Source: Paeniglutamicibacter sp. Y32M11 (lineage in GTDB: Bacteria > Actinomycetota > Actinomycetes > Actinomycetales > Micrococcaceae). From it: DNA of 64,000 bases. Made by a program: the position numbers and the translations under genes. The stretch covers positions 3,968,001-4,032,000 of the forward strand of contig NZ_CP079107.1 in NCBI RefSeq assembly GCF_019285735.1, written 5' to 3'. Below are positions 1 through 64,000 of this stretch, piece after piece (position 1 is the stretch's first letter; the number at the start of each line of letters is the position of its first letter). The notes below the pieces were generated by a model that was not told where the DNA came from, made no database searches, and saw only the letters and a list, made by a program, of their open reading frames with translations.

Positions 1-660
1 AACGGCGCCGCCGGCACGCTGATCGTCTCGCTGGGCCTGGTGCAGATCGCCGCGGGGATGTCCTCGCTGCAATCGGGCCTACTGACCCTGGGCTACCTCA
101 TCGCGATCCTGGCCACCATCCGCGTGGGCGAAAAGCTGCTGCAGCGCTTCGGACCGAAAAAGCCGATGCTCTGGGGTTCGATGATCACCGGCGTCGGCAT
201 CTTGATGTGCTCGATGACGTTCCTATACATCGACCAGTACATCGTGCTCTCCGTCATCGGCTTCACCCTCCTCGGCGTCGGGCTGGGCTTCTATGCCACC
301 CCGTCCACCGACGCCGCGCTCTCCAATGTTCCGGACGCCCAGGTGGGTGCCGCCTCGGGCATCTACAAGATGGCTTCCTCGCTGGGCAACGCGATCGGCG
401 TCGCCATCTCGGCCGCGCTTTACGTCGCGGGCCAAGCGGTCAACCCGGAACTCATCTCCTCCTGGGGCCTATTCGTCGGCCGGCAGGACAACGTGGCACT
501 GCGCTTCGGCGGGGCCATCGGCCTGTTGTTCAACGTACTCATGGTGGTCATCGCGATCGCCGCGATCATCGTCACCGTCCCGTCCGAGCCCAAGGACCGG
601 GCACCGGCGGCCGAACCGAAGGAACCGCACGACGTCGCTCCCCCAGCGTTCGGCAACTAA
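1..660 (+). CDS. MFS transporter, DHA2-like, C-terminal part (5' end outside window)
   Basis: The frame is open from base 1 to a TAA at 658-660, giving 219 residues of the C-terminal half of a major facilitator. Hydrophobic segments alternate with short loops, and a cytoplasmic loop carries Arg/Lys-rich residues followed by PKKPMLWGS. The segment VGAASGIYKMASSLGNAIGV resembles the late transmembrane region of drug:H+ antiporter-2 (QacA/SmvA-like) proteins. The last 30 residues are hydrophilic and Pro/Glu-rich. It is followed by a hairpin with a T-run. The neighbouring downstream gene is another DHA2 exporter with its own operator, so the two are probably separate units. The substrate cannot be predicted. 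Confidence 0.85.
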   Translation, partial: NGAAGTLIVSLGLVQIAAGMSSLQSGLLTLGYLIAILATIRVGEKLLQRFGPKKPMLWGSMITGVGILMCSMTFLYIDQYIVLSVIGFTLLGVGLGFYATPSTDAALSNVPDAQVGAASGIYKMASSLGNAIGVAISAALYVAGQAVNPELISSWGLFVGRQDNVALRFGGAIGLLFNVLMVVIAIAAIIVTVPSEPKDRAPAAEPKEPHDVAPPAFGN

Positions 661-688
661 CCATCATCCCGCCGCAGGCGGGCGTCGG

Positions 689-720
689 GGGCCGGGACAT
701 GACCTTGTTCCGGCCCTTTT
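689..720 (+). terminator. Rho-independent terminator after MFS gene
   Basis: GGGCCGG (689-695) pairs with CCGGCCC (710-716) and is followed directly by TTTT. It lies 29 bases after the stop codon of the upstream MFS gene. Confidence 0.6.
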
Positions 721-772
721 GTGTGCCAGCGTGTGCCTTAGCGGCAAGAGGGGGAGCTCCAGATCACAGCAA

Positions 773-826
773 AATTGGTTGCACTTTAGCAACCAATTGA
801 ATATAGTTGATTTCAATCAACCATAT
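773..826. promoter_or_regulatory. Two similar palindromes, probable MarR operators
   Basis: The first is a perfect inverted repeat, AATTGGTTGC (773-782), N6, GCAACCAATT (789-798). The second is ATATAGTTGA (801-810), N6, TCAACCATAT (817-826), with one mismatch. The arms have the same 10-6-10 architecture and a GTTG/CAAC core. They sit just upstream of an MFS-marR pair, the usual place for an autoregulatory MarR operator. That the downstream MarR protein binds here is inference. Confidence 0.65.
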
Positions 827-851
827 TCCTGTCGTTCTTTGGAGTCCCGTT

Positions 852-2564
852 TTGTCCCAGTCATCCACCCTCAAGGCGGAGCCGACGTTGTCCGAATCGG
901 GCATGACCCACCGCCAAGTGATGCAATCACTCACGGGCCTGCTCATGGGCATGTTCGTCTCGATCCTTGCCGGCACCGTCGTGTCCACCTCGCTTCCGGT
1001 CATCGTTTCCGATTTACGCGGTGACCAGACCTCCTACACGTGGGTTGTCACGGCGACACTGCTGGCCACCACCATCTCGACCCCCATCTGGGGCAAACTA
1101 GCGGACCTAGCCAACCGCAAGCTGCTATTGCAGCTCTCCTTGTTGGTCTTTGTCGTCGCCTCGGCCATCGCCGGGTTCTCGCAGGACACCAACATGCTCA
1201 TCACCATGCGCGTGTTCCAGGGCCTGGGCGCCGGCGGATTAACCGCGCTGACCCAGATCGTCATGGCCGACATCATCTCCCCGCGTGAACGCGGCAAGTA
1301 CATGGGCCTCTTCGGCGCCGTCATGGCCCTTGGCACCGTCGGCGGACCGCTGATCGGTGGATTCATCACCGACGCCATCAACTGGCGCTGGAACTTCTTT
1401 ATCGCTTTGCCCTTCGCCGCCATCGCCATCGTCCTGATCCAGAAAACGCTTCACCTTCCGGCTCAGGCCAAGCGCAAGGTATCGATCGACTACGCGGGCA
1501 TCGTCTTACTCTCCGCAGGTGTCTCCTCGCTGTTGATCTGGGTTTCCCTGGCCGGCAAGGACTTCGAATGGGCCTCACCGACGTCCGCATGGATGGTCGG
1601 TGGCGCACTGATCGCGTTGATTGCCTTCGTCATCGTCGAGCTCAAGGCCACCGAGCCGATCATCCCGCTGAGCATGTTCAAAAACCGTACCTTCACCCTC
1701 TCGGTGGTTGCCTCGATCTCCGTGGGCGTGTCGATGTTCGGCACCTCGGTCTTCCTGGCCCAGTACATGCAGCTGGCTCGTGGCGCTAACGCCACCCAGT
1801 CCGGCTTAATGACCATCCCGATGATGGCCGGCCTGCTCATCGTCTCCACCATTGCCGGCGCCATGATCTCGAAGCACGGCAAGTGGAAGGCCATCATGGT
1901 CATCGGCTCGGTGCTGCAGCTCGCCGGACTCTACCTGCTGGGCACCATCCACTACGACACCAACTTCGTCCTGGTTTCCGTCTACATGTTCCTCCTCGGC
2001 GCTGGCCTAGGCATGGTCATGCAGAACCTGGTGCTGATCGTCCAGAACGCGGTGACACCGGCCGAAATCGGCGTGGCCTCCTCCGGCATCGCCTTCTTCC
2101 GTTCCTTGGGCGGTACCGTCGGAGTCTCGGTCCTCGGGGCCCTAATGGCCACCAAGGTCGCGGATCTAATGGCCGCCAAGAGCGCCGAACTGGGCGCCGC
2201 CATTGCCGGGCTCGGCGAAAAGGGCAAGGACCTGGCCACCTCGCTGGCTTCCGGGAACATCCCCGCCGTTCATTCCCTGCCCGACTCGGTGCGCACCATC
2301 ATCGAGGCCTCCTACGGCGATGCCGTCGCCTACGTCTTTATTGTGGCGGCCCCGCTGAGCATCCTGACCATCCTCGCTATTGTTTTCCTTCCAAACCTGG
2401 AGTTGAGCAGCCAGACTCGCCACGAGCGGGCAACTGCCGAGGCTGCGGAAGCCGGCGAGAAGTCCGCGTTGATCGAGGCGGAGGAAAACCTCGTGGAGGT
2501 CAGCGAGGCTGCCATAGCAGCAACCCCGCAGACAACCAACGAGAATCCTTCGATTCGGAAGTAA
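852..2564 (+). CDS. DHA2 (EmrB/QacA) family MFS exporter
   Basis: A 570-residue multidrug-type major facilitator. The N-terminal half has the pattern LAGTVVSTSLPVIVSDL, then WVVTATLLATTISTPIWGKLADLANRK, which is the motif-A loop of 14-helix DHA2 proteins. A late extracellular loop (KVADLMAAKSAELGAAI) and a long acidic cytoplasmic tail are also typical. The TTG at 852 is chosen because GGAG lies 7 bases before it. A possible ATG at 807 would begin inside the second palindrome and adds residues not expected of the family. The marR gene begins 2 bases after its stop, so the two form an operon. Likely role: efflux of a toxic compound sensed by the MarR protein. Confidence 0.88.
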   Translation: MSQSSTLKAEPTLSESGMTHRQVMQSLTGLLMGMFVSILAGTVVSTSLPVIVSDLRGDQTSYTWVVTATLLATTISTPIWGKLADLANRKLLLQLSLLVFVVASAIAGFSQDTNMLITMRVFQGLGAGGLTALTQIVMADIISPRERGKYMGLFGAVMALGTVGGPLIGGFITDAINWRWNFFIALPFAAIAIVLIQKTLHLPAQAKRKVSIDYAGIVLLSAGVSSLLIWVSLAGKDFEWASPTSAWMVGGALIALIAFVIVELKATEPIIPLSMFKNRTFTLSVVASISVGVSMFGTSVFLAQYMQLARGANATQSGLMTIPMMAGLLIVSTIAGAMISKHGKWKAIMVIGSVLQLAGLYLLGTIHYDTNFVLVSVYMFLLGAGLGMVMQNLVLIVQNAVTPAEIGVASSGIAFFRSLGGTVGVSVLGALMATKVADLMAAKSAELGAAIAGLGEKGKDLATSLASGNIPAVHSLPDSVRTIIEASYGDAVAYVFIVAAPLSILTILAIVFLPNLELSSQTRHERATAEAAEAGEKSALIEAEENLVEVSEAAIAATPQTTNENPSIRK

Positions 2565-2566
2565 GC

Positions 2567-3049
2567 ATGCACAGCGCGGCCGCGCCCGTCGTATCCTCCA
2601 CCGGCACTGGTGATCCGATTCATTGGGAAGTGGTTGACGAAGTCGAGCGGCAATTCGGCATTCTGATGGTCAACGCGAAGAACAGCCTGAAGACCCGGGC
2701 CGCGGCGATTGATCCGCAATTATCGATGATGGGCTTTAAAGTCCTCACGCTGCTGGTTCGCTCCGGAGCCAAGCAACAGGGCTTCTTGGCCGAACAGATG
2801 GAGATCGACAAGGCAATGATGAGCCGGACCATCAAGAGCCTGGAGTGTTTGGGACTTGCCGAACGGCGCATGAACCCCGAAGACGGGCGCGCACAGTTGG
2901 TCAGCATGACCACCGAGGGGCGCCAGCGGATGGATATCATGCTGGCCGGTGACCGCCGAATGCTCCAGGATCGTCTGTCCGAATGGGGCACCGAGGAAGT
3001 GCGTCGTTTCGCCGATCTTTTAGCGAAGCTCAACTCCTCGAAAAGCTAG
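2567..3049 (+). CDS. MarR-family transcriptional regulator
   Basis: A 160-residue winged-helix regulator. The middle shows the MarR DNA-binding region: LTLLVRSGAKQQGFLAEQMEIDKAMMSRTIKSLECLGLAERR, then the wing NPEDGRAQLVSMTTEGRQ, where the DxR of the wing is visible. The ATG lies 2 bases after the MFS stop, which indicates co-transcription. Two related palindromes upstream of the MFS gene are its probable operators, giving a simple autoregulated efflux unit. The inducing ligand is unknown. Confidence 0.9.
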   Translation: MHSAAAPVVSSTGTGDPIHWEVVDEVERQFGILMVNAKNSLKTRAAAIDPQLSMMGFKVLTLLVRSGAKQQGFLAEQMEIDKAMMSRTIKSLECLGLAERRMNPEDGRAQLVSMTTEGRQRMDIMLAGDRRMLQDRLSEWGTEEVRRFADLLAKLNSSKS

Positions 3050-3064
3050 CAGACCTCTGGAATA

Positions 3065-3115
3065 CGCGATGGCTCCGTTTCAAACTCACGGTGAGTTTGA
3101 AACGGAGCCATCGCG
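3065..3115. terminator. Long perfect hairpin between convergent genes
   Basis: The arms 3065-3088 and 3092-3115 are perfectly complementary over 24 bp with a CGG loop. The hairpin separates marR (+) from the convergent EamA gene (-), so it probably terminates in both directions. No long T-run follows. Confidence 0.6.
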
Positions 3116-3126
3116 CTAAAATCACC

Positions 3127-3155
3127 CTTCGGGGATCAGCTGCTGATCCCCGAAG
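3127..3155 (-). terminator. Hairpin at the 3' end of the EamA gene
   Basis: CTTCGGGGATCAG (3127-3139) pairs perfectly with CTGATCCCCGAAG (3143-3155) around a 3-base loop. The hairpin overlaps the stop codon of the minus-strand EamA gene (3136-3138) and is followed leftwards by GGGTGATTTTAG. It probably ends that transcript. Confidence 0.55.
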
Positions 3156-4056
3156 CCAGCGGTTCCTCGGCGTCCGCGGAGCGTTGATCGGCAGCAGGCC
3201 GGGTCCTTTCGCCCGTTCGTGTCGCCCCAATCCCGGCCAGAATGACCAGCACGATGCCCACCACGGCGAGGGGACGCGGCACTTGGTGCATAAATACCAA
3301 CCCGACCACCAAGGCGATGGCTGGCTCCAAGCACATGAGTGTCCCGAACGCCGAGGCGCTGAGTTTGCGTAGTGCGAGCATTTCCAGGCTGAAGGGGATC
3401 ACCGGCAGTAAGAGCGCGATGCCAAATCCGAACAGAATCAGCCGCAGGTCCAGCTCAGCGACAACCGATGGCCCCACCACAAAGGTTGCTGCCACCGCCG
3501 CCACCGGCATGGAAATCGCCAGCGCGCCGATGCCATCCACCGCGTCGCCGGCACGCTGCGTCAGCACAACGTATACGGCCCAGCAGACGGCGGACCCCAG
3601 GGCAAAAAGTACGCCCGTCATATCCGTTGCGCCGTGCCAGGGCTCGGTCAGCCCCAAAACCCCGGCGGCTGCCACCAGCGCCCACCAACGCCCCGCACCC
3701 CTACCCTGAATTACGGCGATGGACAGTGGGCCCAAAAACTCCAGCGCGCTGGCAGTACCCATCGGAATGCGTTCGATCGCCAACATAAAACCGAGGGTCA
3801 TCCCGGCGGTGGCAAGGCCCAGTAAGACACAGATCCCCAATATCGAGCGGCTAAAGCGAAGTCGCCAGGGGCGAGCGATGACCACCAAGATGATGGCCGC
3901 CCAAGCCAGGCGCAGCCAGGCGACTCCCGTCGGCCCCATGTCATCGGCGAGTTTGAGGGATGCGGCAAGGCCCAGCTGGACACATGCCATCGCACCGAAA
4001 GCCATCATCGATCCAACGGGGGCCGTGTTTTTCACAAGGGCGGGGGTTGTACTCAT
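3136..4056 (-). CDS. EamA/DMT-family exporter (RhtA-like)
   Basis: A 306-residue membrane protein with about ten hydrophobic helices arranged as two EamA repeats. The first ends near VIQGRGAGRWW and the second begins with TGVLFALGSAVCWAVYVVLTQRAGD. The segment LGPLSIAVI in the first repeat and TLMCLEPAIALVVGLVFMHQ in the second are typical of the RhtA/threonine-homoserine exporter branch. It is transcribed divergently from a LysR gene with an 85-bp gap, the usual arrangement of a LysR-controlled exporter. The amino-acid or metabolite substrate is inferred only from the family. Confidence 0.88.
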   Translation of the reverse strand: MSTTPALVKNTAPVGSMMAFGAMACVQLGLAASLKLADDMGPTGVAWLRLAWAAIILVVIARPWRLRFSRSILGICVLLGLATAGMTLGFMLAIERIPMGTASALEFLGPLSIAVIQGRGAGRWWALVAAAGVLGLTEPWHGATDMTGVLFALGSAVCWAVYVVLTQRAGDAVDGIGALAISMPVAAVAATFVVGPSVVAELDLRLILFGFGIALLLPVIPFSLEMLALRKLSASAFGTLMCLEPAIALVVGLVFMHQVPRPLAVVGIVLVILAGIGATRTGERTRPAADQRSADAEEPLASGISS

Positions 4057-4141
4057 GTTTCCAAGTAAAGACGAGGTCTGTCATCCACGTCCACGCGAGA
4101 ATTATCAACATATTGTTCACGAATCCTGCACAATTGAGTTC

Positions 4142-5041
4142 ATGGAAACGCGTCGACTGCAGTATCTCTATGAGCTCTCCCGCATGGGATCGATGCGAGC
4201 GGTTGCCGATCTGTTGGGCACCACCACCTCCAGCGTTTCTCAGCAGATCGCCCAGCTCTCCCGGGAAGCCGGCGTGCGCCTCCTGGAACCCGACGGTCGC
4301 GGGGTTCGGCTGACTCCCGCCGGGCGCCGACTTGCCGAACACGCGCAGAGCATTCTGGTCGCCGTGGAGGCAGCACGCCTAGACCTTGATCCCCGGGCCG
4401 AGCCAACGGGGACATTACGCGTGGCCGGCTTCGCCACGGCGATCCGCGCGACATTGATGCCCATCATCGAAGATCTGGCCCTGCGGCACCCGCAACTAGG
4501 CATCGTGGTGCTGGAACACGAACCTGGCGAGGCCATGAACCAACTGGCCGTGGACGGGATCGACCTGGCCCTGACCTACGACTACAACCTCTCCCCCGAC
4601 CCGGTCGAGAGCGACGTGGAAACCCTGGCGCTGTGGAGCGCACCATGGGGGTTGGGGGTGCCTACCGCGGACGCGGAGAAGTTCATCGGCATCGGCCGGG
4701 AGGTCGATGCCATCGAGGTTTTTTCCGCTTTCCGGCACCACCAATGGATCGGCAATTCGCGCAACATCGCCGACGAAAATGTTCTCCGCTTACTTGCTTC
4801 AATGGCCGGTTTTGAGCCAACAATGAGCCACAAGTCCGACAGCCTGGATCTGGTTGAGGACCTGATTCTTGCCGGGCTCGGCGTGGGCCTACTACCCGAG
4901 AATCGCCCGATACGCGCGGGGCTCACAATCCTGCCGTTGCGCAATCCAGATCTTCGATTGCGCGCCTATGCGCGAACCCGACGTGGTCGCAGTAACTGGC
5001 CCGCCCTGGGACTAGTACTCGAACGCCTCCGCCAAAGCTAG
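4142..5041 (+). CDS. LysR-family transcriptional regulator
   Basis: A 299-residue protein. The N-terminal winged helix reads METRRLQYLYELSRMGSMRA, then VADLLGTTTSSVSQQIAQLSREAG. This is followed by a substrate-binding domain starting near LRVAGFATAIRATLMPII. Family length is about 300 residues, so the ATG at 4142 is the right start; an open frame continues upstream but overlaps the EamA gene. The divergent EamA exporter is its likely target. The short leader between the genes contains an A+T-rich stretch suited to overlapping promoters. Confidence 0.9.
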   Translation: METRRLQYLYELSRMGSMRAVADLLGTTTSSVSQQIAQLSREAGVRLLEPDGRGVRLTPAGRRLAEHAQSILVAVEAARLDLDPRAEPTGTLRVAGFATAIRATLMPIIEDLALRHPQLGIVVLEHEPGEAMNQLAVDGIDLALTYDYNLSPDPVESDVETLALWSAPWGLGVPTADAEKFIGIGREVDAIEVFSAFRHHQWIGNSRNIADENVLRLLASMAGFEPTMSHKSDSLDLVEDLILAGLGVGLLPENRPIRAGLTILPLRNPDLRLRAYARTRRGRSNWPALGLVLERLRQS

Positions 5042-5077
5042 CGGCGGCGTTTCTTCTGGGCTGTCGTATCTTCGAGA

Positions 5078-5638
5078 TCAGGTCGAGGCCACCGGCGGAT
5101 TTCTGGGACTGCGCAATTTGCCCCGCACTATCAACAAGGCATAAATCACCACCGGCACCACGGCCCATAACCAGTCACCAGGAATCAGTTCGAAGGTATC
5201 GCCGAGGTTTCCTCCGGTATTAATCAGTGCAGCCAGCGGAGCGGAAAAGAGCCATGCCAACCCGACGGCAATCATGCATGCCGAGCAGGTGGCCAGCTTC
5301 AGGCATTTAGCGGCGAGGGCACTGAACAGCGCTGTGAGCAGGACGAAGCTAAAGGACACCAGAAGCACGGAGTTAAGCATCCGGTACTTCGCCAATCCAC
5401 CCGCGCCGTTGTTGCTAATGGCGATGAAAATGGTGAAAGTGATGGCCGCCGTCCACATCATGCCAAAACCGTTAACGCGGACCCAGTTCACCATGAAATC
5501 ACGCCCCGCAGGTTCCTCGGTTGTTCGGTCACGATGCGCCAACGGCCACGGGAAGATCCTCGCAGTGATCGCAGGCAGGGCATAATCCGTCCCAACCTCT
5601 GAAATTGCTTGCCCCTGGGATGCAGCATGACTCCTCAT
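5078..5638 (-). CDS. Small integral membrane protein, unknown function
   Basis: The protein is 186 residues with four clear hydrophobic segments: GMMWTAAITFTIFIAIS, LLVSFSFVLLTALFSALAA, ATCSACMIAVGLAWLFSAP, and DWLWAVVPVVIYALLIVRG. The first 47 residues are hydrophilic and Arg-rich; translation could instead begin at an internal Met at 5496, giving a compact four-helix protein. I do not recognise the family. It stands alone, convergent with the LysR gene, and has no evident partner. Confidence 0.6.
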   Translation of the reverse strand: MRSHAASQGQAISEVGTDYALPAITARIFPWPLAHRDRTTEEPAGRDFMVNWVRVNGFGMMWTAAITFTIFIAISNNGAGGLAKYRMLNSVLLVSFSFVLLTALFSALAAKCLKLATCSACMIAVGLAWLFSAPLAALINTGGNLGDTFELIPGDWLWAVVPVVIYALLIVRGKLRSPRNPPVAST

Positions 5639-5860
5639 ATTTGATGCAGGGTGTAATTTGAGCTCACACCATCATATAATCAATCACTTGGATAAAGTGA
5701 TTGATATACGCGGCGACTCCCGGAAAGCCGCAAATTCACCCCTCAAATCACCCTGTCAACGGGTCGCCGTCGCCCTATATGACGGATGGAGACATCGACC
5801 TCCACCTCATCTGGCTCCTCCGTTGTGGTTTTGGTCGGAGTCATCGATAAGACTGGAAGC

Positions 5861-6679
5861 ATGAACTCTGATTTTGAACCAGTTTCGCAGGCAGGAGGCG
5901 ATGACATTCATGTGCCAATGAAGCCGGTTCCGGCGGGAACTATCACGATGCGTAATGCCAGGACCAACTCTGTGCGCGACGTGGAATTAGCGGAATTCCT
6001 CATGTCGGCGACCCAAATCACTCGCGGGCAATGGGCACATCTCTGCGGAGAATTAGGACCCGAGCGCTCCGAAACGGAGATACCCGTTCATCCCGTCACC
6101 TTTTTTGATGCCGTGCGCTGGTGCAACAAGGCTTCGCAGTTCGCGGGATTCTCCCCCGCTTACACCTTCAATGGCACCACCGTCAGCTGGGACGTGTCGG
6201 CTAACGGGTACCGCCTTCCCACGGAGGCCGAATGGGAGTGGGCGTGCCGCGCCCGGACCACCACGCCTACCTATGGCGCGCTGGCCGAGATCGCGTGGAC
6301 CAAAGTCGATCAGGTGGGCGGCCCACAGCCGGTGGGCCGCAAGGCACCAAATGACTTCGGACTCTACGACATGATCGGGAATCTGTGGGAATGGTGCTGG
6401 GATTATGCCGATGTTGCGCGCTACGGTTCCTACCGTTCGCTGCGCGGAGGCGGTTGGGCCGATGCCCCATACAGCGCCCGTGCCTCGGTACGTCGTGGCA
6501 GCGCACCGGATGCCATCCTCGAAGACGTCGGATTTCGGGTGGCCCGGGGCGCTGTTGGCGCGCCCGGCCAGAATGCTGCACAGGGATGGTCGGCGGCCGC
6601 TGACCGGCTGCGGGCAGATATTCGCGGACCACTGCCCATGGGCTGGACCCCACTGCGGAGCCTACTGAACGACCGCTAG
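5861..6679 (+). CDS. FGE/SUMF1-fold protein lacking the catalytic cysteines
   Basis: A 272-residue protein with the formylglycine-generating-enzyme (sulfatase-modifying factor) fold. Landmarks are ATQITRGQWAHLC (50-62), HPVTFFDAVRWCNKAS (77-92), RLPTEAEWEWACRA (118-131), GLYDMIGNLWEWCWD (167-181) and RSLRGGGWADAPYSARAS (192-209). In true FGE the last segment carries the two active-site cysteines (a GGSxxC...C pattern); here that stretch has none, so sulfatase activation is unlikely. The same fold is used by non-catalytic or differently acting relatives. Start: the ATG at 5861 follows GGAAG closely, while an upstream ATG at 5786 lacks a convincing ribosome site. No sulfatase gene lies nearby. 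Confidence 0.85.
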   Translation: MNSDFEPVSQAGGDDIHVPMKPVPAGTITMRNARTNSVRDVELAEFLMSATQITRGQWAHLCGELGPERSETEIPVHPVTFFDAVRWCNKASQFAGFSPAYTFNGTTVSWDVSANGYRLPTEAEWEWACRARTTTPTYGALAEIAWTKVDQVGGPQPVGRKAPNDFGLYDMIGNLWEWCWDYADVARYGSYRSLRGGGWADAPYSARASVRRGSAPDAILEDVGFRVARGAVGAPGQNAAQGWSAAADRLRADIRGPLPMGWTPLRSLLNDR

Positions 6680-6962
6680 GCCCGCAGGCCCGGTTTCATC
6701 ACTGGGTATACTTTTTCCATGACCCGTTTAATCTCATCTAACCTGCCCGCGTGGCGCTTGGAGGTAGCCGGCGTATTTTCTGCCGGCTCGAGATAACGCT
6801 GTCGTTTTCCGGTGACCTTCCGCGCCCTGACTCGGCGCATCGATAGCCAGCGAGATCAAACACGATCTGGACTTCTAGTTCCGCTGTGCTTCCCCACCCG
6901 AATTTCTTCCCTCATGCCCGCCGTGCGCCCTGAGGGATACCGACAGATTGGCATCATTTTTC

Positions 6963-7454
6963 ATGCTTCCGCTGACCGAAAATCTCATTCGATCCTCCTT
7001 CATCAACGCCTCGCTTCGCGAACGCAAAGCTCTCACCCTGCCAGCCAATTTCGATACCATCACGTGGGAAAATATTGACTTCCTGGGCTGGCGAGATCCC
7101 AAACTTCCCCAGGTCGGATACATCATCAGCGTGGTCGAAGATCTCCGCGTGGGAATCATGCTTCGCAAGGCCGATGGCAAAATTCGAAACCGCGCCCAAT
7201 GCTCGTGGTGCGAGGACGTCAACCTGCCCAATGACGTGGTCTTCTTCAACGCCAAGGCAGGTGGCCAGGCCGGGCGCGACGGTGACAGCATCGGTATGTT
7301 GCTCTGCGCCAACTTCGAATGTTCCTTTAATGTGCGCACCATGCAGTCCCTTCCCTACATCGGCTTTGACCGTGAGGCCGAGATGGAACGACGCATCAAG
7401 GTGCTCCAAGATCACGTGCAGAGCTTCATCCAGCGCGTGCACGACGGAAAATAG
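6963..7454 (+). CDS. FBP-type treble-clef zinc-finger protein
   Basis: A 163-residue protein. The second half contains CSWCED and, about 45 residues later, CANFEC. This two-plus-two cysteine pattern marks the C-terminal zinc finger of actinobacterial FBP-domain proteins (named for similarity to fibronectin-binding/EF-G-binding proteins). Family members bind elongation factor G and protect against fusidic acid; whether this one does is inference. The region before it (6680-6962) holds no recognisable gene, only a 25-codon frame at 6720 that I do not trust. The start at 6963 is chosen as the first ATG; its ribosome site is weak. Confidence 0.8.
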   Translation: MLPLTENLIRSSFINASLRERKALTLPANFDTITWENIDFLGWRDPKLPQVGYIISVVEDLRVGIMLRKADGKIRNRAQCSWCEDVNLPNDVVFFNAKAGGQAGRDGDSIGMLLCANFECSFNVRTMQSLPYIGFDREAEMERRIKVLQDHVQSFIQRVHDGK

Positions 7455-7472
7455 GCGCCGCCTTACTGAAAC

Positions 7473-7541
7473 AAGCAAGCCGCCCCGGCCTTTCCCTCGC
7501 CAGCGTGCCACGCTGAAGGGGAAAGTCGGGGCGGCTTGCTT
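7473..7541. terminator. Bidirectional hairpin between FBP gene and rhaB
   Basis: AAGCAAGCCGCCCCG (7473-7487) is perfectly complementary to CGGGGCGGCTTGCTT (7527-7541). An inner CCTTTCCC/GGGGAAAG pairing extends the stem. It sits between two convergent genes. Confidence 0.7.
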
Positions 7542-7549
7542 TGTGCCCG

Positions 7550-9052
7550 CTAGTTGCCTGCTGCCATCGCCCTGACTCCACGGGGAACATAATGTTCCAT
7601 GGCCACCGAGTCACGAACCACAGTCCGCATATCTGCCAGAGACCAGCTCTCGCCGGAGAGGGCACGCAACTGCACCAAAACGTTGCCCAGCGCCGTGCAC
7701 TCCACCGGACCGGCCACCACGGGAACACCAGATCTGTCGGCGGTGAGCTGGCATAGAAGTGTGCTCTGCGAACCACCACCGACCATGTGGATGGTCTCTG
7801 GCTGAAATCCGCCCTGGGCACCGGCCGCAAATGCCTCAACGGCAAAACTGCTCGCCAAGCTGTCCAGAATGATGCGCAAAATCTGCTCGCGGGATGTTGG
7901 ACGCGACCCTCCGGCCTCCAACACTGCGGCAACGATGCGCTCGGGAATATCTCCCGGGGCCATAAACCGTTCCTGAGCCGGATCGATCAACACGTTCGGG
8001 GCCTCAAGGGCCTCGACCACGGGAAGGAGTTCTTCCAAGCTCACGGTGTCCCCCGCTGCGGCGTGAAGATTCCAGTACCTGATCGACTCGCTGAGCAGCC
8101 AGGTCCCGGTGACGTTTTTGAGCAAACGCACCGTGGAGTCCAGACCCATTTCGTTGGTGAAGCCGGCCGCTCGCGCCTCCTGCGTGAGCACGGCTGCCGG
8201 TAGTTCAACCCCCACCAGCCCCCAAGTTCCGCAGGAGACATAGGCCGCATGTTCCGAAGCCAACGGCGCGGCGACCACGGCACTGGCGGTGTCGTGGGAG
8301 GCCACGGCGATCACGGCGACATTGCTAGCTGCACCCAGTTGCGCGGCAAGTTCTGGCAGCAGGGTACCCACGCTCACGCCGGGCTCCAGCAGCTGCGGCA
8401 GGATGTGCTCAACACCTAGCTGCTTCGCTAACTGAACGTCCCAGGTGCCCGTGTGCACGTTGAGTAGTCCGGTGGTCGACGCGTTGGTGCGTTCGGCACC
8501 CTTAACGCCGGTGAGCAGCCAATTGATGTAGTCCGGGACCAGCAACAACGTGTCGGCCTGGGCCAGACGCGTGTCGCTGCGCTCGGCCTCGAGCTGGTAA
8601 ATGGTGTTAAACGGCAGGAATTGCAGGCCGTTGCGTGCAAATAGTTCACCGCGGGAGTACGTTTTTTCCAGTTCCGCAACGGCCCGCTCATTGCGCGGAT
8701 CGCGGTAATGGCGCACTTGTCCCAGCCGTTCACCCGCGCGCAGCAGCGCGTAGTCAACGGCCCAGGAGTCCACGCCGATCGAAGCGATATCCGGGCGTTG
8801 AGCAAAGGCCAGGGCCAACCCGTGACGGATCTGGGTCCACAGCTCGTCCAGGTCCCAGGCCAACGCATCGGGTGCCGTAGTCGCCTCGAAAGAGGAGAGC
8901 GTGACCGCGCCGTTGGCGAAGCGGTGCACCTGGGTGAGTACCACCTTGCCATCAACCAGTTCGCCAAGCATGACCCGCCCGCTGGTGGCACCCAAATCAA
9001 TGGCTGCCACCGGAGACTGCCCGCCCGGAACCGTTGACTTCGTTTCACTCAT
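7550..9052 (-). CDS. rhaB: Rhamnulokinase
   Basis: A 500-residue FGGY-family sugar kinase that phosphorylates L-rhamnulose at C1 with ATP. The N terminus shows the phosphate-1 loop AAIDLGATSGRVMLGEL; DSWAVDYALL (about residues 96-105) and VASHDTASAVVAAP are characteristic of rhamnulokinases, and CGTWGLVG follows as the second nucleotide-binding segment. Length matches the family. It is the last gene of the rhamnose operon; its ATG overlaps the stop of rhaEW by 4 bases, indicating translational coupling. Its product is the substrate of RhaEW. Confidence 0.95.
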   Translation of the reverse strand: MSETKSTVPGGQSPVAAIDLGATSGRVMLGELVDGKVVLTQVHRFANGAVTLSSFEATTAPDALAWDLDELWTQIRHGLALAFAQRPDIASIGVDSWAVDYALLRAGERLGQVRHYRDPRNERAVAELEKTYSRGELFARNGLQFLPFNTIYQLEAERSDTRLAQADTLLLVPDYINWLLTGVKGAERTNASTTGLLNVHTGTWDVQLAKQLGVEHILPQLLEPGVSVGTLLPELAAQLGAASNVAVIAVASHDTASAVVAAPLASEHAAYVSCGTWGLVGVELPAAVLTQEARAAGFTNEMGLDSTVRLLKNVTGTWLLSESIRYWNLHAAAGDTVSLEELLPVVEALEAPNVLIDPAQERFMAPGDIPERIVAAVLEAGGSRPTSREQILRIILDSLASSFAVEAFAAGAQGGFQPETIHMVGGGSQSTLLCQLTADRSGVPVVAGPVECTALGNVLVQLRALSGESWSLADMRTVVRDSVAMEHYVPRGVRAMAAGN

Positions 9053-11085
9053 CGCAGGAAGGCCGCCGCAACACCGGAGTCAACCGGGATGTGCAGGCCG
9101 GTGGTGCGGGTGAGTTCCGAACCGGTGAGCACGTACACGGCATCTGCCACGTTCTGAGGAATCACCTCACGCTTGAGGATGGTGCGGTTGGCGTAGAACT
9201 GCCCCAGGTTCTCCTCATCCACCCCGTAGGTGGCGGCGCGGTTGGCGCCCCAGCCGGAGGCGAAGATGCCCGAGCCGCGCACCACCCCATCGGGGTTGAT
9301 GCCGTTAACGCGCACACCGTATTCACCCAGTTCAACAGCCAGCAGGCGCACCTGGTGTGCCTGGTCGGCCTTGGTGGCGGAGTAGGCAATGTTGTTCGGG
9401 CCGGCGAAGACGGAGTTCTTGGAGGAGATGTAGATGATGTCTCCTCCCATCCCCTGATCGATCAGGGCCTCGGCAGCTGCCTTGGAAACCAGGAACGAGC
9501 CCTTGGCCATCACGTCGTGCTGCAAATCCCAGTCGGCCTCGGTGGTATCCAACAATGATTTGGACAGTGAAAGCCCGGCATTGTTCACCACCAGGTCGAT
9601 GCCGCCGAAGGCCAGCACCGTTGCGTCAATGGCTTCTTGCACGGCTGCAGCATCGGCGACGTTGGCGGAGATACCGATGGCCACGTCCGTGTTGCCCAGT
9701 TCAGCCGCGGCGGCCTGGGCCTTGGCCAGATCCAGGTCGGCAATCACGACGCAGGCGCCCTCTGCGGCCAGGCGGGTGGCGATGGCCTTGCCAATGCCGG
9801 AGGCGGCACCGGTGACAAAGGCGATGCGCCCGGCATGAGATTTGGCCTTGGGCATCCGGGCCAGCTTGGCCTCTTCCAGCGCCCAGTACTCGATGCGGAA
9901 CTTCTCGGCATCGGAGATCGGGGTGTAGCTGGATAGTGCCTCGGCGCCGCGCATCACGTTGATGGCGTTGAGGTAGAACTCCCCGGCCACCCGTGCTGTC
10001 TGCTTGTTCGCCCCGTAGGAGAACATGCCAACACCCGGAACCAGCACGATCAGCGGATCGGCCCCGCGCATCGCCGGGCTTTGCGCATCGGCGTGGGCAT
10101 CGTAGTAGGCAGCGTAATCGGCGCGGTAAGCGGTGTGCAGCTCGCCGAGGCGGGCCAGCTGTTCCTCGATGGTGGCGTCGGCGGGCAGGTCAAGGACCAT
10201 CGGCTTGATCTTGGTGCGCAGGAAGTGATCCGGGCAGGAGGTGCCCAGGGCTGCCAACGGACCGAGCTTTTCCCGCGACAGGAAATCCAGCACACGCGCA
10301 TCGTCACTGAAGTGTCCGACCATGGGCTTGTCCCGGCTGGCCATCCCGCGGATGGTCGGGGCCAGTGCCGCGGCGCGAGCCAGGCGTTCGGTGTCATTGA
10401 GGGCTTCAAAGCCCGGCACCACGGCGCCGAAGGGCTCCGGGGAACCGTTTTCTTCGATGTAGGCGGCGGCGGTGTTGATGATCCACAACGAGTTGGACTC
10501 GCATTCATCGCTGGTATCTGCCCAGGCGGAGATGCCGTGGCCACCGAGGATGCAGCCGATGGCTTCCGGGTTGGCTTCCTTGATGGCCGCGATGTCCAGA
10601 CCCAGCTGGAATCCGGGACGGCGCCAGGGCACCCAGATCACCTTGGAGCCAAAAATCTTCTGCGTCAGCACCTCACCATCCGCTGCGGTGGCGATGGCGA
10701 TACCGGCATCCGGGTGCAGGTGATCCACGTGGGGAGCGTTGATGAGTCCGTGCATGGCGGTGTCGATCGACGGAGCGGCTCCACCCTTGCCGTGTAGGCA
10801 GTAGTCGAAGGCCGCCACCATCTCATCCTCACGTTCCAGGCCCGGGTAGACGTTGACCAGGGCGCGCATGCGATCCAGGCGCAGCGTGGAGAGCCCGGCC
10901 TCCGTCAGGGTTCCCAGGTCGCCACCGGAACCCTTCACCCAGAGCAGTTCAACGTCCTCGCCGGTGACCGGGTCGCGGTCGATGCCCTTGGCCGAGGTGT
11001 TGCCGCCGGCGTAATTGGTGTTCTTCTTATCGGCACCCAGTCGATTGGATCGGGTGATGAGTAATTGCGCGGTAGTTGAGGTCAT
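9049..11085 (-). CDS. rhaEW: Bifunctional rhamnulose-1-phosphate aldolase / lactaldehyde dehydrogenase
   Basis: A 678-residue fusion. Residues 1-410 form a class II aldolase: the zinc-binding HVDHLHP is at 119-125, and GGHGISAW at about 181. Residues 418-678 form a short-chain dehydrogenase with TGAASGIG at 425-432, NNAG and a YSATK catalytic pair. This fusion type cleaves rhamnulose-1-phosphate to DHAP and L-lactaldehyde and oxidises the aldehyde (known for RhaEW/YuxG-type proteins). The ATG at 11085 has GGAGA 6-8 bases upstream; an earlier in-frame start would overlap the permease gene. It lies between the permease and rhaB in the operon. Confidence 0.93.
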   Translation of the reverse strand: MTSTTAQLLITRSNRLGADKKNTNYAGGNTSAKGIDRDPVTGEDVELLWVKGSGGDLGTLTEAGLSTLRLDRMRALVNVYPGLEREDEMVAAFDYCLHGKGGAAPSIDTAMHGLINAPHVDHLHPDAGIAIATAADGEVLTQKIFGSKVIWVPWRRPGFQLGLDIAAIKEANPEAIGCILGGHGISAWADTSDECESNSLWIINTAAAYIEENGSPEPFGAVVPGFEALNDTERLARAAALAPTIRGMASRDKPMVGHFSDDARVLDFLSREKLGPLAALGTSCPDHFLRTKIKPMVLDLPADATIEEQLARLGELHTAYRADYAAYYDAHADAQSPAMRGADPLIVLVPGVGMFSYGANKQTARVAGEFYLNAINVMRGAEALSSYTPISDAEKFRIEYWALEEAKLARMPKAKSHAGRIAFVTGAASGIGKAIATRLAAEGACVVIADLDLAKAQAAAAELGNTDVAIGISANVADAAAVQEAIDATVLAFGGIDLVVNNAGLSLSKSLLDTTEADWDLQHDVMAKGSFLVSKAAAEALIDQGMGGDIIYISSKNSVFAGPNNIAYSATKADQAHQVRLLAVELGEYGVRVNGINPDGVVRGSGIFASGWGANRAATYGVDEENLGQFYANRTILKREVIPQNVADAVYVLTGSELTRTTGLHIPVDSGVAAAFLR

Positions 11086-11110
11086 GATTCTCTCCAGCTC
11101 GATACGTTTT

Positions 11111-12430
11111 TTAGACTTTGGCCGCGGCACGGGCCGCACCATAGCGTTGTGACTCAATGTCCTCTAGGGACTTGCCTTGGGTATCCGGGGCCCAAATGGT
11201 GCCGATCAGCAACGCCGCGACGAGCAGGCCGATGATGATCATCCCGACCTTTTCCAGCCCGATGCTGTTGAGCATGATCGGGAAGACCAGGGACAATAGG
11301 CCAACCATGACGCGGGCGAGCATAAACAGCACACCCTGAGCACTGGCGCGGTACTTGGTCGCAAAGAGTTCCGCGGCCCAGAGGCCATAAAACGCCTGCG
11401 CGCCCAGTCCGGCAGAAACACCCCACGCGACGGCGAAGTAGAACAGCGAGAAAGCACCGGGAGGGGCAAAGATCAACACCACCCAGGCGGAGACGCCCAA
11501 CAGCGCGCCGGCGAAGTACAGCCAGCGGCGAGAGACCTTATCTCCGTAACGCATAAAGCCGAAGTAGGTGGCCAGGGCCGTGAGGGTCCAGACCAAGACC
11601 TGCAAAAGGTTCTGGTGGGTTGCGCTCTCGACGCCAGCGGCGGCGTACACCCGCGGCTGGAAGATGCCCGATTGACCGGCCACCGTATTCCAGAGTCCGT
11701 ACACACCAAGCAGGAAGGCCAGGGCGCCAAAGTTCTTGCGGTTGCTGAACAGCCCGCGGATGCCGGAGAAGAAGGAGATCTTGGTACCGATGCGCACCTG
11801 TTCCTTGCGCAGATTCTTCCACGCCTTGGATTCGGGCAGACCGCGGCGCACCCACCAGGTGATGCCGGCGATGATGAACAGGTGCAGGAAGATCAAACGG
11901 CTGCCCATCACGCCCAGCGGAGCGACCAAAATGGCCAAGGCAAATCCGATGGCCGGGCCGATGGACCAGGCCAACTGGGCGGCGCCCACGTGGGCCGCGC
12001 GGTGTTCGCTCGGTGCTTCCTCGGCGATATAGGTCCAGGATGCCGGAACCCCGGCGCCCACGGCGATGCCCATGAGAATGACGCCGATCATCAGCGGCAC
12101 CACGCCGCTGGCGAAGGTGAGCATGAGCGCACCAATCATGAACACCAGAAGATCGTAGGTGTAGATGAATTTGCGGCCCAACCGGTCACAGAGTGGGCCA
12201 CCGATCGCGGCACCGAGCGCGGATCCGAAGGCGTTGGCCGAGACCGCGGCGATGACGCCGACCAGCGCGTCGTCAAAGCCGAAGGCACCTTGCCAGAGTG
12301 TGAGACTGGTGGCCAGGGCGATAATCGCACCGGCCTCCATGTAGTTGGACATGGCCACCGCCGCGGTTGCCTTCCAGCCGCTGATGGAGCGCCTGGGTTT
12401 TTTCTGAGGTGTCAGTGTTGTGGTGCTCAT
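11111..12430 (-). CDS. MFS permease of the rhamnose operon
   Basis: A 439-residue, 12-helix major facilitator of the sugar-porter/metabolite:H+ symporter type. DRLGRKFIYTYD is the cytoplasmic 2-3 loop motif, and PSEHRAAHVGAAQL follows helix 4 to 5. It sits between rhaI (8-bp gap) and rhaEW (25-bp gap), so L-rhamnose uptake is the obvious role, by context. The ATG at 12430 is chosen; the longer open frame upstream runs into rhaI. Confidence 0.85.
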   Translation of the reverse strand: MSTTTLTPQKKPRRSISGWKATAAVAMSNYMEAGAIIALATSLTLWQGAFGFDDALVGVIAAVSANAFGSALGAAIGGPLCDRLGRKFIYTYDLLVFMIGALMLTFASGVVPLMIGVILMGIAVGAGVPASWTYIAEEAPSEHRAAHVGAAQLAWSIGPAIGFALAILVAPLGVMGSRLIFLHLFIIAGITWWVRRGLPESKAWKNLRKEQVRIGTKISFFSGIRGLFSNRKNFGALAFLLGVYGLWNTVAGQSGIFQPRVYAAAGVESATHQNLLQVLVWTLTALATYFGFMRYGDKVSRRWLYFAGALLGVSAWVVLIFAPPGAFSLFYFAVAWGVSAGLGAQAFYGLWAAELFATKYRASAQGVLFMLARVMVGLLSLVFPIMLNSIGLEKVGMIIIGLLVAALLIGTIWAPDTQGKSLEDIESQRYGAARAAAKV

Positions 12431-12437
12431 ACGCGGT

Positions 12438-13610
12438 TTAGGCACCCCATCCGGCCTGTACGCCGCCGACACGTTCGGCTTCGATGCGGCTCTGGTAGTC
12501 CGAGGCGCGGAAGGCGGCCTCGGGGTCGGCCGGCAGGCCGCGGGATTCGCGCCACTGTGCCAATTCGCCGCGCACGTCGGTGTAGAAGGCATCCATGAAG
12601 ACGGCGTTGGCGGCCAGCACATCACCGGAGCGCTGCGCGGCCACGAGCGCATCGTGATCAACCAAGAGCGCCCGGGCGGTCATTTCCTGCACATTGAGCA
12701 CCGAGCGGATTTGGCCCTGAATCTTATTTTCGACGTTGTGGCACTGGTCGAGCATGAACGCGATCTCGGTGTCGGCGTCCAGGCCGCCACCGCGGATGAC
12801 CTCAAACATGATGCGGAAGAGCTGGAACGGGTCAGCCGCTCCCACAATCAGGTCATCATCCGCGTAGAAGCGCGAGTTGAAGTCGAAGGAGCCGAGCTTG
12901 CCCAAGCGCTGGAGCTGCATCACGATGAATTCGATGTTGGTGCCCGGTGCGTGGTGACCGGTGTCTAGGCAGACCTTCGCGCGATCCCCGAGGGCTGCAA
13001 CCTGGGCGTAGGAGGTGCCCCAGTCCGGAACATCGGTGTGATAGAACGACGGTTCGAAGAACTTGTACTCCAGCATCAGTCGCTGATCTCCGGAAAGACG
13101 AGCGTAGATCTTTGCCAGAGATTCGGCGAGGCGGTCCTGACGGCCGCGCATATCTGCCTGTCCCGGGTAGTTTGAGCCCTCGGCAAGCCAGATTTTCAGG
13201 TCGCGTGAGCCGGTGGCGTCCATGACGTCGATGCATTCGAGGTGGTGGTCAATCGCCTTGCGACGAACGGCCGGATCCTCATGGGTCAGGGCGCCGAACT
13301 TGTAGTCGTCGTCCTGGAAGGTGTTGGAGTTGATGGTTCCCAGCTCGATGCCCAAATCGTTGGCATAGGTGCGCAGGGCGGCGTAGTCATCGACCTTGTC
13401 CCACGGAATGTGCAGTGCCACCGATGGGGCCAGGGAGGTGAGGCGGTTAACCTCGGCGGCGTCGGCGATCTTTTCGAAGGGATCGCGCGGGGTACCGTCG
13501 GTGCCATAAACCTTAAAGCGGGTTCCGGAGTTACCGTAGGCCCAGGACGGGACCTCGATGGCCTGGCGCTCAAGTACGGCAAGGATCTCGGGGCTCAACA
13601 TTGTGCCCAT
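12438..13610 (-). CDS. rhaI: L-rhamnose isomerase (RhaI type)
   Basis: A 390-residue TIM-barrel sugar isomerase that converts L-rhamnose to L-rhamnulose. It matches the Pseudomonas stutzeri-type family rather than the E. coli RhaA type: ALHIPWDKVDDY, LGTINSNTFQDDDYKFG, LEYKFFEPSFYHTDVPDWGTS and CLDTGHHAPGTNIEF are visible, with the acidic and histidine residues that hold two metal ions. The start at 13610 has GGAG 5-6 bases before it; a second Met three codons later is possible. It lies 46 bp after rhaM in the same operon. Confidence 0.94.
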   Translation of the reverse strand: MGTMLSPEILAVLERQAIEVPSWAYGNSGTRFKVYGTDGTPRDPFEKIADAAEVNRLTSLAPSVALHIPWDKVDDYAALRTYANDLGIELGTINSNTFQDDDYKFGALTHEDPAVRRKAIDHHLECIDVMDATGSRDLKIWLAEGSNYPGQADMRGRQDRLAESLAKIYARLSGDQRLMLEYKFFEPSFYHTDVPDWGTSYAQVAALGDRAKVCLDTGHHAPGTNIEFIVMQLQRLGKLGSFDFNSRFYADDDLIVGAADPFQLFRIMFEVIRGGGLDADTEIAFMLDQCHNVENKIQGQIRSVLNVQEMTARALLVDHDALVAAQRSGDVLAANAVFMDAFYTDVRGELAQWRESRGLPADPEAAFRASDYQSRIEAERVGGVQAGWGA

Positions 13611-13656
13611 GGGGATCTCCAATCTAGTTTTTTGGTATGGGGAATCTGGCGTGGAT

Positions 13657-13998
13657 TTAGAGATCCACGCCAGCAAGCTGGTCGTCGAGGTTAAATACCT
13701 CGGTCAGTTGTTGCGCGTTCTGATCCGGACGGCCGGCGAGGGAAACAAAAAAATCGGACATCTGCGCTTCCCAATCTGCGGTGCGCGGGTCGGCATCCAG
13801 TGCGCGCTGCGCTGCGGCGTCGTCATCAACCTCGTAGTAGCCAATCAACAGCCCGTCCGGGCGCAGAAAAAGCGAGTAGTTTCGGCGACCCGAGTCTTTA
13901 ATGGCTTCAAGCATCTGCGGCCACACGCTGGCGTGACGTTGGGTGTATTCGGCGATGCGCTCTTCGCGCACCTGGAGCTGGAAGCAGACTCGGGACAT
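13657..13998 (-). CDS. rhaM: L-rhamnose mutarotase
   Basis: A 113-residue small protein of the RhaM family, which interconverts alpha and beta anomers of L-rhamnose. Family signs include CFQLQVREERIAEYTQRH near the N terminus, with the catalytic His, then VWPQMLEAIKDSGRRNYSLFL, and DWEAQMSDFF near the C terminus. It is the first gene of the leftward rhamnose operon, just downstream of a LacI-type operator. Confidence 0.93.
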   Translation of the reverse strand: MSRVCFQLQVREERIAEYTQRHASVWPQMLEAIKDSGRRNYSLFLRPDGLLIGYYEVDDDAAAQRALDADPRTADWEAQMSDFFVSLAGRPDQNAQQLTEVFNLDDQLAGVDL

Positions 13999-14062
13999 CG
14001 TTGTAACCCTTCTGGCGGTGCGCTCGACGCCCGCGGGGGTAACTAGCGTTGAATCGCACTTA

Positions 14063-14074
14063 TGAATCGTTTCA
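14063..14074. promoter_or_regulatory. LacI-type operator candidate upstream of rhaM
   Basis: TGAATCGTTTCA is a near-perfect palindrome with a central CG (one mismatch), the classic LacI/GalR-family site. It lies 65 bases upstream of the rhaM start in the divergent promoter region and is the likely site for the adjacent LacI regulator. Confidence 0.55.
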
Positions 14075-14146
14075 ATTTCTTGTGAGACTCGAGCATAGAC
14101 CTAGATCACAGTAAATTTCAAGCCAAATTGCGATGTCTGTCACGCG

Positions 14147-14168
14147 TGAATTGAATCCATTCAACTCA
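14147..14168. promoter_or_regulatory. Second palindrome in the rhamnose divergon
   Basis: TGAATTGAAT, CC, ATTCAACTCA forms a 10+2+10 inverted repeat with one mismatch. It shares the TGAAT...TTCA half-sites of the site at 14063 and lies about 80 bases before the lacI-type gene, consistent with autoregulation. This is inference from position and symmetry. Confidence 0.5.
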
Positions 14169-14249
14169 AGTGGTGAAACGCCATCGAAACAAGCCAGCGG
14201 ATACACTTGGTGGATCATCCCCGCAGCCACAGGAAGGGCCAGATTTCCC

Positions 14250-15281
14250 ATGGCTATCAGTGTTCGAGATGTCGCGCGCGAAGCAGGCGTCTCGGTCGGC
14301 ACCGTGTCCAATGTGCTCAACCGACCCGAAATCGTCGCCCCAGCCACCGTTACCCGCGTACTGGCCGTGATCGAGCGCTTAGACTTTGTGCGCAACGACG
14401 CCGCCCGGCAACTGCGCGGCGGGCGAAGCCGCAGCTTCGGACTCGTGGTGCTTGATGCCCGCAACCCCTTTTTCATGGACATCACCCACGGCGCACAGAG
14501 CCGTGCCCTGGAAAGTGGCTACACGGTCTTGATGGGCGCCAGCGATGATTCCTCAAACAACGAACAACGCCTGCTTGACCTTTTTGAGGAACAGCGTGTG
14601 GCCGGGGTGCTCATTTCCCCGCTACAGACAGACCTGAGCCGGCTGTGGAAGTTGCGTGACAGCGGTACCCCGGTCGTCATGGTCGACCGGGGAAGCGGGG
14701 ACCGGTCCTTCTCCTCGGTCTCCGTGGACGACGTGGCCGGTGGCCGAATGGCCGCACAACACCTGATCGACATTGGCCGCCGACGCATCGGCTTCATCGG
14801 CGGTCCGCTGGAGATTGAACAGGTCCGCCATCGCCTCGATGGTGCCCAAGCTGCTGTTTCCGCGGTGGCGGATGCAACCCTTGAGGTCTTCACCGCGCGT
14901 TCGCTGAGCGTTCTGGAGGGCCGACGCATCGGCTTCGAACTGGCCCAGCTCCCCTCAAACCAGCGCCCGGATGCAGTATTTGCCGCCAATGATCTGTTGG
15001 CGCTGGGCATTTTGCAGGCCATCATGATCGACGGGACCCTGCGCGTACCGGATGATCTTGCGCTGGTGGGCTACGACGACATCGACTTTGCCCGTTCCTC
15101 CATCGTTCCCATTACCTCGGTGCGCCAACCCGCGGTGGAGATTGGCCGCACGGCCGTCGAACTGATGTTGCGTGAGGCGCAGGCCGGGGACGATGCGGTG
15201 CACGAGCAATTTGTCTTCGCGCCCAAACTCGTGGTGCGCGCGTCAACCGGCATTGCGCCCGGTGCAACGGAACAGAACTAG
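14250..15281 (+). CDS. LacI-family regulator of rhamnose catabolism
   Basis: A 343-residue regulator. The helix-turn-helix and hinge helix are in residues 1-55 (VRDVAREAGVSVGTVSNVLN, then VIERLDFVRNDAARQLRGG). The periplasmic-binding-protein-like effector domain runs from SFGLVVLDARNPFF to the C terminus, with VGYDDIDFA near the end. GGAAGG precedes the ATG at 14250; an open frame upstream lacks a ribosome site. It is divergent from rhaM, so L-rhamnose or a derivative is its probable inducer. Confidence 0.93.
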   Translation: MAISVRDVAREAGVSVGTVSNVLNRPEIVAPATVTRVLAVIERLDFVRNDAARQLRGGRSRSFGLVVLDARNPFFMDITHGAQSRALESGYTVLMGASDDSSNNEQRLLDLFEEQRVAGVLISPLQTDLSRLWKLRDSGTPVVMVDRGSGDRSFSSVSVDDVAGGRMAAQHLIDIGRRRIGFIGGPLEIEQVRHRLDGAQAAVSAVADATLEVFTARSLSVLEGRRIGFELAQLPSNQRPDAVFAANDLLALGILQAIMIDGTLRVPDDLALVGYDDIDFARSSIVPITSVRQPAVEIGRTAVELMLREAQAGDDAVHEQFVFAPKLVVRASTGIAPGATEQN

Positions 15282-15320
15282 GGAGCATCGCGGGCGGCAG
15301 GTACGCCGCGATGCTCCCTA
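15279..15320. terminator. Bidirectional terminator hairpin
   Basis: TAGGGAGCATCGCGG (15279-15293) pairs perfectly with CCGCGATGCTCCCTA (15306-15320). The hairpin begins within the stop codon of the lacI-type gene and separates it from the convergent allB. Confidence 0.7.
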
Positions 15321-15348
15321 GCCTGGCCGATAGCTACATGATCCGGTA

Positions 15349-16740
15349 CTAGACCTCGCCGCGACGGATCAGCTGACCCTGCGGGGTCTTGAAGTCAACC
15401 TCGGTGCCACGCACAAAGGTCCGGCGGACCTTCCCGGCCAACACCTTGCCCTGGTACGGCGAGATCGGGTTCTTGTGGTGCAGCTGGTTCACGTCCACCA
15501 CGAAGCTGTCATCGGGTGCGAAGAAGGCGAAGTCGGCGTCGTTGCCCAGCGTGATCGCACCCTTGTGGTGCAGGCCGGCGATTTGGGCCGGTCGCTCGGA
15601 CATCCAGCTCAGCACGGTCTCCAGCTTGATGCCGCGGCGCTTGGCCTCGGTCCAGATCAGCGCCAGGCCCAGCTGTAGCGAAGCCACCCCGCCCCAGGCC
15701 ACGCCGAAGTCGCCGTTTTCGATGTCCTTCAAATCCAGTGTGGAGGGCGAGTGATCCGAGACGATGCAGTCGATGATCCCGTCCTGCAGGCCCTTCCAGA
15801 GCAGTTCGCGGTTGGAGGCCTCGCGAATCGGCGGGCAGCACTTGAACGCCGTGGCGCCGTTGGGGATCTCCTCGGCCAGCAGCGTGAGGTAGTGCGGGCA
15901 GGTCTCCACGGTCAGCTTCACGCCGTCGCGCTTGGCCGATTCGATCATCGGCAGCGCGTCGGAGGAGGACAGGTGCAGGATGTGGGCTCGGGCCCCGGTC
16001 CAACGGGCACGCTCAATGACCTCGGCCACCGCCACGTTCTCGGCGCCGCGCGGACGCGAGGCCAGGAACCGGTCGTAGTGGTCGCCCTCGGCGTTCGGGG
16101 CGCGGTCGATCGCGCGCGAATCCTCGGCATGAACCAGCATCATCGAGTCGAAGGAGACGATCTCACTCATGTCCTCTTCCATTTCGTCCGGTTCGAGGTA
16201 CGGGAATTCCTCGACGCCGGAGTGCAGCAGGAAGCACTTGAAGCCAAAGACGCCCGCGTCGTGGAGCTTGCGCAGCTCGGTCTTGTTGCCCGGGATGGCA
16301 CCACCCCAGAATCCGACGTCCACGAAGGCCTTGGCCCGGGCCGCGTCCTGCTTGAGCTCCAGGGCCTCGACGTTGACGGTCGGCGGGATGGAGTTCAGCG
16401 GCATATCCACGATGGTGGTCACCCCGCCCGCGGCCGCGGCCTTGGTCGCCGATTCGAAACCCTCCCACTCGGTGCGGCCCGGCTCGTTGACGTGCACGTG
16501 GGTGTCGACTAGGCCCGGGATCAGTACCTCCTCGGCACTGAGCTCGATGACCCGGGCGCCGGAGAGGTTGTTGCCCAGGGGCTCGATGGCGACGATCTTG
16601 CCGTCGCGGATGCCGACTTCACGGGCGACGGTTCCGGCGCCGGTGACGATCCGCTCGCCGCGGATCACCAGGTCGAAGTCCGCGCCCGTGTTTTCTTCCG
16701 TCCGTGGTCTCGTTGCCTCGGTGAGCTCGGTGTTGCCCAT
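15349..16740 (-). CDS. allB: Allantoinase
   Basis: A 463-residue cyclic amidohydrolase that opens allantoin to allantoate. Metal-binding DTHVHVNEPGR (His81, His83), the carboxylated lysine in GFKCFLLHSG (Lys168), HAEDS, HILHLSSSD and SDHSPST provide the binuclear centre. The combination of NEPG and HSPS is typical of allantoinase rather than dihydropyrimidinase. The ATG at 16740 follows AAGGA. It is the last gene of the hyi-glxR-gcl-glxK-allB operon. No allantoate amidohydrolase or allantoicase is in the window, so the next step must be encoded elsewhere. Confidence 0.93.
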   Translation of the reverse strand: MGNTELTEATRPRTEENTGADFDLVIRGERIVTGAGTVAREVGIRDGKIVAIEPLGNNLSGARVIELSAEEVLIPGLVDTHVHVNEPGRTEWEGFESATKAAAAGGVTTIVDMPLNSIPPTVNVEALELKQDAARAKAFVDVGFWGGAIPGNKTELRKLHDAGVFGFKCFLLHSGVEEFPYLEPDEMEEDMSEIVSFDSMMLVHAEDSRAIDRAPNAEGDHYDRFLASRPRGAENVAVAEVIERARWTGARAHILHLSSSDALPMIESAKRDGVKLTVETCPHYLTLLAEEIPNGATAFKCCPPIREASNRELLWKGLQDGIIDCIVSDHSPSTLDLKDIENGDFGVAWGGVASLQLGLALIWTEAKRRGIKLETVLSWMSERPAQIAGLHHKGAITLGNDADFAFFAPDDSFVVDVNQLHHKNPISPYQGKVLAGKVRRTFVRGTEVDFKTPQGQLIRRGEV

Positions 16741-16789
16741 GGTCTCGTCCTTAGATCTCGTGCGTTGGAAAATGCGATGGTAAGCGGGG

Positions 16790-17938
16790 TTACGCGGGGG
16801 CCGCGTGGGTGGCCAGGAATTCTTCGGCCAAGAGGGTTGCCGCCCGTTGCACAAGTGGTCCACCCTCACTCATGCAACGGGCAACATCGTCTTCCAGCTC
16901 CAGCAGCGACCGCACCGCGGTGAAGCCCGCGTCGGTTGCCTGCTCGGCGGAAAGTTGGTTGCGCCCACAAATTGCGTAGACGGGAATGCCGTGGGCGGCG
17001 GCCAGCTGGGCCACGCCCACCGGGGTCTTGCCCTCCAGCGACTGGGTGTCCAGGCTGCCCTCGCCGGTGAACACCGCGACGGCCCCGGACAGCGCCTTTT
17101 CCAGACCGGTCAGCTCCAGCACCACGTCGATGCCGCGGCGCCGGGTGGCTCCCAGCACGGCCATCGCGGCGAAGCCCACGCCGCCGGCGGCCCCGGCACC
17201 CGGGGATGCGGCAAGAGCGTTGCTGCGTTTGGTGCCCAGTTCGCGGACCAGCACCCGAGCCCAACGGCCCAGCGCCGCATCGAGCTCCCGCACCTGTTCC
17301 GGGTCTGCGCCCTTTTGCGGGGCGAAGACCGCGGCGGCGCCGTTGGAGCCCGTGAGCGGGTTCTCCACATCGGCCGCGAGCGTGAAGGAGGTCGAGGCGA
17401 TGCGGGAATCGAGACCGGACAGGTCCACCGTCTCAAGGGAGGCCAGCGGGCCGCCGCCGCGTGGATTTTCCGCACCCTGGGCATCAAGTAGCCGAACGCC
17501 GAGCCCCTGAAGCATGCCGGCCCCGCCGTCGGTGCAGGCGCTTCCACCGACGCCGAGGATGATCTGGGTTGCGCCGGCGTCCAGTGCGGCGATGATCAGT
17601 TCCCCGGTACCGAAGCTGGTCGCCCCCAAGGGGTCGGGGGTGCCGCCGGGCAGCCGGTCCAGGCCCGAGGCCTCGGCCATCTCCACGACGGCCATCTGGC
17701 CCTTGATCCCGAACGCGGCGCGCACCGGCTCCCCGGTGGGGCCAGTGACCGTGGCATGGTGTCGAGTGAAGCCGCATTCGACGGCGGCCGCGAGGGTCCC
17801 CTCCCCGCCGTCGGCCACGGGCACCACCACGGTGTGTGCCTCCGGCAGGGCCGTACGCACCCCCGCCTCGATGGCGGCGGCAACCTGCGCCCCGGTGAGC
17901 GATCCCTTGAACTTGTCCGGTGCCACTACTACCAACAT
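16790..17938 (-). CDS. glxK: Glycerate kinase
   Basis: A 382-residue class I glycerate kinase that phosphorylates D-glycerate formed by the glyoxylate carboligase route. The N-terminal VVAPDKFKGSLTGAQVAAAI is the family hallmark. PVADGGEGTLAA, LGVGGSACTDGGAGMLQGLG and FTGEGSLDTQSLEGKTPVG follow in order. It lies in the glyoxylate operon, 28 bp after gcl. Confidence 0.94.
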   Translation of the reverse strand: MLVVVAPDKFKGSLTGAQVAAAIEAGVRTALPEAHTVVVPVADGGEGTLAAAVECGFTRHHATVTGPTGEPVRAAFGIKGQMAVVEMAEASGLDRLPGGTPDPLGATSFGTGELIIAALDAGATQIILGVGGSACTDGGAGMLQGLGVRLLDAQGAENPRGGGPLASLETVDLSGLDSRIASTSFTLAADVENPLTGSNGAAAVFAPQKGADPEQVRELDAALGRWARVLVRELGTKRSNALAASPGAGAAGGVGFAAMAVLGATRRRGIDVVLELTGLEKALSGAVAVFTGEGSLDTQSLEGKTPVGVAQLAAAHGIPVYAICGRNQLSAEQATDAGFTAVRSLLELEDDVARCMSEGGPLVQRAATLLAEEFLATHAAPA

Positions 17939-17966
17939 GTGCCGCCCCCTCTCGTGTTGTTCTTGC

Positions 17967-19772
<1,806 letters not shown>

Positions 19773-19902
19773 GGTGTAGTGCTCCTTGTATCAGTCCCCC
19801 GTGCTCCGGCGCAGGCCAGTCGGGGGTGGGATGAAGTGTGGTGTACCGGGCCCCGTGCGGTGTTCGCCGCGCAGGATCCGGGAAGGTGGGCGGTGCTTAG
19901 TG

Positions 19903-20820
19903 CTAGTTGACGGCCACTGGTTCGGCCGGTACGTCGGCGGATCCGCTGAGGCGTTGTACGCCGCGGAAGAGTCCGGAGTGGTCCAGGGCGCCGTCGCCGC
20001 TGGCCACGGTGGAGGCCACCAGCTGGGCGACGAGTGCGCCAAGTGGAAGCACGACTCCTGCCTCGCGGGCAGCGGAGGTCACGATGCCCATGTCCTTGTG
20101 GTGGAGGGCCAGGCGGAAACCGGGCTCGAAGGACCGGTCGAGGATCTTCTGGCCCTTCTGGTCCAGGACCTTGGAGCCGGCGAGCCCGCCGCCCAGAACC
20201 ATGAGGGCGGCGTCGGTGTCGACGCCGTAGGCCTCAAGGAATACCACGGCCTCGGACAACGCCTGGATGTTCGCCGCCACGATCAGCTGGTTGGCTGCCT
20301 TGACGGTCTGGCCGGACCCCGAGGGACCCACCAGCACAATGGTCTTGCCCACGGCGTTGAAGACCTCCGACGCGTCAGCGAAGTCTGCTTCCTCGCCGCC
20401 GACCATGATGGAGAGGACACCGCCGATGGCCCCGGCCTCACCGCCGGAGACCGGGGCGTCAAGCGGGCGGATGCCCGCGGCACGGGCCTCATCGGATAGA
20501 CGCGCAGCCACGTCCGGACGGATGGAGGAGTTATCGATCCACAAGGCGCCTGCCTTGGCATGGGCGAAGACGCCCGCCTCGCCGGTGACCACGGATTCGA
20601 CGTCAGCCGAATCCGGAACCATGGTGATGACGACGTCGGCGTCGGTGACTGCCTCGGGGATCGAGCCGGAGCCCTTGCCGCCCGCGGCCACGAGTTCAGC
20701 GGTCTTTTCCGGACTGCGGTTGTAACCGGTGACCTCGAAGCCTGCCTTGGCGAGGTTGATGGCCATCGGAAGGCCCATGATGCCCAGGCCGATGAATGCG
20801 ATCTTTTGCGTGCTCGACAT
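19903..20820 (-). CDS. glxR: Tartronate semialdehyde reductase
   Basis: A 305-residue beta-hydroxyacid dehydrogenase that reduces tartronate semialdehyde to D-glycerate with NAD(P)H. It has the Rossmann motif FIGLGIMGLPMAINLAKAG, the substrate motif DAPVSGGEAGAIGG, and the catalytic lysine in GSGQTVKAANQL. It lies between hyi and gcl, consistent with the D-glycerate pathway. The last 20 residues are variable and Pro/Val-rich. Confidence 0.94.
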   Translation of the reverse strand: MSSTQKIAFIGLGIMGLPMAINLAKAGFEVTGYNRSPEKTAELVAAGGKGSGSIPEAVTDADVVITMVPDSADVESVVTGEAGVFAHAKAGALWIDNSSIRPDVAARLSDEARAAGIRPLDAPVSGGEAGAIGGVLSIMVGGEEADFADASEVFNAVGKTIVLVGPSGSGQTVKAANQLIVAANIQALSEAVVFLEAYGVDTDAALMVLGGGLAGSKVLDQKGQKILDRSFEPGFRLALHHKDMGIVTSAAREAGVVLPLGALVAQLVASTVASGDGALDHSGLFRGVQRLSGSADVPAEPVAVN

Positions 20821-20892
20821 GCCGTGCTCCTGAAAAATTGTGTGTTGGTGGCCGGGGTGTGGATAGCCCGATGAAGTACTGCGGGGTGCGGG

Positions 20893-21684
20893 TTAGGCGG
20901 GCTGGCGGATGAGCCAGTTGAAGGCCTCGGAGTGTGCCGCCTTGTATTCAAGGGCGATGCCTCCGGTGTAGCCGAGGTCGCGGGAGCGGGTGATCCAGTC
21001 GCCCAGCGGCAGGGTTCCGGTGCCCGGTGCGCCGCGTCCCGGATCGTCGGCGATCTGGACGTGCCCGAATTCGTGGGCGTGGTCCACGATCAGCTGGGCC
21101 ACGTCATCGCCGTTCACGGCCAGATGGTAGAAGTCGGCGAGCAGCTTGACGTTGGAGGCGCCAGCTGCGTGGACCTTGTCCAATACGAAGAAGGCATCGG
21201 CGGAGGTCTTCAGCGGGTAGGTCGCGGAACCCGAGATCGGTTCAAGCAGTACCGTTCCGCCGATGCGTTCGACGCTCTTGGCGGCTGCGACCAGGTTGGA
21301 AATGGCAAGTTTGTCTTGCGCTTGCCCGTCGATCCCCGGCTGGCGGTTGCCGTAGAGGGCGTTGAAGCCCTTGCATCCGGTGGCTTCGCCGATGGCGGTG
21401 ATCACGTCGATGTTGTTGATGAACTCGGATTCGCGTCCGACCCAGGAAACCAGTCCGCGGTCTCCGGCCGGCATGTCGCCGGCGAAGAAGTTCAGGCCCT
21501 CGAGCGTGACGCCGGCGTTCTTGATGGAGGCGATGAATGCGTCAACCTCGGAGTCGGCGGGTACCGCCGTGGCGAATGGCCACCAGAATTCAACACTGTC
21601 GAAGCCGGCTGCCTTAGCCGCGGCGGCACGCTCAAGCAGGGGGAGCTCGGTGAGCAGGATTGAACAGTTGACGGTGTAGGTCAT
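20893..21684 (-). CDS. hyi: Hydroxypyruvate isomerase
   Basis: A 263-residue TIM-barrel isomerase that interconverts hydroxypyruvate and tartronate semialdehyde. Typical segments are AAAKAAGFDSVEFWWPF, LNFFAGDMPAGDRG, FNALYGNR and LLEPIS. The metal-binding Glu/Asp residues are in the LLEPI and LLADFYH segments. The ATG at 21684 has AAGGAG 6 bases upstream; ATGs further upstream do not. It is the first gene of the leftward allantoin/glyoxylate operon. Confidence 0.93.
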   Translation of the reverse strand: MTYTVNCSILLTELPLLERAAAAKAAGFDSVEFWWPFATAVPADSEVDAFIASIKNAGVTLEGLNFFAGDMPAGDRGLVSWVGRESEFINNIDVITAIGEATGCKGFNALYGNRQPGIDGQAQDKLAISNLVAAAKSVERIGGTVLLEPISGSATYPLKTSADAFFVLDKVHAAGASNVKLLADFYHLAVNGDDVAQLIVDHAHEFGHVQIADDPGRGAPGTGTLPLGDWITRSRDLGYTGGIALEYKAAHSEAFNWLIRQPA

Positions 21685-21708
21685 CTTCGACTCCTTCATG
21701 GTTTCAAT

Positions 21709-21723
21709 TTCCATATTGTGAAA
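21709..21723. promoter_or_regulatory. TTCCA-N5-TGAAA palindrome before hyi
   Basis: The 15-base site TTCCATATTGTGAAA lies 25 bases upstream of the hyi start. The same TTCCA-N5-TGAAA layout recurs at 21885-21899 beside the permease gene, suggesting one regulator controls both arms of the divergon. No regulator gene lies in this divergon; the nearest IclR gene is at 24.8 kb and is divergent from another operon. Confidence 0.5.
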
Positions 21724-21884
21724 TATGTTTATTGCTTGATGAGAACACTAGCGAGTGGTCCGAGTCACTGTCAAGGCGCCCGGGACACAATGTCGCCATC
21801 TCCACGGCCGCTCACCCGACGCCCTACGCCGCCCCCCCGCCACCCCCGCGCGGACCGGTCGGAGCCCGGAAAATTCCACGGTAA

Positions 21885-21899
21885 TTCCACTATATGAAA
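21885..21899. promoter_or_regulatory. TTCCA-N5-TGAAA palindrome before the NCS1 permease
   Basis: TTCCACTATATGAAA matches the site at 21709 in both half-sites and spacing. An extra ATTCCAC half-site lies 11 bases upstream (21873-21879), giving two half-sites with one helical-turn spacing. The site is 87 bases before the permease ATG. Confidence 0.5.
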
Positions 21900-21985
21900 A
21901 CGCTTTTCTTTTACGCGGAATCGTGCCATCATCGACCAACCAAGTAATCCCCGTCACACCCCTGTGGTGAAAGGTACGAGCTCTT

Positions 21986-23506
21986 ATGACCCATCCAGAT
22001 GTGCGCATAGCGACGTCAGAATCCCGCGTCCCGCCAGTGGTCCAGCGCGAACTGAATCCCCATGGACTCAGTGCCTCGCTATACAACAGCGACCTAGCAC
22101 CCACCACCAAGGCGGGAAGGACCTGGTCCAGCTACAGCATCTTCACGCTCTGGGCCAACGACGTCCACTCCCTTGGAAACTACGCATTTGCGATCGGGCT
22201 CTTCGCACTCGGGCTGGGCGGCTGGCAAATCCTGCTGGCTCTGGGCTTCGGCGCACTGTTGCTCTTCGGGCTGTTGAACTTCTCCGGCTTCATGGGCGAA
22301 AAGACCGGCGTCCCGTTCCCGGTCATGAGCCGCATTGCCTTCGGCATCCGCGGCGCCCAGATTCCCGCCTTGCTGCGCGGCGCGGTGGCGATCGCTTGGT
22401 TCGGCATCCAGACGTACCTGGCCTCCGTCGTGCTGGTGGTCATGATCCTGGCCGTGGCACCGTCCGCCGCGAGCCTGAACTCCAACAGCTTGTTGGGCCT
22501 TTCCACGCTCGGCTGGATCTGCTTCGTCGCGCTCTGGGCACTGCAGCTCGTCATCGTCAGCTACGGCATGGAAATGATCCGCAAGTATGAGGCCTTCGCC
22601 GGCCCCGTCATTCTGGTCACCATGGGCGCGCTTGCCGTCTGGATGTTCACCCGGGCCGGCGGCTCCATCGCTTGGTCCACCGGCAACACCAAGACCGGGC
22701 TCGACATGTGGCTCGGCATCCTTGGCGGCGGCGCCCTATGGGTCTCCATCTACGCCACCTTCGTGCTGAACTTCTGCGACTTCACCCGTAGTGCCACGTC
22801 CAAGGGTTCGATCGTGCGCGGCAATTTCTGGGGCATCCCCTTGAACATGCTGCTCTTCGGCGTGATCGTCATGGTCATGACCGGAGCGCAGTTCAAGATC
22901 GACGGCACCATCATCGACAGCCCCTCGGACGTCGTGGCAGCCATCCCAAACACCTTCCTGCTGCTGGCCGCCTCGGCCGCACTGCTGATCCTGACCGTCG
23001 CGGTGAACCTGATGGCTAACTTCGTGGCCCCGATCTACGCGCTGACCAACCTCTTCCCGAAGGTGCTGAACTTCCGCCGTGCCGGCATCATCTCCGGGGT
23101 CATTGGACTGCTGATCCTGCCGTGGAACCTCTACAACTCCCCCGCTGTCATCACCTACTTTCTCGGCGGTCTGGGCGCGCTGCTCGGCCCGCTGTTCGGC
23201 ATCATCATGGCCGACTACTGGATCCTGCGCCGCGCAAAGATCAACATCCCAGACCTCTACCGCAGCACTCCCAAGGGGACCTACTACTTCACCCGCGGGG
23301 TGAACTTCCGTGCCATTCTGGCACTGGGCATCTCGGCGATTGCCGCACTGATACTCGCGTTCTCTCCGTCCCTCGGCCACGTCTCGGCCTTCGCCTGGTT
23401 CATCGGTTCTGCCCTCGGCGCCCTCGTCTACCTAGCTATCGCCAAGCGCGGCCAGGTCCACCAAGACATCGACGGCGAGGCCATCGCCGTGGCCCCCACC
23501 CACTAA
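21986..23506 (+). CDS. NCS1-family allantoin/nucleobase permease
   Basis: A 506-residue nucleobase:cation symporter-1 protein with about 12 helices. The N-terminal ELNPHGLSASLYNSDLAPTTKAGRTW leads into FTLWANDVHSLGNYAFAIG, typical of the Mhp1/PucI group. VPFPVMSRIAFGIRG and AIAWFGIQTYLAS form helix 3, where the Trp of the substrate site is visible. LYNSPAVITYFLGGLGALLGPLFGIIMADYW and the NIPDLYR loop follow. Its place beside a racemase-like gene and across from the allantoin operon suggests allantoin uptake, as for PucI. The 301-bp gap upstream holds the two operators. Confidence 0.9.
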   Translation: MTHPDVRIATSESRVPPVVQRELNPHGLSASLYNSDLAPTTKAGRTWSSYSIFTLWANDVHSLGNYAFAIGLFALGLGGWQILLALGFGALLLFGLLNFSGFMGEKTGVPFPVMSRIAFGIRGAQIPALLRGAVAIAWFGIQTYLASVVLVVMILAVAPSAASLNSNSLLGLSTLGWICFVALWALQLVIVSYGMEMIRKYEAFAGPVILVTMGALAVWMFTRAGGSIAWSTGNTKTGLDMWLGILGGGALWVSIYATFVLNFCDFTRSATSKGSIVRGNFWGIPLNMLLFGVIVMVMTGAQFKIDGTIIDSPSDVVAAIPNTFLLLAASAALLILTVAVNLMANFVAPIYALTNLFPKVLNFRRAGIISGVIGLLILPWNLYNSPAVITYFLGGLGALLGPLFGIIMADYWILRRAKINIPDLYRSTPKGTYYFTRGVNFRAILALGISAIAALILAFSPSLGHVSAFAWFIGSALGALVYLAIAKRGQVHQDIDGEAIAVAPTH

Positions 23507-23552
23507 TCACCGGCATTCCACCGGTTCCACCAGCACCACAGGAGTTTTCCCC

Positions 23553-24299
23553 ATGCGAATTCTGGTCCTCAACGTCAACACCACCGCATCCATGACCCGA
23601 TCCATCGGCGACTCGGCCCGCTCGGCGGCCTCCCCGGGGACCGAGATCATCGAACTGACGCCCAACTTCGGCGCCGACTCCTGCGAGGGAAACTTTGAAA
23701 GCTACCTCGCGGCCATCGCCGTCATGGACAAGGTCGTTAACTACACCGAACCCTATGACGCGGTCATCCAGGCCGGCTACGGCGAACATGGCCGCGAGGG
23801 ACTCCAGGAACTGCTGGACGTACCGGTCGTGGACATCACCGAGGCGGCGGCCTCCACCGCCCAATTCCTGGGGCACAAGTACTCCGTGGTCACCACGCTG
23901 GATAGGACCGTGCCGCTGATCGAGGACCGGCTGAAGTTGGCCGGGCTGTCCGACCGCTGCGCATCGGTGCGCGCCAGTGGGCTGAGCGTGCTTGAGCTGG
24001 AATCGGACGCCGACCGCGCGGTGGCAGCCATCGTTGAGCAGTCGCGCCAGGCGGTTCAACACGACAAGGCCGAGGTCATCGTGCTGGGCTGCGGCGGGAT
24101 GGCGGAACTTGAAACCCAGGTCGCGGCGGCGACCGGGGTACCGATCGTGGACGGAGTGCGGGCAGCCGTCACCATCGCCGAGTCCCTCGTCCGCTTGGGG
24201 CTGAGCACCTCCAAGGTGCGCACCTTTGCAACCCCGCGGCCCAAGGTCATCACCGGCTGGCCCATCACCCAGACAGCAGCCGATCTCATCCGCGGCTAA
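23553..24299 (+). CDS. Asp/Glu/hydantoin racemase family protein (allantoin racemase-like)
   Basis: A 248-residue protein with the two-domain Asp/Glu racemase fold. LVLNVNTTASMTRS at the N terminus and VLGCGGM near residue 180 are family features. The second catalytic cysteine is present in LGCGG, but the first is not: the segment that reads IACFGDPG in hydantoin racemase is here IQAGYGEHG (residues 72-80), with Gly75 where Cys is expected. It may still act on allantoin by a one-base mechanism, or have another role. It is 47 bp after the permease and probably co-transcribed. Confidence 0.85.
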   Translation: MRILVLNVNTTASMTRSIGDSARSAASPGTEIIELTPNFGADSCEGNFESYLAAIAVMDKVVNYTEPYDAVIQAGYGEHGREGLQELLDVPVVDITEAAASTAQFLGHKYSVVTTLDRTVPLIEDRLKLAGLSDRCASVRASGLSVLELESDADRAVAAIVEQSRQAVQHDKAEVIVLGCGGMAELETQVAAATGVPIVDGVRAAVTIAESLVRLGLSTSKVRTFATPRPKVITGWPITQTAADLIRG

Positions 24300-24330
24300 C
24301 GCGGGCGCGAAATAGCCTCACACCCTCGAT

Positions 24331-24377
24331 CCGGGGGCAGCCTTCCCCATACATTTCATGGGCAAGGCTGCCCCCGG
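24331..24377 (+). terminator. Terminator after permease-racemase operon
   Basis: CCGGGGGCAGCCTT (24331-24344) pairs perfectly with AAGGCTGCCCCCGG (24364-24377) and is followed by TGCTTTTG. It lies 31 bases after the racemase-like stop. Confidence 0.7.
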
Positions 24378-24785
24378 TGCTTTTGCGCTGCTGCGACCCA
24401 TGGGTGAATGGAGAATCTTTGGCCATCGCTTGAAACCGCAGGCGTTGATGCACCGGATCACCGCTCGCCCCCCCGGCTCCGTGTCGCTACGCAGCAACCC
24501 CGGGACGATTTCGGTGTGCAAGTGTTGTCAGGCCTTAGGCATCCTACATAACGCCCGGGGATCAGACACCCTGAAGGTGACAGTCCCGCCACCCTCCATC
24601 ATCGGGCGGTGGAACATCGGGCCCGAGCCTCCGTATTCGTTGGCTGAGGTTTCGCATTCATTCAAAATACTCCCCTCTCCCGGTCAAAAGACCGCATGCC
24701 ATCTGCTCAACCCGGACAGAAATCCGCGTCACATCGTGAAGGCTCGGCTAGACAAAGCTACATGGACCGATCAAACCTCATCGAA
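24378..24785. other. Intergenic stretch without recognisable gene
   Basis: These 408 bases separate the allantoin divergon from the IclR gene. Open frames cross the region but lack ribosome sites and resemble nothing I know. No tRNA or transposase segment was found. Confidence 0.5.
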
Positions 24786-25574
24786 TTACGCGCGAATCAG
24801 CAATGCTTCGGACACTCGCCGTGCAGCATTAAGAACCAACGGAGCCATCCGTTCAAGGGGATCCTGCGTCCGGCCCACCAGTGAGATACTGGCCAGCGGT
24901 TTGTGGCGATCACGAACAGATGCGGCCACGCAGGCAACACCATCAAAACTCTCACCTGATTCGTAGGCCAGACCGCCACGACGCCGAATACGGCCAAGCT
25001 CGGCATAGAGCACCTGCGGGTCCTTGATGGTATTCCGAGCGGTTTGCGGCAACCCATCCTTATACAGCTCATCCAAATCTTCGGGGTCCATCCAGGCAAG
25101 CATTGATTTTCCCAGCGCAGTTCCATGAGCCGAATTGCTGCCGCCAACGCGTGACGGAATGGTAACCGCCGACCGCCCACCAAGCTTATCCAAATAGTGA
25201 ATATTCGCTCCGTCGAGCACCGCCAGATGCACCACCATTCCGGTGCGTATTTGCAGATCGTGAAGTAACGGTGCCGCCTCGGCTCGAATGCGACTATTGA
25301 CCGAGTCATGAGTGCGATACTTCATCGTCCGCCAACCCATTCCATATCCCTCTGGCGTATGTTCCACCCAGCCAAACTGGACAAGTTGATCAAGAATACG
25401 GTGCGTCGTCGAACGTGGAAGATTCGTCCGCTCGGTTATTTCGTCGAGCAAGAATTTCGCGTTGAACGGCTCAAAGGCCTCCATTATCAACGTCATCCGA
25501 GCCGCCATCGAGGGCGGCTGGCTTTTTACCGCCGCGGAATAGCCGTCGGTGGGGGTGCTAGTAGCAACACTCAT
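24786..25574 (-). CDS. IclR-family transcriptional regulator
   Basis: A 262-residue regulator. The N-terminal winged helix (FLLDEITERTNLPRSTTHRILDQLVQFGWVEH) is followed by the effector domain with AEAAPLLHDLQIRTGMVVHLAVLDG, SNSAHGTALGKSMLAW and GGLAYESGESFDGVACVAASVRD. GGAGG lies 7 bases before the ATG at 25574. It is divergent from the hydratase-dehydrogenase-aldolase genes, its likely targets. IclR proteins in this position often sense an aromatic or ring-cleavage product; the ligand is not deducible. Confidence 0.9.
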   Translation of the reverse strand: MSVATSTPTDGYSAAVKSQPPSMAARMTLIMEAFEPFNAKFLLDEITERTNLPRSTTHRILDQLVQFGWVEHTPEGYGMGWRTMKYRTHDSVNSRIRAEAAPLLHDLQIRTGMVVHLAVLDGANIHYLDKLGGRSAVTIPSRVGGSNSAHGTALGKSMLAWMDPEDLDELYKDGLPQTARNTIKDPQVLYAELGRIRRRGGLAYESGESFDGVACVAASVRDRHKPLASISLVGRTQDPLERMAPLVLNAARRVSEALLIRA

Positions 25575-25827
25575 CAAAAACCTCCGGGAAGAAGAAAATC
25601 ACCCTCCGACTTATGGAGTGGCGAACCATACATTGACCAAAACCCTCGTGGGGCCGCTAAGAAACCACATGCATTGTGACGCGCAGCACACGATAATGAT
25701 TTTCACTGTACACCTCACTACAGAGCGGGGCTAGTGCCTTGTCTCACATTTCATCCCGCTCTCCGGGATCTTCCGCTCAAGGCATTCTCTTGCCACGCAA
25801 TACTGGGGCTTCACCCAGGGAGGACGG

Positions 25828-26643
25828 ATGACAACGATCACCGAAATGGCAACCGCCAACATGGCGGGTCTTGCCGATATGGCCAAGCGACTACGCGATG
25901 CCGAAAACAACAACTTGGCCATTAAGCCAATCCGCGACGAGCTAGCCCTCGGCGGTATCGATGCCGCCTACCGCGTGCAGCAACTCAACGAAGATTACTG
26001 GGTCACTCAGGGGCGTCGGGTGGTGGGCCGCAAGATTGGTCTCACATCCAAAGCTGTTCAGGTCCAAATGGGCGTCGACCAGCCCGACTTCGGGGTTTTG
26101 TTCGCGGACATGTGTCTAGCCGACGGCGAAAGCATTGGTCTCGGGGAAGTCCTACAGCCACGCGTGGAAGCCGAAGTCGCTCTGGTGCTCAAGCATGATT
26201 TGTCTAACCCCGACACCACCATGAATGAGCTCATCGCCGCCATCGATCACTTGCTCCCATCCATCGAAGTAGTTGGGTCGCGAATCAACGACTGGGACAT
26301 CTCGATCCTTGACACCATCGCCGACAACGCATCATGTGGACGGATCGTCACCGGCACCGTTCCGGTTCTGCCCTCAGCACTGGAGCTGGGCGCGGCAGGA
26401 ATGGTCATGGAAGTCAACGGGAAAGTAGCGTCCGTTGGCTCGGGAGCCGCATGTCTCGGACATCCATATCGCGCTGCACTCTGGCTTGTGCGACGCATGG
26501 CCGGGCTTGGCAGACCCGTTCGCGCCGGGGAGATATTGATGACCGGAGCCTTAGGCCCCATGGTCAACTTCCCCCCGGGCTCAAACGCACTTGTAACCAT
26601 TCAGGGCCTTGGCCAGGTCCGCATCACGCATGAGGAGAAGTAA
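25828..26643 (+). CDS. hsaE: 2-hydroxypenta-2,4-dienoate hydratase (HsaE/MhpD-like)
   Basis: A 271-residue hydratase of the fumarylacetoacetate-hydrolase-like fold that adds water to 2-hydroxy-dienoates formed after meta-cleavage. [27 protein letters not shown] and [11 protein letters not shown] carry the metal ligands; [12 protein letters not shown] and [11 protein letters not shown] are family-typical. GGGAGG precedes the ATG. It is first in an E-G-F gene order as in mycobacterial steroid clusters, but the same order occurs in mhpD-F-E, so the symbol rests on the steroid context. Its stop overlaps the next start (TAATG). Confidence 0.88.
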
Positions 26644-27623
26644 TGGAAAACCAGACACGTTGGCCCGTGGCCATCATCGGCTCGGGTAACATCGGCACCG
26701 ACCTGATGATCAAGGTCATCCGCGGTTCCTCCCGGCTCGAGATGGGGGCCATGGTTGGCATCGATCCCGATTCCGATGGGCTGCGACGCGCAGCATCTTT
26801 TGGTGTTCCAACCACCGCCGAGGGCATCGAAGGACTGCTCAAACTACCGAATTTCAAAGACATTAAGGTGGTCTTTGACGCAACAAGCGCCTCGGCACAC
26901 CGTGCAAACTGGGAGCTGCTCAAGGAAACCGGAGTTCGGGTACTGGACTTGACCCCGGCGGCCATCGGCCCCTCATGCATCCCGGTGGTCAACATGGAAG
27001 ACCACCTAGAAGAGACCAATCTGAACATGGTTACGTGTGGAGGCCAGGCAACGGTTCCCGTGGTGGCCGCCATCTCTGAGGTAGCCGCGGTACGTTACGC
27101 CGAGATTGTCTCCTCGGTCTCCTCGCGTTCTGCCGGCCCCGGTACCCGAGCCAACATCGATGAGTTCACCGAAACCACCTCCGAAGCATTAGTTCAGGTC
27201 GGTGGAGCCGAAGAAGGTAAAGCCATCATGATACTGAATCCTGCCGAACCTCCCATGCTGATGCGCAATACCGTATATGCCCTAGTCGAAGGCGAACAGA
27301 ACCACAACGCGCTGAAAGATTCCATCGAAAAGATGGTTGCCAAGGTGCAGAAATATGTCCCAGGCTACCAACTCAAGCAGGCAGTTCAGTTTGAAGTTTT
27401 CGGCGAGGGATCCCCGCTCTATCTGCCGGGTTCTGGCGAATTCCGTGGCACTCGCATCACCGTCATGCTCGAGGTCACCGGTGCGGCACATTACCTGCCG
27501 GCCTACGCGGGCAACCTAGATATTATGACGTCCGCCGCCATGGCCGTGGCCGAGCGTTGGGCCGAAAACGCCGGAATCAAAAACCAATTCGCCGAAGCTA
27601 CTTTGCAGGAGGTAGGAGCGTGA
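26643..27623 (+). CDS. hsaG: Acetaldehyde/propanal dehydrogenase (acylating)
   Basis: A 326-residue acylating aldehyde dehydrogenase that turns the aldehyde released by the aldolase into acyl-CoA with NAD+. It has the Rossmann motif [13 protein letters not shown], the catalytic cysteine in [13 protein letters not shown] (about residue 130), and [12 protein letters not shown], which contacts the nicotinamide. It works as a channelling complex with the aldolase encoded next (4-base overlap at the junction). In a steroid pathway the aldehyde would be propanal; in a phenylpropanoid pathway acetaldehyde. Confidence 0.92.
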
Positions 27624-28627
27624 GCAAGCTCTACATTTCCGACGTCACCCTGCGCGATGGCATGCATGCCATCCGCCACCAATACACGGTAGACCAGGCC
27701 GTTGCAATTGCCACGGCACTGGATCAGGCAGGAGTTTCCTCAATCGAGGTGGCCCACGGCGACGGCATCAACGGGTCCTCCTGTGTCTACGGCTTTGGCG
27801 CCCATACAGATTTGGAATGGATTTCGGCAGTCGCCGGGGCCGTCAAAAGAGCGAAGGTCGCAACCCTCGCGCTGCCGGGCATCGCCACCATTAGTCATCT
27901 CAAGGACGCCCGCAGCGCTGGCGCATCGGTGGTTCGCATCGCCACACATTGCACCGAAGCAGACGTCTCGGCCCAGCATATTGCCGCGGCCCGTAACCTG
28001 GGTATGGACACCGTTGGTTTCTTGATGATGTCTCACATGAGCCAGCCCGCAAATCTGGCTCAGCAGGCAAAACTAATGGAGAGTTACGGAGCCACCTGCG
28101 TATACGTAGTTGACTCAGGCGGTGCGCTGACCCCACGCGGAGTTGCCGAGCGCATCGACGCCTTCCGTAGCGTGCTGAATCCGGAAACAGAGATTGGCAT
28201 TCACGCCCACGAGAATCTCTCACTGAGCATCGCAAATTCCCTCATCGCGGTTGAACACGGCGCCAACCGCGTCGATGCTTCGCTAGCCGGCATGGGTGCC
28301 GGTGCCGGTAATGCTCCGCTTGAAGCGTTCATTGCAGCGGCCGACAAATACGATTTTGAGCATGGCTGTTCACTTCCGATCCTGATGGATGCAGCAGATG
28401 ATCTGGTCCGTCCGCTGCAGGACCGACCGGTTCGCGTTGACCGCGAAACCCTCTCACTTGGCTACGCAGGAGTCTACTCAAGCTTCCTCCGGCACGCGGA
28501 AACTGCCAGCCAGCGCTATGGAATCCCCACCACCGAAATCTTGATGGAACTTGGAAACCGCCGGATGGTCGGTGGTCAGGAAGACATGATCGTGGATGTA
28601 GCGCTAGACCTGCTGGACCAGAAGTAA
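27620..28627 (+). CDS. hsaF: 4-hydroxy-2-oxovalerate/oxohexanoate aldolase
   Basis: A 335-residue class II pyruvate aldolase (TIM barrel plus C-terminal communication domain). [13 protein letters not shown] carries the catalytic Arg/Asp, and [17 protein letters not shown] the His-X-His metal site. [16 protein letters not shown] and [14 protein letters not shown] are also typical. The GTG at 27620 follows GGAGGTAGGAGC; an upstream open frame overlaps the dehydrogenase. It partners the acylating dehydrogenase. Confidence 0.92.
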
Positions 28628-28676
28628 CCTTCCGCTCTACCCGGCATGCCGGCAGCACCGTCTGAAAGGAAAGACA

Positions 28677-29870
28677 ATGAACGCAGTCAGTTTGGGGGAC
28701 ACACGCCCGACAATTGAGGATCCGATGGCTTTCCGCAATGTTCTAGGACATTTCCCCACCGGAATTGTTCTCATTACTGGTATTGCCGCTGATGGTGAGC
28801 CCGTTGGCATGATCGTGGGATCTTTTACCTCGGTCTCACTCGCTCCGCCATTGGTGGGTTTCCTGCCAACGGTTAATTCCCAGACCTTCAAACGGCTGCG
28901 CACGGCAAAGTCCTTCTGCGTCAACGTACTGGCAGGAGACCAAGAAGATATTTGCCGCCGTTTCTCCGGTCGCGCCGAGAACAAATTTGACTCGGTAACT
29001 TGGACACCATCCCCTTCCGGTGCCCCGGTACTCGAGGGTGTTGTAGCCTTCATCGACTGCACCTTCGAATCGATCTCAGACGCCGGAGACCACCACATTG
29101 TCGTTGGCGCGGTACGAGAACTCCAGGTATGCCGTCCCGTGGCACCGCTACTGTTCTTCCAAGGCGGTTATGGTCAGTTTGCACCGATGTCATTGCATGC
29201 CCCCTTTGAAACGGACCTTATTGCCGGGGTGCGACTAGCAGAGCAGGGCCGGGTCGAAATGGACTGGCTTGCCAAGTCCCTAGATGCCGAATGCACGGCC
29301 ATGGCGGTGGTCAACGATCAGATGGCCGTCATGGTTGCTGGGACCGGTTCGTCCTGGGATGCCGAGGCACGGCTCGGGGAACGCATTCCGCTGATGCCTC
29401 CCATGGGTGAGCTATGCCTCGCTTGGGAGGACCAGGCAGCTATTCAGAAGTGGCTAGATCGGGCGTTGCCAAACGATGAATGTTCCCCGCATGAATACCG
29501 CGAACGACTACGGGCGGTACGCAAGCGCGGCTGGTCGGTGACCATGAAGAGTGACTACCAGGATGAAGAGGTCTTCGCCGCACTTCGCGAATATTCCTCG
29601 GGCCATTACACCCCCGCGCAGGAACGCCATATCCGCGAGGTTATTTCGCGAACCTCGAGCAGTTACGCTCCAATTACGCTGTTGGACGGAGAACTCTACG
29701 AGGTTGACTCGCTATTGGCTCCCGTTTGGGATTCGGTGGGCCAGGTTCGATTGGTGCTACGTATTACCCATTTGCCAAGCTCGGTCACCGCGCAGCAGAT
29801 CACCGCGTGGGCAGACCAGTTGATGCTCACGGCAACAGCCATAAGCGTCGCCCCGGCAGCTCGCGGCTAA
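28677..29870 (+). CDS. Flavin reductase fused to an IclR-like effector domain
   Basis: A 397-residue two-domain protein. Residues 14-172 are an HpaC/HsaB-type flavin reductase (FRNVLGHFPTGIVLIT, MIVGSFTSVSLAPPLVGFLPT, HHIVVGAVRELQV). Residues 178-395 resemble the effector-binding domain of IclR regulators (RVEMDWLAKSLDAECTAMAVV, LIPLMPPMGELCLAW-like segment at 396, RERLRAVRKRGWSV, LRITHLPSS) but without a DNA-binding region. The protein probably supplies reduced flavin to a two-component monooxygenase such as HsaA; the extra domain may sense a pathway compound. It is 49 bp after the aldolase, so probably in the same operon. Confidence 0.85.
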   Translation: MNAVSLGDTRPTIEDPMAFRNVLGHFPTGIVLITGIAADGEPVGMIVGSFTSVSLAPPLVGFLPTVNSQTFKRLRTAKSFCVNVLAGDQEDICRRFSGRAENKFDSVTWTPSPSGAPVLEGVVAFIDCTFESISDAGDHHIVVGAVRELQVCRPVAPLLFFQGGYGQFAPMSLHAPFETDLIAGVRLAEQGRVEMDWLAKSLDAECTAMAVVNDQMAVMVAGTGSSWDAEARLGERIPLMPPMGELCLAWEDQAAIQKWLDRALPNDECSPHEYRERLRAVRKRGWSVTMKSDYQDEEVFAALREYSSGHYTPAQERHIREVISRTSSSYAPITLLDGELYEVDSLLAPVWDSVGQVRLVLRITHLPSSVTAQQITAWADQLMLTATAISVAPAARG

Positions 29871-29881
29871 TCACCGAATAA

Positions 29882-31195
29882 TTATCGGCTCGTCAAGTCC
29901 AGGACGATGGTTCCATCCTGAACCTGACGAGCTACCCGGTACAACGCGGTGCTGATCAGATCCGCAAGCAGTGCCGGGTCCCAGATACGCTCCTCAATCT
30001 GTTTATTCAGCAGGCTACTTTCCAACAGCCGGAAAAAACACTCGGTAAAGTACTTAGCTAGATCCGCATGTTCGGGCTCTTCCAGCATGGGTGCAAACAT
30101 CTTTTGGAACCACGACATCGTCATTTCGTAGGCATCTTGAATCACGAGTTTAAGTTCTTGACGTCCCGCGTAAACCTGATCCGATCGCTGCAACAGCAGT
30201 AGTAATCCCAGCGCCAATACGCCACCACCGGAACTTCCATTCAGCGACGACAGGATATAACCGCGAGTGAGGACAGACCAGTCGCCGTCGGCCGGACGTG
30301 GGTGAGATAGCTGGCGGGTCAGGGCCCACCTCTGGCAAGAGTTCTCGATCACCGTAGCGATCAGCTCATCCTTGTCTTTGAAGAACCAATACAAGGAGCT
30401 TGCCGGCAACCCAGCTTTTTCACAGACCCGAGCAATCGTGACGCCGTCGTAGCCAAGTTCCATGATGACGTCTTTAGTTGCCCGAACAAATACTTCCCGG
30501 CTTCCGTCCGGGGTCATCACGAATGCTTGCGGCTCGGACGCGGGCAGTTCTTCCAGTGGCCTTTCTGCTGCAATTTCAACAACACGACGAGCGATCTCAT
30601 CAAGACACGCCGCAATTAGCTTGTTCAGCGGTTCGGCTTCTAAGCGTCTCAAGCCATCGAGGTTAAGCACTTCGGATTCCCTGATTCCAACGGTGAACTG
30701 GCCTAATAAGGTCGAGGCAAGGTCCTTTTGTTCCATGTCCGCGGGCCAGGTACGCTCCCACCACTGGGCTAACCATTCGACGCTTTCGCGCCGAATTTGC
30801 AAAAACCGGTCCCGTGCGAGGATTGGTTCTTGGGGGCGGGAAACGGCAAGTTGCAATCCCACACGCCAATATTCCATGTTTGCCCCCGCTGCAGGGGAAC
30901 GAATCAACTCCGCATACAAGTCGTCTCGGCGCACCGTGCTCGGAGGCGTGTCAAGCCAATTAGGCAATCGTGAAGCTTGTATCCGGTAGGTATGCTCCAG
31001 AGCCGCGGCGATTAAGCTTTCCTTGTTGGCGAAGTGCCAATAGATGGAACTTGCTGACACACCGGTGGCTCTACGCACCATGGCTAACGTCGTTCCCGCA
31101 TAGCCATGGTTAATGACCAACCGCATGGTTTCTTCTAGGATTCGAACCCGGGTTTCTTCACCCTGCAGATTCTTGCGGTCCGTTTTGCGCTGCAA
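29882..31195 (-). CDS. Tandem TetR-family regulator (two TetR units in one chain)
   Basis: A 437-residue protein containing two TetR repeats. The first DNA-binding region is residues 16-62 (ILEETMRLVINHGYAGTTL, VRRATGVSASSIYWHFANKESL). The second is at residues 233-280 (VFVRATKDVIMELGYDGVTI, VCEKAGLPASSLYWFFKDKDEL). Each is followed by an all-helical domain. Usual TetR length is about 200, so this is a head-to-tail duplication that may act as a pseudo-dimer. The start is TTG at 31195, with no in-frame ATG before the first helix. It lies between the hsa-like and ETF operons; its targets are not known. Confidence 0.85.
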   Translation of the reverse strand: MQRKTDRKNLQGEETRVRILEETMRLVINHGYAGTTLAMVRRATGVSASSIYWHFANKESLIAAALEHTYRIQASRLPNWLDTPPSTVRRDDLYAELIRSPAAGANMEYWRVGLQLAVSRPQEPILARDRFLQIRRESVEWLAQWWERTWPADMEQKDLASTLLGQFTVGIRESEVLNLDGLRRLEAEPLNKLIAACLDEIARRVVEIAAERPLEELPASEPQAFVMTPDGSREVFVRATKDVIMELGYDGVTIARVCEKAGLPASSLYWFFKDKDELIATVIENSCQRWALTRQLSHPRPADGDWSVLTRGYILSSLNGSSGGGVLALGLLLLLQRSDQVYAGRQELKLVIQDAYEMTMSWFQKMFAPMLEEPEHADLAKYFTECFFRLLESSLLNKQIEERIWDPALLADLISTALYRVARQVQDGTIVLDLTSR

Positions 31196-31361
31196 TTGAG
31201 ATCACCCGTATCTTTCTGGCCGGATACCGGCTCCTTGCCCAGCCTAACCTTAGGCCGGGAAGGTTTCGTCACGAAGTATGTTCGCGCATCAACCCCGCGG
31301 GGTTCCAAGACACACGGTTCCGGTCAGGAAAGGCACTGCAAAACCGAGCGATGCACAAATG

Positions 31362-31410
31362 CCGAAGTCCGCGGAATTCCATGAATTTCCATGGAGTCCG
31401 CGGACTTCGG
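31362..31410 (-). terminator. Terminator hairpin after the cytochrome b gene
   Basis: CCGAAGTCCGCGGA (31362-31375) is complementary to TCCGCGGACTTCGG (31397-31410), with inner partial pairing around CCATG. It lies downstream of the minus-strand ETF/cytochrome operon and separates it from the TetR gene promoter. Confidence 0.6.
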
Positions 31411-31436
31411 TGAGCAGTTTAAACTCCACTTACTTT

Positions 31437-32768
31437 CTAGCGGCTAACCTTGCCAAAAAGCGAAGCGATGGGCGCAAGAATCAACGGTCGTGCCGCAAAC
31501 CAGCCACCCACAATGACTAACAGCGAGACAAAGAAAATCCAAAATCCGTACCAGTTAACCGCATCCTGACCGCCATACATGTGGTTCAAGTTGCGCAGCG
31601 CCCCGGTTGAAAGCACCAGCGCCACGTGCACGATGATGAATCCAACGAAGTAAAACATCACCGGCAGGTGGATGGCACGTGCGACCTCAATCGGATAGCA
31701 CTTGCTCAACCTCTGGGCTTTGTTTGGCCAAGCATTGGACATCCTAAATCCGGTAAGCGCTGCCAGCGGAGCAGCGATAAAGATTGTGGCGAAGTAGGCA
31801 AGGACCTGCAGGCTGTTGTAGTTAACCCATCCATTCTCGGTGGGCCAATCCAGCGAGGAATACTGCAATACTGCCGAGAGCGCGTTGGGGAAGACTTCCC
31901 AGCTTGTCGGAACGACCCGCATCCATTGCCCCGTGGCAATCAGTAGCACCACAAAAAACGCCCCATTGACCAGCCATAGGATATCCAGGGACTGGTGTAG
32001 CCAGAGGGTGATACCAATTTTCGTGGGATTTTTGCCCCATCGAGCCGTCCAGGTTGCCGGTGGACGACGTTGCGTGCGGACCTGCCAGCCCGAACGAATG
32101 ATTAGAACCATGAGGAAAATGTTGAAGAAGTGTTGCCAAGCAAGCCATGCAGGGAGTCCCACCGGCGCTTCGAGCGGCAATTCGGTCTCCCCTGGATACC
32201 GTGCCACAAAACTCTGTATCGATTCGGTAGTCATCAACCAGCGTGCAGTGAACACCACGACGGCAAGCAGTACCAGCAAAGCAATGGCCCACAAAGCTGC
32301 ACGCCCGCTCCTGCTGTTCCGCATCTCTTCAAACGCCCCGATCTCGCGTGTCGGTGCACTAGGACTTACCGGATTCTTCGTGCCGCTCGTTGCCTTCGCC
32401 CGAGGCACGACGGTCACCGGCGCAGCGGTGCCAGCCACCTCACCAGCGGGTGCCAAAACCTCAGCGGCATTGTTGTGCTGGCTTGTTCCAGTGGTGTCTC
32501 CGGTGACACGTGGCAGCCCTCGGCGTCCGGTTTGCGGCGGCTCCGGGGTCGATGTTTTGCCGGATTCGGTTTCCACGCTACGTGCCGGCTCCGAGCCTTC
32601 GTCCGTGGCGGATCCGTTCTCGGTTGGTCGTGGCAAGCCACGCCGCCTCGGCGCGGCGGCCGGTGCCGGAATTGGTATCGGTTCTTGCGACGGAAGCTGT
32701 TGAGCGGCCGGGGTCTCGGAGCCTGCAGCGCCGGCGCTCGAAGTACGTGGGAGTCCCTGTCTGGCCAT
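31437..32768 (-). CDS. Cytochrome b-like membrane protein with disordered GLPR-repeat N terminus
   Basis: A 443-residue protein. Residues 1-155 are low-complexity Pro/Ala/Thr-rich and carry three copies of an RxGLPR motif at 3-8, 42-47 and 82-87, about 40 residues apart. Residues 157-438 have five or six transmembrane helices. His213, His258, His367 and His381 lie in helices in a pattern suited to two b-type haems, as in the cytochrome b561/b6 N-terminal fold. It is the last gene of an operon with etfA (5-bp gap), etfB, a MaoC hydratase and an SDR. By context it may pass electrons from reduced ETF to the quinone pool; this is inference, as standard ETF:quinone oxidoreductase is a different protein. 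Confidence 0.8.
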   Translation of the reverse strand: MARQGLPRTSSAGAAGSETPAAQQLPSQEPIPIPAPAAAPRRRGLPRPTENGSATDEGSEPARSVETESGKTSTPEPPQTGRRGLPRVTGDTTGTSQHNNAAEVLAPAGEVAGTAAPVTVVPRAKATSGTKNPVSPSAPTREIGAFEEMRNSRSGRAALWAIALLVLLAVVVFTARWLMTTESIQSFVARYPGETELPLEAPVGLPAWLAWQHFFNIFLMVLIIRSGWQVRTQRRPPATWTARWGKNPTKIGITLWLHQSLDILWLVNGAFFVVLLIATGQWMRVVPTSWEVFPNALSAVLQYSSLDWPTENGWVNYNSLQVLAYFATIFIAAPLAALTGFRMSNAWPNKAQRLSKCYPIEVARAIHLPVMFYFVGFIIVHVALVLSTGALRNLNHMYGGQDAVNWYGFWIFFVSLLVIVGGWFAARPLILAPIASLFGKVSR

Positions 32769-32773
32769 TTGGT

Positions 32774-33760
32774 TTAGCCTCGCTTTGCTTCGATTGCGGC
32801 GACCAGCTGGGGCACCACGGTAAAGATGTCACCAACCACGCCGAAGTCGGCGATTTCAAAGATTGGCGCGTCCGGGTCCTTGTTGATCGCGATGATTGTC
32901 TTAGAGGTCTGCATGCCAGCACGGTGCTGGATGGCCCCGGAAATGCCTAAAGCAATGTAGAGCTGCGGGGCAACGGTGACACCGGTCTGACCCACCTGCA
33001 TGGCCTGCGGGACGTATCCGGCATCAACGGCGGCGCGTGATGCACCGATGGCGCCGCCCAGAGCGTCGGCGAGTCCCTCGACCATCGAGAAGTTCTCTCC
33101 CGAGCCAAGGCCTCGGCCACCGGAGACAACGATGTCGGCGCCGCGCAGCTCCGGGCGTGAAGAGGCCGCAGCGGTTTCCCGGTAAGCGGTAATTGTTGCG
33201 TCCGGGGTTCCGGATGCCACAACCGGAAACTGCTGAACATTCGAGGGCTGCGCGGCGGTCCGCAGATCCGAAGAGCCTTGGCGCAAGGTAATGACCAACG
33301 CGCCGCTGCTGGCTGCGGAGTCCACTAGATAGGCGCCGCCGTAGACCGAATGATGGGCAAAGACGCCCTCTTCGTCCCGCGCGATGCCTACCGCATCGAG
33401 GGCCAGGGCCGAACCGCTTCGTGCCGCGAAGCGGGCCGCTGCGTCGCGTCCGCGCATGGAGTTTGCCGTGAGTACCGCGTCGGGAGCCACTCTGGAGGCA
33501 GCAGCAGCCAACGCATCAACGGCGGGTACCACCACTGAGCTTGCAAGCTCATCGGTATCGACGACCAATACCTGCGAGGCGCCGAGGGCGGCAAGTTCGG
33601 TTCCGAGGCGTTCGGTATTGCCCGCCGGGGCGAGCACCAATGCCACGGCGGTGCCCACCGATGCTGCGGCGCCGATGAGCTCTGCAGCGCCGGAACGGAG
33701 CTGGCCCGACGGGGAAACATCGACGAGCACAAGAATTGAATTCGCTGGGTAGCCGTTCAT
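32774..33760 (-). CDS. etfA: Electron transfer flavoprotein alpha subunit
   Basis: A 328-residue ETF alpha subunit. The C-terminal FAD domain is clear: [44 protein letters not shown], then [29 protein letters not shown] and [23 protein letters not shown] accepts electrons from acyl-CoA dehydrogenases; five FadE-type proteins are encoded within 16 kb. Its start overlaps the etfB stop by 4 bases. A second housekeeping ETF may exist elsewhere; here the pair appears dedicated to the steroid island. Confidence 0.95.
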
Positions 33761-34548
33761 GCTGCGCGTCCTTTGATGAGTTGGTTCTGGGCAAGGAATT
33801 CTGCGATTTGGTTTCCAGCGTCCCCGGCATCTTCAATGCGAATGCCGGCGTTGCGAGCCGGACGTTGCGCCGCTGAAATCACGATGGATCTGGCGGATTC
33901 TTCGTCAAGGACGATGCCAAGCTGGGCCAGGTTGAGGGTCTCAAACGGCTTCTTCTTGGCTGCCATGATGCCCTTGAAGTTAGGGAATCGTGCATCGGGT
34001 AGGGCTTCGGTCACCGAGATTACACCGGGCAGGTCAATGCTCGCCTCGTAGCTATCAAACTCGGTGTTGCAGCTTCCGGAAGCCGTCAGTTCATTGATCG
34101 TCACGGCACCCAGTGATGCCAGTCCTGCTACGCCAAGTAGCTCGGTGAGCATTGAGGGCAGGGCTCCGCCGCCACCATCGGTCGAGGCATTGCCGGCGAT
34201 GAGCAGATCGAATCCAATGTGCCGGGTGGCTGCCGCAATTACCTGTGCGGTAAGGGTTAGATCGGCACCCAAGAGCGCCGGATCCTGCACGTGCACGGCA
34301 CGGTCCGCGCCCATGGCAAGGCCCTTACGCAGGGTTGCCGGCAGGGTTCCGCCCTGGCCCATGGTGAGCAATATGACCTCGGTGTCCGCATTGTTCTCAC
34401 GGTGGTTCAAGGCGACTTCAAGCGCGCGTTCGGTGATTTCGTCGAGCACCGGTTCGCTTGCCGACCGGTTCAACAGACCGGTCTCCAGATCCAGGGTGCG
34501 TTCACCATAGGTATCTGGAACTTCCTTCATCAATACGATAATTTTCAC
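33757..34548 (-). CDS. etfB: Electron transfer flavoprotein beta subunit
   Basis: A 263-residue ETF beta subunit that pairs with EtfA and binds [27 protein letters not shown] is the family N terminus; [27 protein letters not shown] and [24 protein letters not shown] follow, with [28 protein letters not shown] near the C terminus. It is 69 bp downstream of the MaoC gene and overlaps etfA by 4 bases. Confidence 0.95.
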
Positions 34549-34617
34549 GCTGTGTCCTTCCTAAACTTTTCAGTGTCCAAGCCCTACCGGGCTGCGATGT
34601 TTTGCGGCCTCGCGCGG

Positions 34618-35433
34618 TTAGCTAAATACGGCGAGGCCTTCGGATATCACCGTGCGTTCTCCCACCGCGGCTTCAAAGCTGCCGCCGTCCCAAATACGCA
34701 CCTCGATCTCGTCCCCGGGGAAAACTACCCCGGAGAAGCGGCCCGCAAACTCGGTAAGATCCGCCGGGTGTGCGCCAACCAAGCTGGCCAGCGGCAGCGT
34801 GGTTGCTGCCAGCGAAGCCAGTCCGTGAAGGATCGGGCGTTCCTGCCCAATGCGTGCGGCAGCCTGTGGGTCGATATGGATGTGGTGTTTGTCCCCGAGC
34901 AGGCGATAAAGCGCAGCCTGGTTTGGTTGGGTCTGCACGCTTGCCACTCCGCGTGGCGCTGCGCTGGGCACTGCCGATTTACCGGGGCCGCGTTCGCCAC
35001 CAAAGCCACCAAAGTCAGGGGCAAAAATCTGCCAGGTGGCCTGGAAATAGTCACATTCAACAATGATGTTGAAAACCGCGGCGCTGCCCTTGTCCCACAC
35101 TTCGCCAACCCGTGCGTTGAGCCGCAGTTCTCCGGAGCGCGGCAGTTCCTTGGCCACAAGCAATTCCTGGGAGCCGTGCACCGAGCGATTGTCGAACGCA
35201 CCGGCCTGGGCCATCACGTCGGGGGCCCACTGGGCCAGGGTCAATCCGAAGGACGGAAGCACTCGTAACCGGTCTTCAAAGACCAGCTCTAGATCGTTGG
35301 CCGAGGCACCAATGGCCAGCGCATAAAGAATTGCCTCGTCCTGCGTGTAGCTTACGGTGCGCTCGCCAAGGTGTTTCCCGGCCCAGGCACCGGAGCCAAG
35401 CACTGCCTCGGGCAGCATAGTTCCCGCGCTCAT
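34618..35433 (-). CDS. MaoC-like enoyl-CoA hydratase 2
   Basis: A 271-residue double-hotdog protein. The hydratase-2 motif is at residues 176-203: YRLLGDKHHIHIDPQAAARIG, ending PILHGL, with catalytic Asp181 and His186; the usual Asn-Pro of the motif is replaced by His-His. The N-terminal hotdog (residues 20-140) is degenerate, as in eukaryotic and mycobacterial type-2 hydratases. It overlaps the upstream SDR by 4 bases. This pairing resembles the hydroxyacyl dehydrogenase/hydratase-2 set used in sterol side-chain or ring beta-oxidation; the exact substrate is unknown. Confidence 0.88.
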   Translation of the reverse strand: MSAGTMLPEAVLGSGAWAGKHLGERTVSYTQDEAILYALAIGASANDLELVFEDRLRVLPSFGLTLAQWAPDVMAQAGAFDNRSVHGSQELLVAKELPRSGELRLNARVGEVWDKGSAAVFNIIVECDYFQATWQIFAPDFGGFGGERGPGKSAVPSAAPRGVASVQTQPNQAALYRLLGDKHHIHIDPQAAARIGQERPILHGLASLAATTLPLASLVGAHPADLTEFAGRFSGVVFPGDEIEVRIWDGGSFEAAVGERTVISEGLAVFS

Positions 35434-36359
35434 GATGTTGCCACCGGGACCGGAGCCGCGCCGTATACGGGTTCCGGGGTGAGCGAACGCGCCAGCAGTT
35501 CCTCAATGGCCAATCCGGCGGAGACCGCATCCCAACGTTCTCCAGCATCGTGAGCTGGACCGTGATTCCAGCCCTCCTCGATGCAGATCTTTCCACCCTC
35601 GATTTCAATGACACGCCCGGTGACCTCGCCGGAAGTGCTTCCCGCCAGCCAGGCGACGATGGGCGAAACATTTGCCGGGTGCATAGCATCAAACCCGCTC
35701 TCGGGCACTGCCATGGCCTGCGCGAAGGCACCCTCGGTCATCCGGGTTCGCGCTGCGGGAGCAATCGCATTAACACGCACCCCATAACGGGCAAGCTCGT
35801 GAGCGGCAACCAGCGTCAACCCCGCGATTCCCGCCTTGGCAGCGGAGTAGCTGGCCTGCCCCACGCTACCTTGCAGGCCGGCTCCCGAGGAGGTGTTGAT
35901 GACCCGGGCGTCGGGTGTGCGACCGGCCTTGGCTTCGTTGCGCCAGTACTCACTGGCGTGGCGCAATGGTGCAAAGTGACCCTTGAGGTGAACGCGGATG
36001 ACCGCGTCCCATTCTTCTTCGGAGGTATTCACCAGCATGCGGTCTCGGACAAAGCCGGCGTTATTCACCAAGATATCCAGCCGACCATAGGTCTCGATGG
36101 CCTGGTGCACCATGGCGCCGGCCTGTTCAAAGTCTGCAACATCGGCACCATTGGCAATTGCTTCGCCACCAGCGGCGCGGATTAACTCGACCACCTCATG
36201 CGCCGGACTCGATGCCTCAACAACACCGTCCAGAGTGGTACTGAGGTCATTGACAACCACTTTGGCGCCCTGGCGCGCAAGCTCCAATGCATGTTCTCGT
36301 CCCAACCCACGGCCGGCGCCGGTCACAATGGCGACCCGTCCCTCACAAATGCCTGTCAT
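35430..36359 (-). CDS. Short-chain dehydrogenase, (3R)-hydroxyacyl-CoA dehydrogenase-like
   Basis: A 309-residue SDR. The cofactor motif VAIVTGAGRGLGREHALELARQGAKVVVND, followed by an insertion with DLSTTLDG, is the pattern of the multifunctional-enzyme type-2 (HSD17B4-like) dehydrogenases. NNAGFVRD, NTSSGAGLQGSVGQASYSAAKAG give the catalytic Ser, Tyr and Lys. The extended C terminus (about 50 residues) is also typical. The ATG at 36359 follows GGAGGAAGG; the longer upstream frame overlaps the promoter region and is rejected. It is divergent from echA20, like Rv3548c/Rv3549c in M. tuberculosis. Confidence 0.9.
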   Translation of the reverse strand: MTGICEGRVAIVTGAGRGLGREHALELARQGAKVVVNDLSTTLDGVVEASSPAHEVVELIRAAGGEAIANGADVADFEQAGAMVHQAIETYGRLDILVNNAGFVRDRMLVNTSEEEWDAVIRVHLKGHFAPLRHASEYWRNEAKAGRTPDARVINTSSGAGLQGSVGQASYSAAKAGIAGLTLVAAHELARYGVRVNAIAPAARTRMTEGAFAQAMAVPESGFDAMHPANVSPIVAWLAGSTSGEVTGRVIEIEGGKICIEEGWNHGPAHDAGERWDAVSAGLAIEELLARSLTPEPVYGAAPVPVATS

Positions 36360-36410
36360 ATTCTTTCCTTCCTCCGGATTTGTTGCTCTGGATTGCCAGT
36401 GTACCCCGAA

Positions 36411-36449
36411 CCAAGCAAGTGCTAGGGTAACAAACAAGCAAACGTTAGG
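36411..36449. promoter_or_regulatory. Tandem steroid-operon palindromes in SDR/echA20 divergon
   Basis: CCAAGCAAGTGCTAGG (36411-36426) and ACAAGCAAACGTTAGG (36434-36449) lie 23 bases apart, centred in the divergent promoter. They fit the loose palindrome CCWARCRNNYGYTWGG found before other operons here; the first contains CAAG-N2-CTAG, one base off the mycobacterial KstR2 core CAAG-N2-CTTG. The second copy ends 13 bases before the echA20 ATG. Confidence 0.6.
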
Positions 36450-36462
36450 AAGAGGAGCAAAA

Positions 36463-37209
36463 ATGGCCATCAACTCAGCAATGCACAGCAACGGAATTCG
36501 CGTAGTCACCATGGATTACCCGCCGGTTAATGCACTTCCGGTGGCAGGATGGTTCGGCATCGGCGCGGCACTGGACGAAGCCAGTAAGGATCCGAGCACC
36601 CGCGCGGTGATCCTGCGCGCCGAAGGGCGTGGCTTCAATGCGGGCGTGGATATCAAGGAAATGCAGTCGACAACCGACTTCGACGCAATTTTGGGAGCCA
36701 ATCGTGGCTGCTACGCCGCATTCAAATCAATCTACGAGTGCGCGGTCCCGGTAATTGCCGCGGTCAACGGATTCTGCCTCGGCGGCGGCGTTGGCCTGGT
36801 GGGCAACGCCGACACCATCATCGCCAGCGATACCGCCTACTTCGGCGTCCCGGAGGTCGACCGCGGCGCACTGGGCGCAGCAACTCACTTGGCTCGCCTT
36901 GTTCCCGCACATATGTTGCGCACCTTGTATTTCACTAGCCGTACCATCTCCGCGCAGCGACTGGCCGAACTTGGCTCCGTCGCAGAGGTCGTCTCCGCTG
37001 ACAAGCTGGATGAGACGGCATTCGCCTACGCCGGCGAGATTGCTTCCAAGGATCCACGCGTCATGCGTGCCGCCAAGGAAGCCCTGAACTGCATCGACCC
37101 GATCGATGTCAATAAGAGCTACCGCTTCGAGCAGGGATTCACCTTCGAACTAAATCTCGGCGGTGTCGCCGATGAACTGCGCGACGAATTCGTCGCCACC
37201 GGAGCCTAG
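36463..37209 (+). CDS. echA20: Crotonase EchA20, ring-cleaving hydrolase of HIP pathway
   Basis: A 248-residue crotonase, nearly the size of mycobacterial EchA20, which opens steroid ring D of the HIEC-CoA intermediate. NAGVDIKEMQ provides the first oxyanion-hole segment and NGFCLGGGVGLVGNADTIIAS the second; FGVPEVDRGALGAATHLARLVP is typical of the EchA20 branch. GAGGAG precedes the ATG at 36463. It heads the echA20-ipdA-ipdB-ipdC operon, the same order as Rv3550-Rv3553. Confidence 0.92.
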   Translation: MAINSAMHSNGIRVVTMDYPPVNALPVAGWFGIGAALDEASKDPSTRAVILRAEGRGFNAGVDIKEMQSTTDFDAILGANRGCYAAFKSIYECAVPVIAAVNGFCLGGGVGLVGNADTIIASDTAYFGVPEVDRGALGAATHLARLVPAHMLRTLYFTSRTISAQRLAELGSVAEVVSADKLDETAFAYAGEIASKDPRVMRAAKEALNCIDPIDVNKSYRFEQGFTFELNLGGVADELRDEFVATGA

Positions 37210-37216
37210 GGCCAAT

Positions 37217-38062
37217 ATGCCCAGCAAAGTCATTGACTCCACGGCCCTGAACGGCCTCTTTAGCGACGGAATGACCATCGGCATTGGCGGCTGGGGGTCA
37301 CGACGCAAACCCATGGCCTTGGTAGCAGCGCTGATTCGTTCCGGTGCACGTAATCTGCGCATCGTTAGCTTCGGTGGGCCAGACGTCGGGATGCTGTGTG
37401 CCACCGGGCAGGTCAAGGAGGTCATCCACGGTTTTGTCACGCTGGATTCGATTGCCGTCGAACCACACTTCGCCGCGGCCAGGCAGGCCGGCAGCATCAA
37501 AACCGCCGAGCTGGACGAATCCATGCTGGTTTCCGGGCTCCGAGCCGCGGGCCGGCGCTTACCTTTCGAGGTCACGCGCTCCGGACTCGGCGCGGATGTA
37601 TTGAGCGCCAACCCACAGATCCGCACCATCACCTCGCCCTATGAGGACGGCGAAACCCTCGTGGCCATGCCGGCGGTGCCGCTGGACCTGGCCTTGATTC
37701 ATCTGAACCGGGCAGATCATCTGGGCAATGGACAGTGTCTAGGCCCCGATCCGTACGTCGATGACCTCTTTGCGCGCGCCGCCACGGTCACCATCCTGAG
37801 TGCCGAATCGGTCGTCAGCACCCGGGAACTTGTCGAGGGCCACCACCCGGCCACCCTGCTGCTGAACCGCACCATGGTGAGCCACGTCTTCGAAGCACCG
37901 GGCGGCGCACATTTCACCACGTGCCTCCCCGATTATCCTCGCAACGAGGAAATACAACGTGAATATGCTCGGTCGGCCAGCGACCCCGCCCTTTGGGAAG
38001 AATTCCGAGGTCGCTATATCAACGATGAGCACCACTGGATCCCGGAGGCCAGCAATGCCTGA
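37217..38062 (+). CDS. ipdA: IpdA, alpha subunit of COCHEA-CoA hydrolase (CoA-transferase family), copy 1
   Basis: A 281-residue class I CoA-transferase-fold subunit. MTIGIGGWGSRRKPMALVAAL, SFGGPDVGMLCATG, GFVTLDS and GGAHFTTCLPDYPRNEEIQ are IpdA landmarks. Glu101 in LDESMLVSGL is in the position I expect for the catalytic glutamate of IpdA (Glu105 in M. tuberculosis, from memory). With IpdB it cleaves the last carbocyclic ring (ring C) of the steroid nucleus. It starts 7 bp after echA20, with a weak ribosome site, suggesting coupling. Confidence 0.92.
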   Translation: MPSKVIDSTALNGLFSDGMTIGIGGWGSRRKPMALVAALIRSGARNLRIVSFGGPDVGMLCATGQVKEVIHGFVTLDSIAVEPHFAAARQAGSIKTAELDESMLVSGLRAAGRRLPFEVTRSGLGADVLSANPQIRTITSPYEDGETLVAMPAVPLDLALIHLNRADHLGNGQCLGPDPYVDDLFARAATVTILSAESVVSTRELVEGHHPATLLLNRTMVSHVFEAPGGAHFTTCLPDYPRNEEIQREYARSASDPALWEEFRGRYINDEHHWIPEASNA

Positions 38063-38822
38063 AGCGACGCTAACCCAACTAACTCGCGCGGAAATTGCGG
38101 TTACCGCCTGTAGCGACTTATTCCGCGGGCAACGCAATATTCTGGCCAGTCCGGCGGGCATTATTCCCACCATTGGGGCACGACTTGCCGCGCTCACCCA
38201 CGCACCGGAACTGATGCTCAGTGACGGCGAATCGAGAATCTACGAAAATGTACCGGGGCTGGAGGACGTCGGAGTTCCGGGCGGTTACCTTCCCTACAGT
38301 GAACTCTTTGAACTGATTTCCGCCGGCAAACGCCATGTGGTGATGGGCGGTGCGCAAATCGATAGGGAGGGAAATCATAATTTTTCTGCCATCGGTCAGC
38401 ACACCAAGCCACATCGGCAACTTCTGGGTTCGCGCGCTGCTGCGACTAATACCATCAATCACACCACCAGCTACTGGATAGCTAAGCACAGCCGACGGTC
38501 CATGGTGGAGCACGTGGATTTTGTCACCGGCGTAGGCCGCAACCGCGCCGAAGCCGGCGGAACCCACGCGGCTCGTTTCCACCACGTGCATCAGGTGGTG
38601 AGCAACCTTGGCGTCTTTGATTTCAGTGGACCCGCAAACACCATGTCAGTGGTTTCGATGCACCCCGGCGTCAGCGTGGAAGAGATCATCGAATCCACCG
38701 GATTTGAACTCAATATTCCCGCTTCGGCGCCCTCCACCCGCCTGCCAGATGCGCGGGAGCTACAACTCATCCGCGAGGTCCTAGACCCGCTCCAACGCAG
38801 AGAAAAAGAGGTTCGACCTTGA
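38055..38822 (+). CDS. ipdB: IpdB, beta subunit of COCHEA-CoA hydrolase, copy 1
   Basis: A 255-residue partner of IpdA. ACSDLFRGQRNILASPAGIIPTIGARLAALTHAPELMLSDGES, VVMGGAQIDREGNHNFSAIG and MVEHVDFVTGVG are typical of IpdB. The C terminus has MSVVSMHPGVSVEEIIESTGF and TRLPDARELQLIREVLDPL. The ATG at 38055 overlaps the ipdA stop by 8 bp. GGAGGCC lies just upstream. A second, similar gene is at 49967. Confidence 0.92.
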   Translation: MPEATLTQLTRAEIAVTACSDLFRGQRNILASPAGIIPTIGARLAALTHAPELMLSDGESRIYENVPGLEDVGVPGGYLPYSELFELISAGKRHVVMGGAQIDREGNHNFSAIGQHTKPHRQLLGSRAAATNTINHTTSYWIAKHSRRSMVEHVDFVTGVGRNRAEAGGTHAARFHHVHQVVSNLGVFDFSGPANTMSVVSMHPGVSVEEIIESTGFELNIPASAPSTRLPDARELQLIREVLDPLQRREKEVRP

Positions 38823-39910
38823 GCACCGAGAATCGTATTCGCACGGCGCTGACCGATCTGGTTGGCATCGATCACCCGGTCGTGCAGACCGGCATGGGCT
38901 GGGTCGCCGGACCACGCTTGGTCACGGCCACCGCCGAGGCCGGAGGCCTGGGCATCCTCGCCTCGGCAACCATGACCTACGAAGAGCTTGAGAAAGCAAT
39001 TGTCGAGACCAAGAGCCGAACCGATAAGCCCTTTGGGGTAAATCTACGTGCCGATGCCGCGGACGCCATGGAGCGGGTTAACCTGCTGATCAAGTACGGA
39101 GTGAAGGTGGCATCTTTCGCGCTGGCACCCAAGCGCGAGCTGATTGACAAGCTCAAGGAAAACGACGCCGTGGTCATCCCGTCGGTCGGCCTGCCACGCC
39201 ACGCGGAAAAGGTCGCCTCCTGGGGTGCCGACGCGGTCATGATTCAGGGTGGCGAGGGCGGTGGACACACCGGAGCCACACCCACCACGCTGCTCCTGCC
39301 GACCGTGCTTGATGCGGTGGATATCCCGGTGATCGCCGCCGGCGGCTTCTTCGATGGACGCGGTCTGGCCGCAGCATTGGCCTACGGCGCTGCAGGTATC
39401 GGCATGGGCACTCGTTTCCTGCTCACCAGCGACAGCGCGGTCCCCGAACACATCAAGCGCCGCTATCTGGAGTTCGGTTTAGACGGCACCGTTGTGACGG
39501 CAAAGGCCGACGGGATGCCGCACCGATTGCTACGCACCGAATTCATCGATGGGCTGGAATCTGGTTCGCCGATCGGCAGGTTGCTGGGCACTGCACGACG
39601 CACAATGCAGTTCAAGGAACTTTCCGGCCAGTCGTGGCTTGGGCTCGCCCGTGATGGGCTGAGCATGAAGCGCAGCAGCGGACGTAGCATCGGTCAGATG
39701 ATGCTTGCCGCTAACACCCCGATGCTGCTCAAGGCGGGTCTGGTGGATGGTGATGCCCGGGCAGGCATGCTGGCCTCGGGCCAAGTTGTTGGCGTCATCG
39801 ATGACCTGCCAAGCTGCGAGGAGCTCATTGAGCGCATCATCGATGAAGCAGTTGAGCGGCTTTCGGTCGCGAGTTCCAGTGTGCGGAATCGTCACGGGTC
39901 GCCTGCCTGA
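38819..39910 (+). CDS. ipdC: IpdC, 5-OH-HIC-CoA reductase (nitronate monooxygenase-like)
   Basis: A 363-residue FMN-dependent TIM-barrel protein related to nitronate monooxygenases and enoyl-ACP reductase FabK. HPVVQTGMGWVAGPRLVTATAEAGGLGILAS, MIQGGEGGGHTGATPTTLLLP and VIAAGGFFDGRGLAAALAYGAAGIGMGTRFLLTSD form the flavin site. IpdC is known to reduce the 5-OH-HIC-CoA ring intermediate. It starts with TTG at 38819, overlapping the ipdB stop by 4 bases, with GAGG upstream. It is the last gene of the operon. Confidence 0.92.
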   Translation: MSTENRIRTALTDLVGIDHPVVQTGMGWVAGPRLVTATAEAGGLGILASATMTYEELEKAIVETKSRTDKPFGVNLRADAADAMERVNLLIKYGVKVASFALAPKRELIDKLKENDAVVIPSVGLPRHAEKVASWGADAVMIQGGEGGGHTGATPTTLLLPTVLDAVDIPVIAAGGFFDGRGLAAALAYGAAGIGMGTRFLLTSDSAVPEHIKRRYLEFGLDGTVVTAKADGMPHRLLRTEFIDGLESGSPIGRLLGTARRTMQFKELSGQSWLGLARDGLSMKRSSGRSIGQMMLAANTPMLLKAGLVDGDARAGMLASGQVVGVIDDLPSCEELIERIIDEAVERLSVASSSVRNRHGSPA

Positions 39911-40221
39911 TCACCGAGTAGGCACCGCCAACAGGCCCTGCGCACAGCCTGGCCATGCCTGCCTCGTGGCCCGCCAAAGCCGCCCCGGGCAAGGGCCGCA
40001 AATGCAATGGACTGTTCCCAGCGTGGAAGCCAGGAGCCCCAAAAGGCCGGTTCCTGCATGTCATCACAGGCAGAAAGCTATTTTTGGGATATGAACAGCT
40101 CTTCAAACAAGTAACCGATCGACCTGACTTTCCAGAAGAAGGGCCACCGTGGCGATAACGTCGCGGAGAACAGCATCGCAATGATCCACGATCTGCGGCT
40201 CGAGGCCTCGGAGCTTTCGAC

Positions 40222-40455
40222 ATGACTGTGGCTCTCCGGCGGGTCTCCACGCAGACTGATTCCAAACCTGCCGTGAAGATCAAGGGCGACAAGTCCGTTG
40301 GTATCGATCATTACGAGCGTTGCGCTGCGACTTTCCAGACGGAACTGACGATGCGCATGAACGGAGCTGGCGATCAGTTTCCCGTCATTGTCACCATAGG
40401 CAAGCAAACTTTCGACTGGCTAGCCCGCGTCACGAAGGACAAGCGCATCACTTAA
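40222..40455 (+). CDS. Possible small ORF or gene remnant, unknown
   Basis: A 77-codon frame preceded by CGGAG 8-9 bases upstream. The sequence (TDSKPAVKIKGDKSVGIDHY at residues 12-31, then FPVIVTIGKQTFDWLARVTKD) matches no family I know. Codon use is less biased towards G/C than neighbours. It could be a fragment of a lost gene or mobile element. Confidence 0.2.
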   Translation: MTVALRRVSTQTDSKPAVKIKGDKSVGIDHYERCAATFQTELTMRMNGAGDQFPVIVTIGKQTFDWLARVTKDKRIT

Positions 40456-40620
40456 GTCGTGGACCAGGTACTCGGCGATGGAGCCCGTGAATGTGTGGCG
40501 CTCATGGACCACTACACGTTTGGCAACGGCAGCAACGTAGGTAGTCCGGTTTCTCTCCAGGAGTAGTGGATAAGGTTCTCAACGAAAAATAAGACCGCAC
40601 TTCGACTCGGATCCGCAAAA

Positions 40621-40669
40621 GACCGTGGATTTGCCGATGCATCCTAAGCGCCCCAGCAGGTCCACGGTC
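40621..40669 (-). terminator. Terminator after fadA6
   Basis: On the minus strand TCCACGGTC...GACCGTGGA form a 9-bp stem (40661-40669 and 40621-40629) followed by TTTT. It lies 15 bases beyond the fadA6 stop. Confidence 0.55.
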
Positions 40670-40683
40670 CTTCCACTCACTTT

Positions 40684-41835
40684 TTAGAGCCGTTCGATGA
40701 TGGTGACGTTGGCCTGTCCGCCGCCCTCGCACATCACCTGTAGGCCAAAGCGGCCCTCGGTGCGTTCGAGTTCATTGAGCAAGGTAGTCATTAATCGGGT
40801 CCCGGTGGCACCGATCGGGTGGCCCAGCGCGATGCCGCCACCGTTGACGTTGACCTTTTCGCGTTCGATGCCCAGTTCTTGCATCCAGGCTAGGACCACC
40901 GGCGCGAATGCCTCATTGCATTCAAAAAGGTCAATATCGTCAACGCTCATGTCGGCACGTTCAAGTGCGTACTTGGTGGCGCGGATGGGGCCGGTGAGCA
41001 TCCAAACCGGGTCATCGGCACGCACCGAGATATGGTGAATTCGGGCACGCGGTTTCAGTCCGTGCTCATCTACTGCCTTTTGCGAGGCGATCAGCATGGC
41101 GCTGGCGCCGTCACAGATCTGCGAGGCTACCGCGGCGGTCAGTCGTCCGCCGGCGGAAAGCACATCGAGGGACGCCATCTTTTCCAGGGTGGTCCCCCGG
41201 CGGATGGTTTCATCCGCTTTCAGCCCATTGAGCGGAACAATTTCCGCATCAAAACGGCCCTCATCGACCGCTGTTGCGGCACGTTGGTGGCTTTCGAGCG
41301 CAAACTGTTCCATGGTTTCGCGGGTAACATCCCACTTTTCCGCGATCATTTCCGCGGCGCGGAACTGCGAGACTTCTTGGGTGCCGTAGCGTGCCACCCA
41401 GCCCGGTGATTCGGCAAACGGGGTGGTGAACCCGAAGGCAGAACCTGCGATCATGGCGGCTGAGATCGGGATTGCCGACATGTTCTGCACGCCTCCCACA
41501 ACGATCAAGTCTGCAGTCCCGGACATCACGCCCTGCGCAGCGAAGTGCACCGCCTGCTGGCTGGAACCACACTGACGGTCGATGGTTACTCCCGGAACAT
41601 GATCCGGTAGGCCAGCAACTAGCCACGCGGTGCGGGCAATGTCACCCGCTTGCGAACCAAGGGTGTCGGTGCAGCCAAAAATAACATCGTCAACCGCACC
41701 CGGGTCAATTCCGGTGCGTTCCATCAGCGCGGAAATCACGTGTGCCCCAAGGTCTGCGGAGTGGATCCCTGCCAGGGAACCTCCGCGGCGCCCCACCGGG
41801 GTACGTACCGCATCAATAATGTAGGCTTCGCTCAC
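40684..41835 (-). CDS. fadA6: Thiolase FadA6
   Basis: A 383-residue acetyl-CoA acyltransferase. The nucleophilic Cys89 is in DRQCGSSQQAVHFAAQGV; GGGIALGHPIGATGTRL carries the catalytic His, and MCEGGGQANVTIIERL the second Cys. FGCTDTLGSQAGDIARTAWLVAGLPDHVPG is typical of the FadA6 branch, which acts late in C/D-ring degradation. It is the last gene of fadE30-ipdF-fadA6 (gap 14 bp after ipdF), as in the mycobacterial KstR2 regulon. Confidence 0.9.
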   Translation of the reverse strand: MSEAYIIDAVRTPVGRRGGSLAGIHSADLGAHVISALMERTGIDPGAVDDVIFGCTDTLGSQAGDIARTAWLVAGLPDHVPGVTIDRQCGSSQQAVHFAAQGVMSGTADLIVVGGVQNMSAIPISAAMIAGSAFGFTTPFAESPGWVARYGTQEVSQFRAAEMIAEKWDVTRETMEQFALESHQRAATAVDEGRFDAEIVPLNGLKADETIRRGTTLEKMASLDVLSAGGRLTAAVASQICDGASAMLIASQKAVDEHGLKPRARIHHISVRADDPVWMLTGPIRATKYALERADMSVDDIDLFECNEAFAPVVLAWMQELGIEREKVNVNGGGIALGHPIGATGTRLMTTLLNELERTEGRFGLQVMCEGGGQANVTIIERL

Positions 41836-41849
41836 TTTTCTTACTCCCT

Positions 41850-42653
41850 TTATGCCTGTTGGCTGCTTACCGGCACAACTTCACCGGTCATGTACGAGGA
41901 ATAGTCGCTGGCCAGGAAGACCATGACGTTGGCAATTTCCCAAGGTTCGGCTGCACGCCCGAATGCTTCACGTGAGGTGAGCTGCTCGAGCAGTTCCTCG
42001 GAGGTGACCTTGGCCAGGAATGGGTGCATGGCTAGGGACGGGGCCACCGCATTGATGCGGATTCCGTGTGGAGCAACGTCCAACGCCGCGGAACGGGTCA
42101 GCGCCATGACACCCGCCTTCGCCGCAGCGTAGTGGGCCTGCCCTTCTTGGGCACGCCAGCCGATGACAGACGCGTTGTTGATGATGACGCCCTTGGTATT
42201 GTTCCTGACCATGCGCTGGCTTGCCGCGCGGACCGAACGGAAGGTCCCGGTCAGCGTGACATTCAGGACCTTATCCCACTGGTCGTCTTCCATCTCGAGG
42301 ATGGAAGCGGTACCCCCGAGCCCGGCATTGTTGATCATGACGTCGACCCCGCCGGCGTCTTCTGCGACGTCCAAGAGGGCTTGGACCTGCGCTTCAACGG
42401 TGACGTCGCATACCGCGAAGCGCACACGTTCGGCACCGAATTCTGCCCCTAGTTCGAGTGCTGATGCTTCGAGTCTTCCGGCATGGGTGTCCCCCAAGAC
42501 CACCAGTGCAGCGCCCTCCTCGAGACAGCGGCGCGCGGCCGCTGCTCCGATCCCAGCCCCTGCCGCGGCGGTGATGACCACGCGGCGCCCGGTAAGCAGG
42601 CCATGGGCTTGAACGTACTCTGGAGCTGGTTGTGCCATGCGTGTCACTGTCAT
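41850..42653 (-). CDS. ipdF: Short-chain dehydrogenase IpdF
   Basis: A 267-residue SDR. The cofactor motif is unusual, VVITAAAGAGIGAAAARRC, with Ala replacing the usual TGGxxG glycines; this variant is shared with IpdF (Rv3559c). NNAGLGGTASILEMEDDQWDKV, NNASVIGWRAQEGQAHYAAAKAGVMALTR and the C-terminal MTGEVVPVSSQ also match. IpdF oxidises the 5-hydroxyl of 5-OH-HIP-CoA-type intermediates. It overlaps the fadE30 gene by 4 bases. Confidence 0.9.
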   Translation of the reverse strand: MTVTRMAQPAPEYVQAHGLLTGRRVVITAAAGAGIGAAAARRCLEEGAALVVLGDTHAGRLEASALELGAEFGAERVRFAVCDVTVEAQVQALLDVAEDAGGVDVMINNAGLGGTASILEMEDDQWDKVLNVTLTGTFRSVRAASQRMVRNNTKGVIINNASVIGWRAQEGQAHYAAAKAGVMALTRSAALDVAPHGIRINAVAPSLAMHPFLAKVTSEELLEQLTSREAFGRAAEPWEIANVMVFLASDYSSYMTGEVVPVSSQQA

Positions 42654-43819
42654 ACTCGTGCCTCCTTGGGTAGGCCGAGCACACGCTCGGCAATAACGTT
42701 TCGCTGGATTTCATCCGAACCGCCGTAGAGGGTGTCGGCACGGCTAAAGAGATAGAGAGCTTGAAGCTCATCGAGCTGGTACGGGGCTTCGGCGACTGTT
42801 AGACCACCGGCCCCGGCAACTGCCATGGCCAGTTCGCCCAGCGAGCGGTGCCATGGCGCCCACAGCAGTTTGGTGATTGAGGCTTCGATGCCCTGTTCGC
42901 CGCTGAGTGTGCGTAGTCCGTGCATGCGCAGCATATCCAGCCCCATGTGGGCTTGGACGATCTTGTCCTGGATAAGCGGGTCATTGATGGCACCATTGCG
43001 ACGGGCTAGATCGATGATGACCTGAAGCTCGCGCTGGAAAGCAATCTGTTGGGCAAGTGTGGACACTCCGCGTTCAAATCCGAGTGTTCCCATGGCCACC
43101 GACCATCCGGCACCTGCTTCGCCGACGACTAGATCTTCGTCGGTTGTGGCACCGTCAAAGAAGACCTCATTGAATTCGGAGGTACCGGTCAGCTGCAGGA
43201 TCGGCTTGATTTCCACCCCTTGCTGATCCATCGGGACCAGCAAGTACGACAGTCCCTGGTGCTTTTTTGACCCCACTTCGGTGCGTGCAATGACAAAGCA
43301 CCAGTTCGCCGTGTGCGCCAGCGACGTCCAGACCTTCTGCCCATCAATGATCCATTTGCCGTCTTCCAGCCGTGCCTTGGTAGCAACCGCGGCAAGGTCC
43401 GAACCGGCACCGGGTTCCGAATATCCCTGACACCAGAGATCTTCAACGGCAATAATGCGGGGCAGGAAACGGCCCTGTTGTTCCGGGGTGCCAAACGCAA
43501 TCAGCGTGGGGCCAAGAAGCTCCTCGCCGAGGTGGTTGACGCGAGCCGGTGCGTTGGATCGCGCGTATTCCTCATGGAATATGACCTGTTGCTGCAGGCT
43601 CAGGCCACGTCCACCGTATTCCTTGGGCCAGCTGACACAGCTCCAGCCGTGTGCCGCGAGGTGGCGGTTCCATTGTAGGCGTTCTTCAAAGGCTTCATGC
43701 TCTCGGCCCGACCCGCCCAAGCCGCGCAGCTGCGCAAAATTCCCAACAAGATTTGATTCGAGCCATTGGCGGATCTCTTGCCGAAACTCGTTGTCTTGAA
43801 CCGAATAGTTCAAATCCAC
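42650..43819 (-). CDS. fadE30: Acyl-CoA dehydrogenase FadE30
   Basis: A 389-residue acyl-CoA dehydrogenase. WCQGYSEPGAGSDLAAV and WIIDGQKVWTSLAHTANWCFVIART are flavin-binding segments, and LYGGSDEIQRNVIAERVLGLP is the C-terminal signature. FadE30 introduces the first double bond in the HIP-CoA propionate chain. GTG at 43819 is chosen because GAGGGG lies 6 bases before it; the ATG nine codons upstream lacks a ribosome site. The gene is divergent from the echA-fadE31-32-33 operon, with a palindromic operator between them. Confidence 0.9.
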   Translation of the reverse strand: MDLNYSVQDNEFRQEIRQWLESNLVGNFAQLRGLGGSGREHEAFEERLQWNRHLAAHGWSCVSWPKEYGGRGLSLQQQVIFHEEYARSNAPARVNHLGEELLGPTLIAFGTPEQQGRFLPRIIAVEDLWCQGYSEPGAGSDLAAVATKARLEDGKWIIDGQKVWTSLAHTANWCFVIARTEVGSKKHQGLSYLLVPMDQQGVEIKPILQLTGTSEFNEVFFDGATTDEDLVVGEAGAGWSVAMGTLGFERGVSTLAQQIAFQRELQVIIDLARRNGAINDPLIQDKIVQAHMGLDMLRMHGLRTLSGEQGIEASITKLLWAPWHRSLGELAMAVAGAGGLTVAEAPYQLDELQALYLFSRADTLYGGSDEIQRNVIAERVLGLPKEARV

Positions 43820-43879
43820 GGCTTTCCCCTCACTCTCGATTTCCATTGGTCAGATGTTCAAACTCCGCTTATGCTAGCA

Positions 43880-43899
43880 AACCAAGCACTTGTTTGGTT
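43880..43899. promoter_or_regulatory. KstR2-like operator in fadE30/echA divergon
   Basis: AACCAAGCACTTGTTTGGTT is an imperfect palindrome. Its bases 2-15 fit the mycobacterial KstR2 consensus AnCAAGnnCTTGnT exactly. It lies 61 bases before the fadE30 GTG and 58 bases before the echA ATG, suited to control both. It is the best of the related sites in this island. Confidence 0.65.
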
Positions 43900-43957
43900 A
43901 GTCTAGTCTCAGACAAGTTTTTCAGTTGACCAAGTCAGGCAGGAAGGGAGCGTAGCG

Positions 43958-44815
43958 ATGAGCGAGAACAACATTCAAGACGTCGTCACCTACGAGGTGC
44001 GCGGAGCCACGGCGATCGTGAGGCTAAACCGGCCCGAATATCGAAATGCACAAAATTCGAAGGTGACCTACGCGCTGGATTCGGCGTTCACCCAGGCAGT
44101 CAACGACGACGCGGTGAAGGTAATCGTGCTGGCCGGAAACGGGAAGCATTTCAGCGCCGGACATGACATTGGAACCCCCGAGCGAGACGCCGACCAAAGC
44201 TTCGAGCGCAAGGCAGTGATGTGGTGGGATCATGTGGGTACCGAGGGCGTTGACTCCAGGTTTGCCCGGGAATCCGAGGTCTATCTGGGGATGTGCCGAC
44301 GCTGGCGCGAAATCCCCAAACCCTTGATCGCCATGGTTCAGGGTGCCTGCATTGCCGGCGGGCTCATGCTGGCGTGGTCATGCGATTTCATCATCGCCAG
44401 CGAAGATGCCTTCTTCTCCGACCCGGTAGTACGCATGGGCATTCCCGGCGTCGAATACTTTGCCCACCCCTGGGTCATGAACCCGCGGGCCGCCAAGGAA
44501 TTCCTCTTCACCGGGGATCGTTTTAGCGCACAGCGCGCCCACGACTTGGGCATGGTGAACCATGTGGTTCCGGCCGAAAAACTCGAGGAGACCACACTTG
44601 AGATGGCAGAGCGCATCGGCGCCATGCCGCGACTGGGCCTTGCCCTAGCCAAGAAGGCAGTCAATCAATCCGAGGACCTGCAGGGCATGCGTGCCGGCAT
44701 GGACTCGGTTTTTGGGCTGCACCACGCGGCCCATGCACACAACGCAGAGGTCGGCAAGGATTCGCTGGCCGGAATGGGAGCCAAAAGCATGCGTGAGGCG
44801 GCCGCACGATCATGA
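43958..44815 (+). CDS. Enoyl-CoA hydratase/isomerase family protein
   Basis: A 285-residue crotonase. FSAGHDIGTPERD is the first oxyanion-hole segment, followed by an insertion rich in Trp/Arg (MWWDHVGTEGVDSRFARES), then VQGACIAGGLMLAWSCDFIIASEDAFFSDPVVRMGIPG. The insertion and the lack of the usual two Glu make a simple hydratase assignment uncertain. The stop overlaps the fadE31 start (ATGA). It heads the fadE31-32-33 operon, so it probably acts on a HIP-derived CoA ester. Confidence 0.88.
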   Translation: MSENNIQDVVTYEVRGATAIVRLNRPEYRNAQNSKVTYALDSAFTQAVNDDAVKVIVLAGNGKHFSAGHDIGTPERDADQSFERKAVMWWDHVGTEGVDSRFARESEVYLGMCRRWREIPKPLIAMVQGACIAGGLMLAWSCDFIIASEDAFFSDPVVRMGIPGVEYFAHPWVMNPRAAKEFLFTGDRFSAQRAHDLGMVNHVVPAEKLEETTLEMAERIGAMPRLGLALAKKAVNQSEDLQGMRAGMDSVFGLHHAAHAHNAEVGKDSLAGMGAKSMREAAARS

Positions 44816-46005
44816 ACACCGACACCATGAACCTTGATTTAACCGAGGAACAAATTGCCTTTGCCGCGCAGGCTCGTGCCTGGCTCACCGAGCATGTTCC
44901 GGTAACACCACTGCCCTCCATGGATACCGCCGCGGGCTTTGCCGCCCACCGCGAATGGGAGGCCGAACTTGCCCGCGCCGGCTGGTCAGTGGTTTCGTGG
45001 CCCGAGGAATTCGGTGGCCGCGGAGCCGGACTCATCGAATGGGTGCTCTTCGAGGAAGAGTACTACCGTGCGGGGGCGCCAACACGCGTCGCACAAAACG
45101 GCATTTCCCTCCTCGCGCCCATCCTCTTTGGGCATGGTACCGACGCACAGCGCGAACGTTTCCTGCGCCCCATGACCGATGGTTCACTCATCTGGGCTCA
45201 GTCCTGGTCCGAACCCGGTTCCGGCAGCGACCTGGCGTCCATCCGAAGCACCGCACGACGCGATGCGGAACGTGGCGGTTGGATTCTCAACGGCCAAAAA
45301 ACCTGGAGTTCGCGTGCCCCTTGGGCAGATCGCGGATTCGGGCTCTTCCGTTCGGACCCCGAGGCACAGCGTCACCGCGGCCTCACCTACTTCCTCTTCC
45401 CCCTCGATGCCGATGGCATCACCATCCGTCCTATCGCGCAGCTTGATGGCACCACGGGATTCGCCGAAATCTTCTTTGACGACGTCTTTGTTGCCGATGA
45501 AGACGTGCTGGGCGACCCGGGTGATGGGTGGCGGGTAGCCATGAGCACTGCCGGTAATGAGCGCGGGCTTTCACTACGTTCCCCGGGGCGCTTCTGCGCC
45601 GCCACCGACCGTTTAATTGAACTCTGGCACACCCATCAGGACCAGGAACCATATGCGCAGGATGCGGTGGTGGACGCGTGGATCAAATCCGAGGCCTACC
45701 GCCTATACACCTGGGGTACCGTCAGCACCCTGCAAGACGGCGGCGATGTGGGAGCCGAGGGCAGCGTGAACAAGGTGTTCTGGTCTGAGCTGGACATTGC
45801 CCTGCACGGTACCGCACTGTCCCTGTTGGGTCCCAAGGCAGAACTCCGTGGTCCCGAGGCCGTGTCCGGCGGTCGCTGGATCGAGGACTACATCTTCTCC
45901 CTTGGCGGTCCCATCTATGCGGGAACCAACGAAATTCAACGCAACATCATCGCAGAACGTCTACTTGGCCTGCCCCGTGGCGGCGACGGAAGGAAAACGT
46001 CATGA
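44812..46005 (+). CDS. fadE31: Acyl-CoA dehydrogenase FadE31-like
   Basis: A 397-residue acyl-CoA dehydrogenase. WAQSWSEPGSGSDLASIRSTA and WILNGQKTWSSRAPWADRGFGLFR bind FAD and substrate; IYAGTNEIQRNIIAERLLGLPRG is the C-terminal signature. In mycobacteria, FadE31, FadE32 and FadE33 are encoded together in the KstR2 regulon, and the gene order here is the same. Starts and stops of the three genes overlap, so subunits of a heteromeric enzyme are likely (inference). Confidence 0.88.
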   Translation: MNTDTMNLDLTEEQIAFAAQARAWLTEHVPVTPLPSMDTAAGFAAHREWEAELARAGWSVVSWPEEFGGRGAGLIEWVLFEEEYYRAGAPTRVAQNGISLLAPILFGHGTDAQRERFLRPMTDGSLIWAQSWSEPGSGSDLASIRSTARRDAERGGWILNGQKTWSSRAPWADRGFGLFRSDPEAQRHRGLTYFLFPLDADGITIRPIAQLDGTTGFAEIFFDDVFVADEDVLGDPGDGWRVAMSTAGNERGLSLRSPGRFCAATDRLIELWHTHQDQEPYAQDAVVDAWIKSEAYRLYTWGTVSTLQDGGDVGAEGSVNKVFWSELDIALHGTALSLLGPKAELRGPEAVSGGRWIEDYIFSLGGPIYAGTNEIQRNIIAERLLGLPRGGDGRKTS

Positions 46006-46988
46006 AATTCGTGATTAGCGACGAACAACGGGCCCTCGCGGAGGCCATTGATCAGGTCATCGAGGGCGCCGGCGGCACCGGAATTGCACGCACCTGGGCC
46101 GTCGGCGAGCTGGTTCCCGGTCAAGAACTCTGGTCACAGCTCGCCGAACTCGGCCTCTTCGGTTTATGCGTCGATGAGACCGAGGGCGGCATGGGAGGCA
46201 CCCCTGTGGATCTCGTGGTGGCCTTCGAACGGTTGGGTTACCACGCGGTTCCCGGACCCTACCTCGAATCCGCGGCGCTGCTCCCCGACTTGGTGGACCC
46301 CACCATTCGCGCGGGGCTTGTGGATGGCTCGGTCATCGCCACCGCCGCAGTTCCCGGACTACTCACCTATGCGCTCGATTCCGCAGTCAGCACCCACAGC
46401 TACATTGTGAACCCGGATTCCATCTGCCCTGCCAGGGCGGGCAACCCAATGGATTCCATCGATGAGACCCGCACGCTCAGCGAGTTGCATGCGGCAGATT
46501 CCGCAGTCACGCGTGATCCGCAACTGGTGGCTACCGCCATCGACAGGGCAACGCTCTGCTGTGCCGCGGTCTTGTTGGGCGCCGGCGAACGACTGCTCCA
46601 CGAAGCTATCGAGTACGCAAAGATCCGCCGGCAATTCGACCGCGCCATTGGTGAGTATCAGGCGCTCAAGCACCAGCTGGCCGACGTGCGGGTGGCACTG
46701 ACCTTTGCCCGTCCATTGATCAATGGCGCGGCGCTTGACCTGGGGAGCCTGACTGGCCCGCGCAGTGTCTCGGCCGCCAAGGTTGCCGCGGGCGACGCCG
46801 CACTGCTTGCCGCCCGCATAGCGCTGCAAGTTCATGGGGCCATTGGCTACACCCAGGAACACGATCTGAGTCTGTGGATTACCCGCGTGCATGCACTTTT
46901 GGGCGCCTGGGGCACCGCTCGCTATCATCGCAACCGCGTGGCGTCCTTCATCCTGTCTCCCGTTGCCCAACTAGTCCCGAGTGTGTGA
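46002..46988 (+). CDS. fadE32: Acyl-CoA dehydrogenase subunit FadE32-like
   Basis: A 328-residue short acyl-CoA dehydrogenase. The N-terminal helical domain (ISDEQRALAEAIDQVI, ELGLFGLCVDETEGGMGGTPVDLVVAFERLGYHAVPGP) and C-terminal domain (EYAKIRRQFDRAIGEYQALKHQLADV, ALQVHGAIGYTQEHDLSLWI) are present, but the middle beta domain is shortened. This is the pattern of the partner subunit in heteromeric actinobacterial steroid FadEs. It overlaps fadE31 by 4 bases. Confidence 0.85.
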   Translation: MKFVISDEQRALAEAIDQVIEGAGGTGIARTWAVGELVPGQELWSQLAELGLFGLCVDETEGGMGGTPVDLVVAFERLGYHAVPGPYLESAALLPDLVDPTIRAGLVDGSVIATAAVPGLLTYALDSAVSTHSYIVNPDSICPARAGNPMDSIDETRTLSELHAADSAVTRDPQLVATAIDRATLCCAAVLLGAGERLLHEAIEYAKIRRQFDRAIGEYQALKHQLADVRVALTFARPLINGAALDLGSLTGPRSVSAAKVAAGDAALLAARIALQVHGAIGYTQEHDLSLWITRVHALLGAWGTARYHRNRVASFILSPVAQLVPSV

Positions 46989-46995
46989 GGACGTC

Positions 46996-48108
46996 ATGGA
47001 TTTTTCACTAACCGACGAACAAAACGAACTGGTCAAGACGCTTCACGCGGTGCTGGGTCGCCACGCCGGTTCTGCGGCCGTCCGGCAGGGCGCCGCATCG
47101 GAGCTTGGCTATGACAAGGAACTCTGGCGTCTGCTTGCCGAGGAGATCGGAGTTGCCTCACTGGCCATTCCCGAAGAGTACGGCGGCGCGGGCTGCAGCT
47201 GGATCGAAACAGGTCTTTCCTTGGAGGTGCTGGGCTACCATCTGGCACCCAGTCCGCTATTGGCCTCCGGGGTTCTGGCAACAGCTACACTGCTGGAGTC
47301 GGGGGATGCCGATGCCAAGGAACGGCTGCTGCCAGGGATCGCCGAGGGCAGCAGCATCGCGACGCTGGCATGGGCCAACCGGCAGGGCCAGTGGGGCACC
47401 ACGAGCAGCGACATCGCCGCAACGCATCACGAGCAGTGGACGCTTAATGGAACCGCAACCCTGGTACTCGACGGGCAATACGCAGACACCGTCTTGGCTG
47501 TTGCTTCCACTCCGGCGGGCATCGGGATATTTGAGGTGCTCGATACCCAGAGCATTGATCGGGTCCACACCCCGGCCATGGACACCACACTGAGTTTTGC
47601 AACCCTGCATTTCGAAAATATCGCCGCCCGACCACTCCTGTTGGATGCAGCTGAGACGCTGGAAAGAATCCGGGACATTGCCTTGGTTGCGCGCGCTTGC
47701 CTGCAGGCTGGTACCGCGCGACGAGGTCTGGACATGACGGTCGAGTATTCGACTCAACGGGTCCAGTTCGGCCGACAGATTGGTTCCTTCCAGGCACTCA
47801 AGCACCGCATGGCAGACATGTTGGTGCAGGTCGAGACCTCGCGCACGGCGGCCTGGGCCGCTTCCTGGTCCGCCGGCACCGGGGCCGCGGACTTGCCCGA
47901 GCGAGCGGCATCTGCCGCAGCGTGGTGCTCCGATGCGCTTGACCACATCGCCTCCGAATGCGTGCAGTTGCATGGTGGCATTGCCATCACCTGGGAGCAT
48001 GATGCCCAACTGCTGTTCAAGCGGGCCCACGCAACGGCTCAGCTCTTTGGTCAGGCACGCTACCACCGGCAGCGTTTGGCGACCTTAGTGGGGATTCGCG
48101 CGGCCTAG
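46996..48108 (+). CDS. fadE33: Acyl-CoA dehydrogenase subunit FadE33-like
   Basis: A 370-residue acyl-CoA dehydrogenase. FSLTDEQNELVKTLHAVL, VASLAIPEEYGGAGCSWIETGLSLEVLGYHLAPSP, EYSTQRVQFGRQIGSFQALKHRMADM and CVQLHGGIAITWEHDAQLLFKRAHATAQLFG are clear. The ATG at 46996 follows GAGG; an in-frame GTG five codons earlier overlaps the fadE32 stop. It ends the operon; its beta domain lacks an obvious catalytic Glu in the usual site, consistent with a heteromeric partner. Confidence 0.85.
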   Translation: MDFSLTDEQNELVKTLHAVLGRHAGSAAVRQGAASELGYDKELWRLLAEEIGVASLAIPEEYGGAGCSWIETGLSLEVLGYHLAPSPLLASGVLATATLLESGDADAKERLLPGIAEGSSIATLAWANRQGQWGTTSSDIAATHHEQWTLNGTATLVLDGQYADTVLAVASTPAGIGIFEVLDTQSIDRVHTPAMDTTLSFATLHFENIAARPLLLDAAETLERIRDIALVARACLQAGTARRGLDMTVEYSTQRVQFGRQIGSFQALKHRMADMLVQVETSRTAAWAASWSAGTGAADLPERAASAAAWCSDALDHIASECVQLHGGIAITWEHDAQLLFKRAHATAQLFGQARYHRQRLATLVGIRAA

Positions 48109-48126
48109 TCGGCAGAAGTTCCGGTG

Positions 48127-48169
48127 TGCGGTGTTCGCCTAGGTCCGTGGGGTTTCCGCGGACACCGCA
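48127..48169. terminator. Terminator between fadE33 and SDR gene
   Basis: An outer stem, TGCGGTGT (48127-48134) with ACACCGCA (48162-48169), encloses GTCCGTGG (48143-48150) paired with CCGCGGAC (48155-48162) with one G-T. It separates two convergent genes. Confidence 0.55.
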
Positions 48170-48183
48170 GCTGCCGGCTCCGG

Positions 48184-48927
48184 CTAGGCTGTCGAGCCAC
48201 CATCGACCACGAAGTCCTGGCCAGTGCAGTAACTGCTGGCATCGCTGGCCAAGAACGCGACCATCGTCGAGATTTCTCGCGGCTGCCCCACCCGTGGAAT
48301 CGGGTTTTGGGTGATCATGCCAACTCCCGCGCGGGTACCTGGATCGCTCATGACGGTGTCAACGGCGCCTGGACAGATGGTGTTGACCCGAATTCCATAC
48401 CCTGCATATTCGCGCGCCATCGATTTGCCAACCCCGCGCAACCCCCACTTCGACGCCACATAGGGAGCCCTGCCCGAGTAACCAACTAGTGCAGCGGTTG
48501 AGGCGATGTTGATGATCGATCCGCCATGTTCGCGCATGGCCGGCAGCACCGTCTGCATGCCAAGAATCGGACCTACCAGATTGATATCCAGGGTTTTGCG
48601 TAGTTGTGCTTCGCTGGTTTCGGCAAGCTCGCCCACCGGAGCGATACCCGCATTGTTAACCAATACATCGATGCCGCCAAAGTTTTCCATGGCAGCGTCA
48701 ACGATCTTGATCCAGTCGACAAGCGAGCTGACATCATGGCCTAGCGCGATGCCGTTGCCTCCTAGCGTCCGGTTAAGCACTTCCAGATTGGCCGTTTCAA
48801 GGTCGGTGAGCACTAGCTTGGCACCGAGTTCGTGGAGCATTCGAGCATGCGAAACTCCCTGCCCGCCAGCGGCACCGGTGATCACGATGACCTTGTCTTT
48901 CAGGTCGATGATCGGGTCAGTTTCCAT
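48184..48927 (-). CDS. Short-chain dehydrogenase (3-alpha/20-beta-HSD-like)
   Basis: A 247-residue classical [35 protein letters not shown] has the NAD-specific Asp after the second strand. [66 protein letters not shown] and [10 protein letters not shown] follow. This resembles 3-alpha,20-beta-hydroxysteroid dehydrogenases. GGAGG precedes the ATG at 48927. It is divergent from the second ipdAB pair, with a palindromic operator between them. Confidence 0.88.
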
Positions 48928-49053
48928 GTGATTTCCTCCAGAGATTTTTTCGTGAATACGGGCGGAAAGTTGGCACCAGCAACTGCGCTGTAGGGCCAAT
49001 CCTGATAGTTGGTACGGGCCTGCCGAACTTCTCCGATCATGCTAGCCTTACAG

Positions 49054-49069
49054 CCAAGCGAGCGCTAGG
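49054..49069. promoter_or_regulatory. Steroid-operon palindrome in SDR/ipdA2 divergon
   Basis: CCAAGCGAGCGCTAGG fits CCWARCRNNYGYTWGG and resembles the site at 36411 closely (13 of 16 bases). It lies 32 bases before the second ipdA ATG. Confidence 0.55.
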
Positions 49070-49101
49070 TTTATTATTTTCGGAGAGACGAGGGAAATCA
49101 C

Positions 49102-49974
49102 ATGCCAGACAAACGAATGGAACTCAGTGACGCGGTCGCGTCAATTGAGTCTGGAATGACCATCGGCATCGGTGGCTGGGGTTCGCGGCGCAAGCCCATG
49201 GCGATTGTTCGTGAACTGCTACGTAGTGATGTCAAGGACCTCACCGTGGTTTCGCTCGGCGGCCCGGATGTCGGGCTATTGGTGGCCGCGGGCAAGGTGC
49301 GCAAGTTGATCTATGGTTTCGTCACCCTAGATAGCATCCCGCTGGATCCACTGTTCACCGCGGCCCGCGAACGCGGCGAGCTTGAACTGCAGGAATACGA
49401 CGAGGGCATGTTTGTTACCGGGCTACGTGCGGCAGCAAACCGACTTTCCTTCCTGCCCACCCTGGCAGGCATCGGATCGGATGTGCTTGCCGCGAATCCG
49501 CACCTCAAGACCATCAAATCCCCATACTCGGACGACGAATACGTGGCCGTCCCGGCCATCACCATGGATGTTGCCTTAATCCACGCCAATCGCTCCGACA
49601 CGGCCGGGAACATCCAGTTCCTGGGCCCGGATCCGTACTTTGATGACTTGTACGCAATGGCCGCGACCCGGACCTTTGTCAGCACCGAAAAGATCGTTCC
49701 CACCGAGAACCTGCTCGACGAGGGCTCTTTCCACACCCTGATGCTCAGCCGCATGTACGTCACCGGGGTTATTGAAACCCCCAAGGGTGCACATTTCACT
49801 ACCTGCGAGCCCGATTACGGTCGTGACGAGCTCTTCCAGAAGCACTACGTGGCCTCGGCCAAGGATCCGGCCGCTTGGGATGCCTTTACGGCGGAATTCC
49901 TCTCCGGCGACGAGGATGCCTTCCATGCGGCAGTTGAGCGTTTCCATGCAGAACAGGAGAAGTCCCTTGTCTAA
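49102..49974 (+). CDS. ipdA2: IpdA-like CoA-transferase alpha subunit, copy 2
   Basis: A 290-residue paralogue of the gene at 37217. It shares TIGIGGWGSRRKPMA, GGPDVG, YGFVTLDSIPLDP, GPDPYFDDLYAMAA and GAHFTTCEPDYGRDELFQKHY. Its QEYDEGMF segment (Glu101) and acidic C-terminal tail look closer to the mycobacterial IpdA that I recall than copy 1 does. With its neighbour it probably hydrolyses a ring-C intermediate, perhaps of a differently substituted steroid. The symbol with suffix 2 is mine, to distinguish the pair. Confidence 0.9.
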   Translation: MPDKRMELSDAVASIESGMTIGIGGWGSRRKPMAIVRELLRSDVKDLTVVSLGGPDVGLLVAAGKVRKLIYGFVTLDSIPLDPLFTAARERGELELQEYDEGMFVTGLRAAANRLSFLPTLAGIGSDVLAANPHLKTIKSPYSDDEYVAVPAITMDVALIHANRSDTAGNIQFLGPDPYFDDLYAMAATRTFVSTEKIVPTENLLDEGSFHTLMLSRMYVTGVIETPKGAHFTTCEPDYGRDELFQKHYVASAKDPAAWDAFTAEFLSGDEDAFHAAVERFHAEQEKSLV

Positions 49975-50734
49975 CGACGTCACCATTGCCGAGATCTGCG
50001 TTGCCGCTTGCTCGGATATCTACCGCGACTCCGGCGAACTATTGGCCCATGCGGTGGGCATCATCCCAACCATTGGCGCACGTCTGGCCAAACTCACCCA
50101 CTCACCGGACATTATTCTCAGCGACGGCGAGGCGTTCATGATGAGTGAGCCGCCGGAATTGGGTAAGTCCGCGGCCCACGGTGGAACCATCGAGGGCTGG
50201 GCACCGTTTAGTCGCATCTTCGACATCGTGGCCACTGGCCGCCGGCAAAGCATCATGGGTGCCAGCCAGATTGACCAGTACGGAAACCAGAACATCTCGC
50301 TCATTGGCGATTGGAAGAAGCCCAAGCGCCAGCTCATCGGCGTACGCGGCGCGCCCGGCAACACCGCCAACCACCGTGTTGACTACTGGATTGCCCGCCA
50401 CAGCTCGCGTCTGTTCGTTGAGTCGGTGGACATGGTTTCGGGCGTGGGGAACGACCGGGCGAAGGCCGCCGGGTTGAAGCACCACCACCTGGGCGTGATC
50501 ATCACCAACCTCGCCGTGCTCGACTACGACGAGAACGGTCGGGTCAAGGTTCTTTCGGTGCACCCGGGAGTGGACCCACAGGAAGTCACGGACAATACCG
50601 GGTTCCCGCTGGATGCCTCCAACGCACCGGAAACCCGCCTGCCCACCGACGCGGAGCTGCTTCTGATCCGCGAAGTTATCGACCCCCGCGCAGTTCGCAA
50701 TCGAGAGGTTCCGGTGCCGCAGCCGGTCGGTTAA
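49967..50734 (+). CDS. ipdB2: IpdB-like CoA-transferase beta subunit, copy 2
   Basis: A 255-residue paralogue of the gene at 38055, with exactly the same length. ACSDIYRDSGELLAHAVGIIPTIGARLAKLTHSPDIILSDGEA, IMGASQIDQYGNQNISLIG, FVESVDMVSGVGNDRAKA and VKVLSVHPGVDPQEVTDNTGFPL align throughout. TTG at 49967 is chosen because AGGAG lies 7 bases upstream and this reproduces the 8-bp overlap of the first pair; an ATG 6 codons earlier is possible. Confidence 0.9.
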   Translation: MSNDVTIAEICVAACSDIYRDSGELLAHAVGIIPTIGARLAKLTHSPDIILSDGEAFMMSEPPELGKSAAHGGTIEGWAPFSRIFDIVATGRRQSIMGASQIDQYGNQNISLIGDWKKPKRQLIGVRGAPGNTANHRVDYWIARHSSRLFVESVDMVSGVGNDRAKAAGLKHHHLGVIITNLAVLDYDENGRVKVLSVHPGVDPQEVTDNTGFPLDASNAPETRLPTDAELLLIREVIDPRAVRNREVPVPQPVG

Positions 50735-50747
50735 CACACCAAGCCGC

Positions 50748-50793
50748 GGAGCCGGGTCGAGAAACTGCCAAGGTAGTTTCTCGACCCGGCTCC
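50748..50793 (+). terminator. Terminator after second ipdAB
   Basis: Arms 50748-50766 and 50775-50793 are perfectly complementary over 19 bp around an 8-base loop. The hairpin begins 13 bases after the ipdB2 stop. Confidence 0.65.
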
Positions 50794-51083
50794 GCCACGT
50801 GTGCGACCACGATGAGGCAGCAACACTACTGTCCGGCGGGCTCCGGACTCTCCACCGTTGCGCCCCCGGCCATCGGAACGTTGCTGAGGTCAAGCCGTAC
50901 CGCGATAAGCCCGCAGAAGCTGGAATGCCGCGACCCTGCATATGCCGCAGGCCACCTACTTCGGCGCTCCTGCCCACTCCTGCGACGCGCTGGCCACCGT
51001 CTGCTCAATAGATGATCGAGCAGCGGGGGTGCCGCGCATCGGATAAGCAACGATGCGTGGAACCCGATTCACGTCCAAAGACG
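50794..51083. other. Intergenic stretch without recognisable gene
   Basis: Together with its flanking hairpins, this makes a gap of 414 bases between convergent ipdB2 and the thiolase gene. Short frames on both strands overlap one another and none has a plausible ribosome site and family resemblance. Confidence 0.5.
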
Positions 51084-51119
51084 ACGCGCACCGCAGGAAC
51101 AGATTCCTGCGGTGCGCGT
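51084..51119. terminator. Strong hairpin after thiolase gene
   Basis: ACGCGCACCGCAGGAA (51084-51099) pairs perfectly with TTCCTGCGGTGCGCGT (51104-51119) around a CAGA tetraloop. It lies 29 bases past the thiolase stop and can serve both strands. Confidence 0.65.
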
Positions 51120-51148
51120 TTCGTCTGTCGCTCGTTGTTGCCAGATGC

Positions 51149-52369
51149 CTAGTTCAAGCGCTCCAGCACCAGAGCCATGCCCTGGCCGCCCGCCACGCAC
51201 ATGGTCTCCACGGCAAACTGCTCGTCGCGTTCTTGCAGGGCGTGGATCGCGGTGGTGGTCATGCGGGCGCCGGTCATGCCGAACGGATGACCCAGGGCAA
51301 TCGCGCCGCCATTGACGTTGACCTTGTCCGGGTCGATGCCGATGTCATCAATCGAGGGCAGCACCTGGGCGGCGAAGGCCTCGTTGAGTTCCATGATGTC
51401 CATGTCCTTGATCGACATCTTGGCGTTGGCCAGGGCACGCTTGACCGCCCCCACAGGGCCCAGTCCCATGAGCTCAGGGGTCATGGCGGCCACGCCGGTG
51501 GAAACGATGCGGGCCAGTGGTTTGAGACCTAATTCGTTGGCTTTGGTGTCACTCATGATCACCAGTGCCGCCGCACCATCGTTCAACGGGCAGCAGTTCG
51601 CCGCTGTCACGGTTCCATGCTCGCGGAACACCGGCTGCATTCCCGCTAGCTTCTCCAACTGCACTCCGGCACGCGGCCCGTCATCTGTTGAAACAACTGT
51701 TCCATCGGCAAGTGTTACCGGGGTAATGTCCTTGGCCCAGAACCCGCGGGCCGCTGCTTCTTCTGCCTTGTGGTGGCTGCGCACCGCCCACTCGTCCTGT
51801 GCCGCGCGTGAAACGTCGCGCAGCTGTGCAACGTTCTCGGCGGTATCCCCCATCGCGATATAGATATCCGACAACTCTCCCTTGAGCCGAGGATCGCTCC
51901 AGCGGGAGCTGGCATTCTCGTTCAGCGCCTTGGTGCGGTCCATGGCCGCGAAGAACGCAGGGTTCTTGGTATCGGGCATGCCGTCGGACTTGCCCTGGCC
52001 GAAGCGCGAGACGGTTTCAACACCGGCGGAAATGAATACATCGCCTTCCCCTGCCCTGATCGCATGGAACGCCATGCGGGTGGTCTGCAGGGAAGAGGAG
52101 CAATAGCGATGCACCGTGGTTCCCGGCACCGAATCGAGCCCGAGCTGCATTGCGACCATGCGAGCAATGTTATAGCCCTGCTCACCGGCGGGCTGAGCAC
52201 AGCCCATCATCAAGTCATCGATGGTGTTGGCATCGAGTTCGGGTACCGCGGCAAGTGCGGCCCGCACCATCTGTGCCGCAAGATCATCACCGCGCATTTC
52301 ACGCAGGGAGCCCTTAAATGCCCGTCCGATCGGCGAACGTGCCGCGGAAACGATGACTGCCTCGGTCAT
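51149..52369 (-). CDS. Thiolase (acetyl-CoA acyltransferase)
   Basis: A 406-residue thiolase. Cys90 in HRYCSSSLQTTRMAFHAIRAGEGDVFISAGVE is the nucleophile; NGGAIALGHPFGMTGARM has the His, and MCVAGGQGMALVLERLN the second Cys. The active-site loop CSSSLQ differs from the CGSSQQ of FadA6, suggesting a separate substrate, perhaps the side chain (FadA5-like) or another ring fragment. It overlaps the upstream SDR by 4 bases. It is the second gene of a two-gene leftward operon. Confidence 0.9.
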   Translation of the reverse strand: MTEAVIVSAARSPIGRAFKGSLREMRGDDLAAQMVRAALAAVPELDANTIDDLMMGCAQPAGEQGYNIARMVAMQLGLDSVPGTTVHRYCSSSLQTTRMAFHAIRAGEGDVFISAGVETVSRFGQGKSDGMPDTKNPAFFAAMDRTKALNENASSRWSDPRLKGELSDIYIAMGDTAENVAQLRDVSRAAQDEWAVRSHHKAEEAAARGFWAKDITPVTLADGTVVSTDDGPRAGVQLEKLAGMQPVFREHGTVTAANCCPLNDGAAALVIMSDTKANELGLKPLARIVSTGVAAMTPELMGLGPVGAVKRALANAKMSIKDMDIMELNEAFAAQVLPSIDDIGIDPDKVNVNGGAIALGHPFGMTGARMTTTAIHALQERDEQFAVETMCVAGGQGMALVLERLN

Positions 52370-53184
52370 GAGTGTGCTCCTTCTACTTCAAGTTCCAGTG
52401 GTTTCAGTTCATCGGCGTTGGGTGTGTGCGCCAGGAATGCCGGCCACTCCCCGCCGCCGTCCACATCCAGCACCGCGCCGGTGATGTGGGATGCCAGATC
52501 AGAGGCGAGCATGACGCAGGCAGCGCCGATCTCACCCGGGGTAGCAAGCTGTCCGCGCGGGATGGTTGCCGCTACTCGGCCAAAGCTTTCCTCGTCACCG
52601 TAGTGTTCAAGCGCGCCATCGGTGGCGACCAATCCGCAGCTGACGGCGTTAACGCGGATGTGCGGTGCCCACTCAACGGCGAGGCTTCCGGTCAGGCTTT
52701 CCAAGGCGGCCTTGGCCGCGCCGTACACCGCGGTGCCCGGGCTGGGGCGACGGGCACTGATGGAGGTGATATTCACGATGGAGCCCTTCTCAGGCTGGCG
52801 CATCATCACCGGCAGCACTGCGCTGGCCACGTGTGCGGCCGAAAGGAAATTCAGCTCCGTGATTGCCTGCAGGTATCGGGCCGAGCCCTTCTCGAAGCGG
52901 CCGAAGGGTGAACCCCCAGCGTTGTTCACTGCGACGTCGATGCGGCCACGACGGCTTTGGACCTCAGCTACCCATTCCTGAACCTGTTCGGCATTGCGCA
53001 CATCCAGCTGGGTGAAGTGCACCGATGGATGCTGGCGGATTCCTCCGGCCCCGGGGACGCTGCGTCCACAGATCTCCACGACGGCTCCCGCATCAAGGAA
53101 AGCCTGAGTGATTCCGGCACCCACGCCGCGGGCACCGCCCGTGACGAGCACTACCCGATCCTTAAGGTCAATAACGATTGACAT
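52366..53184 (-). CDS. Short-chain dehydrogenase
   Basis: A 272-residue SDR with VVLVTGGARGVGAGITQAFLDAGAVVEICGR, NNAGGSPFGRFEKGSARYLQAI, NITSISARRPSPGTAVYGAAKAALESLTGSLAVEWAPHIRVNAVSCGLVATDG and GAVLDVDGGGEWPAFL. The last feature, and a C-terminal extension of about 20 residues, resemble mycobacterial SDRs of the KstR2 regulon (Rv3549c/Rv3548c group). It heads the operon with the thiolase; operators of the steroid type lie upstream. Confidence 0.88.
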   Translation of the reverse strand: MSIVIDLKDRVVLVTGGARGVGAGITQAFLDAGAVVEICGRSVPGAGGIRQHPSVHFTQLDVRNAEQVQEWVAEVQSRRGRIDVAVNNAGGSPFGRFEKGSARYLQAITELNFLSAAHVASAVLPVMMRQPEKGSIVNITSISARRPSPGTAVYGAAKAALESLTGSLAVEWAPHIRVNAVSCGLVATDGALEHYGDEESFGRVAATIPRGQLATPGEIGAACVMLASDLASHITGAVLDVDGGGEWPAFLAHTPNADELKPLELEVEGAHS

Positions 53185-53388
53185 CGTTTCCCTGCCCTTC
53201 TTACTCGACGGTGGGCTTGGCGGAAATCACCAACCCAACGTGTGCTGATAGTTGACTGCGTGTGAAGGCTGGTCGTCGCGCTGAACCACTCTTGCTGCGG
53301 TTCCGATCGCGGTGCCGGCCGGTTCCCGCCTAGTTCATGGGCGGGCCGGATCTGAACGTGACCTTTTCTCCTCACAATCAATCGTCTA

Positions 53389-53404
53389 CCTAACGCTTGC
53401 TACA
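53389..53404. promoter_or_regulatory. Steroid-operon motif, reverse orientation
   Basis: The complement reads TGTAGCAAGCGTTAGG and matches the site at 36411 at 11 of 16 positions. Together with the site at 53432 it lies in the SDR/thioesterase divergon. Confidence 0.45.
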
Positions 53405-53431
53405 TTGAGCATAAAGGCTTAATCTCTCAAT

Positions 53432-53447
53432 ACCAAGCATGCGTTTG
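53432..53447. promoter_or_regulatory. Steroid-operon motif near thioesterase
   Basis: ACCAAGCATGCGTTTG is followed by TTTGGTA, giving an imperfect ACCAA...TTGGT palindrome like that at 43880. It lies 69 bases before the thioesterase ATG. Confidence 0.45.
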
Positions 53448-53515
53448 TTTGGTACGCAATATTTTTCAGACAGAGCACGTCCCACAGTAGGGACTTCAAG
53501 GGGATCCACAGGCAA

Positions 53516-53962
53516 ATGCAGACCGATTCAGCTCAAGCACCCATACCCCTCTGCCCGGTGCACGAGCACACCCAGCGACTGAGCTACGCGGACACCGACC
53601 CCGCGGGGATTCTCTATTACGCCACATGGTTTCCGCGCATGGAGGCCCTGCAGACCGAGTGGCTGCTGCTGAACGGGTTCCGCCAGGACACCCTGCTTGA
53701 ACGGTTCGGTTGGTGGACAGTTTCCAGGGCAACCCACTGCGATTACCTGCAGGCAGCCCGGCTCTTTGACGAAATAACCGTCGAGTTGCGCGTCGGCGAA
53801 GTCGGCAACTGCTCGGTTCGCCTCGATTTCCAAATGTGGCGGCACAACGACCACGCTTTGGTGGCCACCGCCTCAAACTGGCTCGTCACGGTCAGCCCAG
53901 AACAAAAGGCAATCCGCCTGCCGGAGAATTTCCGCACCTTCTTAGAATCTCGCGCAGCCTGA
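53516..53962 (+). CDS. Acyl-CoA thioesterase (4HBT/YbgC-like)
   Basis: A 148-residue hotdog thioesterase. RLSYADTDPAGILYYATWFPRMEALQTEWLL is the 4-hydroxybenzoyl-CoA thioesterase signature, with the catalytic Asp in DTDPAG. The rest of the fold continues with VSRATHCDYLQAARLFDEITVELRVGEVG. It may release CoA from dead-end intermediates. It is 52 bp before an MFS gene and downstream of steroid-type operators. Confidence 0.9.
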   Translation: MQTDSAQAPIPLCPVHEHTQRLSYADTDPAGILYYATWFPRMEALQTEWLLLNGFRQDTLLERFGWWTVSRATHCDYLQAARLFDEITVELRVGEVGNCSVRLDFQMWRHNDHALVATASNWLVTVSPEQKAIRLPENFRTFLESRAA

Positions 53963-54014
53963 TGTCTGTGGATAATCGAACCCGTCAGTCCCTCGGCGAG
54001 CGCAGCCCGCAGGC

Positions 54015-55457
54015 ATGAGCACAACACGCAGCCTCGACAGGGAAGCCGCGCGAACCAGATCGACAAGTTTCCAGTGGCCAACCATCGTCCTGCTGGCGCT
54101 CAGCGGCATGTTGTCATCCATGCAGTTCACGCTGGTCGTACCCTCACTTCCAAGCTTTTCCGAGACCCTCGGCGTCGCGGCCGAGGACGCATCATGGCTG
54201 GTGACGATCACGCTGCTGGCCGGAGCCGTGGGAACCCCGGTGCTTTCCCGCATGGCCGACATGTATGGCAGAAGGCGCATGCTGTTGGTAGCCCTGGGGT
54301 TGCTGGTGGCCGGGTCGTTGGTAGCCGCTTCTGGACTTGGGTTTGCTTGGACTCTTGCCGGCCGGGCTTTGCAGGGCTTCGCCGCGTCCACCGTTCCCAT
54401 CGGCATCAGCCTGCTGCGGGACATGATGCCCGCGGGGCGTTCGGGCACCGCGATTGCGGTCATGAGCGCTACGGTTGGCTTGGGCTCGGCGACAGGATTA
54501 TTGCTCTCCGGCCTGTTGAGCCGGAGCTTCGGCACCGCAGGAATCTTTGCGTTCTCGGCCATTGGCGGGGCTCTGGCCCTGTGCGGCATCCTGGCTTTGG
54601 TGCGGGAATCTGCGCCATATCCCGGTGGCAGGTTCGATGTACTTGGTGCACTGGGGCTTTCGGTGATGTTGGCCAGCGTGCTGTTCGTCATTTCAAAGTC
54701 CGGTTGGTGGAGCACTCACCCGGTGCAGTTGACGATTATTTCCGCACTCGGGGTCGTGACCGCCGGCCTGTGGTTCCCCCTGCAACTGCGCCGCAGGAAC
54801 GCGGTGGTCGACCTGCGCACCGCATTTCGCCGCCCGGTGCTGTTGACGAACATCGCGACTTTTTTCGCCACCACTGGCATGTTCGCCAACCACCTGCTGA
54901 CCGCACATGAAGTACAGACGCCCGAGGGTGTCGGCGCCGGTCTGGCGTTAAGTCCACTGGATGCAGGGCTGGTGATGATCCCGGCATCGCTGGCAATGGC
55001 CGGGCTCTCGCCGGTGGCCGGAGCACTGCTCAACCGCATTGATGGTCGTAAAGTACTGGCCCTGGGTGCGCTGGTCATGGCGTCTGCCTTCGTATTTCGT
55101 CTGTTCACCCACGGCACGCTGGCAACCATCGTGATCGGCGCGGCATTGGTGGGCATGGGAACCGCACTGAGTTTTGCTGCCATGCCGGCGTTGGTCATGG
55201 GCTACAGCCCGCCGCAGGATGCGGCCGCGGCCAACGGCATCAACTCGTTGATCCGCGCCTTCTCCGGCGCGGGAACCAGCGCGGCCTTCGCTTTCCTTCT
55301 CTCCGGCTTTGCGGTCTCCGCCGAAGGCTCCCAGTTCCTGACGCATACCGGCTTGTCCGTAGCCTTCGGGCTAATGGCTGCAAGCTGCGCACTGGCAGCC
55401 GTGCTTGCCCTGGTGCTGCCCGCCGTGCGCAACGAGCCAGAGCGCCGAATTCCCTGA
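54015..55457 (+). CDS. DHA2-type MFS transporter
   Basis: A 480-residue major facilitator with about 14 helices. FTLVVPSLPSFSETLGV, WLVTITLLAGAVGTPVLSRMADMYGRRRMLLV (motif A) and GRALQGFAASTVPIGISLLRDMMP (motif C region) are clear. AAANGINSLIRAFSGAGTSAAFAF is a DHA2-type helix. It lies between a thioesterase and an OYE reductase in a plus-strand group; steroid or metabolite transport is inferred from context only. Confidence 0.87.
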   Translation: MSTTRSLDREAARTRSTSFQWPTIVLLALSGMLSSMQFTLVVPSLPSFSETLGVAAEDASWLVTITLLAGAVGTPVLSRMADMYGRRRMLLVALGLLVAGSLVAASGLGFAWTLAGRALQGFAASTVPIGISLLRDMMPAGRSGTAIAVMSATVGLGSATGLLLSGLLSRSFGTAGIFAFSAIGGALALCGILALVRESAPYPGGRFDVLGALGLSVMLASVLFVISKSGWWSTHPVQLTIISALGVVTAGLWFPLQLRRRNAVVDLRTAFRRPVLLTNIATFFATTGMFANHLLTAHEVQTPEGVGAGLALSPLDAGLVMIPASLAMAGLSPVAGALLNRIDGRKVLALGALVMASAFVFRLFTHGTLATIVIGAALVGMGTALSFAAMPALVMGYSPPQDAAAANGINSLIRAFSGAGTSAAFAFLLSGFAVSAEGSQFLTHTGLSVAFGLMAASCALAAVLALVLPAVRNEPERRIP

Positions 55458-55513
55458 TCCGACGGAACGGGACTCGCCCAACAAGGCCAGCAAATGCTTG
55501 GTACCGTTCCGGC

Positions 55514-56725
55514 ATGACTACTGACAGGCGCACAGCAAACTCCCCGACCCGGGCGCTCTTTACGCCCCTGACCATCCGAGGCACCACGCTGCCGCTGCGG
55601 GCGGGCGTTTCGCCGATGTGCATGTACGCCGCAACCGAGGGCTATGTCAGCGACTTCCACCTGGCCCATCTGGGGCGCTTCGCCCTGGGCGGGGCCGGAC
55701 TGGTCATCGTCGAGGCGACGGCCATCGAGCCGCGCGGACGAATATCCCATCACGACCTGGGGCTCTGGGATGACTCCCATGTGGAGGGAATGACGCGGAT
55801 CGCAGGATTCCTCGCAGCCCACGGCTCGGTTCCCGGTATCCAGCTGAGCCACGCCGGCCGACGTGCCTCGGTGCGCGAACCGTGGCACGCGGGAGCCCCA
55901 CTTGATGCAACCGCAGCGCTGGCCGGCACCCCGCCGTGGCAGACCGTAGGCCCTTCGGCGCTCCCGGCGGGCCCCGACTGGCCCGTACCGCACGAACTAA
56001 GCGAGTCGGAGATCGCTGGATCCATCGCCCAGTGGGCCGCCGTCGCACGACGCGCCGCCGCGGCGGGATTCCGTTTCATTGAACTGCACGGTGCCCATGG
56101 CTACCTGCTGCATTCTTTCCTCTCCCCTATTTCCAATACCCGCACGGACGCCTACGGCGGGGATGCCCAGCGGCGCATGCGTTACCCGCTGGAGGTGATC
56201 CGCGCCATTCGCGAGGCAGTTCCTGAAAACGTCATCCTTTCCTACCGCGTGTCAGCAGTGGACGGGGTGCTGGAGGGTGGATTGGGCATTGAGGATATCG
56301 TCGAGTTCGCCCGGCACGCGGCCGCCGCCGGCGTGGACGTCATAGACACCTCTTCCGGGGGTATCACCACCGACCGCTCAAGCGATACACGCGTGCGCCG
56401 CGGCTTCGCCTTCCACGCCGACTTCGCCCGGGAAATCAAGGCGAACACCGACGCAATCGTTGCCTGCGTTGGCTTCATCGTCGACCCGGAGCAGGCAAGC
56501 CGGATGATCGAAGACCAAGAGGCGGACATCATCCTGCTGGGTCGCGAAATGCTGGATAACCCCAACTGGGTGCACCATGCAAGGCGCAGTCTTGCGGACG
56601 ACGAATTCGACCACTGGGATCAGCGTTTCGGCAGCGCCCTTGGCCCGCGTCTGTCCAGCCTGCAGCGCCTTGCGGAGGCCGGGGAAACCCCGCTGACCCG
56701 CTTCGAAGCGTACACCGGGGCTTAA
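55514..56725 (+). CDS. Old-yellow-enzyme reductase (NamA/YqjM class)
   Basis: A 403-residue NADH:flavin oxidoreductase. SPMCMYAA (Cys36, Tyr38) is the redox-sensing pair of the YqjM class; GIQLSHAGRRAS, ELHGAHGYLLHSFLSPISNTRTDAYGG contain the substrate-binding His residues; VGFIVDPEQA and ADIILLGREMLDNPNW bind FMN phosphate. Such enzymes reduce activated C=C bonds, including steroid enones. It ends with a strong terminator. BaiCD/BaiH of bile-acid 7-dehydroxylation belong to the same superfamily but are longer (with an extra FAD domain). Confidence 0.9.
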   Translation: MTTDRRTANSPTRALFTPLTIRGTTLPLRAGVSPMCMYAATEGYVSDFHLAHLGRFALGGAGLVIVEATAIEPRGRISHHDLGLWDDSHVEGMTRIAGFLAAHGSVPGIQLSHAGRRASVREPWHAGAPLDATAALAGTPPWQTVGPSALPAGPDWPVPHELSESEIAGSIAQWAAVARRAAAAGFRFIELHGAHGYLLHSFLSPISNTRTDAYGGDAQRRMRYPLEVIRAIREAVPENVILSYRVSAVDGVLEGGLGIEDIVEFARHAAAAGVDVIDTSSGGITTDRSSDTRVRRGFAFHADFAREIKANTDAIVACVGFIVDPEQASRMIEDQEADIILLGREMLDNPNWVHHARRSLADDEFDHWDQRFGSALGPRLSSLQRLAEAGETPLTRFEAYTGA

Positions 56726-56767
56726 ACCATCTAGGCTCCCGGCATCTTCCGGGAGCCTAGGTGGTTT
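56724..56767. terminator. Terminator between OYE and SnoaL genes
   Basis: Arms 56724-56742 and 56749-56767 pair over 19 bp with one G-T around a 6-base loop. It begins at the OYE stop codon and separates convergent genes. Confidence 0.7.
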
Positions 56768-56799
56768 AGTCGGTGGGAGCCTTTGTGGCTGTGCTGCAG

Positions 56800-57246
56800 C
56801 TAATTGCCGAACAGCTCGCGGGCCCACTGGCTGCCGGTCAGCAGTCGGTTTTCACGGCTGGATATGCGCCAGCCCTGCTGTGTGCGGATCAGTTCCCAGC
56901 GGTTGGCGCTGACGCGCTCCGCGGTCCACGGTTCTCCGCGGCGGGCGAAAACCAGCGAGTGGTTTGTGGCAACCGCGGTGTCCCCCTCGATGACCACCGA
57001 GGGCGCGGTCCCCACATGGGCACACCCCGCAGCCATGAAATCTTTGTGTGTATCGAGCTCGACCAGCCCGGCAAGCTCCTGATGCTGCAGTGTGGTGGTA
57101 TCGAAGGTGTAGGTGCCACCCTCAACCCACAGTCGCGAAATGGCCTGGCCATTGCCGGAATCGGCAAATGGGCCATAGCTTGCAATCAGGTCCAGGATTT
57201 CTGCCCGGTCTTCCAGGGCCTGCAGGCGCTCTTCAATGCTTTTCAC
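56800..57246 (-). CDS. SnoaL-like (NTF2-fold) protein, candidate dehydratase
   Basis: A 148-residue protein of the SnoaL-like/NTF2 superfamily. The N-terminal helix (RLQALEDRAEILDLIASYG), then FADSG, RLWVEGGTYTFD, GCAHVGTAPSVVIEGDTAVATNHSLVFAR, RWELIRTQQGWRISSRENRLLTG follow the usual order. Tyr24, Asp29 and His77 occupy positions like the Tyr-Asp-His triad of scytalone dehydratase and bile-acid 7-alpha-dehydratase BaiE (Tyr30, Asp35, His83 from memory; the Tyr-Asp spacing is the same). A hydroxysteroid dehydratase role is therefore possible but untested. It overlaps the EthD-like gene by 4 bases. Confidence 0.85.
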   Translation of the reverse strand: MKSIEERLQALEDRAEILDLIASYGPFADSGNGQAISRLWVEGGTYTFDTTTLQHQELAGLVELDTHKDFMAAGCAHVGTAPSVVIEGDTAVATNHSLVFARRGEPWTAERVSANRWELIRTQQGWRISSRENRLLTGSQWARELFGN

Positions 57247-58016
57247 CAGTCCCTCCAGGGAACAATCGTGCTCAGGGTTGAGGAAAACAGGACTTCGCCG
57301 GCCTGCGGCGGCGCCAACGGGTCCTCGGCAAGCAGTGCCTCGGCGGCACGGATCGCGGTTCCGGTAGTCTCGGGATCCCCGTCAAGGTACAGCAGCCGGA
57401 TTCTCAGTTCGCCCGGCTGATGACTGACGGTGTCCGCAAAGGGCAGCGTGGAGTGCTGCTGCGCGTGGCTGAAGGAGAACGTCCAACCGCCGGCGACCCC
57501 GTCAACGGTGAGCAGCTCGGGCATCAGCTTGGTGTCTTCCCAACCGAAGCTGCCGTGCGCGCCCAGGCCGTGCGGCTCGGCGTAGCGGATCAGCGTGATG
57601 TGCATCCCCTGGTTCGGCCGGTAGGGCAGCACTTCCGGGCTGACCATCGCATGCGGTGCTGCATAGCCCTTGACCGGGCGGAAGAAGGCAAGCAGTCGTC
57701 GTTCAACGCCCGGAATGATTGGTCCGCGACCCCACTGGAATGAAGCTTCGCCCAGACGGTCCCAGGCTTCAACACTTTGCTCAATCGGGGAGCGAAACCA
57801 GTACATGGCCACGAAGTCGGTCTCGGCAAACGCCGAATCCACCATATGCGCCGATTCCTGTTCACGAACGCGCGCCCAGCGATCGCCCCAGGCCACGCCG
57901 GGCAGGGCAAGGTTCTCGGGGCGGTGGTCCAGCTGGTGCCAGCGGTTATAGGCGCCGTGCAGTGAGGCATCGGCAAGCTCCACAAAGGAGAAGAACGCCA
58001 GATCGGAGAACATCAT
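57243..58016 (-). CDS. EthD-like dimeric alpha+beta-barrel protein, unknown function
   Basis: A 257-residue protein. GAYNRWHQLDHRPENLALPGVAWGDRWARV resembles the conserved EthD/ferredoxin-like segment in which a Trp, two His and a PG precede an Arg-containing strand. A second half (FSFSHAQQHSTLPFADTVSHQPGELRIRLLYLDGDPE) may be a second such domain, with the middle carrying GMHITLIRYAEPHG. Two ATGs at 58016 and 58013 follow AAGGA; the second has the better spacing. I do not know its reaction. It is the first gene of a two-gene operon with the SnoaL-like gene, divergent from a thiolase. Confidence 0.75.
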   Translation of the reverse strand: MMFSDLAFFSFVELADASLHGAYNRWHQLDHRPENLALPGVAWGDRWARVREQESAHMVDSAFAETDFVAMYWFRSPIEQSVEAWDRLGEASFQWGRGPIIPGVERRLLAFFRPVKGYAAPHAMVSPEVLPYRPNQGMHITLIRYAEPHGLGAHGSFGWEDTKLMPELLTVDGVAGGWTFSFSHAQQHSTLPFADTVSHQPGELRIRLLYLDGDPETTGTAIRAAEALLAEDPLAPPQAGEVLFSSTLSTIVPWRDW

Positions 58017-58112
58017 ATTCCTTACCCCGGACCGGGCCGGATCGTTACGCAGACCCCTGCGGGATCTTCGCCTCCCATGCTCACCCGCCGGTGGGGATCG
58101 GCGCTCCGAGGA

Positions 58113-58127
58113 TCCCAGAGAACGGGA
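58113..58127. promoter_or_regulatory. TCCC-N7-GGGA palindrome in EthD/thiolase divergon
   Basis: TCCCAGAGAACGGGA lies 97 bases upstream of the EthD-like start and 101 before the thiolase start. A close relative, TCCCAAACAGCGGGA, is at 62912-62926 in the next divergon, so it may be an operator for an unlinked regulator. Confidence 0.4.
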
Positions 58128-58168
58128 CCATCTCACCGGCGCCACGAGGACTTTTCGTAACGTGTCTA

Positions 58169-58192
58169 GCATGTGGCCTGGCATGTGGCCTG
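58169..58192. repeat. 12-bp exact tandem duplication before thiolase
   Basis: GCATGTGGCCTG occurs twice in direct succession (58169-58180, 58181-58192), 36 bases before the thiolase start codon. It could alter promoter or leader spacing. Confidence 0.7.
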
Positions 58193-58227
58193 GCCCCGCA
58201 AAAATTCCCGGAGCTAAGGAAGCTGAC

Positions 58228-59412
58228 TTGTCTACAGAAAAGATCGTCATTCTCGACGGCGCCCGCACGCCCGTAGGACGTTACGGTGGGACCCTGAACG
58301 GGGTTCCTGCCCATGAACTTGGACAGATCGCCGCCCGCGAGGCGCTGATCCGCAGCGGAATCCTGCCCGAGCAGGTTGATGAGGTCATCATGGGGTGCGT
58401 GGGCCAGGTGGGTCCCGATGCCTACCTGGCGCGCCGGGTTGCACTCGGAGCCGGACTTCCCGAGGCAACGCCGGCCTTCACCGTCAACCGGCTGTGCGGC
58501 AGCGGACTGCAAGCCATCTGGTCCGCGGCCCAGCAGCTGACCTGGGGTGGCTCGCGGATCATCCTCGCCGGCGGCGCGGAATCCATGTCCCGCATGCCCT
58601 TCCTAGATTTCGAGGCACGGGGCAACTCGCGTCTGGGGCACCGCACCGTCATGGATGGCACGGTTGCAATGCTCACCGATCCGTTCTCCGGCCAGCACAT
58701 GGGTGTGACGGCTGAGAACGTGGCGGAGAAATACGGCATCCGCCGGGAGGAGCAGGATGAGTTCGCCGCCGAGAGCCAGCGCCGGGCGAACACCAGCCGG
58801 TCGCTCGCCGCCTTCGCCGAGGAGATCACCTCGGTGACCACCGGCGGGCGCAATCCGACAACGGTTTCGGTTGATGAGCATCCGCGCCCCGACACCACAG
58901 TCCAAAGCCTCTCGCTGCTGAAACCCGCCTTCAAGCATGGGGGAAGCGTGACGGCTGGCAACGCCTCCGGAGTCAACGACGGTGCCGCAGCGGTGCTGCT
59001 GAGCAGCCAGGCAACGGCTCGGGAGCTCGGGCTGGGCGGGCTGGCAACGCTGGAGCACGTCACGACCGCGGCGCTGGATCCGGCACTGATGGGCTACGCA
59101 CCGACGCTTGCCCTGCACAAGCTCTTTGCCGAAACTGGCCTCACCCCGCAGGACATTGACACCTTTGAGGTCAACGAGGCCTTCGCCGCGCAAGCAGTGT
59201 CAGTCATTCGGGATGCAGGGCTGGATCCCGCGCGGGTGAACCCCTACGGCGGCGCCATTGCTCTGGGCCACCCCATCGGCGCCACCGGCGCGATCCTGCT
59301 GTTACGTGCGGCCAAGGACCTTATCCGGCGAGACCTGACGTATGCCGTTGTCACCATGTGCATCGGCGGCGGGCAGGCGTTGGCCGCGCTCATCAAGCGC
59401 AGCGGAGCCTAA
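58228..59412 (+). CDS. Thiolase (acetyl-CoA acetyltransferase-like)
   Basis: A 394-residue thiolase. KIVILDGARTPVGRYGGTL, Cys90 in NRLCGSGLQAIWSAAQQL, NASGVNDGAAAVLLSS, NPYGGAIALGHPIGATGAILLL and MCIGGGQALAALIK match the biosynthetic/degradative thiolase pattern. TTG at 58228 is chosen because AAGGAAG lies 6 bases upstream; an earlier ATG would begin inside the 12-bp repeats. It is divergent from the EthD/SnoaL operon and may cleave a side-chain CoA ester. Confidence 0.9.
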   Translation: MSTEKIVILDGARTPVGRYGGTLNGVPAHELGQIAAREALIRSGILPEQVDEVIMGCVGQVGPDAYLARRVALGAGLPEATPAFTVNRLCGSGLQAIWSAAQQLTWGGSRIILAGGAESMSRMPFLDFEARGNSRLGHRTVMDGTVAMLTDPFSGQHMGVTAENVAEKYGIRREEQDEFAAESQRRANTSRSLAAFAEEITSVTTGGRNPTTVSVDEHPRPDTTVQSLSLLKPAFKHGGSVTAGNASGVNDGAAAVLLSSQATARELGLGGLATLEHVTTAALDPALMGYAPTLALHKLFAETGLTPQDIDTFEVNEAFAAQAVSVIRDAGLDPARVNPYGGAIALGHPIGATGAILLLRAAKDLIRRDLTYAVVTMCIGGGQALAALIKRSGA

Positions 59413-59434
59413 CGGCAGGCCGGAAACGACGAGA

Positions 59435-59486
59435 AGGTCGGGGAGCGAAACCGCCCGGTTTCCCTCCCCGACCTCATTATTTTTTT
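59435..59486 (+). terminator. Rho-independent terminator after thiolase
   Basis: AGGTCGGGGAG (59435-59445) pairs with CTCCCCGACCT (59464-59474), with an inner AAACC/GGTTT pairing, and is followed by seven Ts (59480-59486). Confidence 0.75.
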
Positions 59487-59504
59487 GGTTAATCGGACCG
59501 GATT

Positions 59505-60971
59505 TTAGCCTTCGACGGCGCCGACTAGATCTCCTTCGCCGGCAGTCACCTGGGCGTTCTTTCGATCCCGGATCAGCCAGGCCAGGACGAATCCAATGAC
59601 GCTGGCGATCAGGACGATCACGTAGGCCAGCGAGTAGGCCCCCTCCGCAGGAACACTGCTTCCCTCCACTGTCGATGAAGCCAGTGCCATGGTCGTCACG
59701 GTCGTACCGACGCCCATGAAGATGGTGCGGGTCACCGTATTGATGCCCATGCCCTCACTGGTGTTCTCCACCGGCACCGACTCGGCCACGAGGTTCGGGA
59801 ATGCGGTGTAGGCGAACATGGTGCCGATGAAGACCACGGTGATGGCGATGATGTAGCTCAGTACCCCGTGCTGCGCCCAGAACAATGCCGTGTAGCCGAT
59901 CACGCAAATGACGATGCCGATCTGCAGGGACCGACGGGCACCCATCCGCGCGGCGATTTTGCCGCTGATCGGTGCGCACAGGAATGCGACGGTTGCGGCG
60001 CCGAAAATAATCAGCCCGCCAATGGTCGGCGAAAGACCAAGCCCAACCCCGGGACCGCGGGGCGAAAGCATGATCATCGGCCCGATGATCTGCGCTGCAA
60101 CCAACGGACCGACGCTCAGGATCGCGGTGGCCAGCTGAGTCAGTGCCATCTTGTTGGTCTTCAAAAGACGCAGGTTAATCATCGGGTCCTCCACCCGCAG
60201 CTCCCACCAGCACCAGATGGCGGCGACGGCCAGGCCGCCGAACACGAACTGCAGGGTACGGGCATCGGTGATACCCCACACGGTGGAATTGGAGACGCCG
60301 TAGAGCACCAGTGCGATGGCCGGAGCGAAGAGCAAGCCGCCCATGAGGTCAATCTTCTTGCGTTCGGTGCTCAGTCCGGTAGAAGGTGCGAGCATGGTCA
60401 TCGCCATGACGGCGGCGATGAGACCCAGGATGCCGGAGACGATAAACAGTCCGTGCCAGTTGCCGAGATCCAACAAAACACCGGCAACCAGGCTGCCGCC
60501 GGCACCGGCGATGAAGGAGACCGCCGCGACCAGCGCAATCGCACCGGGAACCTTGTCCTTTTCGATGCCCGCACGCACGATGCCCAGGCCAAGCGGCAGC
60601 GTCGCTCCGGCCGCGCCCTGGAAGGCACGGCCAATGATGACCCCTTCAATGGAGCCGGCCGAGAAACTAATGATCGACCCGAGAACCGAAATGAACAGGA
60701 CGATCACCAACAACTTCTTGCGCCCGTACATGTCGCCCAGTCGGCCGCAGATTGCGGCCGAGGCCGCGGCGACCAACAGGAATGAGGTCGCTGCCCATCC
60801 GACGCTGGCCGCGTCGGTGTCGAACTCCGCCATCAGGCTCGGCAGGGCGATGAAGATCATCGCGGATTCAAAGGTACCGACGAGCTCCGTGGCAATGAGC
60901 ACGGTAATGATCTTGGCATAGCTTGAAGACCGGGAAGTCCCCGGGTTTTGCTTCTGCAGAAACGACGCCAT
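59505..60971 (-). CDS. DHA2-type MFS transporter, duplicate A
   Basis: A 488-residue, 14-helix major facilitator. LVGTFESAMIFIALPSLMAEFDTD, WAATSFLLVAAASAAICGRLGDMYGRKKLLVI (motif A) and GRAFQGAAGATLPLGLGIVRAGI are clear. It is a paralogue of the next gene (61187-62656): stretches such as MALTQL, AAIWCWWELRVE, NLVAESVP and NTSEGMGINTVTRTIFM are shared almost unchanged. The pair flanks steroid genes; one possible role is export and re-uptake of steroid intermediates. Confidence 0.9.
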   Translation of the reverse strand: MASFLQKQNPGTSRSSSYAKIITVLIATELVGTFESAMIFIALPSLMAEFDTDAASVGWAATSFLLVAAASAAICGRLGDMYGRKKLLVIVLFISVLGSIISFSAGSIEGVIIGRAFQGAAGATLPLGLGIVRAGIEKDKVPGAIALVAAVSFIAGAGGSLVAGVLLDLGNWHGLFIVSGILGLIAAVMAMTMLAPSTGLSTERKKIDLMGGLLFAPAIALVLYGVSNSTVWGITDARTLQFVFGGLAVAAIWCWWELRVEDPMINLRLLKTNKMALTQLATAILSVGPLVAAQIIGPMIMLSPRGPGVGLGLSPTIGGLIIFGAATVAFLCAPISGKIAARMGARRSLQIGIVICVIGYTALFWAQHGVLSYIIAITVVFIGTMFAYTAFPNLVAESVPVENTSEGMGINTVTRTIFMGVGTTVTTMALASSTVEGSSVPAEGAYSLAYVIVLIASVIGFVLAWLIRDRKNAQVTAGEGDLVGAVEG

Positions 60972-61096
60972 GGTGTTTCCTTTGCTGTTGTCAGTGCATG
61001 GATGTGACAGCCCCCGGGACCCGGGCGCTGGATGATGCGGACTTGGAGCGTGTCCAGGCGGCGCGCATGCCTTGGTAGGCGCGCGCGGCGGACGGG

Positions 61097-61170
61097 TCCC
61101 CGCCCCGGTCCTTGCGGTTCTCCGACGGACCCGGGGCGGGGGTGTGGCGGGGCCCGGGTTTCGGGCCCCG
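61097..61170 (-). terminator. GC-rich hairpins between the two MFS genes
   Basis: CCCCGCCCCGG-TCC (61098-61111) pairs with GGACCCGGGGCGGGG (61127-61141) with one bulge; CGGGGCCCG (61148-61156) pairs with CGGGCCCCG (61162-61170). They lie between the end of the upstream MFS gene and the start of the downstream one (215-bp gap), probably ending the 61187-62656 transcript. Confidence 0.5.
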
Positions 61171-61186
61171 AGTCTGAATCGGGCGC

Positions 61187-62656
61187 CTAGTTGCCCGGAA
61201 CGCTGAGCTGTGCGGAGTCCTGCGGATGTGCCTCATCGGTGCGCGGCGAGTCCTTGATGCGCAGTGCCAGGAGGAAGGCCACCACGCAGGTCGCGGCGAC
61301 GATGATGTAGGCGGTGTTGAACGCGGATTCGGTGGACACCAGGGTCCCCTCAACCGTCGAGGATGCCAGGGCCATGGTGAGCACCGTGGTGCCAACGGCC
61401 ATGAAGATGGTGCGGGTCACCGTGTTGATGCCCATCCCTTCGCTGGTGTTCTCTAGGGGAACCGACTCGGCCACCAGGTTCGGGAACGCGGTGTAGGAGA
61501 ACATGACTCCGATGGAGATGACGTAGGTGTTGATGATGAAGGTGAGCAGGTTGTTGTCCGCCCAGAACATGGCCGAGTAGCCGGCGAAGCTGATCACGAT
61601 GCCGATCAGCAGAACCCGCCGTGCGCCCACGGCCGCGGCAACCTTGCCGCTGAACGGAGAGCCGATGAAGCTGAGCGTCGCGGCGCTGAAGATGATGACG
61701 CCGCCCATGGCCGGCGAAACGCCAAGACCTGCGGGGTCGGTTGCGGGAGACAACAGGACGATCGGGGTCAGGATGCCCACGGCCACCAGCGGGCCGATGC
61801 CCAGAACGGCGGTGCACAGCTGGGTCAGCGCCATCTTGTTCGTCTGCAAAAGGCGCAGGTTGATCATCGGGTTCTCCACCCGCAGCTCCCACCAGCACCA
61901 GATGGCGGCGACGGCGAGGCCGCCCAGCACGAAGGCAAGGGTCTTTCCATCCAGCAACCCCCAAGCGCTGGCATTTGTCAGGCCGTAGAGGACCAGGCCC
62001 ACGGCCGGGGCAAAGAGCAGTCCGCCGATGTAGTCGATGCCGCGGGCTCCCGTGCGGTTGGTCGGTGAGGGCTTGAGCAGGATCGCGACCAGCAGCGCGG
62101 CGATGATTCCCATGATGCCGGAGACGATGAACAGCGCCTTCCAGTTGCCCACCTGCAGCAGCACACCGGCAATCAGGTTGCCGCCGGCGCCGGCCAGGAA
62201 CGAGGACCCGGCGATCAGCGCGATCACGTTGGGCACTTTCACCTTGGGTAGCTCCTGGCGGGCAAGACCTAGGCACAGCGGCAGGGTGGCACCGGCAGCA
62301 CCCTGAAGCGCGCGGCCCAGGATGACGCCGCCCAGCGTGCCGAAGGAGAAGCTGATGATGGAGCCGACCACGGAGATGGACAGCACGATCACCAGCAGCT
62401 TCTTGCGCCCATACATATCGCCCAAGCGTCCGCAGATCGCTGCCGAGGCAGCTGCAACCAGCAGGAAGGCGGTGACCGCCCACCCCGCAGCGGCCGCATC
62501 GACGTTGAAATCATGCATCAAGTTGGGAAGGGCTATGAAGATCATCGCCGATTCAAAGGTGCCGACGAATTCTGCGACCAGCAGTACGCTGACGATCTTG
62601 ACGTAGCCAGGGAATCTGGCCGCTCTCTGGGTGGTTTGCTGCCCGGACCTCATCAT
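61187..62656 (-). CDS. DHA2-type MFS transporter, duplicate B
   Basis: A 489-residue paralogue of the neighbouring transporter, with the same 14-helix layout. FESAMIFIALPNLMHDFNVD, WAVTAFLLVAAASAAICGRLGDMYGRKKLLVIV and INLRLLQTNKMALTQL match duplicate A. ATG at 62656 is preceded by AGGAA with proper spacing. The open frame continues upstream through a 341-base intergenic region but lacks support there. Having its own hairpins downstream suggests it is transcribed separately from duplicate A. Confidence 0.9.
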   Translation of the reverse strand: MMRSGQQTTQRAARFPGYVKIVSVLLVAEFVGTFESAMIFIALPNLMHDFNVDAAAAGWAVTAFLLVAAASAAICGRLGDMYGRKKLLVIVLSISVVGSIISFSFGTLGGVILGRALQGAAGATLPLCLGLARQELPKVKVPNVIALIAGSSFLAGAGGNLIAGVLLQVGNWKALFIVSGIMGIIAALLVAILLKPSPTNRTGARGIDYIGGLLFAPAVGLVLYGLTNASAWGLLDGKTLAFVLGGLAVAAIWCWWELRVENPMINLRLLQTNKMALTQLCTAVLGIGPLVAVGILTPIVLLSPATDPAGLGVSPAMGGVIIFSAATLSFIGSPFSGKVAAAVGARRVLLIGIVISFAGYSAMFWADNNLLTFIINTYVISIGVMFSYTAFPNLVAESVPLENTSEGMGINTVTRTIFMAVGTTVLTMALASSTVEGTLVSTESAFNTAYIIVAATCVVAFLLALRIKDSPRTDEAHPQDSAQLSVPGN

Positions 62657-62997
62657 GGCATTTCCTGTCCTTTGGATGTGAGTGATGTACGTCCGCAGAG
62701 CTTGCACGCGGCTGCATCCGTTGAAGCGTGTGGTGCCTAGGGGGTTCCCCCGGCGGCGCGGACCAATCGATGTCCTGCGCGCAGCTGCTATCGCGAGTCG
62801 GGAGGCATTGCCCCCATGGGCGGGGCCGCGGCGCATCGCCAGTGGCCCCTTGCTTGCCTCCCGGAACGTGAGATCAGTATGTTGCCGATCACAACCCCGC
62901 TCGGCGCGGAGTCCCAAACAGCGGGACAGGACGAGACCCCGGTCACAGTCGCGGGGCAAACTGTGTGCTGAAACGTTGGCAATCAAAAGGAGCAGGC
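62657..62997. other. Divergent promoter region between MFS and SDR
   Basis: These 341 bases contain no recognisable gene. They hold a GGGGGTTCCCCC palindrome near 62740 and the TCCC-N7-GGGA site at 62912. Confidence 0.5.
62911..62927. promoter_or_regulatory. TCCC-N7-GGGA palindrome before SDR-kshA
   Basis: GTCCCAAACAGCGGGAC is a 5-7-5 inverted repeat, 71 bases before the SDR ATG. It shares TCCCA-N5-CGGGA with the site at 58113. Confidence 0.4.
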
Positions 62998-63753
62998 ATG
63001 GGTGTACTCGATGGCCGCGTGGCCTTGATCACCGGGGCGGGCCAAGGCGTTGGCCGCGGCATTGCACGCGCACTGGCATTTGAAGGTGCCCGCGTAGCGA
63101 TCGTCGGACGCACCACACAGAAGGTGGAGGACGCCGCCGCACAAATCCGTAGCGAGGGCGCAGATGCCCAGGCATTCACGTGCGACGTCACCAGCGCAGA
63201 ACAGATCGAACAGCTGGTTGAAGACGTAGTGGAGCACTTCGGCGGAATCTCGATCCTGGTCAACAATGCCCAGACAACGGTGCACGGGCAGCTGCTGGAC
63301 CTTCCGGAGCAGGACTACCTGCTCGGCATGGAATCCGGTCCGCTGGCCACCTGGCGCTTAATGCGCGCATGCCATCCGCACATGCAGGGGCATGGCTCCA
63401 TCGTCAATCTGGGTTCCGCCGCCGGCGTGCGCTGGAACCCGACCGGCTATGGCGGCTACGCGGCCGCCAAGGAAGCGATCCGTGTGCTGACTCGCACGGC
63501 AGCCTGTGAATGGGCGGCCGACGGCATCCGGGTCAATGCGATTCTTCCGTTGGCGAGCTCCCCGTCGCTGGAACATTGGGAGCGCATCAATCCCGAAGAA
63601 GCGCGGGAATACCTAGCGACCATTCCCTTGGGACGCATGGGCGACACCGAGAAAGACATCGGCCCGGCTGTCGTGTTCCTCTGCTCGGAAAACTCCCGCT
63701 ACATCACCGGTCATTCCCTGCCGGTGGACGGCGGACAAGTGCTCATGCGCTGA
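62998..63753 (+). CDS. Short-chain dehydrogenase (hydroxysteroid dehydrogenase-like)
   Basis: A 251-residue classical SDR with VALITGAGQGVGRGIARALAFEGARVAIVGR, ILVNNAQTTVHGQ (NNAQ instead of the usual NNAG), NLGSAAGVRWNPTGYGGYAAAKEAIRVLTR (Ser, Tyr, Lys), and HSLPVDGGQVLM. AAAGGAGC precedes the ATG at 62998. It lies 130 bp before kshA, so a hydroxysteroid or hydroxyacyl substrate is likely. The variant NNAQ is seen in some bile-acid and terpenoid SDRs, but I would not assign a position of oxidation. Confidence 0.87.
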   Translation: MGVLDGRVALITGAGQGVGRGIARALAFEGARVAIVGRTTQKVEDAAAQIRSEGADAQAFTCDVTSAEQIEQLVEDVVEHFGGISILVNNAQTTVHGQLLDLPEQDYLLGMESGPLATWRLMRACHPHMQGHGSIVNLGSAAGVRWNPTGYGGYAAAKEAIRVLTRTAACEWAADGIRVNAILPLASSPSLEHWERINPEEAREYLATIPLGRMGDTEKDIGPAVVFLCSENSRYITGHSLPVDGGQVLMR

Positions 63754-63836
63754 GCATCCCGATAGACCCTCCGCTCGCATCGTCAAGGCCTTCACCGATG
63801 ATGGACCACCATCGGTGCGCAGCTACCTCACCGGCA

Positions 63837-63850
63837 GAACTAGACAGTTC
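63837..63850. promoter_or_regulatory. GAACT-N4-AGTTC palindrome before kshA
   Basis: A perfect 5-4-5 inverted repeat, GAACTAGACAGTTC, ends 33 bases before the kshA ATG. The outer bases resemble the AGAAC/GTTCT half-sites of the mycobacterial KstR box, but the centre is two bases too wide (N4 instead of N2 between AAC and GTT when read as AACT/AGTT). Confidence 0.4.
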
Positions 63851-63883
63851 ACCGGCACCACACCAAAGAAAATAGGAGAAGCC

Positions 63884-64000
63884 ATGACTACTGAAATGAC
63901 AGAAGTCACTGACACCGAGCAGTTCGACGAAGTTCGCCTGATCGACGCGGGCAGTAACCCGACCCGCTTCGCCCGCGGCTGGCACTGTCTGGGCCGCGCG
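63884..64000 (+). CDS. kshA: 3-ketosteroid 9-alpha-hydroxylase oxygenase component, N terminus only
   Basis: The first 39 codons are in the window. RLIDAGSNPTRFARGWHCLGRA (residues 18-39) matches the start of KshA, where the Rieske domain begins (mycobacterial KshA has PTRYARGWHCLG). AGGAG lies 6 bases before the ATG. KshA with reductase KshB hydroxylates C9 of 3-ketosteroids, which together with KstD opens ring B. The Rieske cysteines and histidines lie beyond the window edge. Confidence 0.8.
   Translation, partial: MTTEMTEVTDTEQFDEVRLIDAGSNPTRFARGWHCLGRA

Follow-up and report, generated by a model that had tools for sequence, protein, structure and literature searches.

Organization of the locus

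We analyzed a DNA window of 64,000 nucleotides. Five of its genes, all on the minus strand, form an operon:

35430..36359, minus strand: SDR family oxidoreductase (PF00106/PF13561; NF005861 above cut-off)
34618..35433, minus strand: MaoC-type enoyl-CoA hydratase (PF22622 and PF01575)
33757..34548, minus strand: etfB, ETF beta subunit (PF01012)
32774..33760, minus strand: etfA, ETF alpha subunit, FAD-binding (PF01012 and PF00766)
31437..32768, minus strand: cytochrome b-like, putatively di-haem membrane protein of 443 aa, PF01292 type (Pfam, structure prediction, conservation); proposed ETF:menaquinone oxidoreductase

This operon had been recognized in a preliminary description of the same DNA, and the coordinates confirm both the 4-base overlaps at the SDR/MaoC and etfB/etfA junctions and the 5-base gap that separates etfA from the cytochrome gene, which lies directly downstream on the same strand. 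No Fe-S gene was detected inside the operon by Pfam scan. The description had also counted five acyl-CoA dehydrogenase genes nearby. Among 35 window ORFs scanned, Pfam gives only four, and a tblastn search of the whole window with these four returned no fifth at E<=1e-5:

42650..43846, minus strand: acyl-CoA dehydrogenase, likely an electron donor to ETF (Pfam)
44812..46005, plus strand: acyl-CoA dehydrogenase (Pfam)
46002..46988, plus strand: acyl-CoA dehydrogenase (Pfam)
46981..48108, plus strand: acyl-CoA dehydrogenase (Pfam)

Conserved histidines and predicted topology of the cytochrome

The window cytochrome scores 33.6 bits against PF01292 (curated cut-off 30.1), its sole Pfam match at E<=0.001; neither PF05187, PF00174 nor an Fe-S domain was found in it by Pfam. 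Its histidines are at positions 98, 213, 258, 367, 381 and 396. The four previously described as helix-located (213, 258, 367 and 381) indeed all fall within long predicted helices and are invariant in 120 out of 120 free-standing relatives:

32130..32132, minus strand: His213, putative haem ligand on the periplasmic side (helix 206-232)
31995..31997, minus strand: His258, putative haem ligand on the cytoplasmic, ETF-facing side (helix 253-279)
31668..31670, minus strand: His367, putative haem ligand on the cytoplasmic side (helix 360-387)
31626..31628, minus strand: His381, putative haem ligand on the periplasmic side (14 residues past His367)

His367 and His381 share one helix, and the same spacing of 14 residues is found in HyaC and FdnI. 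Two arginines are similarly conserved among the free-standing cytochromes, Arg231 in 119/120 and Arg342 in all 120.

The best structural matches of the predicted cytochrome were the di-haem proteins HyaC and FdnI. With Foldseek alone, nothing in the PDB matched at E<=0.001, a PDB sequence search returned nothing at E<=10, hhalign found no significant similarity to HyaC or FdnI as single sequences and a viral structure library contained no match. Fold class and topology are given as predictions. Six helices are predicted, with the chain stopping after helix 6, and positive charges are unevenly distributed among the loops: mean K+R is 7.3 in loop 2-3, 3.9 in loop 4-5 and 2.9 at the C end, versus 0.5, 1.1 and 1.1 in the other loops. 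This pattern suggests that the core is inverted relative to HyaC and FdnI, and an inverted core would turn the donor-side haem toward the cytoplasm, where ETF is located.

The cytochrome lies downstream of etfA in many genomes

Three of the four etfBA pairs in the genome are followed by a cytochrome paralogue, two of these modules lying outside the window. Among 99 related genomes, 53 of 73 cytochromes lie downstream of etfA, and the same holds for 69 of the 80 best-matching named loci. Such recurrence of the gene order argues that the operon reflects more than chance. The preliminary description had proposed looking for the cytochrome beside etfBA elsewhere and had made its case depend on the family not being found mostly away from etf genes; in both sets most copies are adjacent. 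(A1 was built from 26 rows, from which some near-copies and some loci whose match contained stops had been left out.) Two large groups of the cytochrome keep etfA adjacency while their further neighbours differ. Genes for acyl-CoA dehydrogenase and other steps of beta-oxidation are among those neighbours, and no ferredoxin-type family is among the 25 neighbour families listed out of 38 in one scan and out of 31 in another.

The steroid genes of the window, on the other hand, stand beside only 3 of the 80 named loci. The ETF link therefore reaches far wider than the steroid cluster of the window, and the earlier description of the route as dedicated to steroids, which the two further modules in the genome also contradict, was rejected as a general statement.

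The remaining 20 of the 73 copies are not beside etfA, and the earliest free-standing branches consist of lone copies. Some lone copies adjoin genes of other kinds, as judged partly by eye. Four genomes (G080, G209, G230 and G286) carry the cytochrome and no etfA match, so that at least some members of the family probably have another partner.

The cytochrome and EtfD exclude each other in two genome sets

Profile searches of the whole genome returned no match to ETF-QO (PF05187) and none to EtfD. Among the 99 related genomes, the cytochrome was found in 56, strong EtfD in 16 and both in none. Similarly, in 197 genomes of the class, EtfD is present in 170 of the 187 that lack the cytochrome and in 0 of the 10 that carry it. 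The Fisher values for the exclusion ignore kinship, and the 10 cytochrome genomes of the class set all come from two families. In both sets, strong EtfD was absent wherever a full-length cytochrome was present. The EtfD count leaves out 9 weak, partial profile matches. Four of these 9 are found in cytochrome genomes (G034, G040, G083 and G085; E 7.6e-19 to 4.3e-4), and the G083 protein looks unlike EtfD by eye. CCG proteins of the genome itself comprise one of 273 aa, taken from an open frame, and one FAD-linked oxidase.

ETF-QO had previously been regarded as the standard route of ETF re-oxidation. In the 99 relatives, where it gives only weak matches in 2 genomes, the usual known enzyme is instead EtfD. 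Neither the cytochrome nor EtfD was found in 15 of 85 genomes with etfA, so another route, or ETFs needing none, may exist.

A repeated motif in the disordered tail

The cytochrome begins with a predicted disordered tail carrying three copies of a short motif:

32349..32768, minus strand: N-terminal tail predicted to be disordered and cytoplasmic, approximately residues 1-140 (pLDDT, loop charges)
32745..32762, minus strand: motif copy 1, RQGLPR, residues 3-8
32628..32645, minus strand: motif copy 2, RRGLPR, residues 42-47
32508..32525, minus strand: motif copy 3, RRGLPR, residues 82-87

pLDDT is below 50 across most of residues 1-132. A repeated RRGLPR..GGEPWPP motif recurs in the disordered tails of many cytochrome copies; it was counted with a two-branch pattern, 37 of 167 copies being one residue off. 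The counted rows were taken from the 80 best matches and are therefore weighted toward near kin of the window protein. A per-protein shuffle test gave a weak result, with 24 of 64 tails beating all 100 shuffles; the case for the motif comes instead from its conservation between proteins. The tail is missing from 26 of 92 etf-adjacent copies, the window cytochrome belonging to the tail-bearing group. In that group, the tail probably tethers ETF or its partners.

As a mark of other proteins in the genome, RRGLPR showed no clear enrichment (12 DNA-pattern matches, two of them in the tail, versus 7 for the reversed control). A motif common to the cytochrome and EtfD tails was likewise rejected, being absent from all readable EtfD tails, whose motifs vary by lineage. 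In one set of 15 EtfD loci, all but one have a short tail. Among scorable long EtfD tails, 14 of 18 contain a 5-mer repeated more often than in any of 200 shuffles, which is of low complexity in three of the 14; the 20 EtfD regions, one of them tailless and another with an unreadable tail, were picked mostly for long open frames and give no frequency.

Proposed function and alternative explanations

We consider it likely that the cytochrome is a haem-only membrane ETF:menaquinone oxidoreductase, with neither flavin nor Fe-S cluster, acting in place of EtfD in Micrococcaceae, Microbacteriaceae and some neighbouring groups. The alternative ETF-to-quinone route put forward in the preliminary description thus gains from the adjacency, the exclusion of EtfD, the lack of a genomic ETF-QO match and the predicted topology, while its dedication to one pathway and the choice of ETF-QO as the usual counterpart need changing. 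Haem content, electron transfer from ETF and quinone as acceptor are what we infer. It speaks against this reading that, to our knowledge, no ETF dehydrogenase is known to pass electrons straight from flavin to haem. Acyl-CoA dehydrogenases would reduce ETF, which would then dock on the cytoplasmic face of the cytochrome, probably tethered, or with its partners tethered, by the motif repeats of the tail. Electrons would pass singly from ETF to the His258/His367 haem, onward to the His213/His381 haem and finally to menaquinone. Electrons from fat and steroid breakdown would probably reach the respiratory chain in this manner.

Several other readings were weighed. The cytochrome may be the quinone-side subunit only, with an unlinked Fe-S or flavoprotein subunit relaying ETF electrons to its haem, much as the Fe-S subunits of formate dehydrogenase and hydrogenase feed FdnI and HyaC, the proteins that it matches best in structure. 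EtfD too relays electrons via four Fe-S clusters, according to passages of PMC13083937. We regard such a subunit as unlikely, since the operon holds no Fe-S gene, the listed neighbour families include none of ferredoxin type and the CCG proteins of the genome amount to the 273-aa open frame and the FAD-linked oxidase. We give a slightly lower chance to a cytochrome b that faces the cytoplasm and accepts electrons from various soluble donors, ETF among them, its etf adjacency arising through co-inheritance of fatty-acid gene sets. The lone early branches, the other gene kinds beside some lone copies, the four genomes without etfA and the fusion of relatives outside the order to a molybdopterin domain (8/8 scanned) all agree with it, but it does not fit an etfA adjacency maintained in two large groups whose more distant neighbours differ, nor the absence of strong EtfD alongside the full-length cytochrome in both genome sets.

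Membrane-spanning haems, as predicted here, would allow electrons to flow in either direction, and the cytochrome could serve to reduce ETF with menaquinol or pmf, in support of electron bifurcation or a reductive step. With acyl-CoA dehydrogenase and other beta-oxidation genes as neighbours and no ETF-QO-type (PF05187) match in the genome, such reverse flow seems very improbable. Hardly any weight is left for a protein with no part in ETF oxidation, such as a redox sensor or a haem-storage protein, ETF being oxidized by a missed enzyme. The 15 etfA genomes with neither cytochrome nor EtfD would accord with it; against it speak the conserved gene order, the way the cytochrome co-segregates with EtfA and its mutual exclusion with EtfD.

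A more far-reaching version of the ETF:menaquinone oxidoreductase reading can be offered only tentatively. The cytochrome may represent a third class of ETF dehydrogenase, a cytochrome-only, inverted di-haem b that replaced EtfD, could be driven by pmf and would hold ETF by a repeat tail arisen independently of the EtfD tail; its kinship would lie with the membrane part of a molybdopterin oxidoreductase. Di-haem succinate:menaquinone reductases perform pmf-driven uphill transfer. As the two proposed haems would span the membrane, pmf could drive an uphill step from acyl-CoA to menaquinone. Passages of PMC3582634 place the crotonyl-CoA/butyryl-CoA couple at -10 mV, or -125 mV by another estimate, and menaquinone at -74 mV.

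Comparison with known systems

HyaC (hydrogenase-1 cytochrome b) and FdnI (formate dehydrogenase-N gamma) have a four-helix core with the N terminus in the cytoplasm and the donor on the periplasmic side, in contrast to the six predicted helices of the cytochrome and its donor side, which is predicted to be upside down and cytoplasmic. Their neighbour is a periplasmic Fe-S enzyme, whereas that of the cytochrome is ETF. ETF-QO (FixCX), a flavin and Fe-S protein, resembles the cytochrome only in the proposed job. In a class search, the nearest relatives outside the order were molybdopterin-fused cytochromes b (PF00174), named 'molybdopterin-dependent oxidoreductase', which share the helix plan and, in 14/14, all four histidines. 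They differ from the window cytochrome in lacking Arg231 and Arg342 and in their C-terminal PF00174 domain, present in all 8 fused relatives scanned. No etfA was found upstream of them in 14 loci, most with 1.5 kb of flank and 2 at an end.

EtfD, the mycobacterial ETF:menaquinone oxidoreductase, shares with the cytochrome the proposed job and the character of a haem b membrane protein; its homologues include FadF, DgcB and an S. wolfei DUF224 protein. According to PMC13083937, EtfD has five helices, one haem, two [4Fe-4S] and two CCG domains, and the mycobacterial protein ends in an extended disordered region interspersed with repeats, which the cytochrome tail recalls. A Pfam scan of one EtfD relative agrees with the Fe-S/CCG make-up. 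The cytochrome, in contrast, has six predicted helices, four haem-type histidines and no Pfam Fe-S domain, and it carries its tail at the N terminus, not the C terminus, with a different motif. Lacking an Fe-S domain and belonging to a different Pfam family, it was rejected as a cut-down EtfD.

Among the titles and abstract openings listed, drawn largely from outside subscription papers, none links ETF to such a cytochrome in these bacteria, and passages of PMC6176080, PMC3582634 and PMC3578206 describe no such protein. If true, our proposal would explain ETF re-oxidation in widespread actinobacteria (Arthrobacter, Microbacterium and kin) in which neither EtfD nor ETF-QO was found, and would give a function to proteins named just 'cytochrome b/b6 domain-containing protein'. 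The tail motif and the two proposed haems open the cytochrome to direct testing, and to the known systems it would add an ETF-oxidizing enzyme without flavin or Fe-S cluster.

Operon and surroundings

The etf genes of the window lie in an operon whose gene order, overlaps and gap agree with the preliminary description by their coordinates, and whose families were confirmed by Pfam.

35430-36359, minus strand: SDR
34618-35433, minus strand: MaoC hydratase
33757-34548, minus strand: etfB
32774-33760, minus strand: etfA
31437-32768, minus strand: cytochrome, a 443-residue membrane protein (PF01292, prokaryotic cytochrome b561)

The surroundings encode an acetaldehyde dehydrogenase, adjoined by an aldolase-like gene (judged by eye), a flavin reductase, a CoA-transferase, a nitronate-monooxygenase-type protein, thiolases and four acyl-CoA dehydrogenases, where five had been claimed. 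Together, these genes resemble a steroid ring-degradation set. Directly downstream of the cytochrome, a 437-residue regulator (29882-31195, minus strand) carries two TetR_N domains in a single chain and is conserved at the related steroid loci L061, L063 and L068. The flavin reductase protein (28677-29870, plus strand) has its domain at residues 23-167; the roughly 200 residues after it match no Pfam family at E<=1e-8, and the protein is a possible fused partner of a ring monooxygenase.

Association of the cytochrome with etfBA

The Paeniglutamicibacter genome, a single contig of 4.17 Mb, holds four etfBA pairs, three of which are followed by a cytochrome paralogue (in the window, at G000:C1:3383752-3384762 and at G000:C1:3725194-3726078); the fourth is followed instead by a gene resembling an LmbE-type deacetylase (by eye). 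A search of 99 related genomes gave 86 rows, of which 73 near-full-length copies were kept and 13 partial ones dropped. A same-strand etfA was found within 3 kb upstream of 53 of the 73 copies, the matches being -145 to 1373 bases apart; of the 136 etfA genes in these genomes, 53 have a cytochrome so placed downstream. Of 587 relatives in named genomes, the best 80 span Arthrobacter, Glutamicibacter, Microbacterium, Agromyces, Cryobacterium, Subtercola, Georgenia and others, and etfA lies directly upstream in 69 of these loci; among the other 11, the contig ends within 4, and in 5 the etfBA pair sits several kb downstream. Only 3 of these 80 loci have a steroid cluster of the window's type. 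The commonest neighbor scanned was an acyl-CoA dehydrogenase (9/42 downstream, 6/42 upstream), the 42 + 42 open reading frames having been chosen by length from 59 + 65 candidates, some possibly in the wrong frame. Overall, the etfBA-cytochrome module is general, and the alternative ETF-to-quinone route through the cytochrome proposed earlier is probably right, with a broader scope than was first stated.

The remaining 20 of the 73 copies lie away from etfA. Of 15 neighborhoods read around lone copies, one has an acyl-CoA-dehydrogenase-like protein after the cytochrome (by eye) and others have genes of other kinds; moreover, four cytochrome genomes (loci L201-L204; G209, G286, G080 and G230) gave no etfA match. 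A strict link to ETF therefore does not hold across the family. On an Arthrobacter plasmid (L240, NZ_CP084558.1) the cytochrome gene is next to, and convergent with, one for a malate:quinone oxidoreductase. Far outside the group, a plasmid record that lacks annotation and bears the label Stenotrophomonas maltophilia contains a 61% identical stretch (NZ_CP090424.1, 11943-12740), possibly through transfer or a labelling error.

Distribution of known ETF oxidants

ETF:ubiquinone oxidoreductase (PF05187) had no match in the Paeniglutamicibacter genome and weak matches in 2 of the 99 relatives, where the open frames span just 101 to 172 aa. For EtfD, the mycobacterial-type ETF:menaquinone oxidoreductase, CCG proteins were collected, the large ones read, and 14 EtfD proteins aligned for a profile search; one of the 14, scanned with Pfam, showed two CCG stretches and 4Fe-4S matches. 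The profile matched 25 of the 99 genomes (16 strongly, E below 1e-100; 9 weak partial matches were dropped) and had no match in the Paeniglutamicibacter genome. Cytochrome was present in 56 genomes, strong EtfD in 16 and both in none, with 4 of the 9 dropped weak matches falling in cytochrome genomes. The 85 genomes with etfA comprise 55 with cytochrome only, 15 with strong EtfD only, none with both and 15 with neither. By family code, cytochrome occurs in five families and EtfD in nine, with no family having both. In 197 genomes of the class, some of them shared with the first set, the cytochrome profile matched 22 (10 full-length, and 12 partial outside the order). EtfD matched 177; once 7 weak matches were dropped, 170 strong ones (E below 1e-60) remained. 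The 10 genomes with a full-length cytochrome all lacked an EtfD match at E<=0.001, versus strong EtfD in 170 of the 187 others. Fisher values for the two sets (2.3e-7 and 4.4e-10) overstate the exclusion, since kinship is ignored and the 10 class genomes represent two families.

Possible origin of the cytochrome, and its tail motif

In the class-search matches from outside the order, the cytochrome b domain is joined to a second domain, identified as molybdopterin domain PF00174 in 8/8 scanned; plasmid relatives are annotated 'molybdopterin-dependent oxidoreductase'. In L151-L162, L216 and L217 the molybdopterin domain is C-terminal (those beyond the scanned eight judged by length) and would be cytoplasmic, given the same topology as the cytochrome. 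The fused relatives form one group apart from free-standing cytochromes (support 99 in one tree, 100 in another). With them as outgroup, copies away from etfA are the earliest free-standing branches, some of them long and unsure, so the link to ETF may have come second.

Many etf-adjacent cytochromes carry a disordered N-terminal tail with a motif whose consensus is (L/V)RRGLPR(V/T)PGGEPWPPAG. One to four copies, starting 33 to 161 residues apart, occur in 66 of 92 distinct etf-adjacent cytochromes (three copies in 39). The sample favors proteins closely related to the window copy, since 57 of the 66 belong to the 80 top-ranked of the 587 relatives. The motif occurs in 0 of 23 cytochromes away from etfA and in 2 of 5 at sequence ends. 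Tail-bearing cytochromes, including the window copy, cluster on the tree (7 state changes in one tree, 3 in another), the two other Paeniglutamicibacter paralogues belong to the tailless group, and EtfA lineages split nearly as the two cytochrome groups do.

Comparison with EtfD

According to a recent paper (EMBO J 2026, PMC13083937), the C-terminal tail of EtfD is disordered and interspersed with repeats, and ETF is bound to this tail in an AlphaFold3 model. In the EtfD tails that we read (L218-L237 and L171), the repeats differ by lineage (e.g. KGLGIAAGAKRPG, GGSLFDL, NAAPSWE and VADPWDDED), and 14 of 18 tails scored beat their shuffles. By analogy, the cytochrome tail may bind ETF. We considered and rejected EtfD membership for the cytochrome, as Pfam shows none of the defining Fe-S domains of EtfD in it. 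The window protein is probably a di-haem b cytochrome whose core is inverted and which works like EtfD. A disordered tail with repeats can thus occur in both proteins, which differ in family and share a proposed job.
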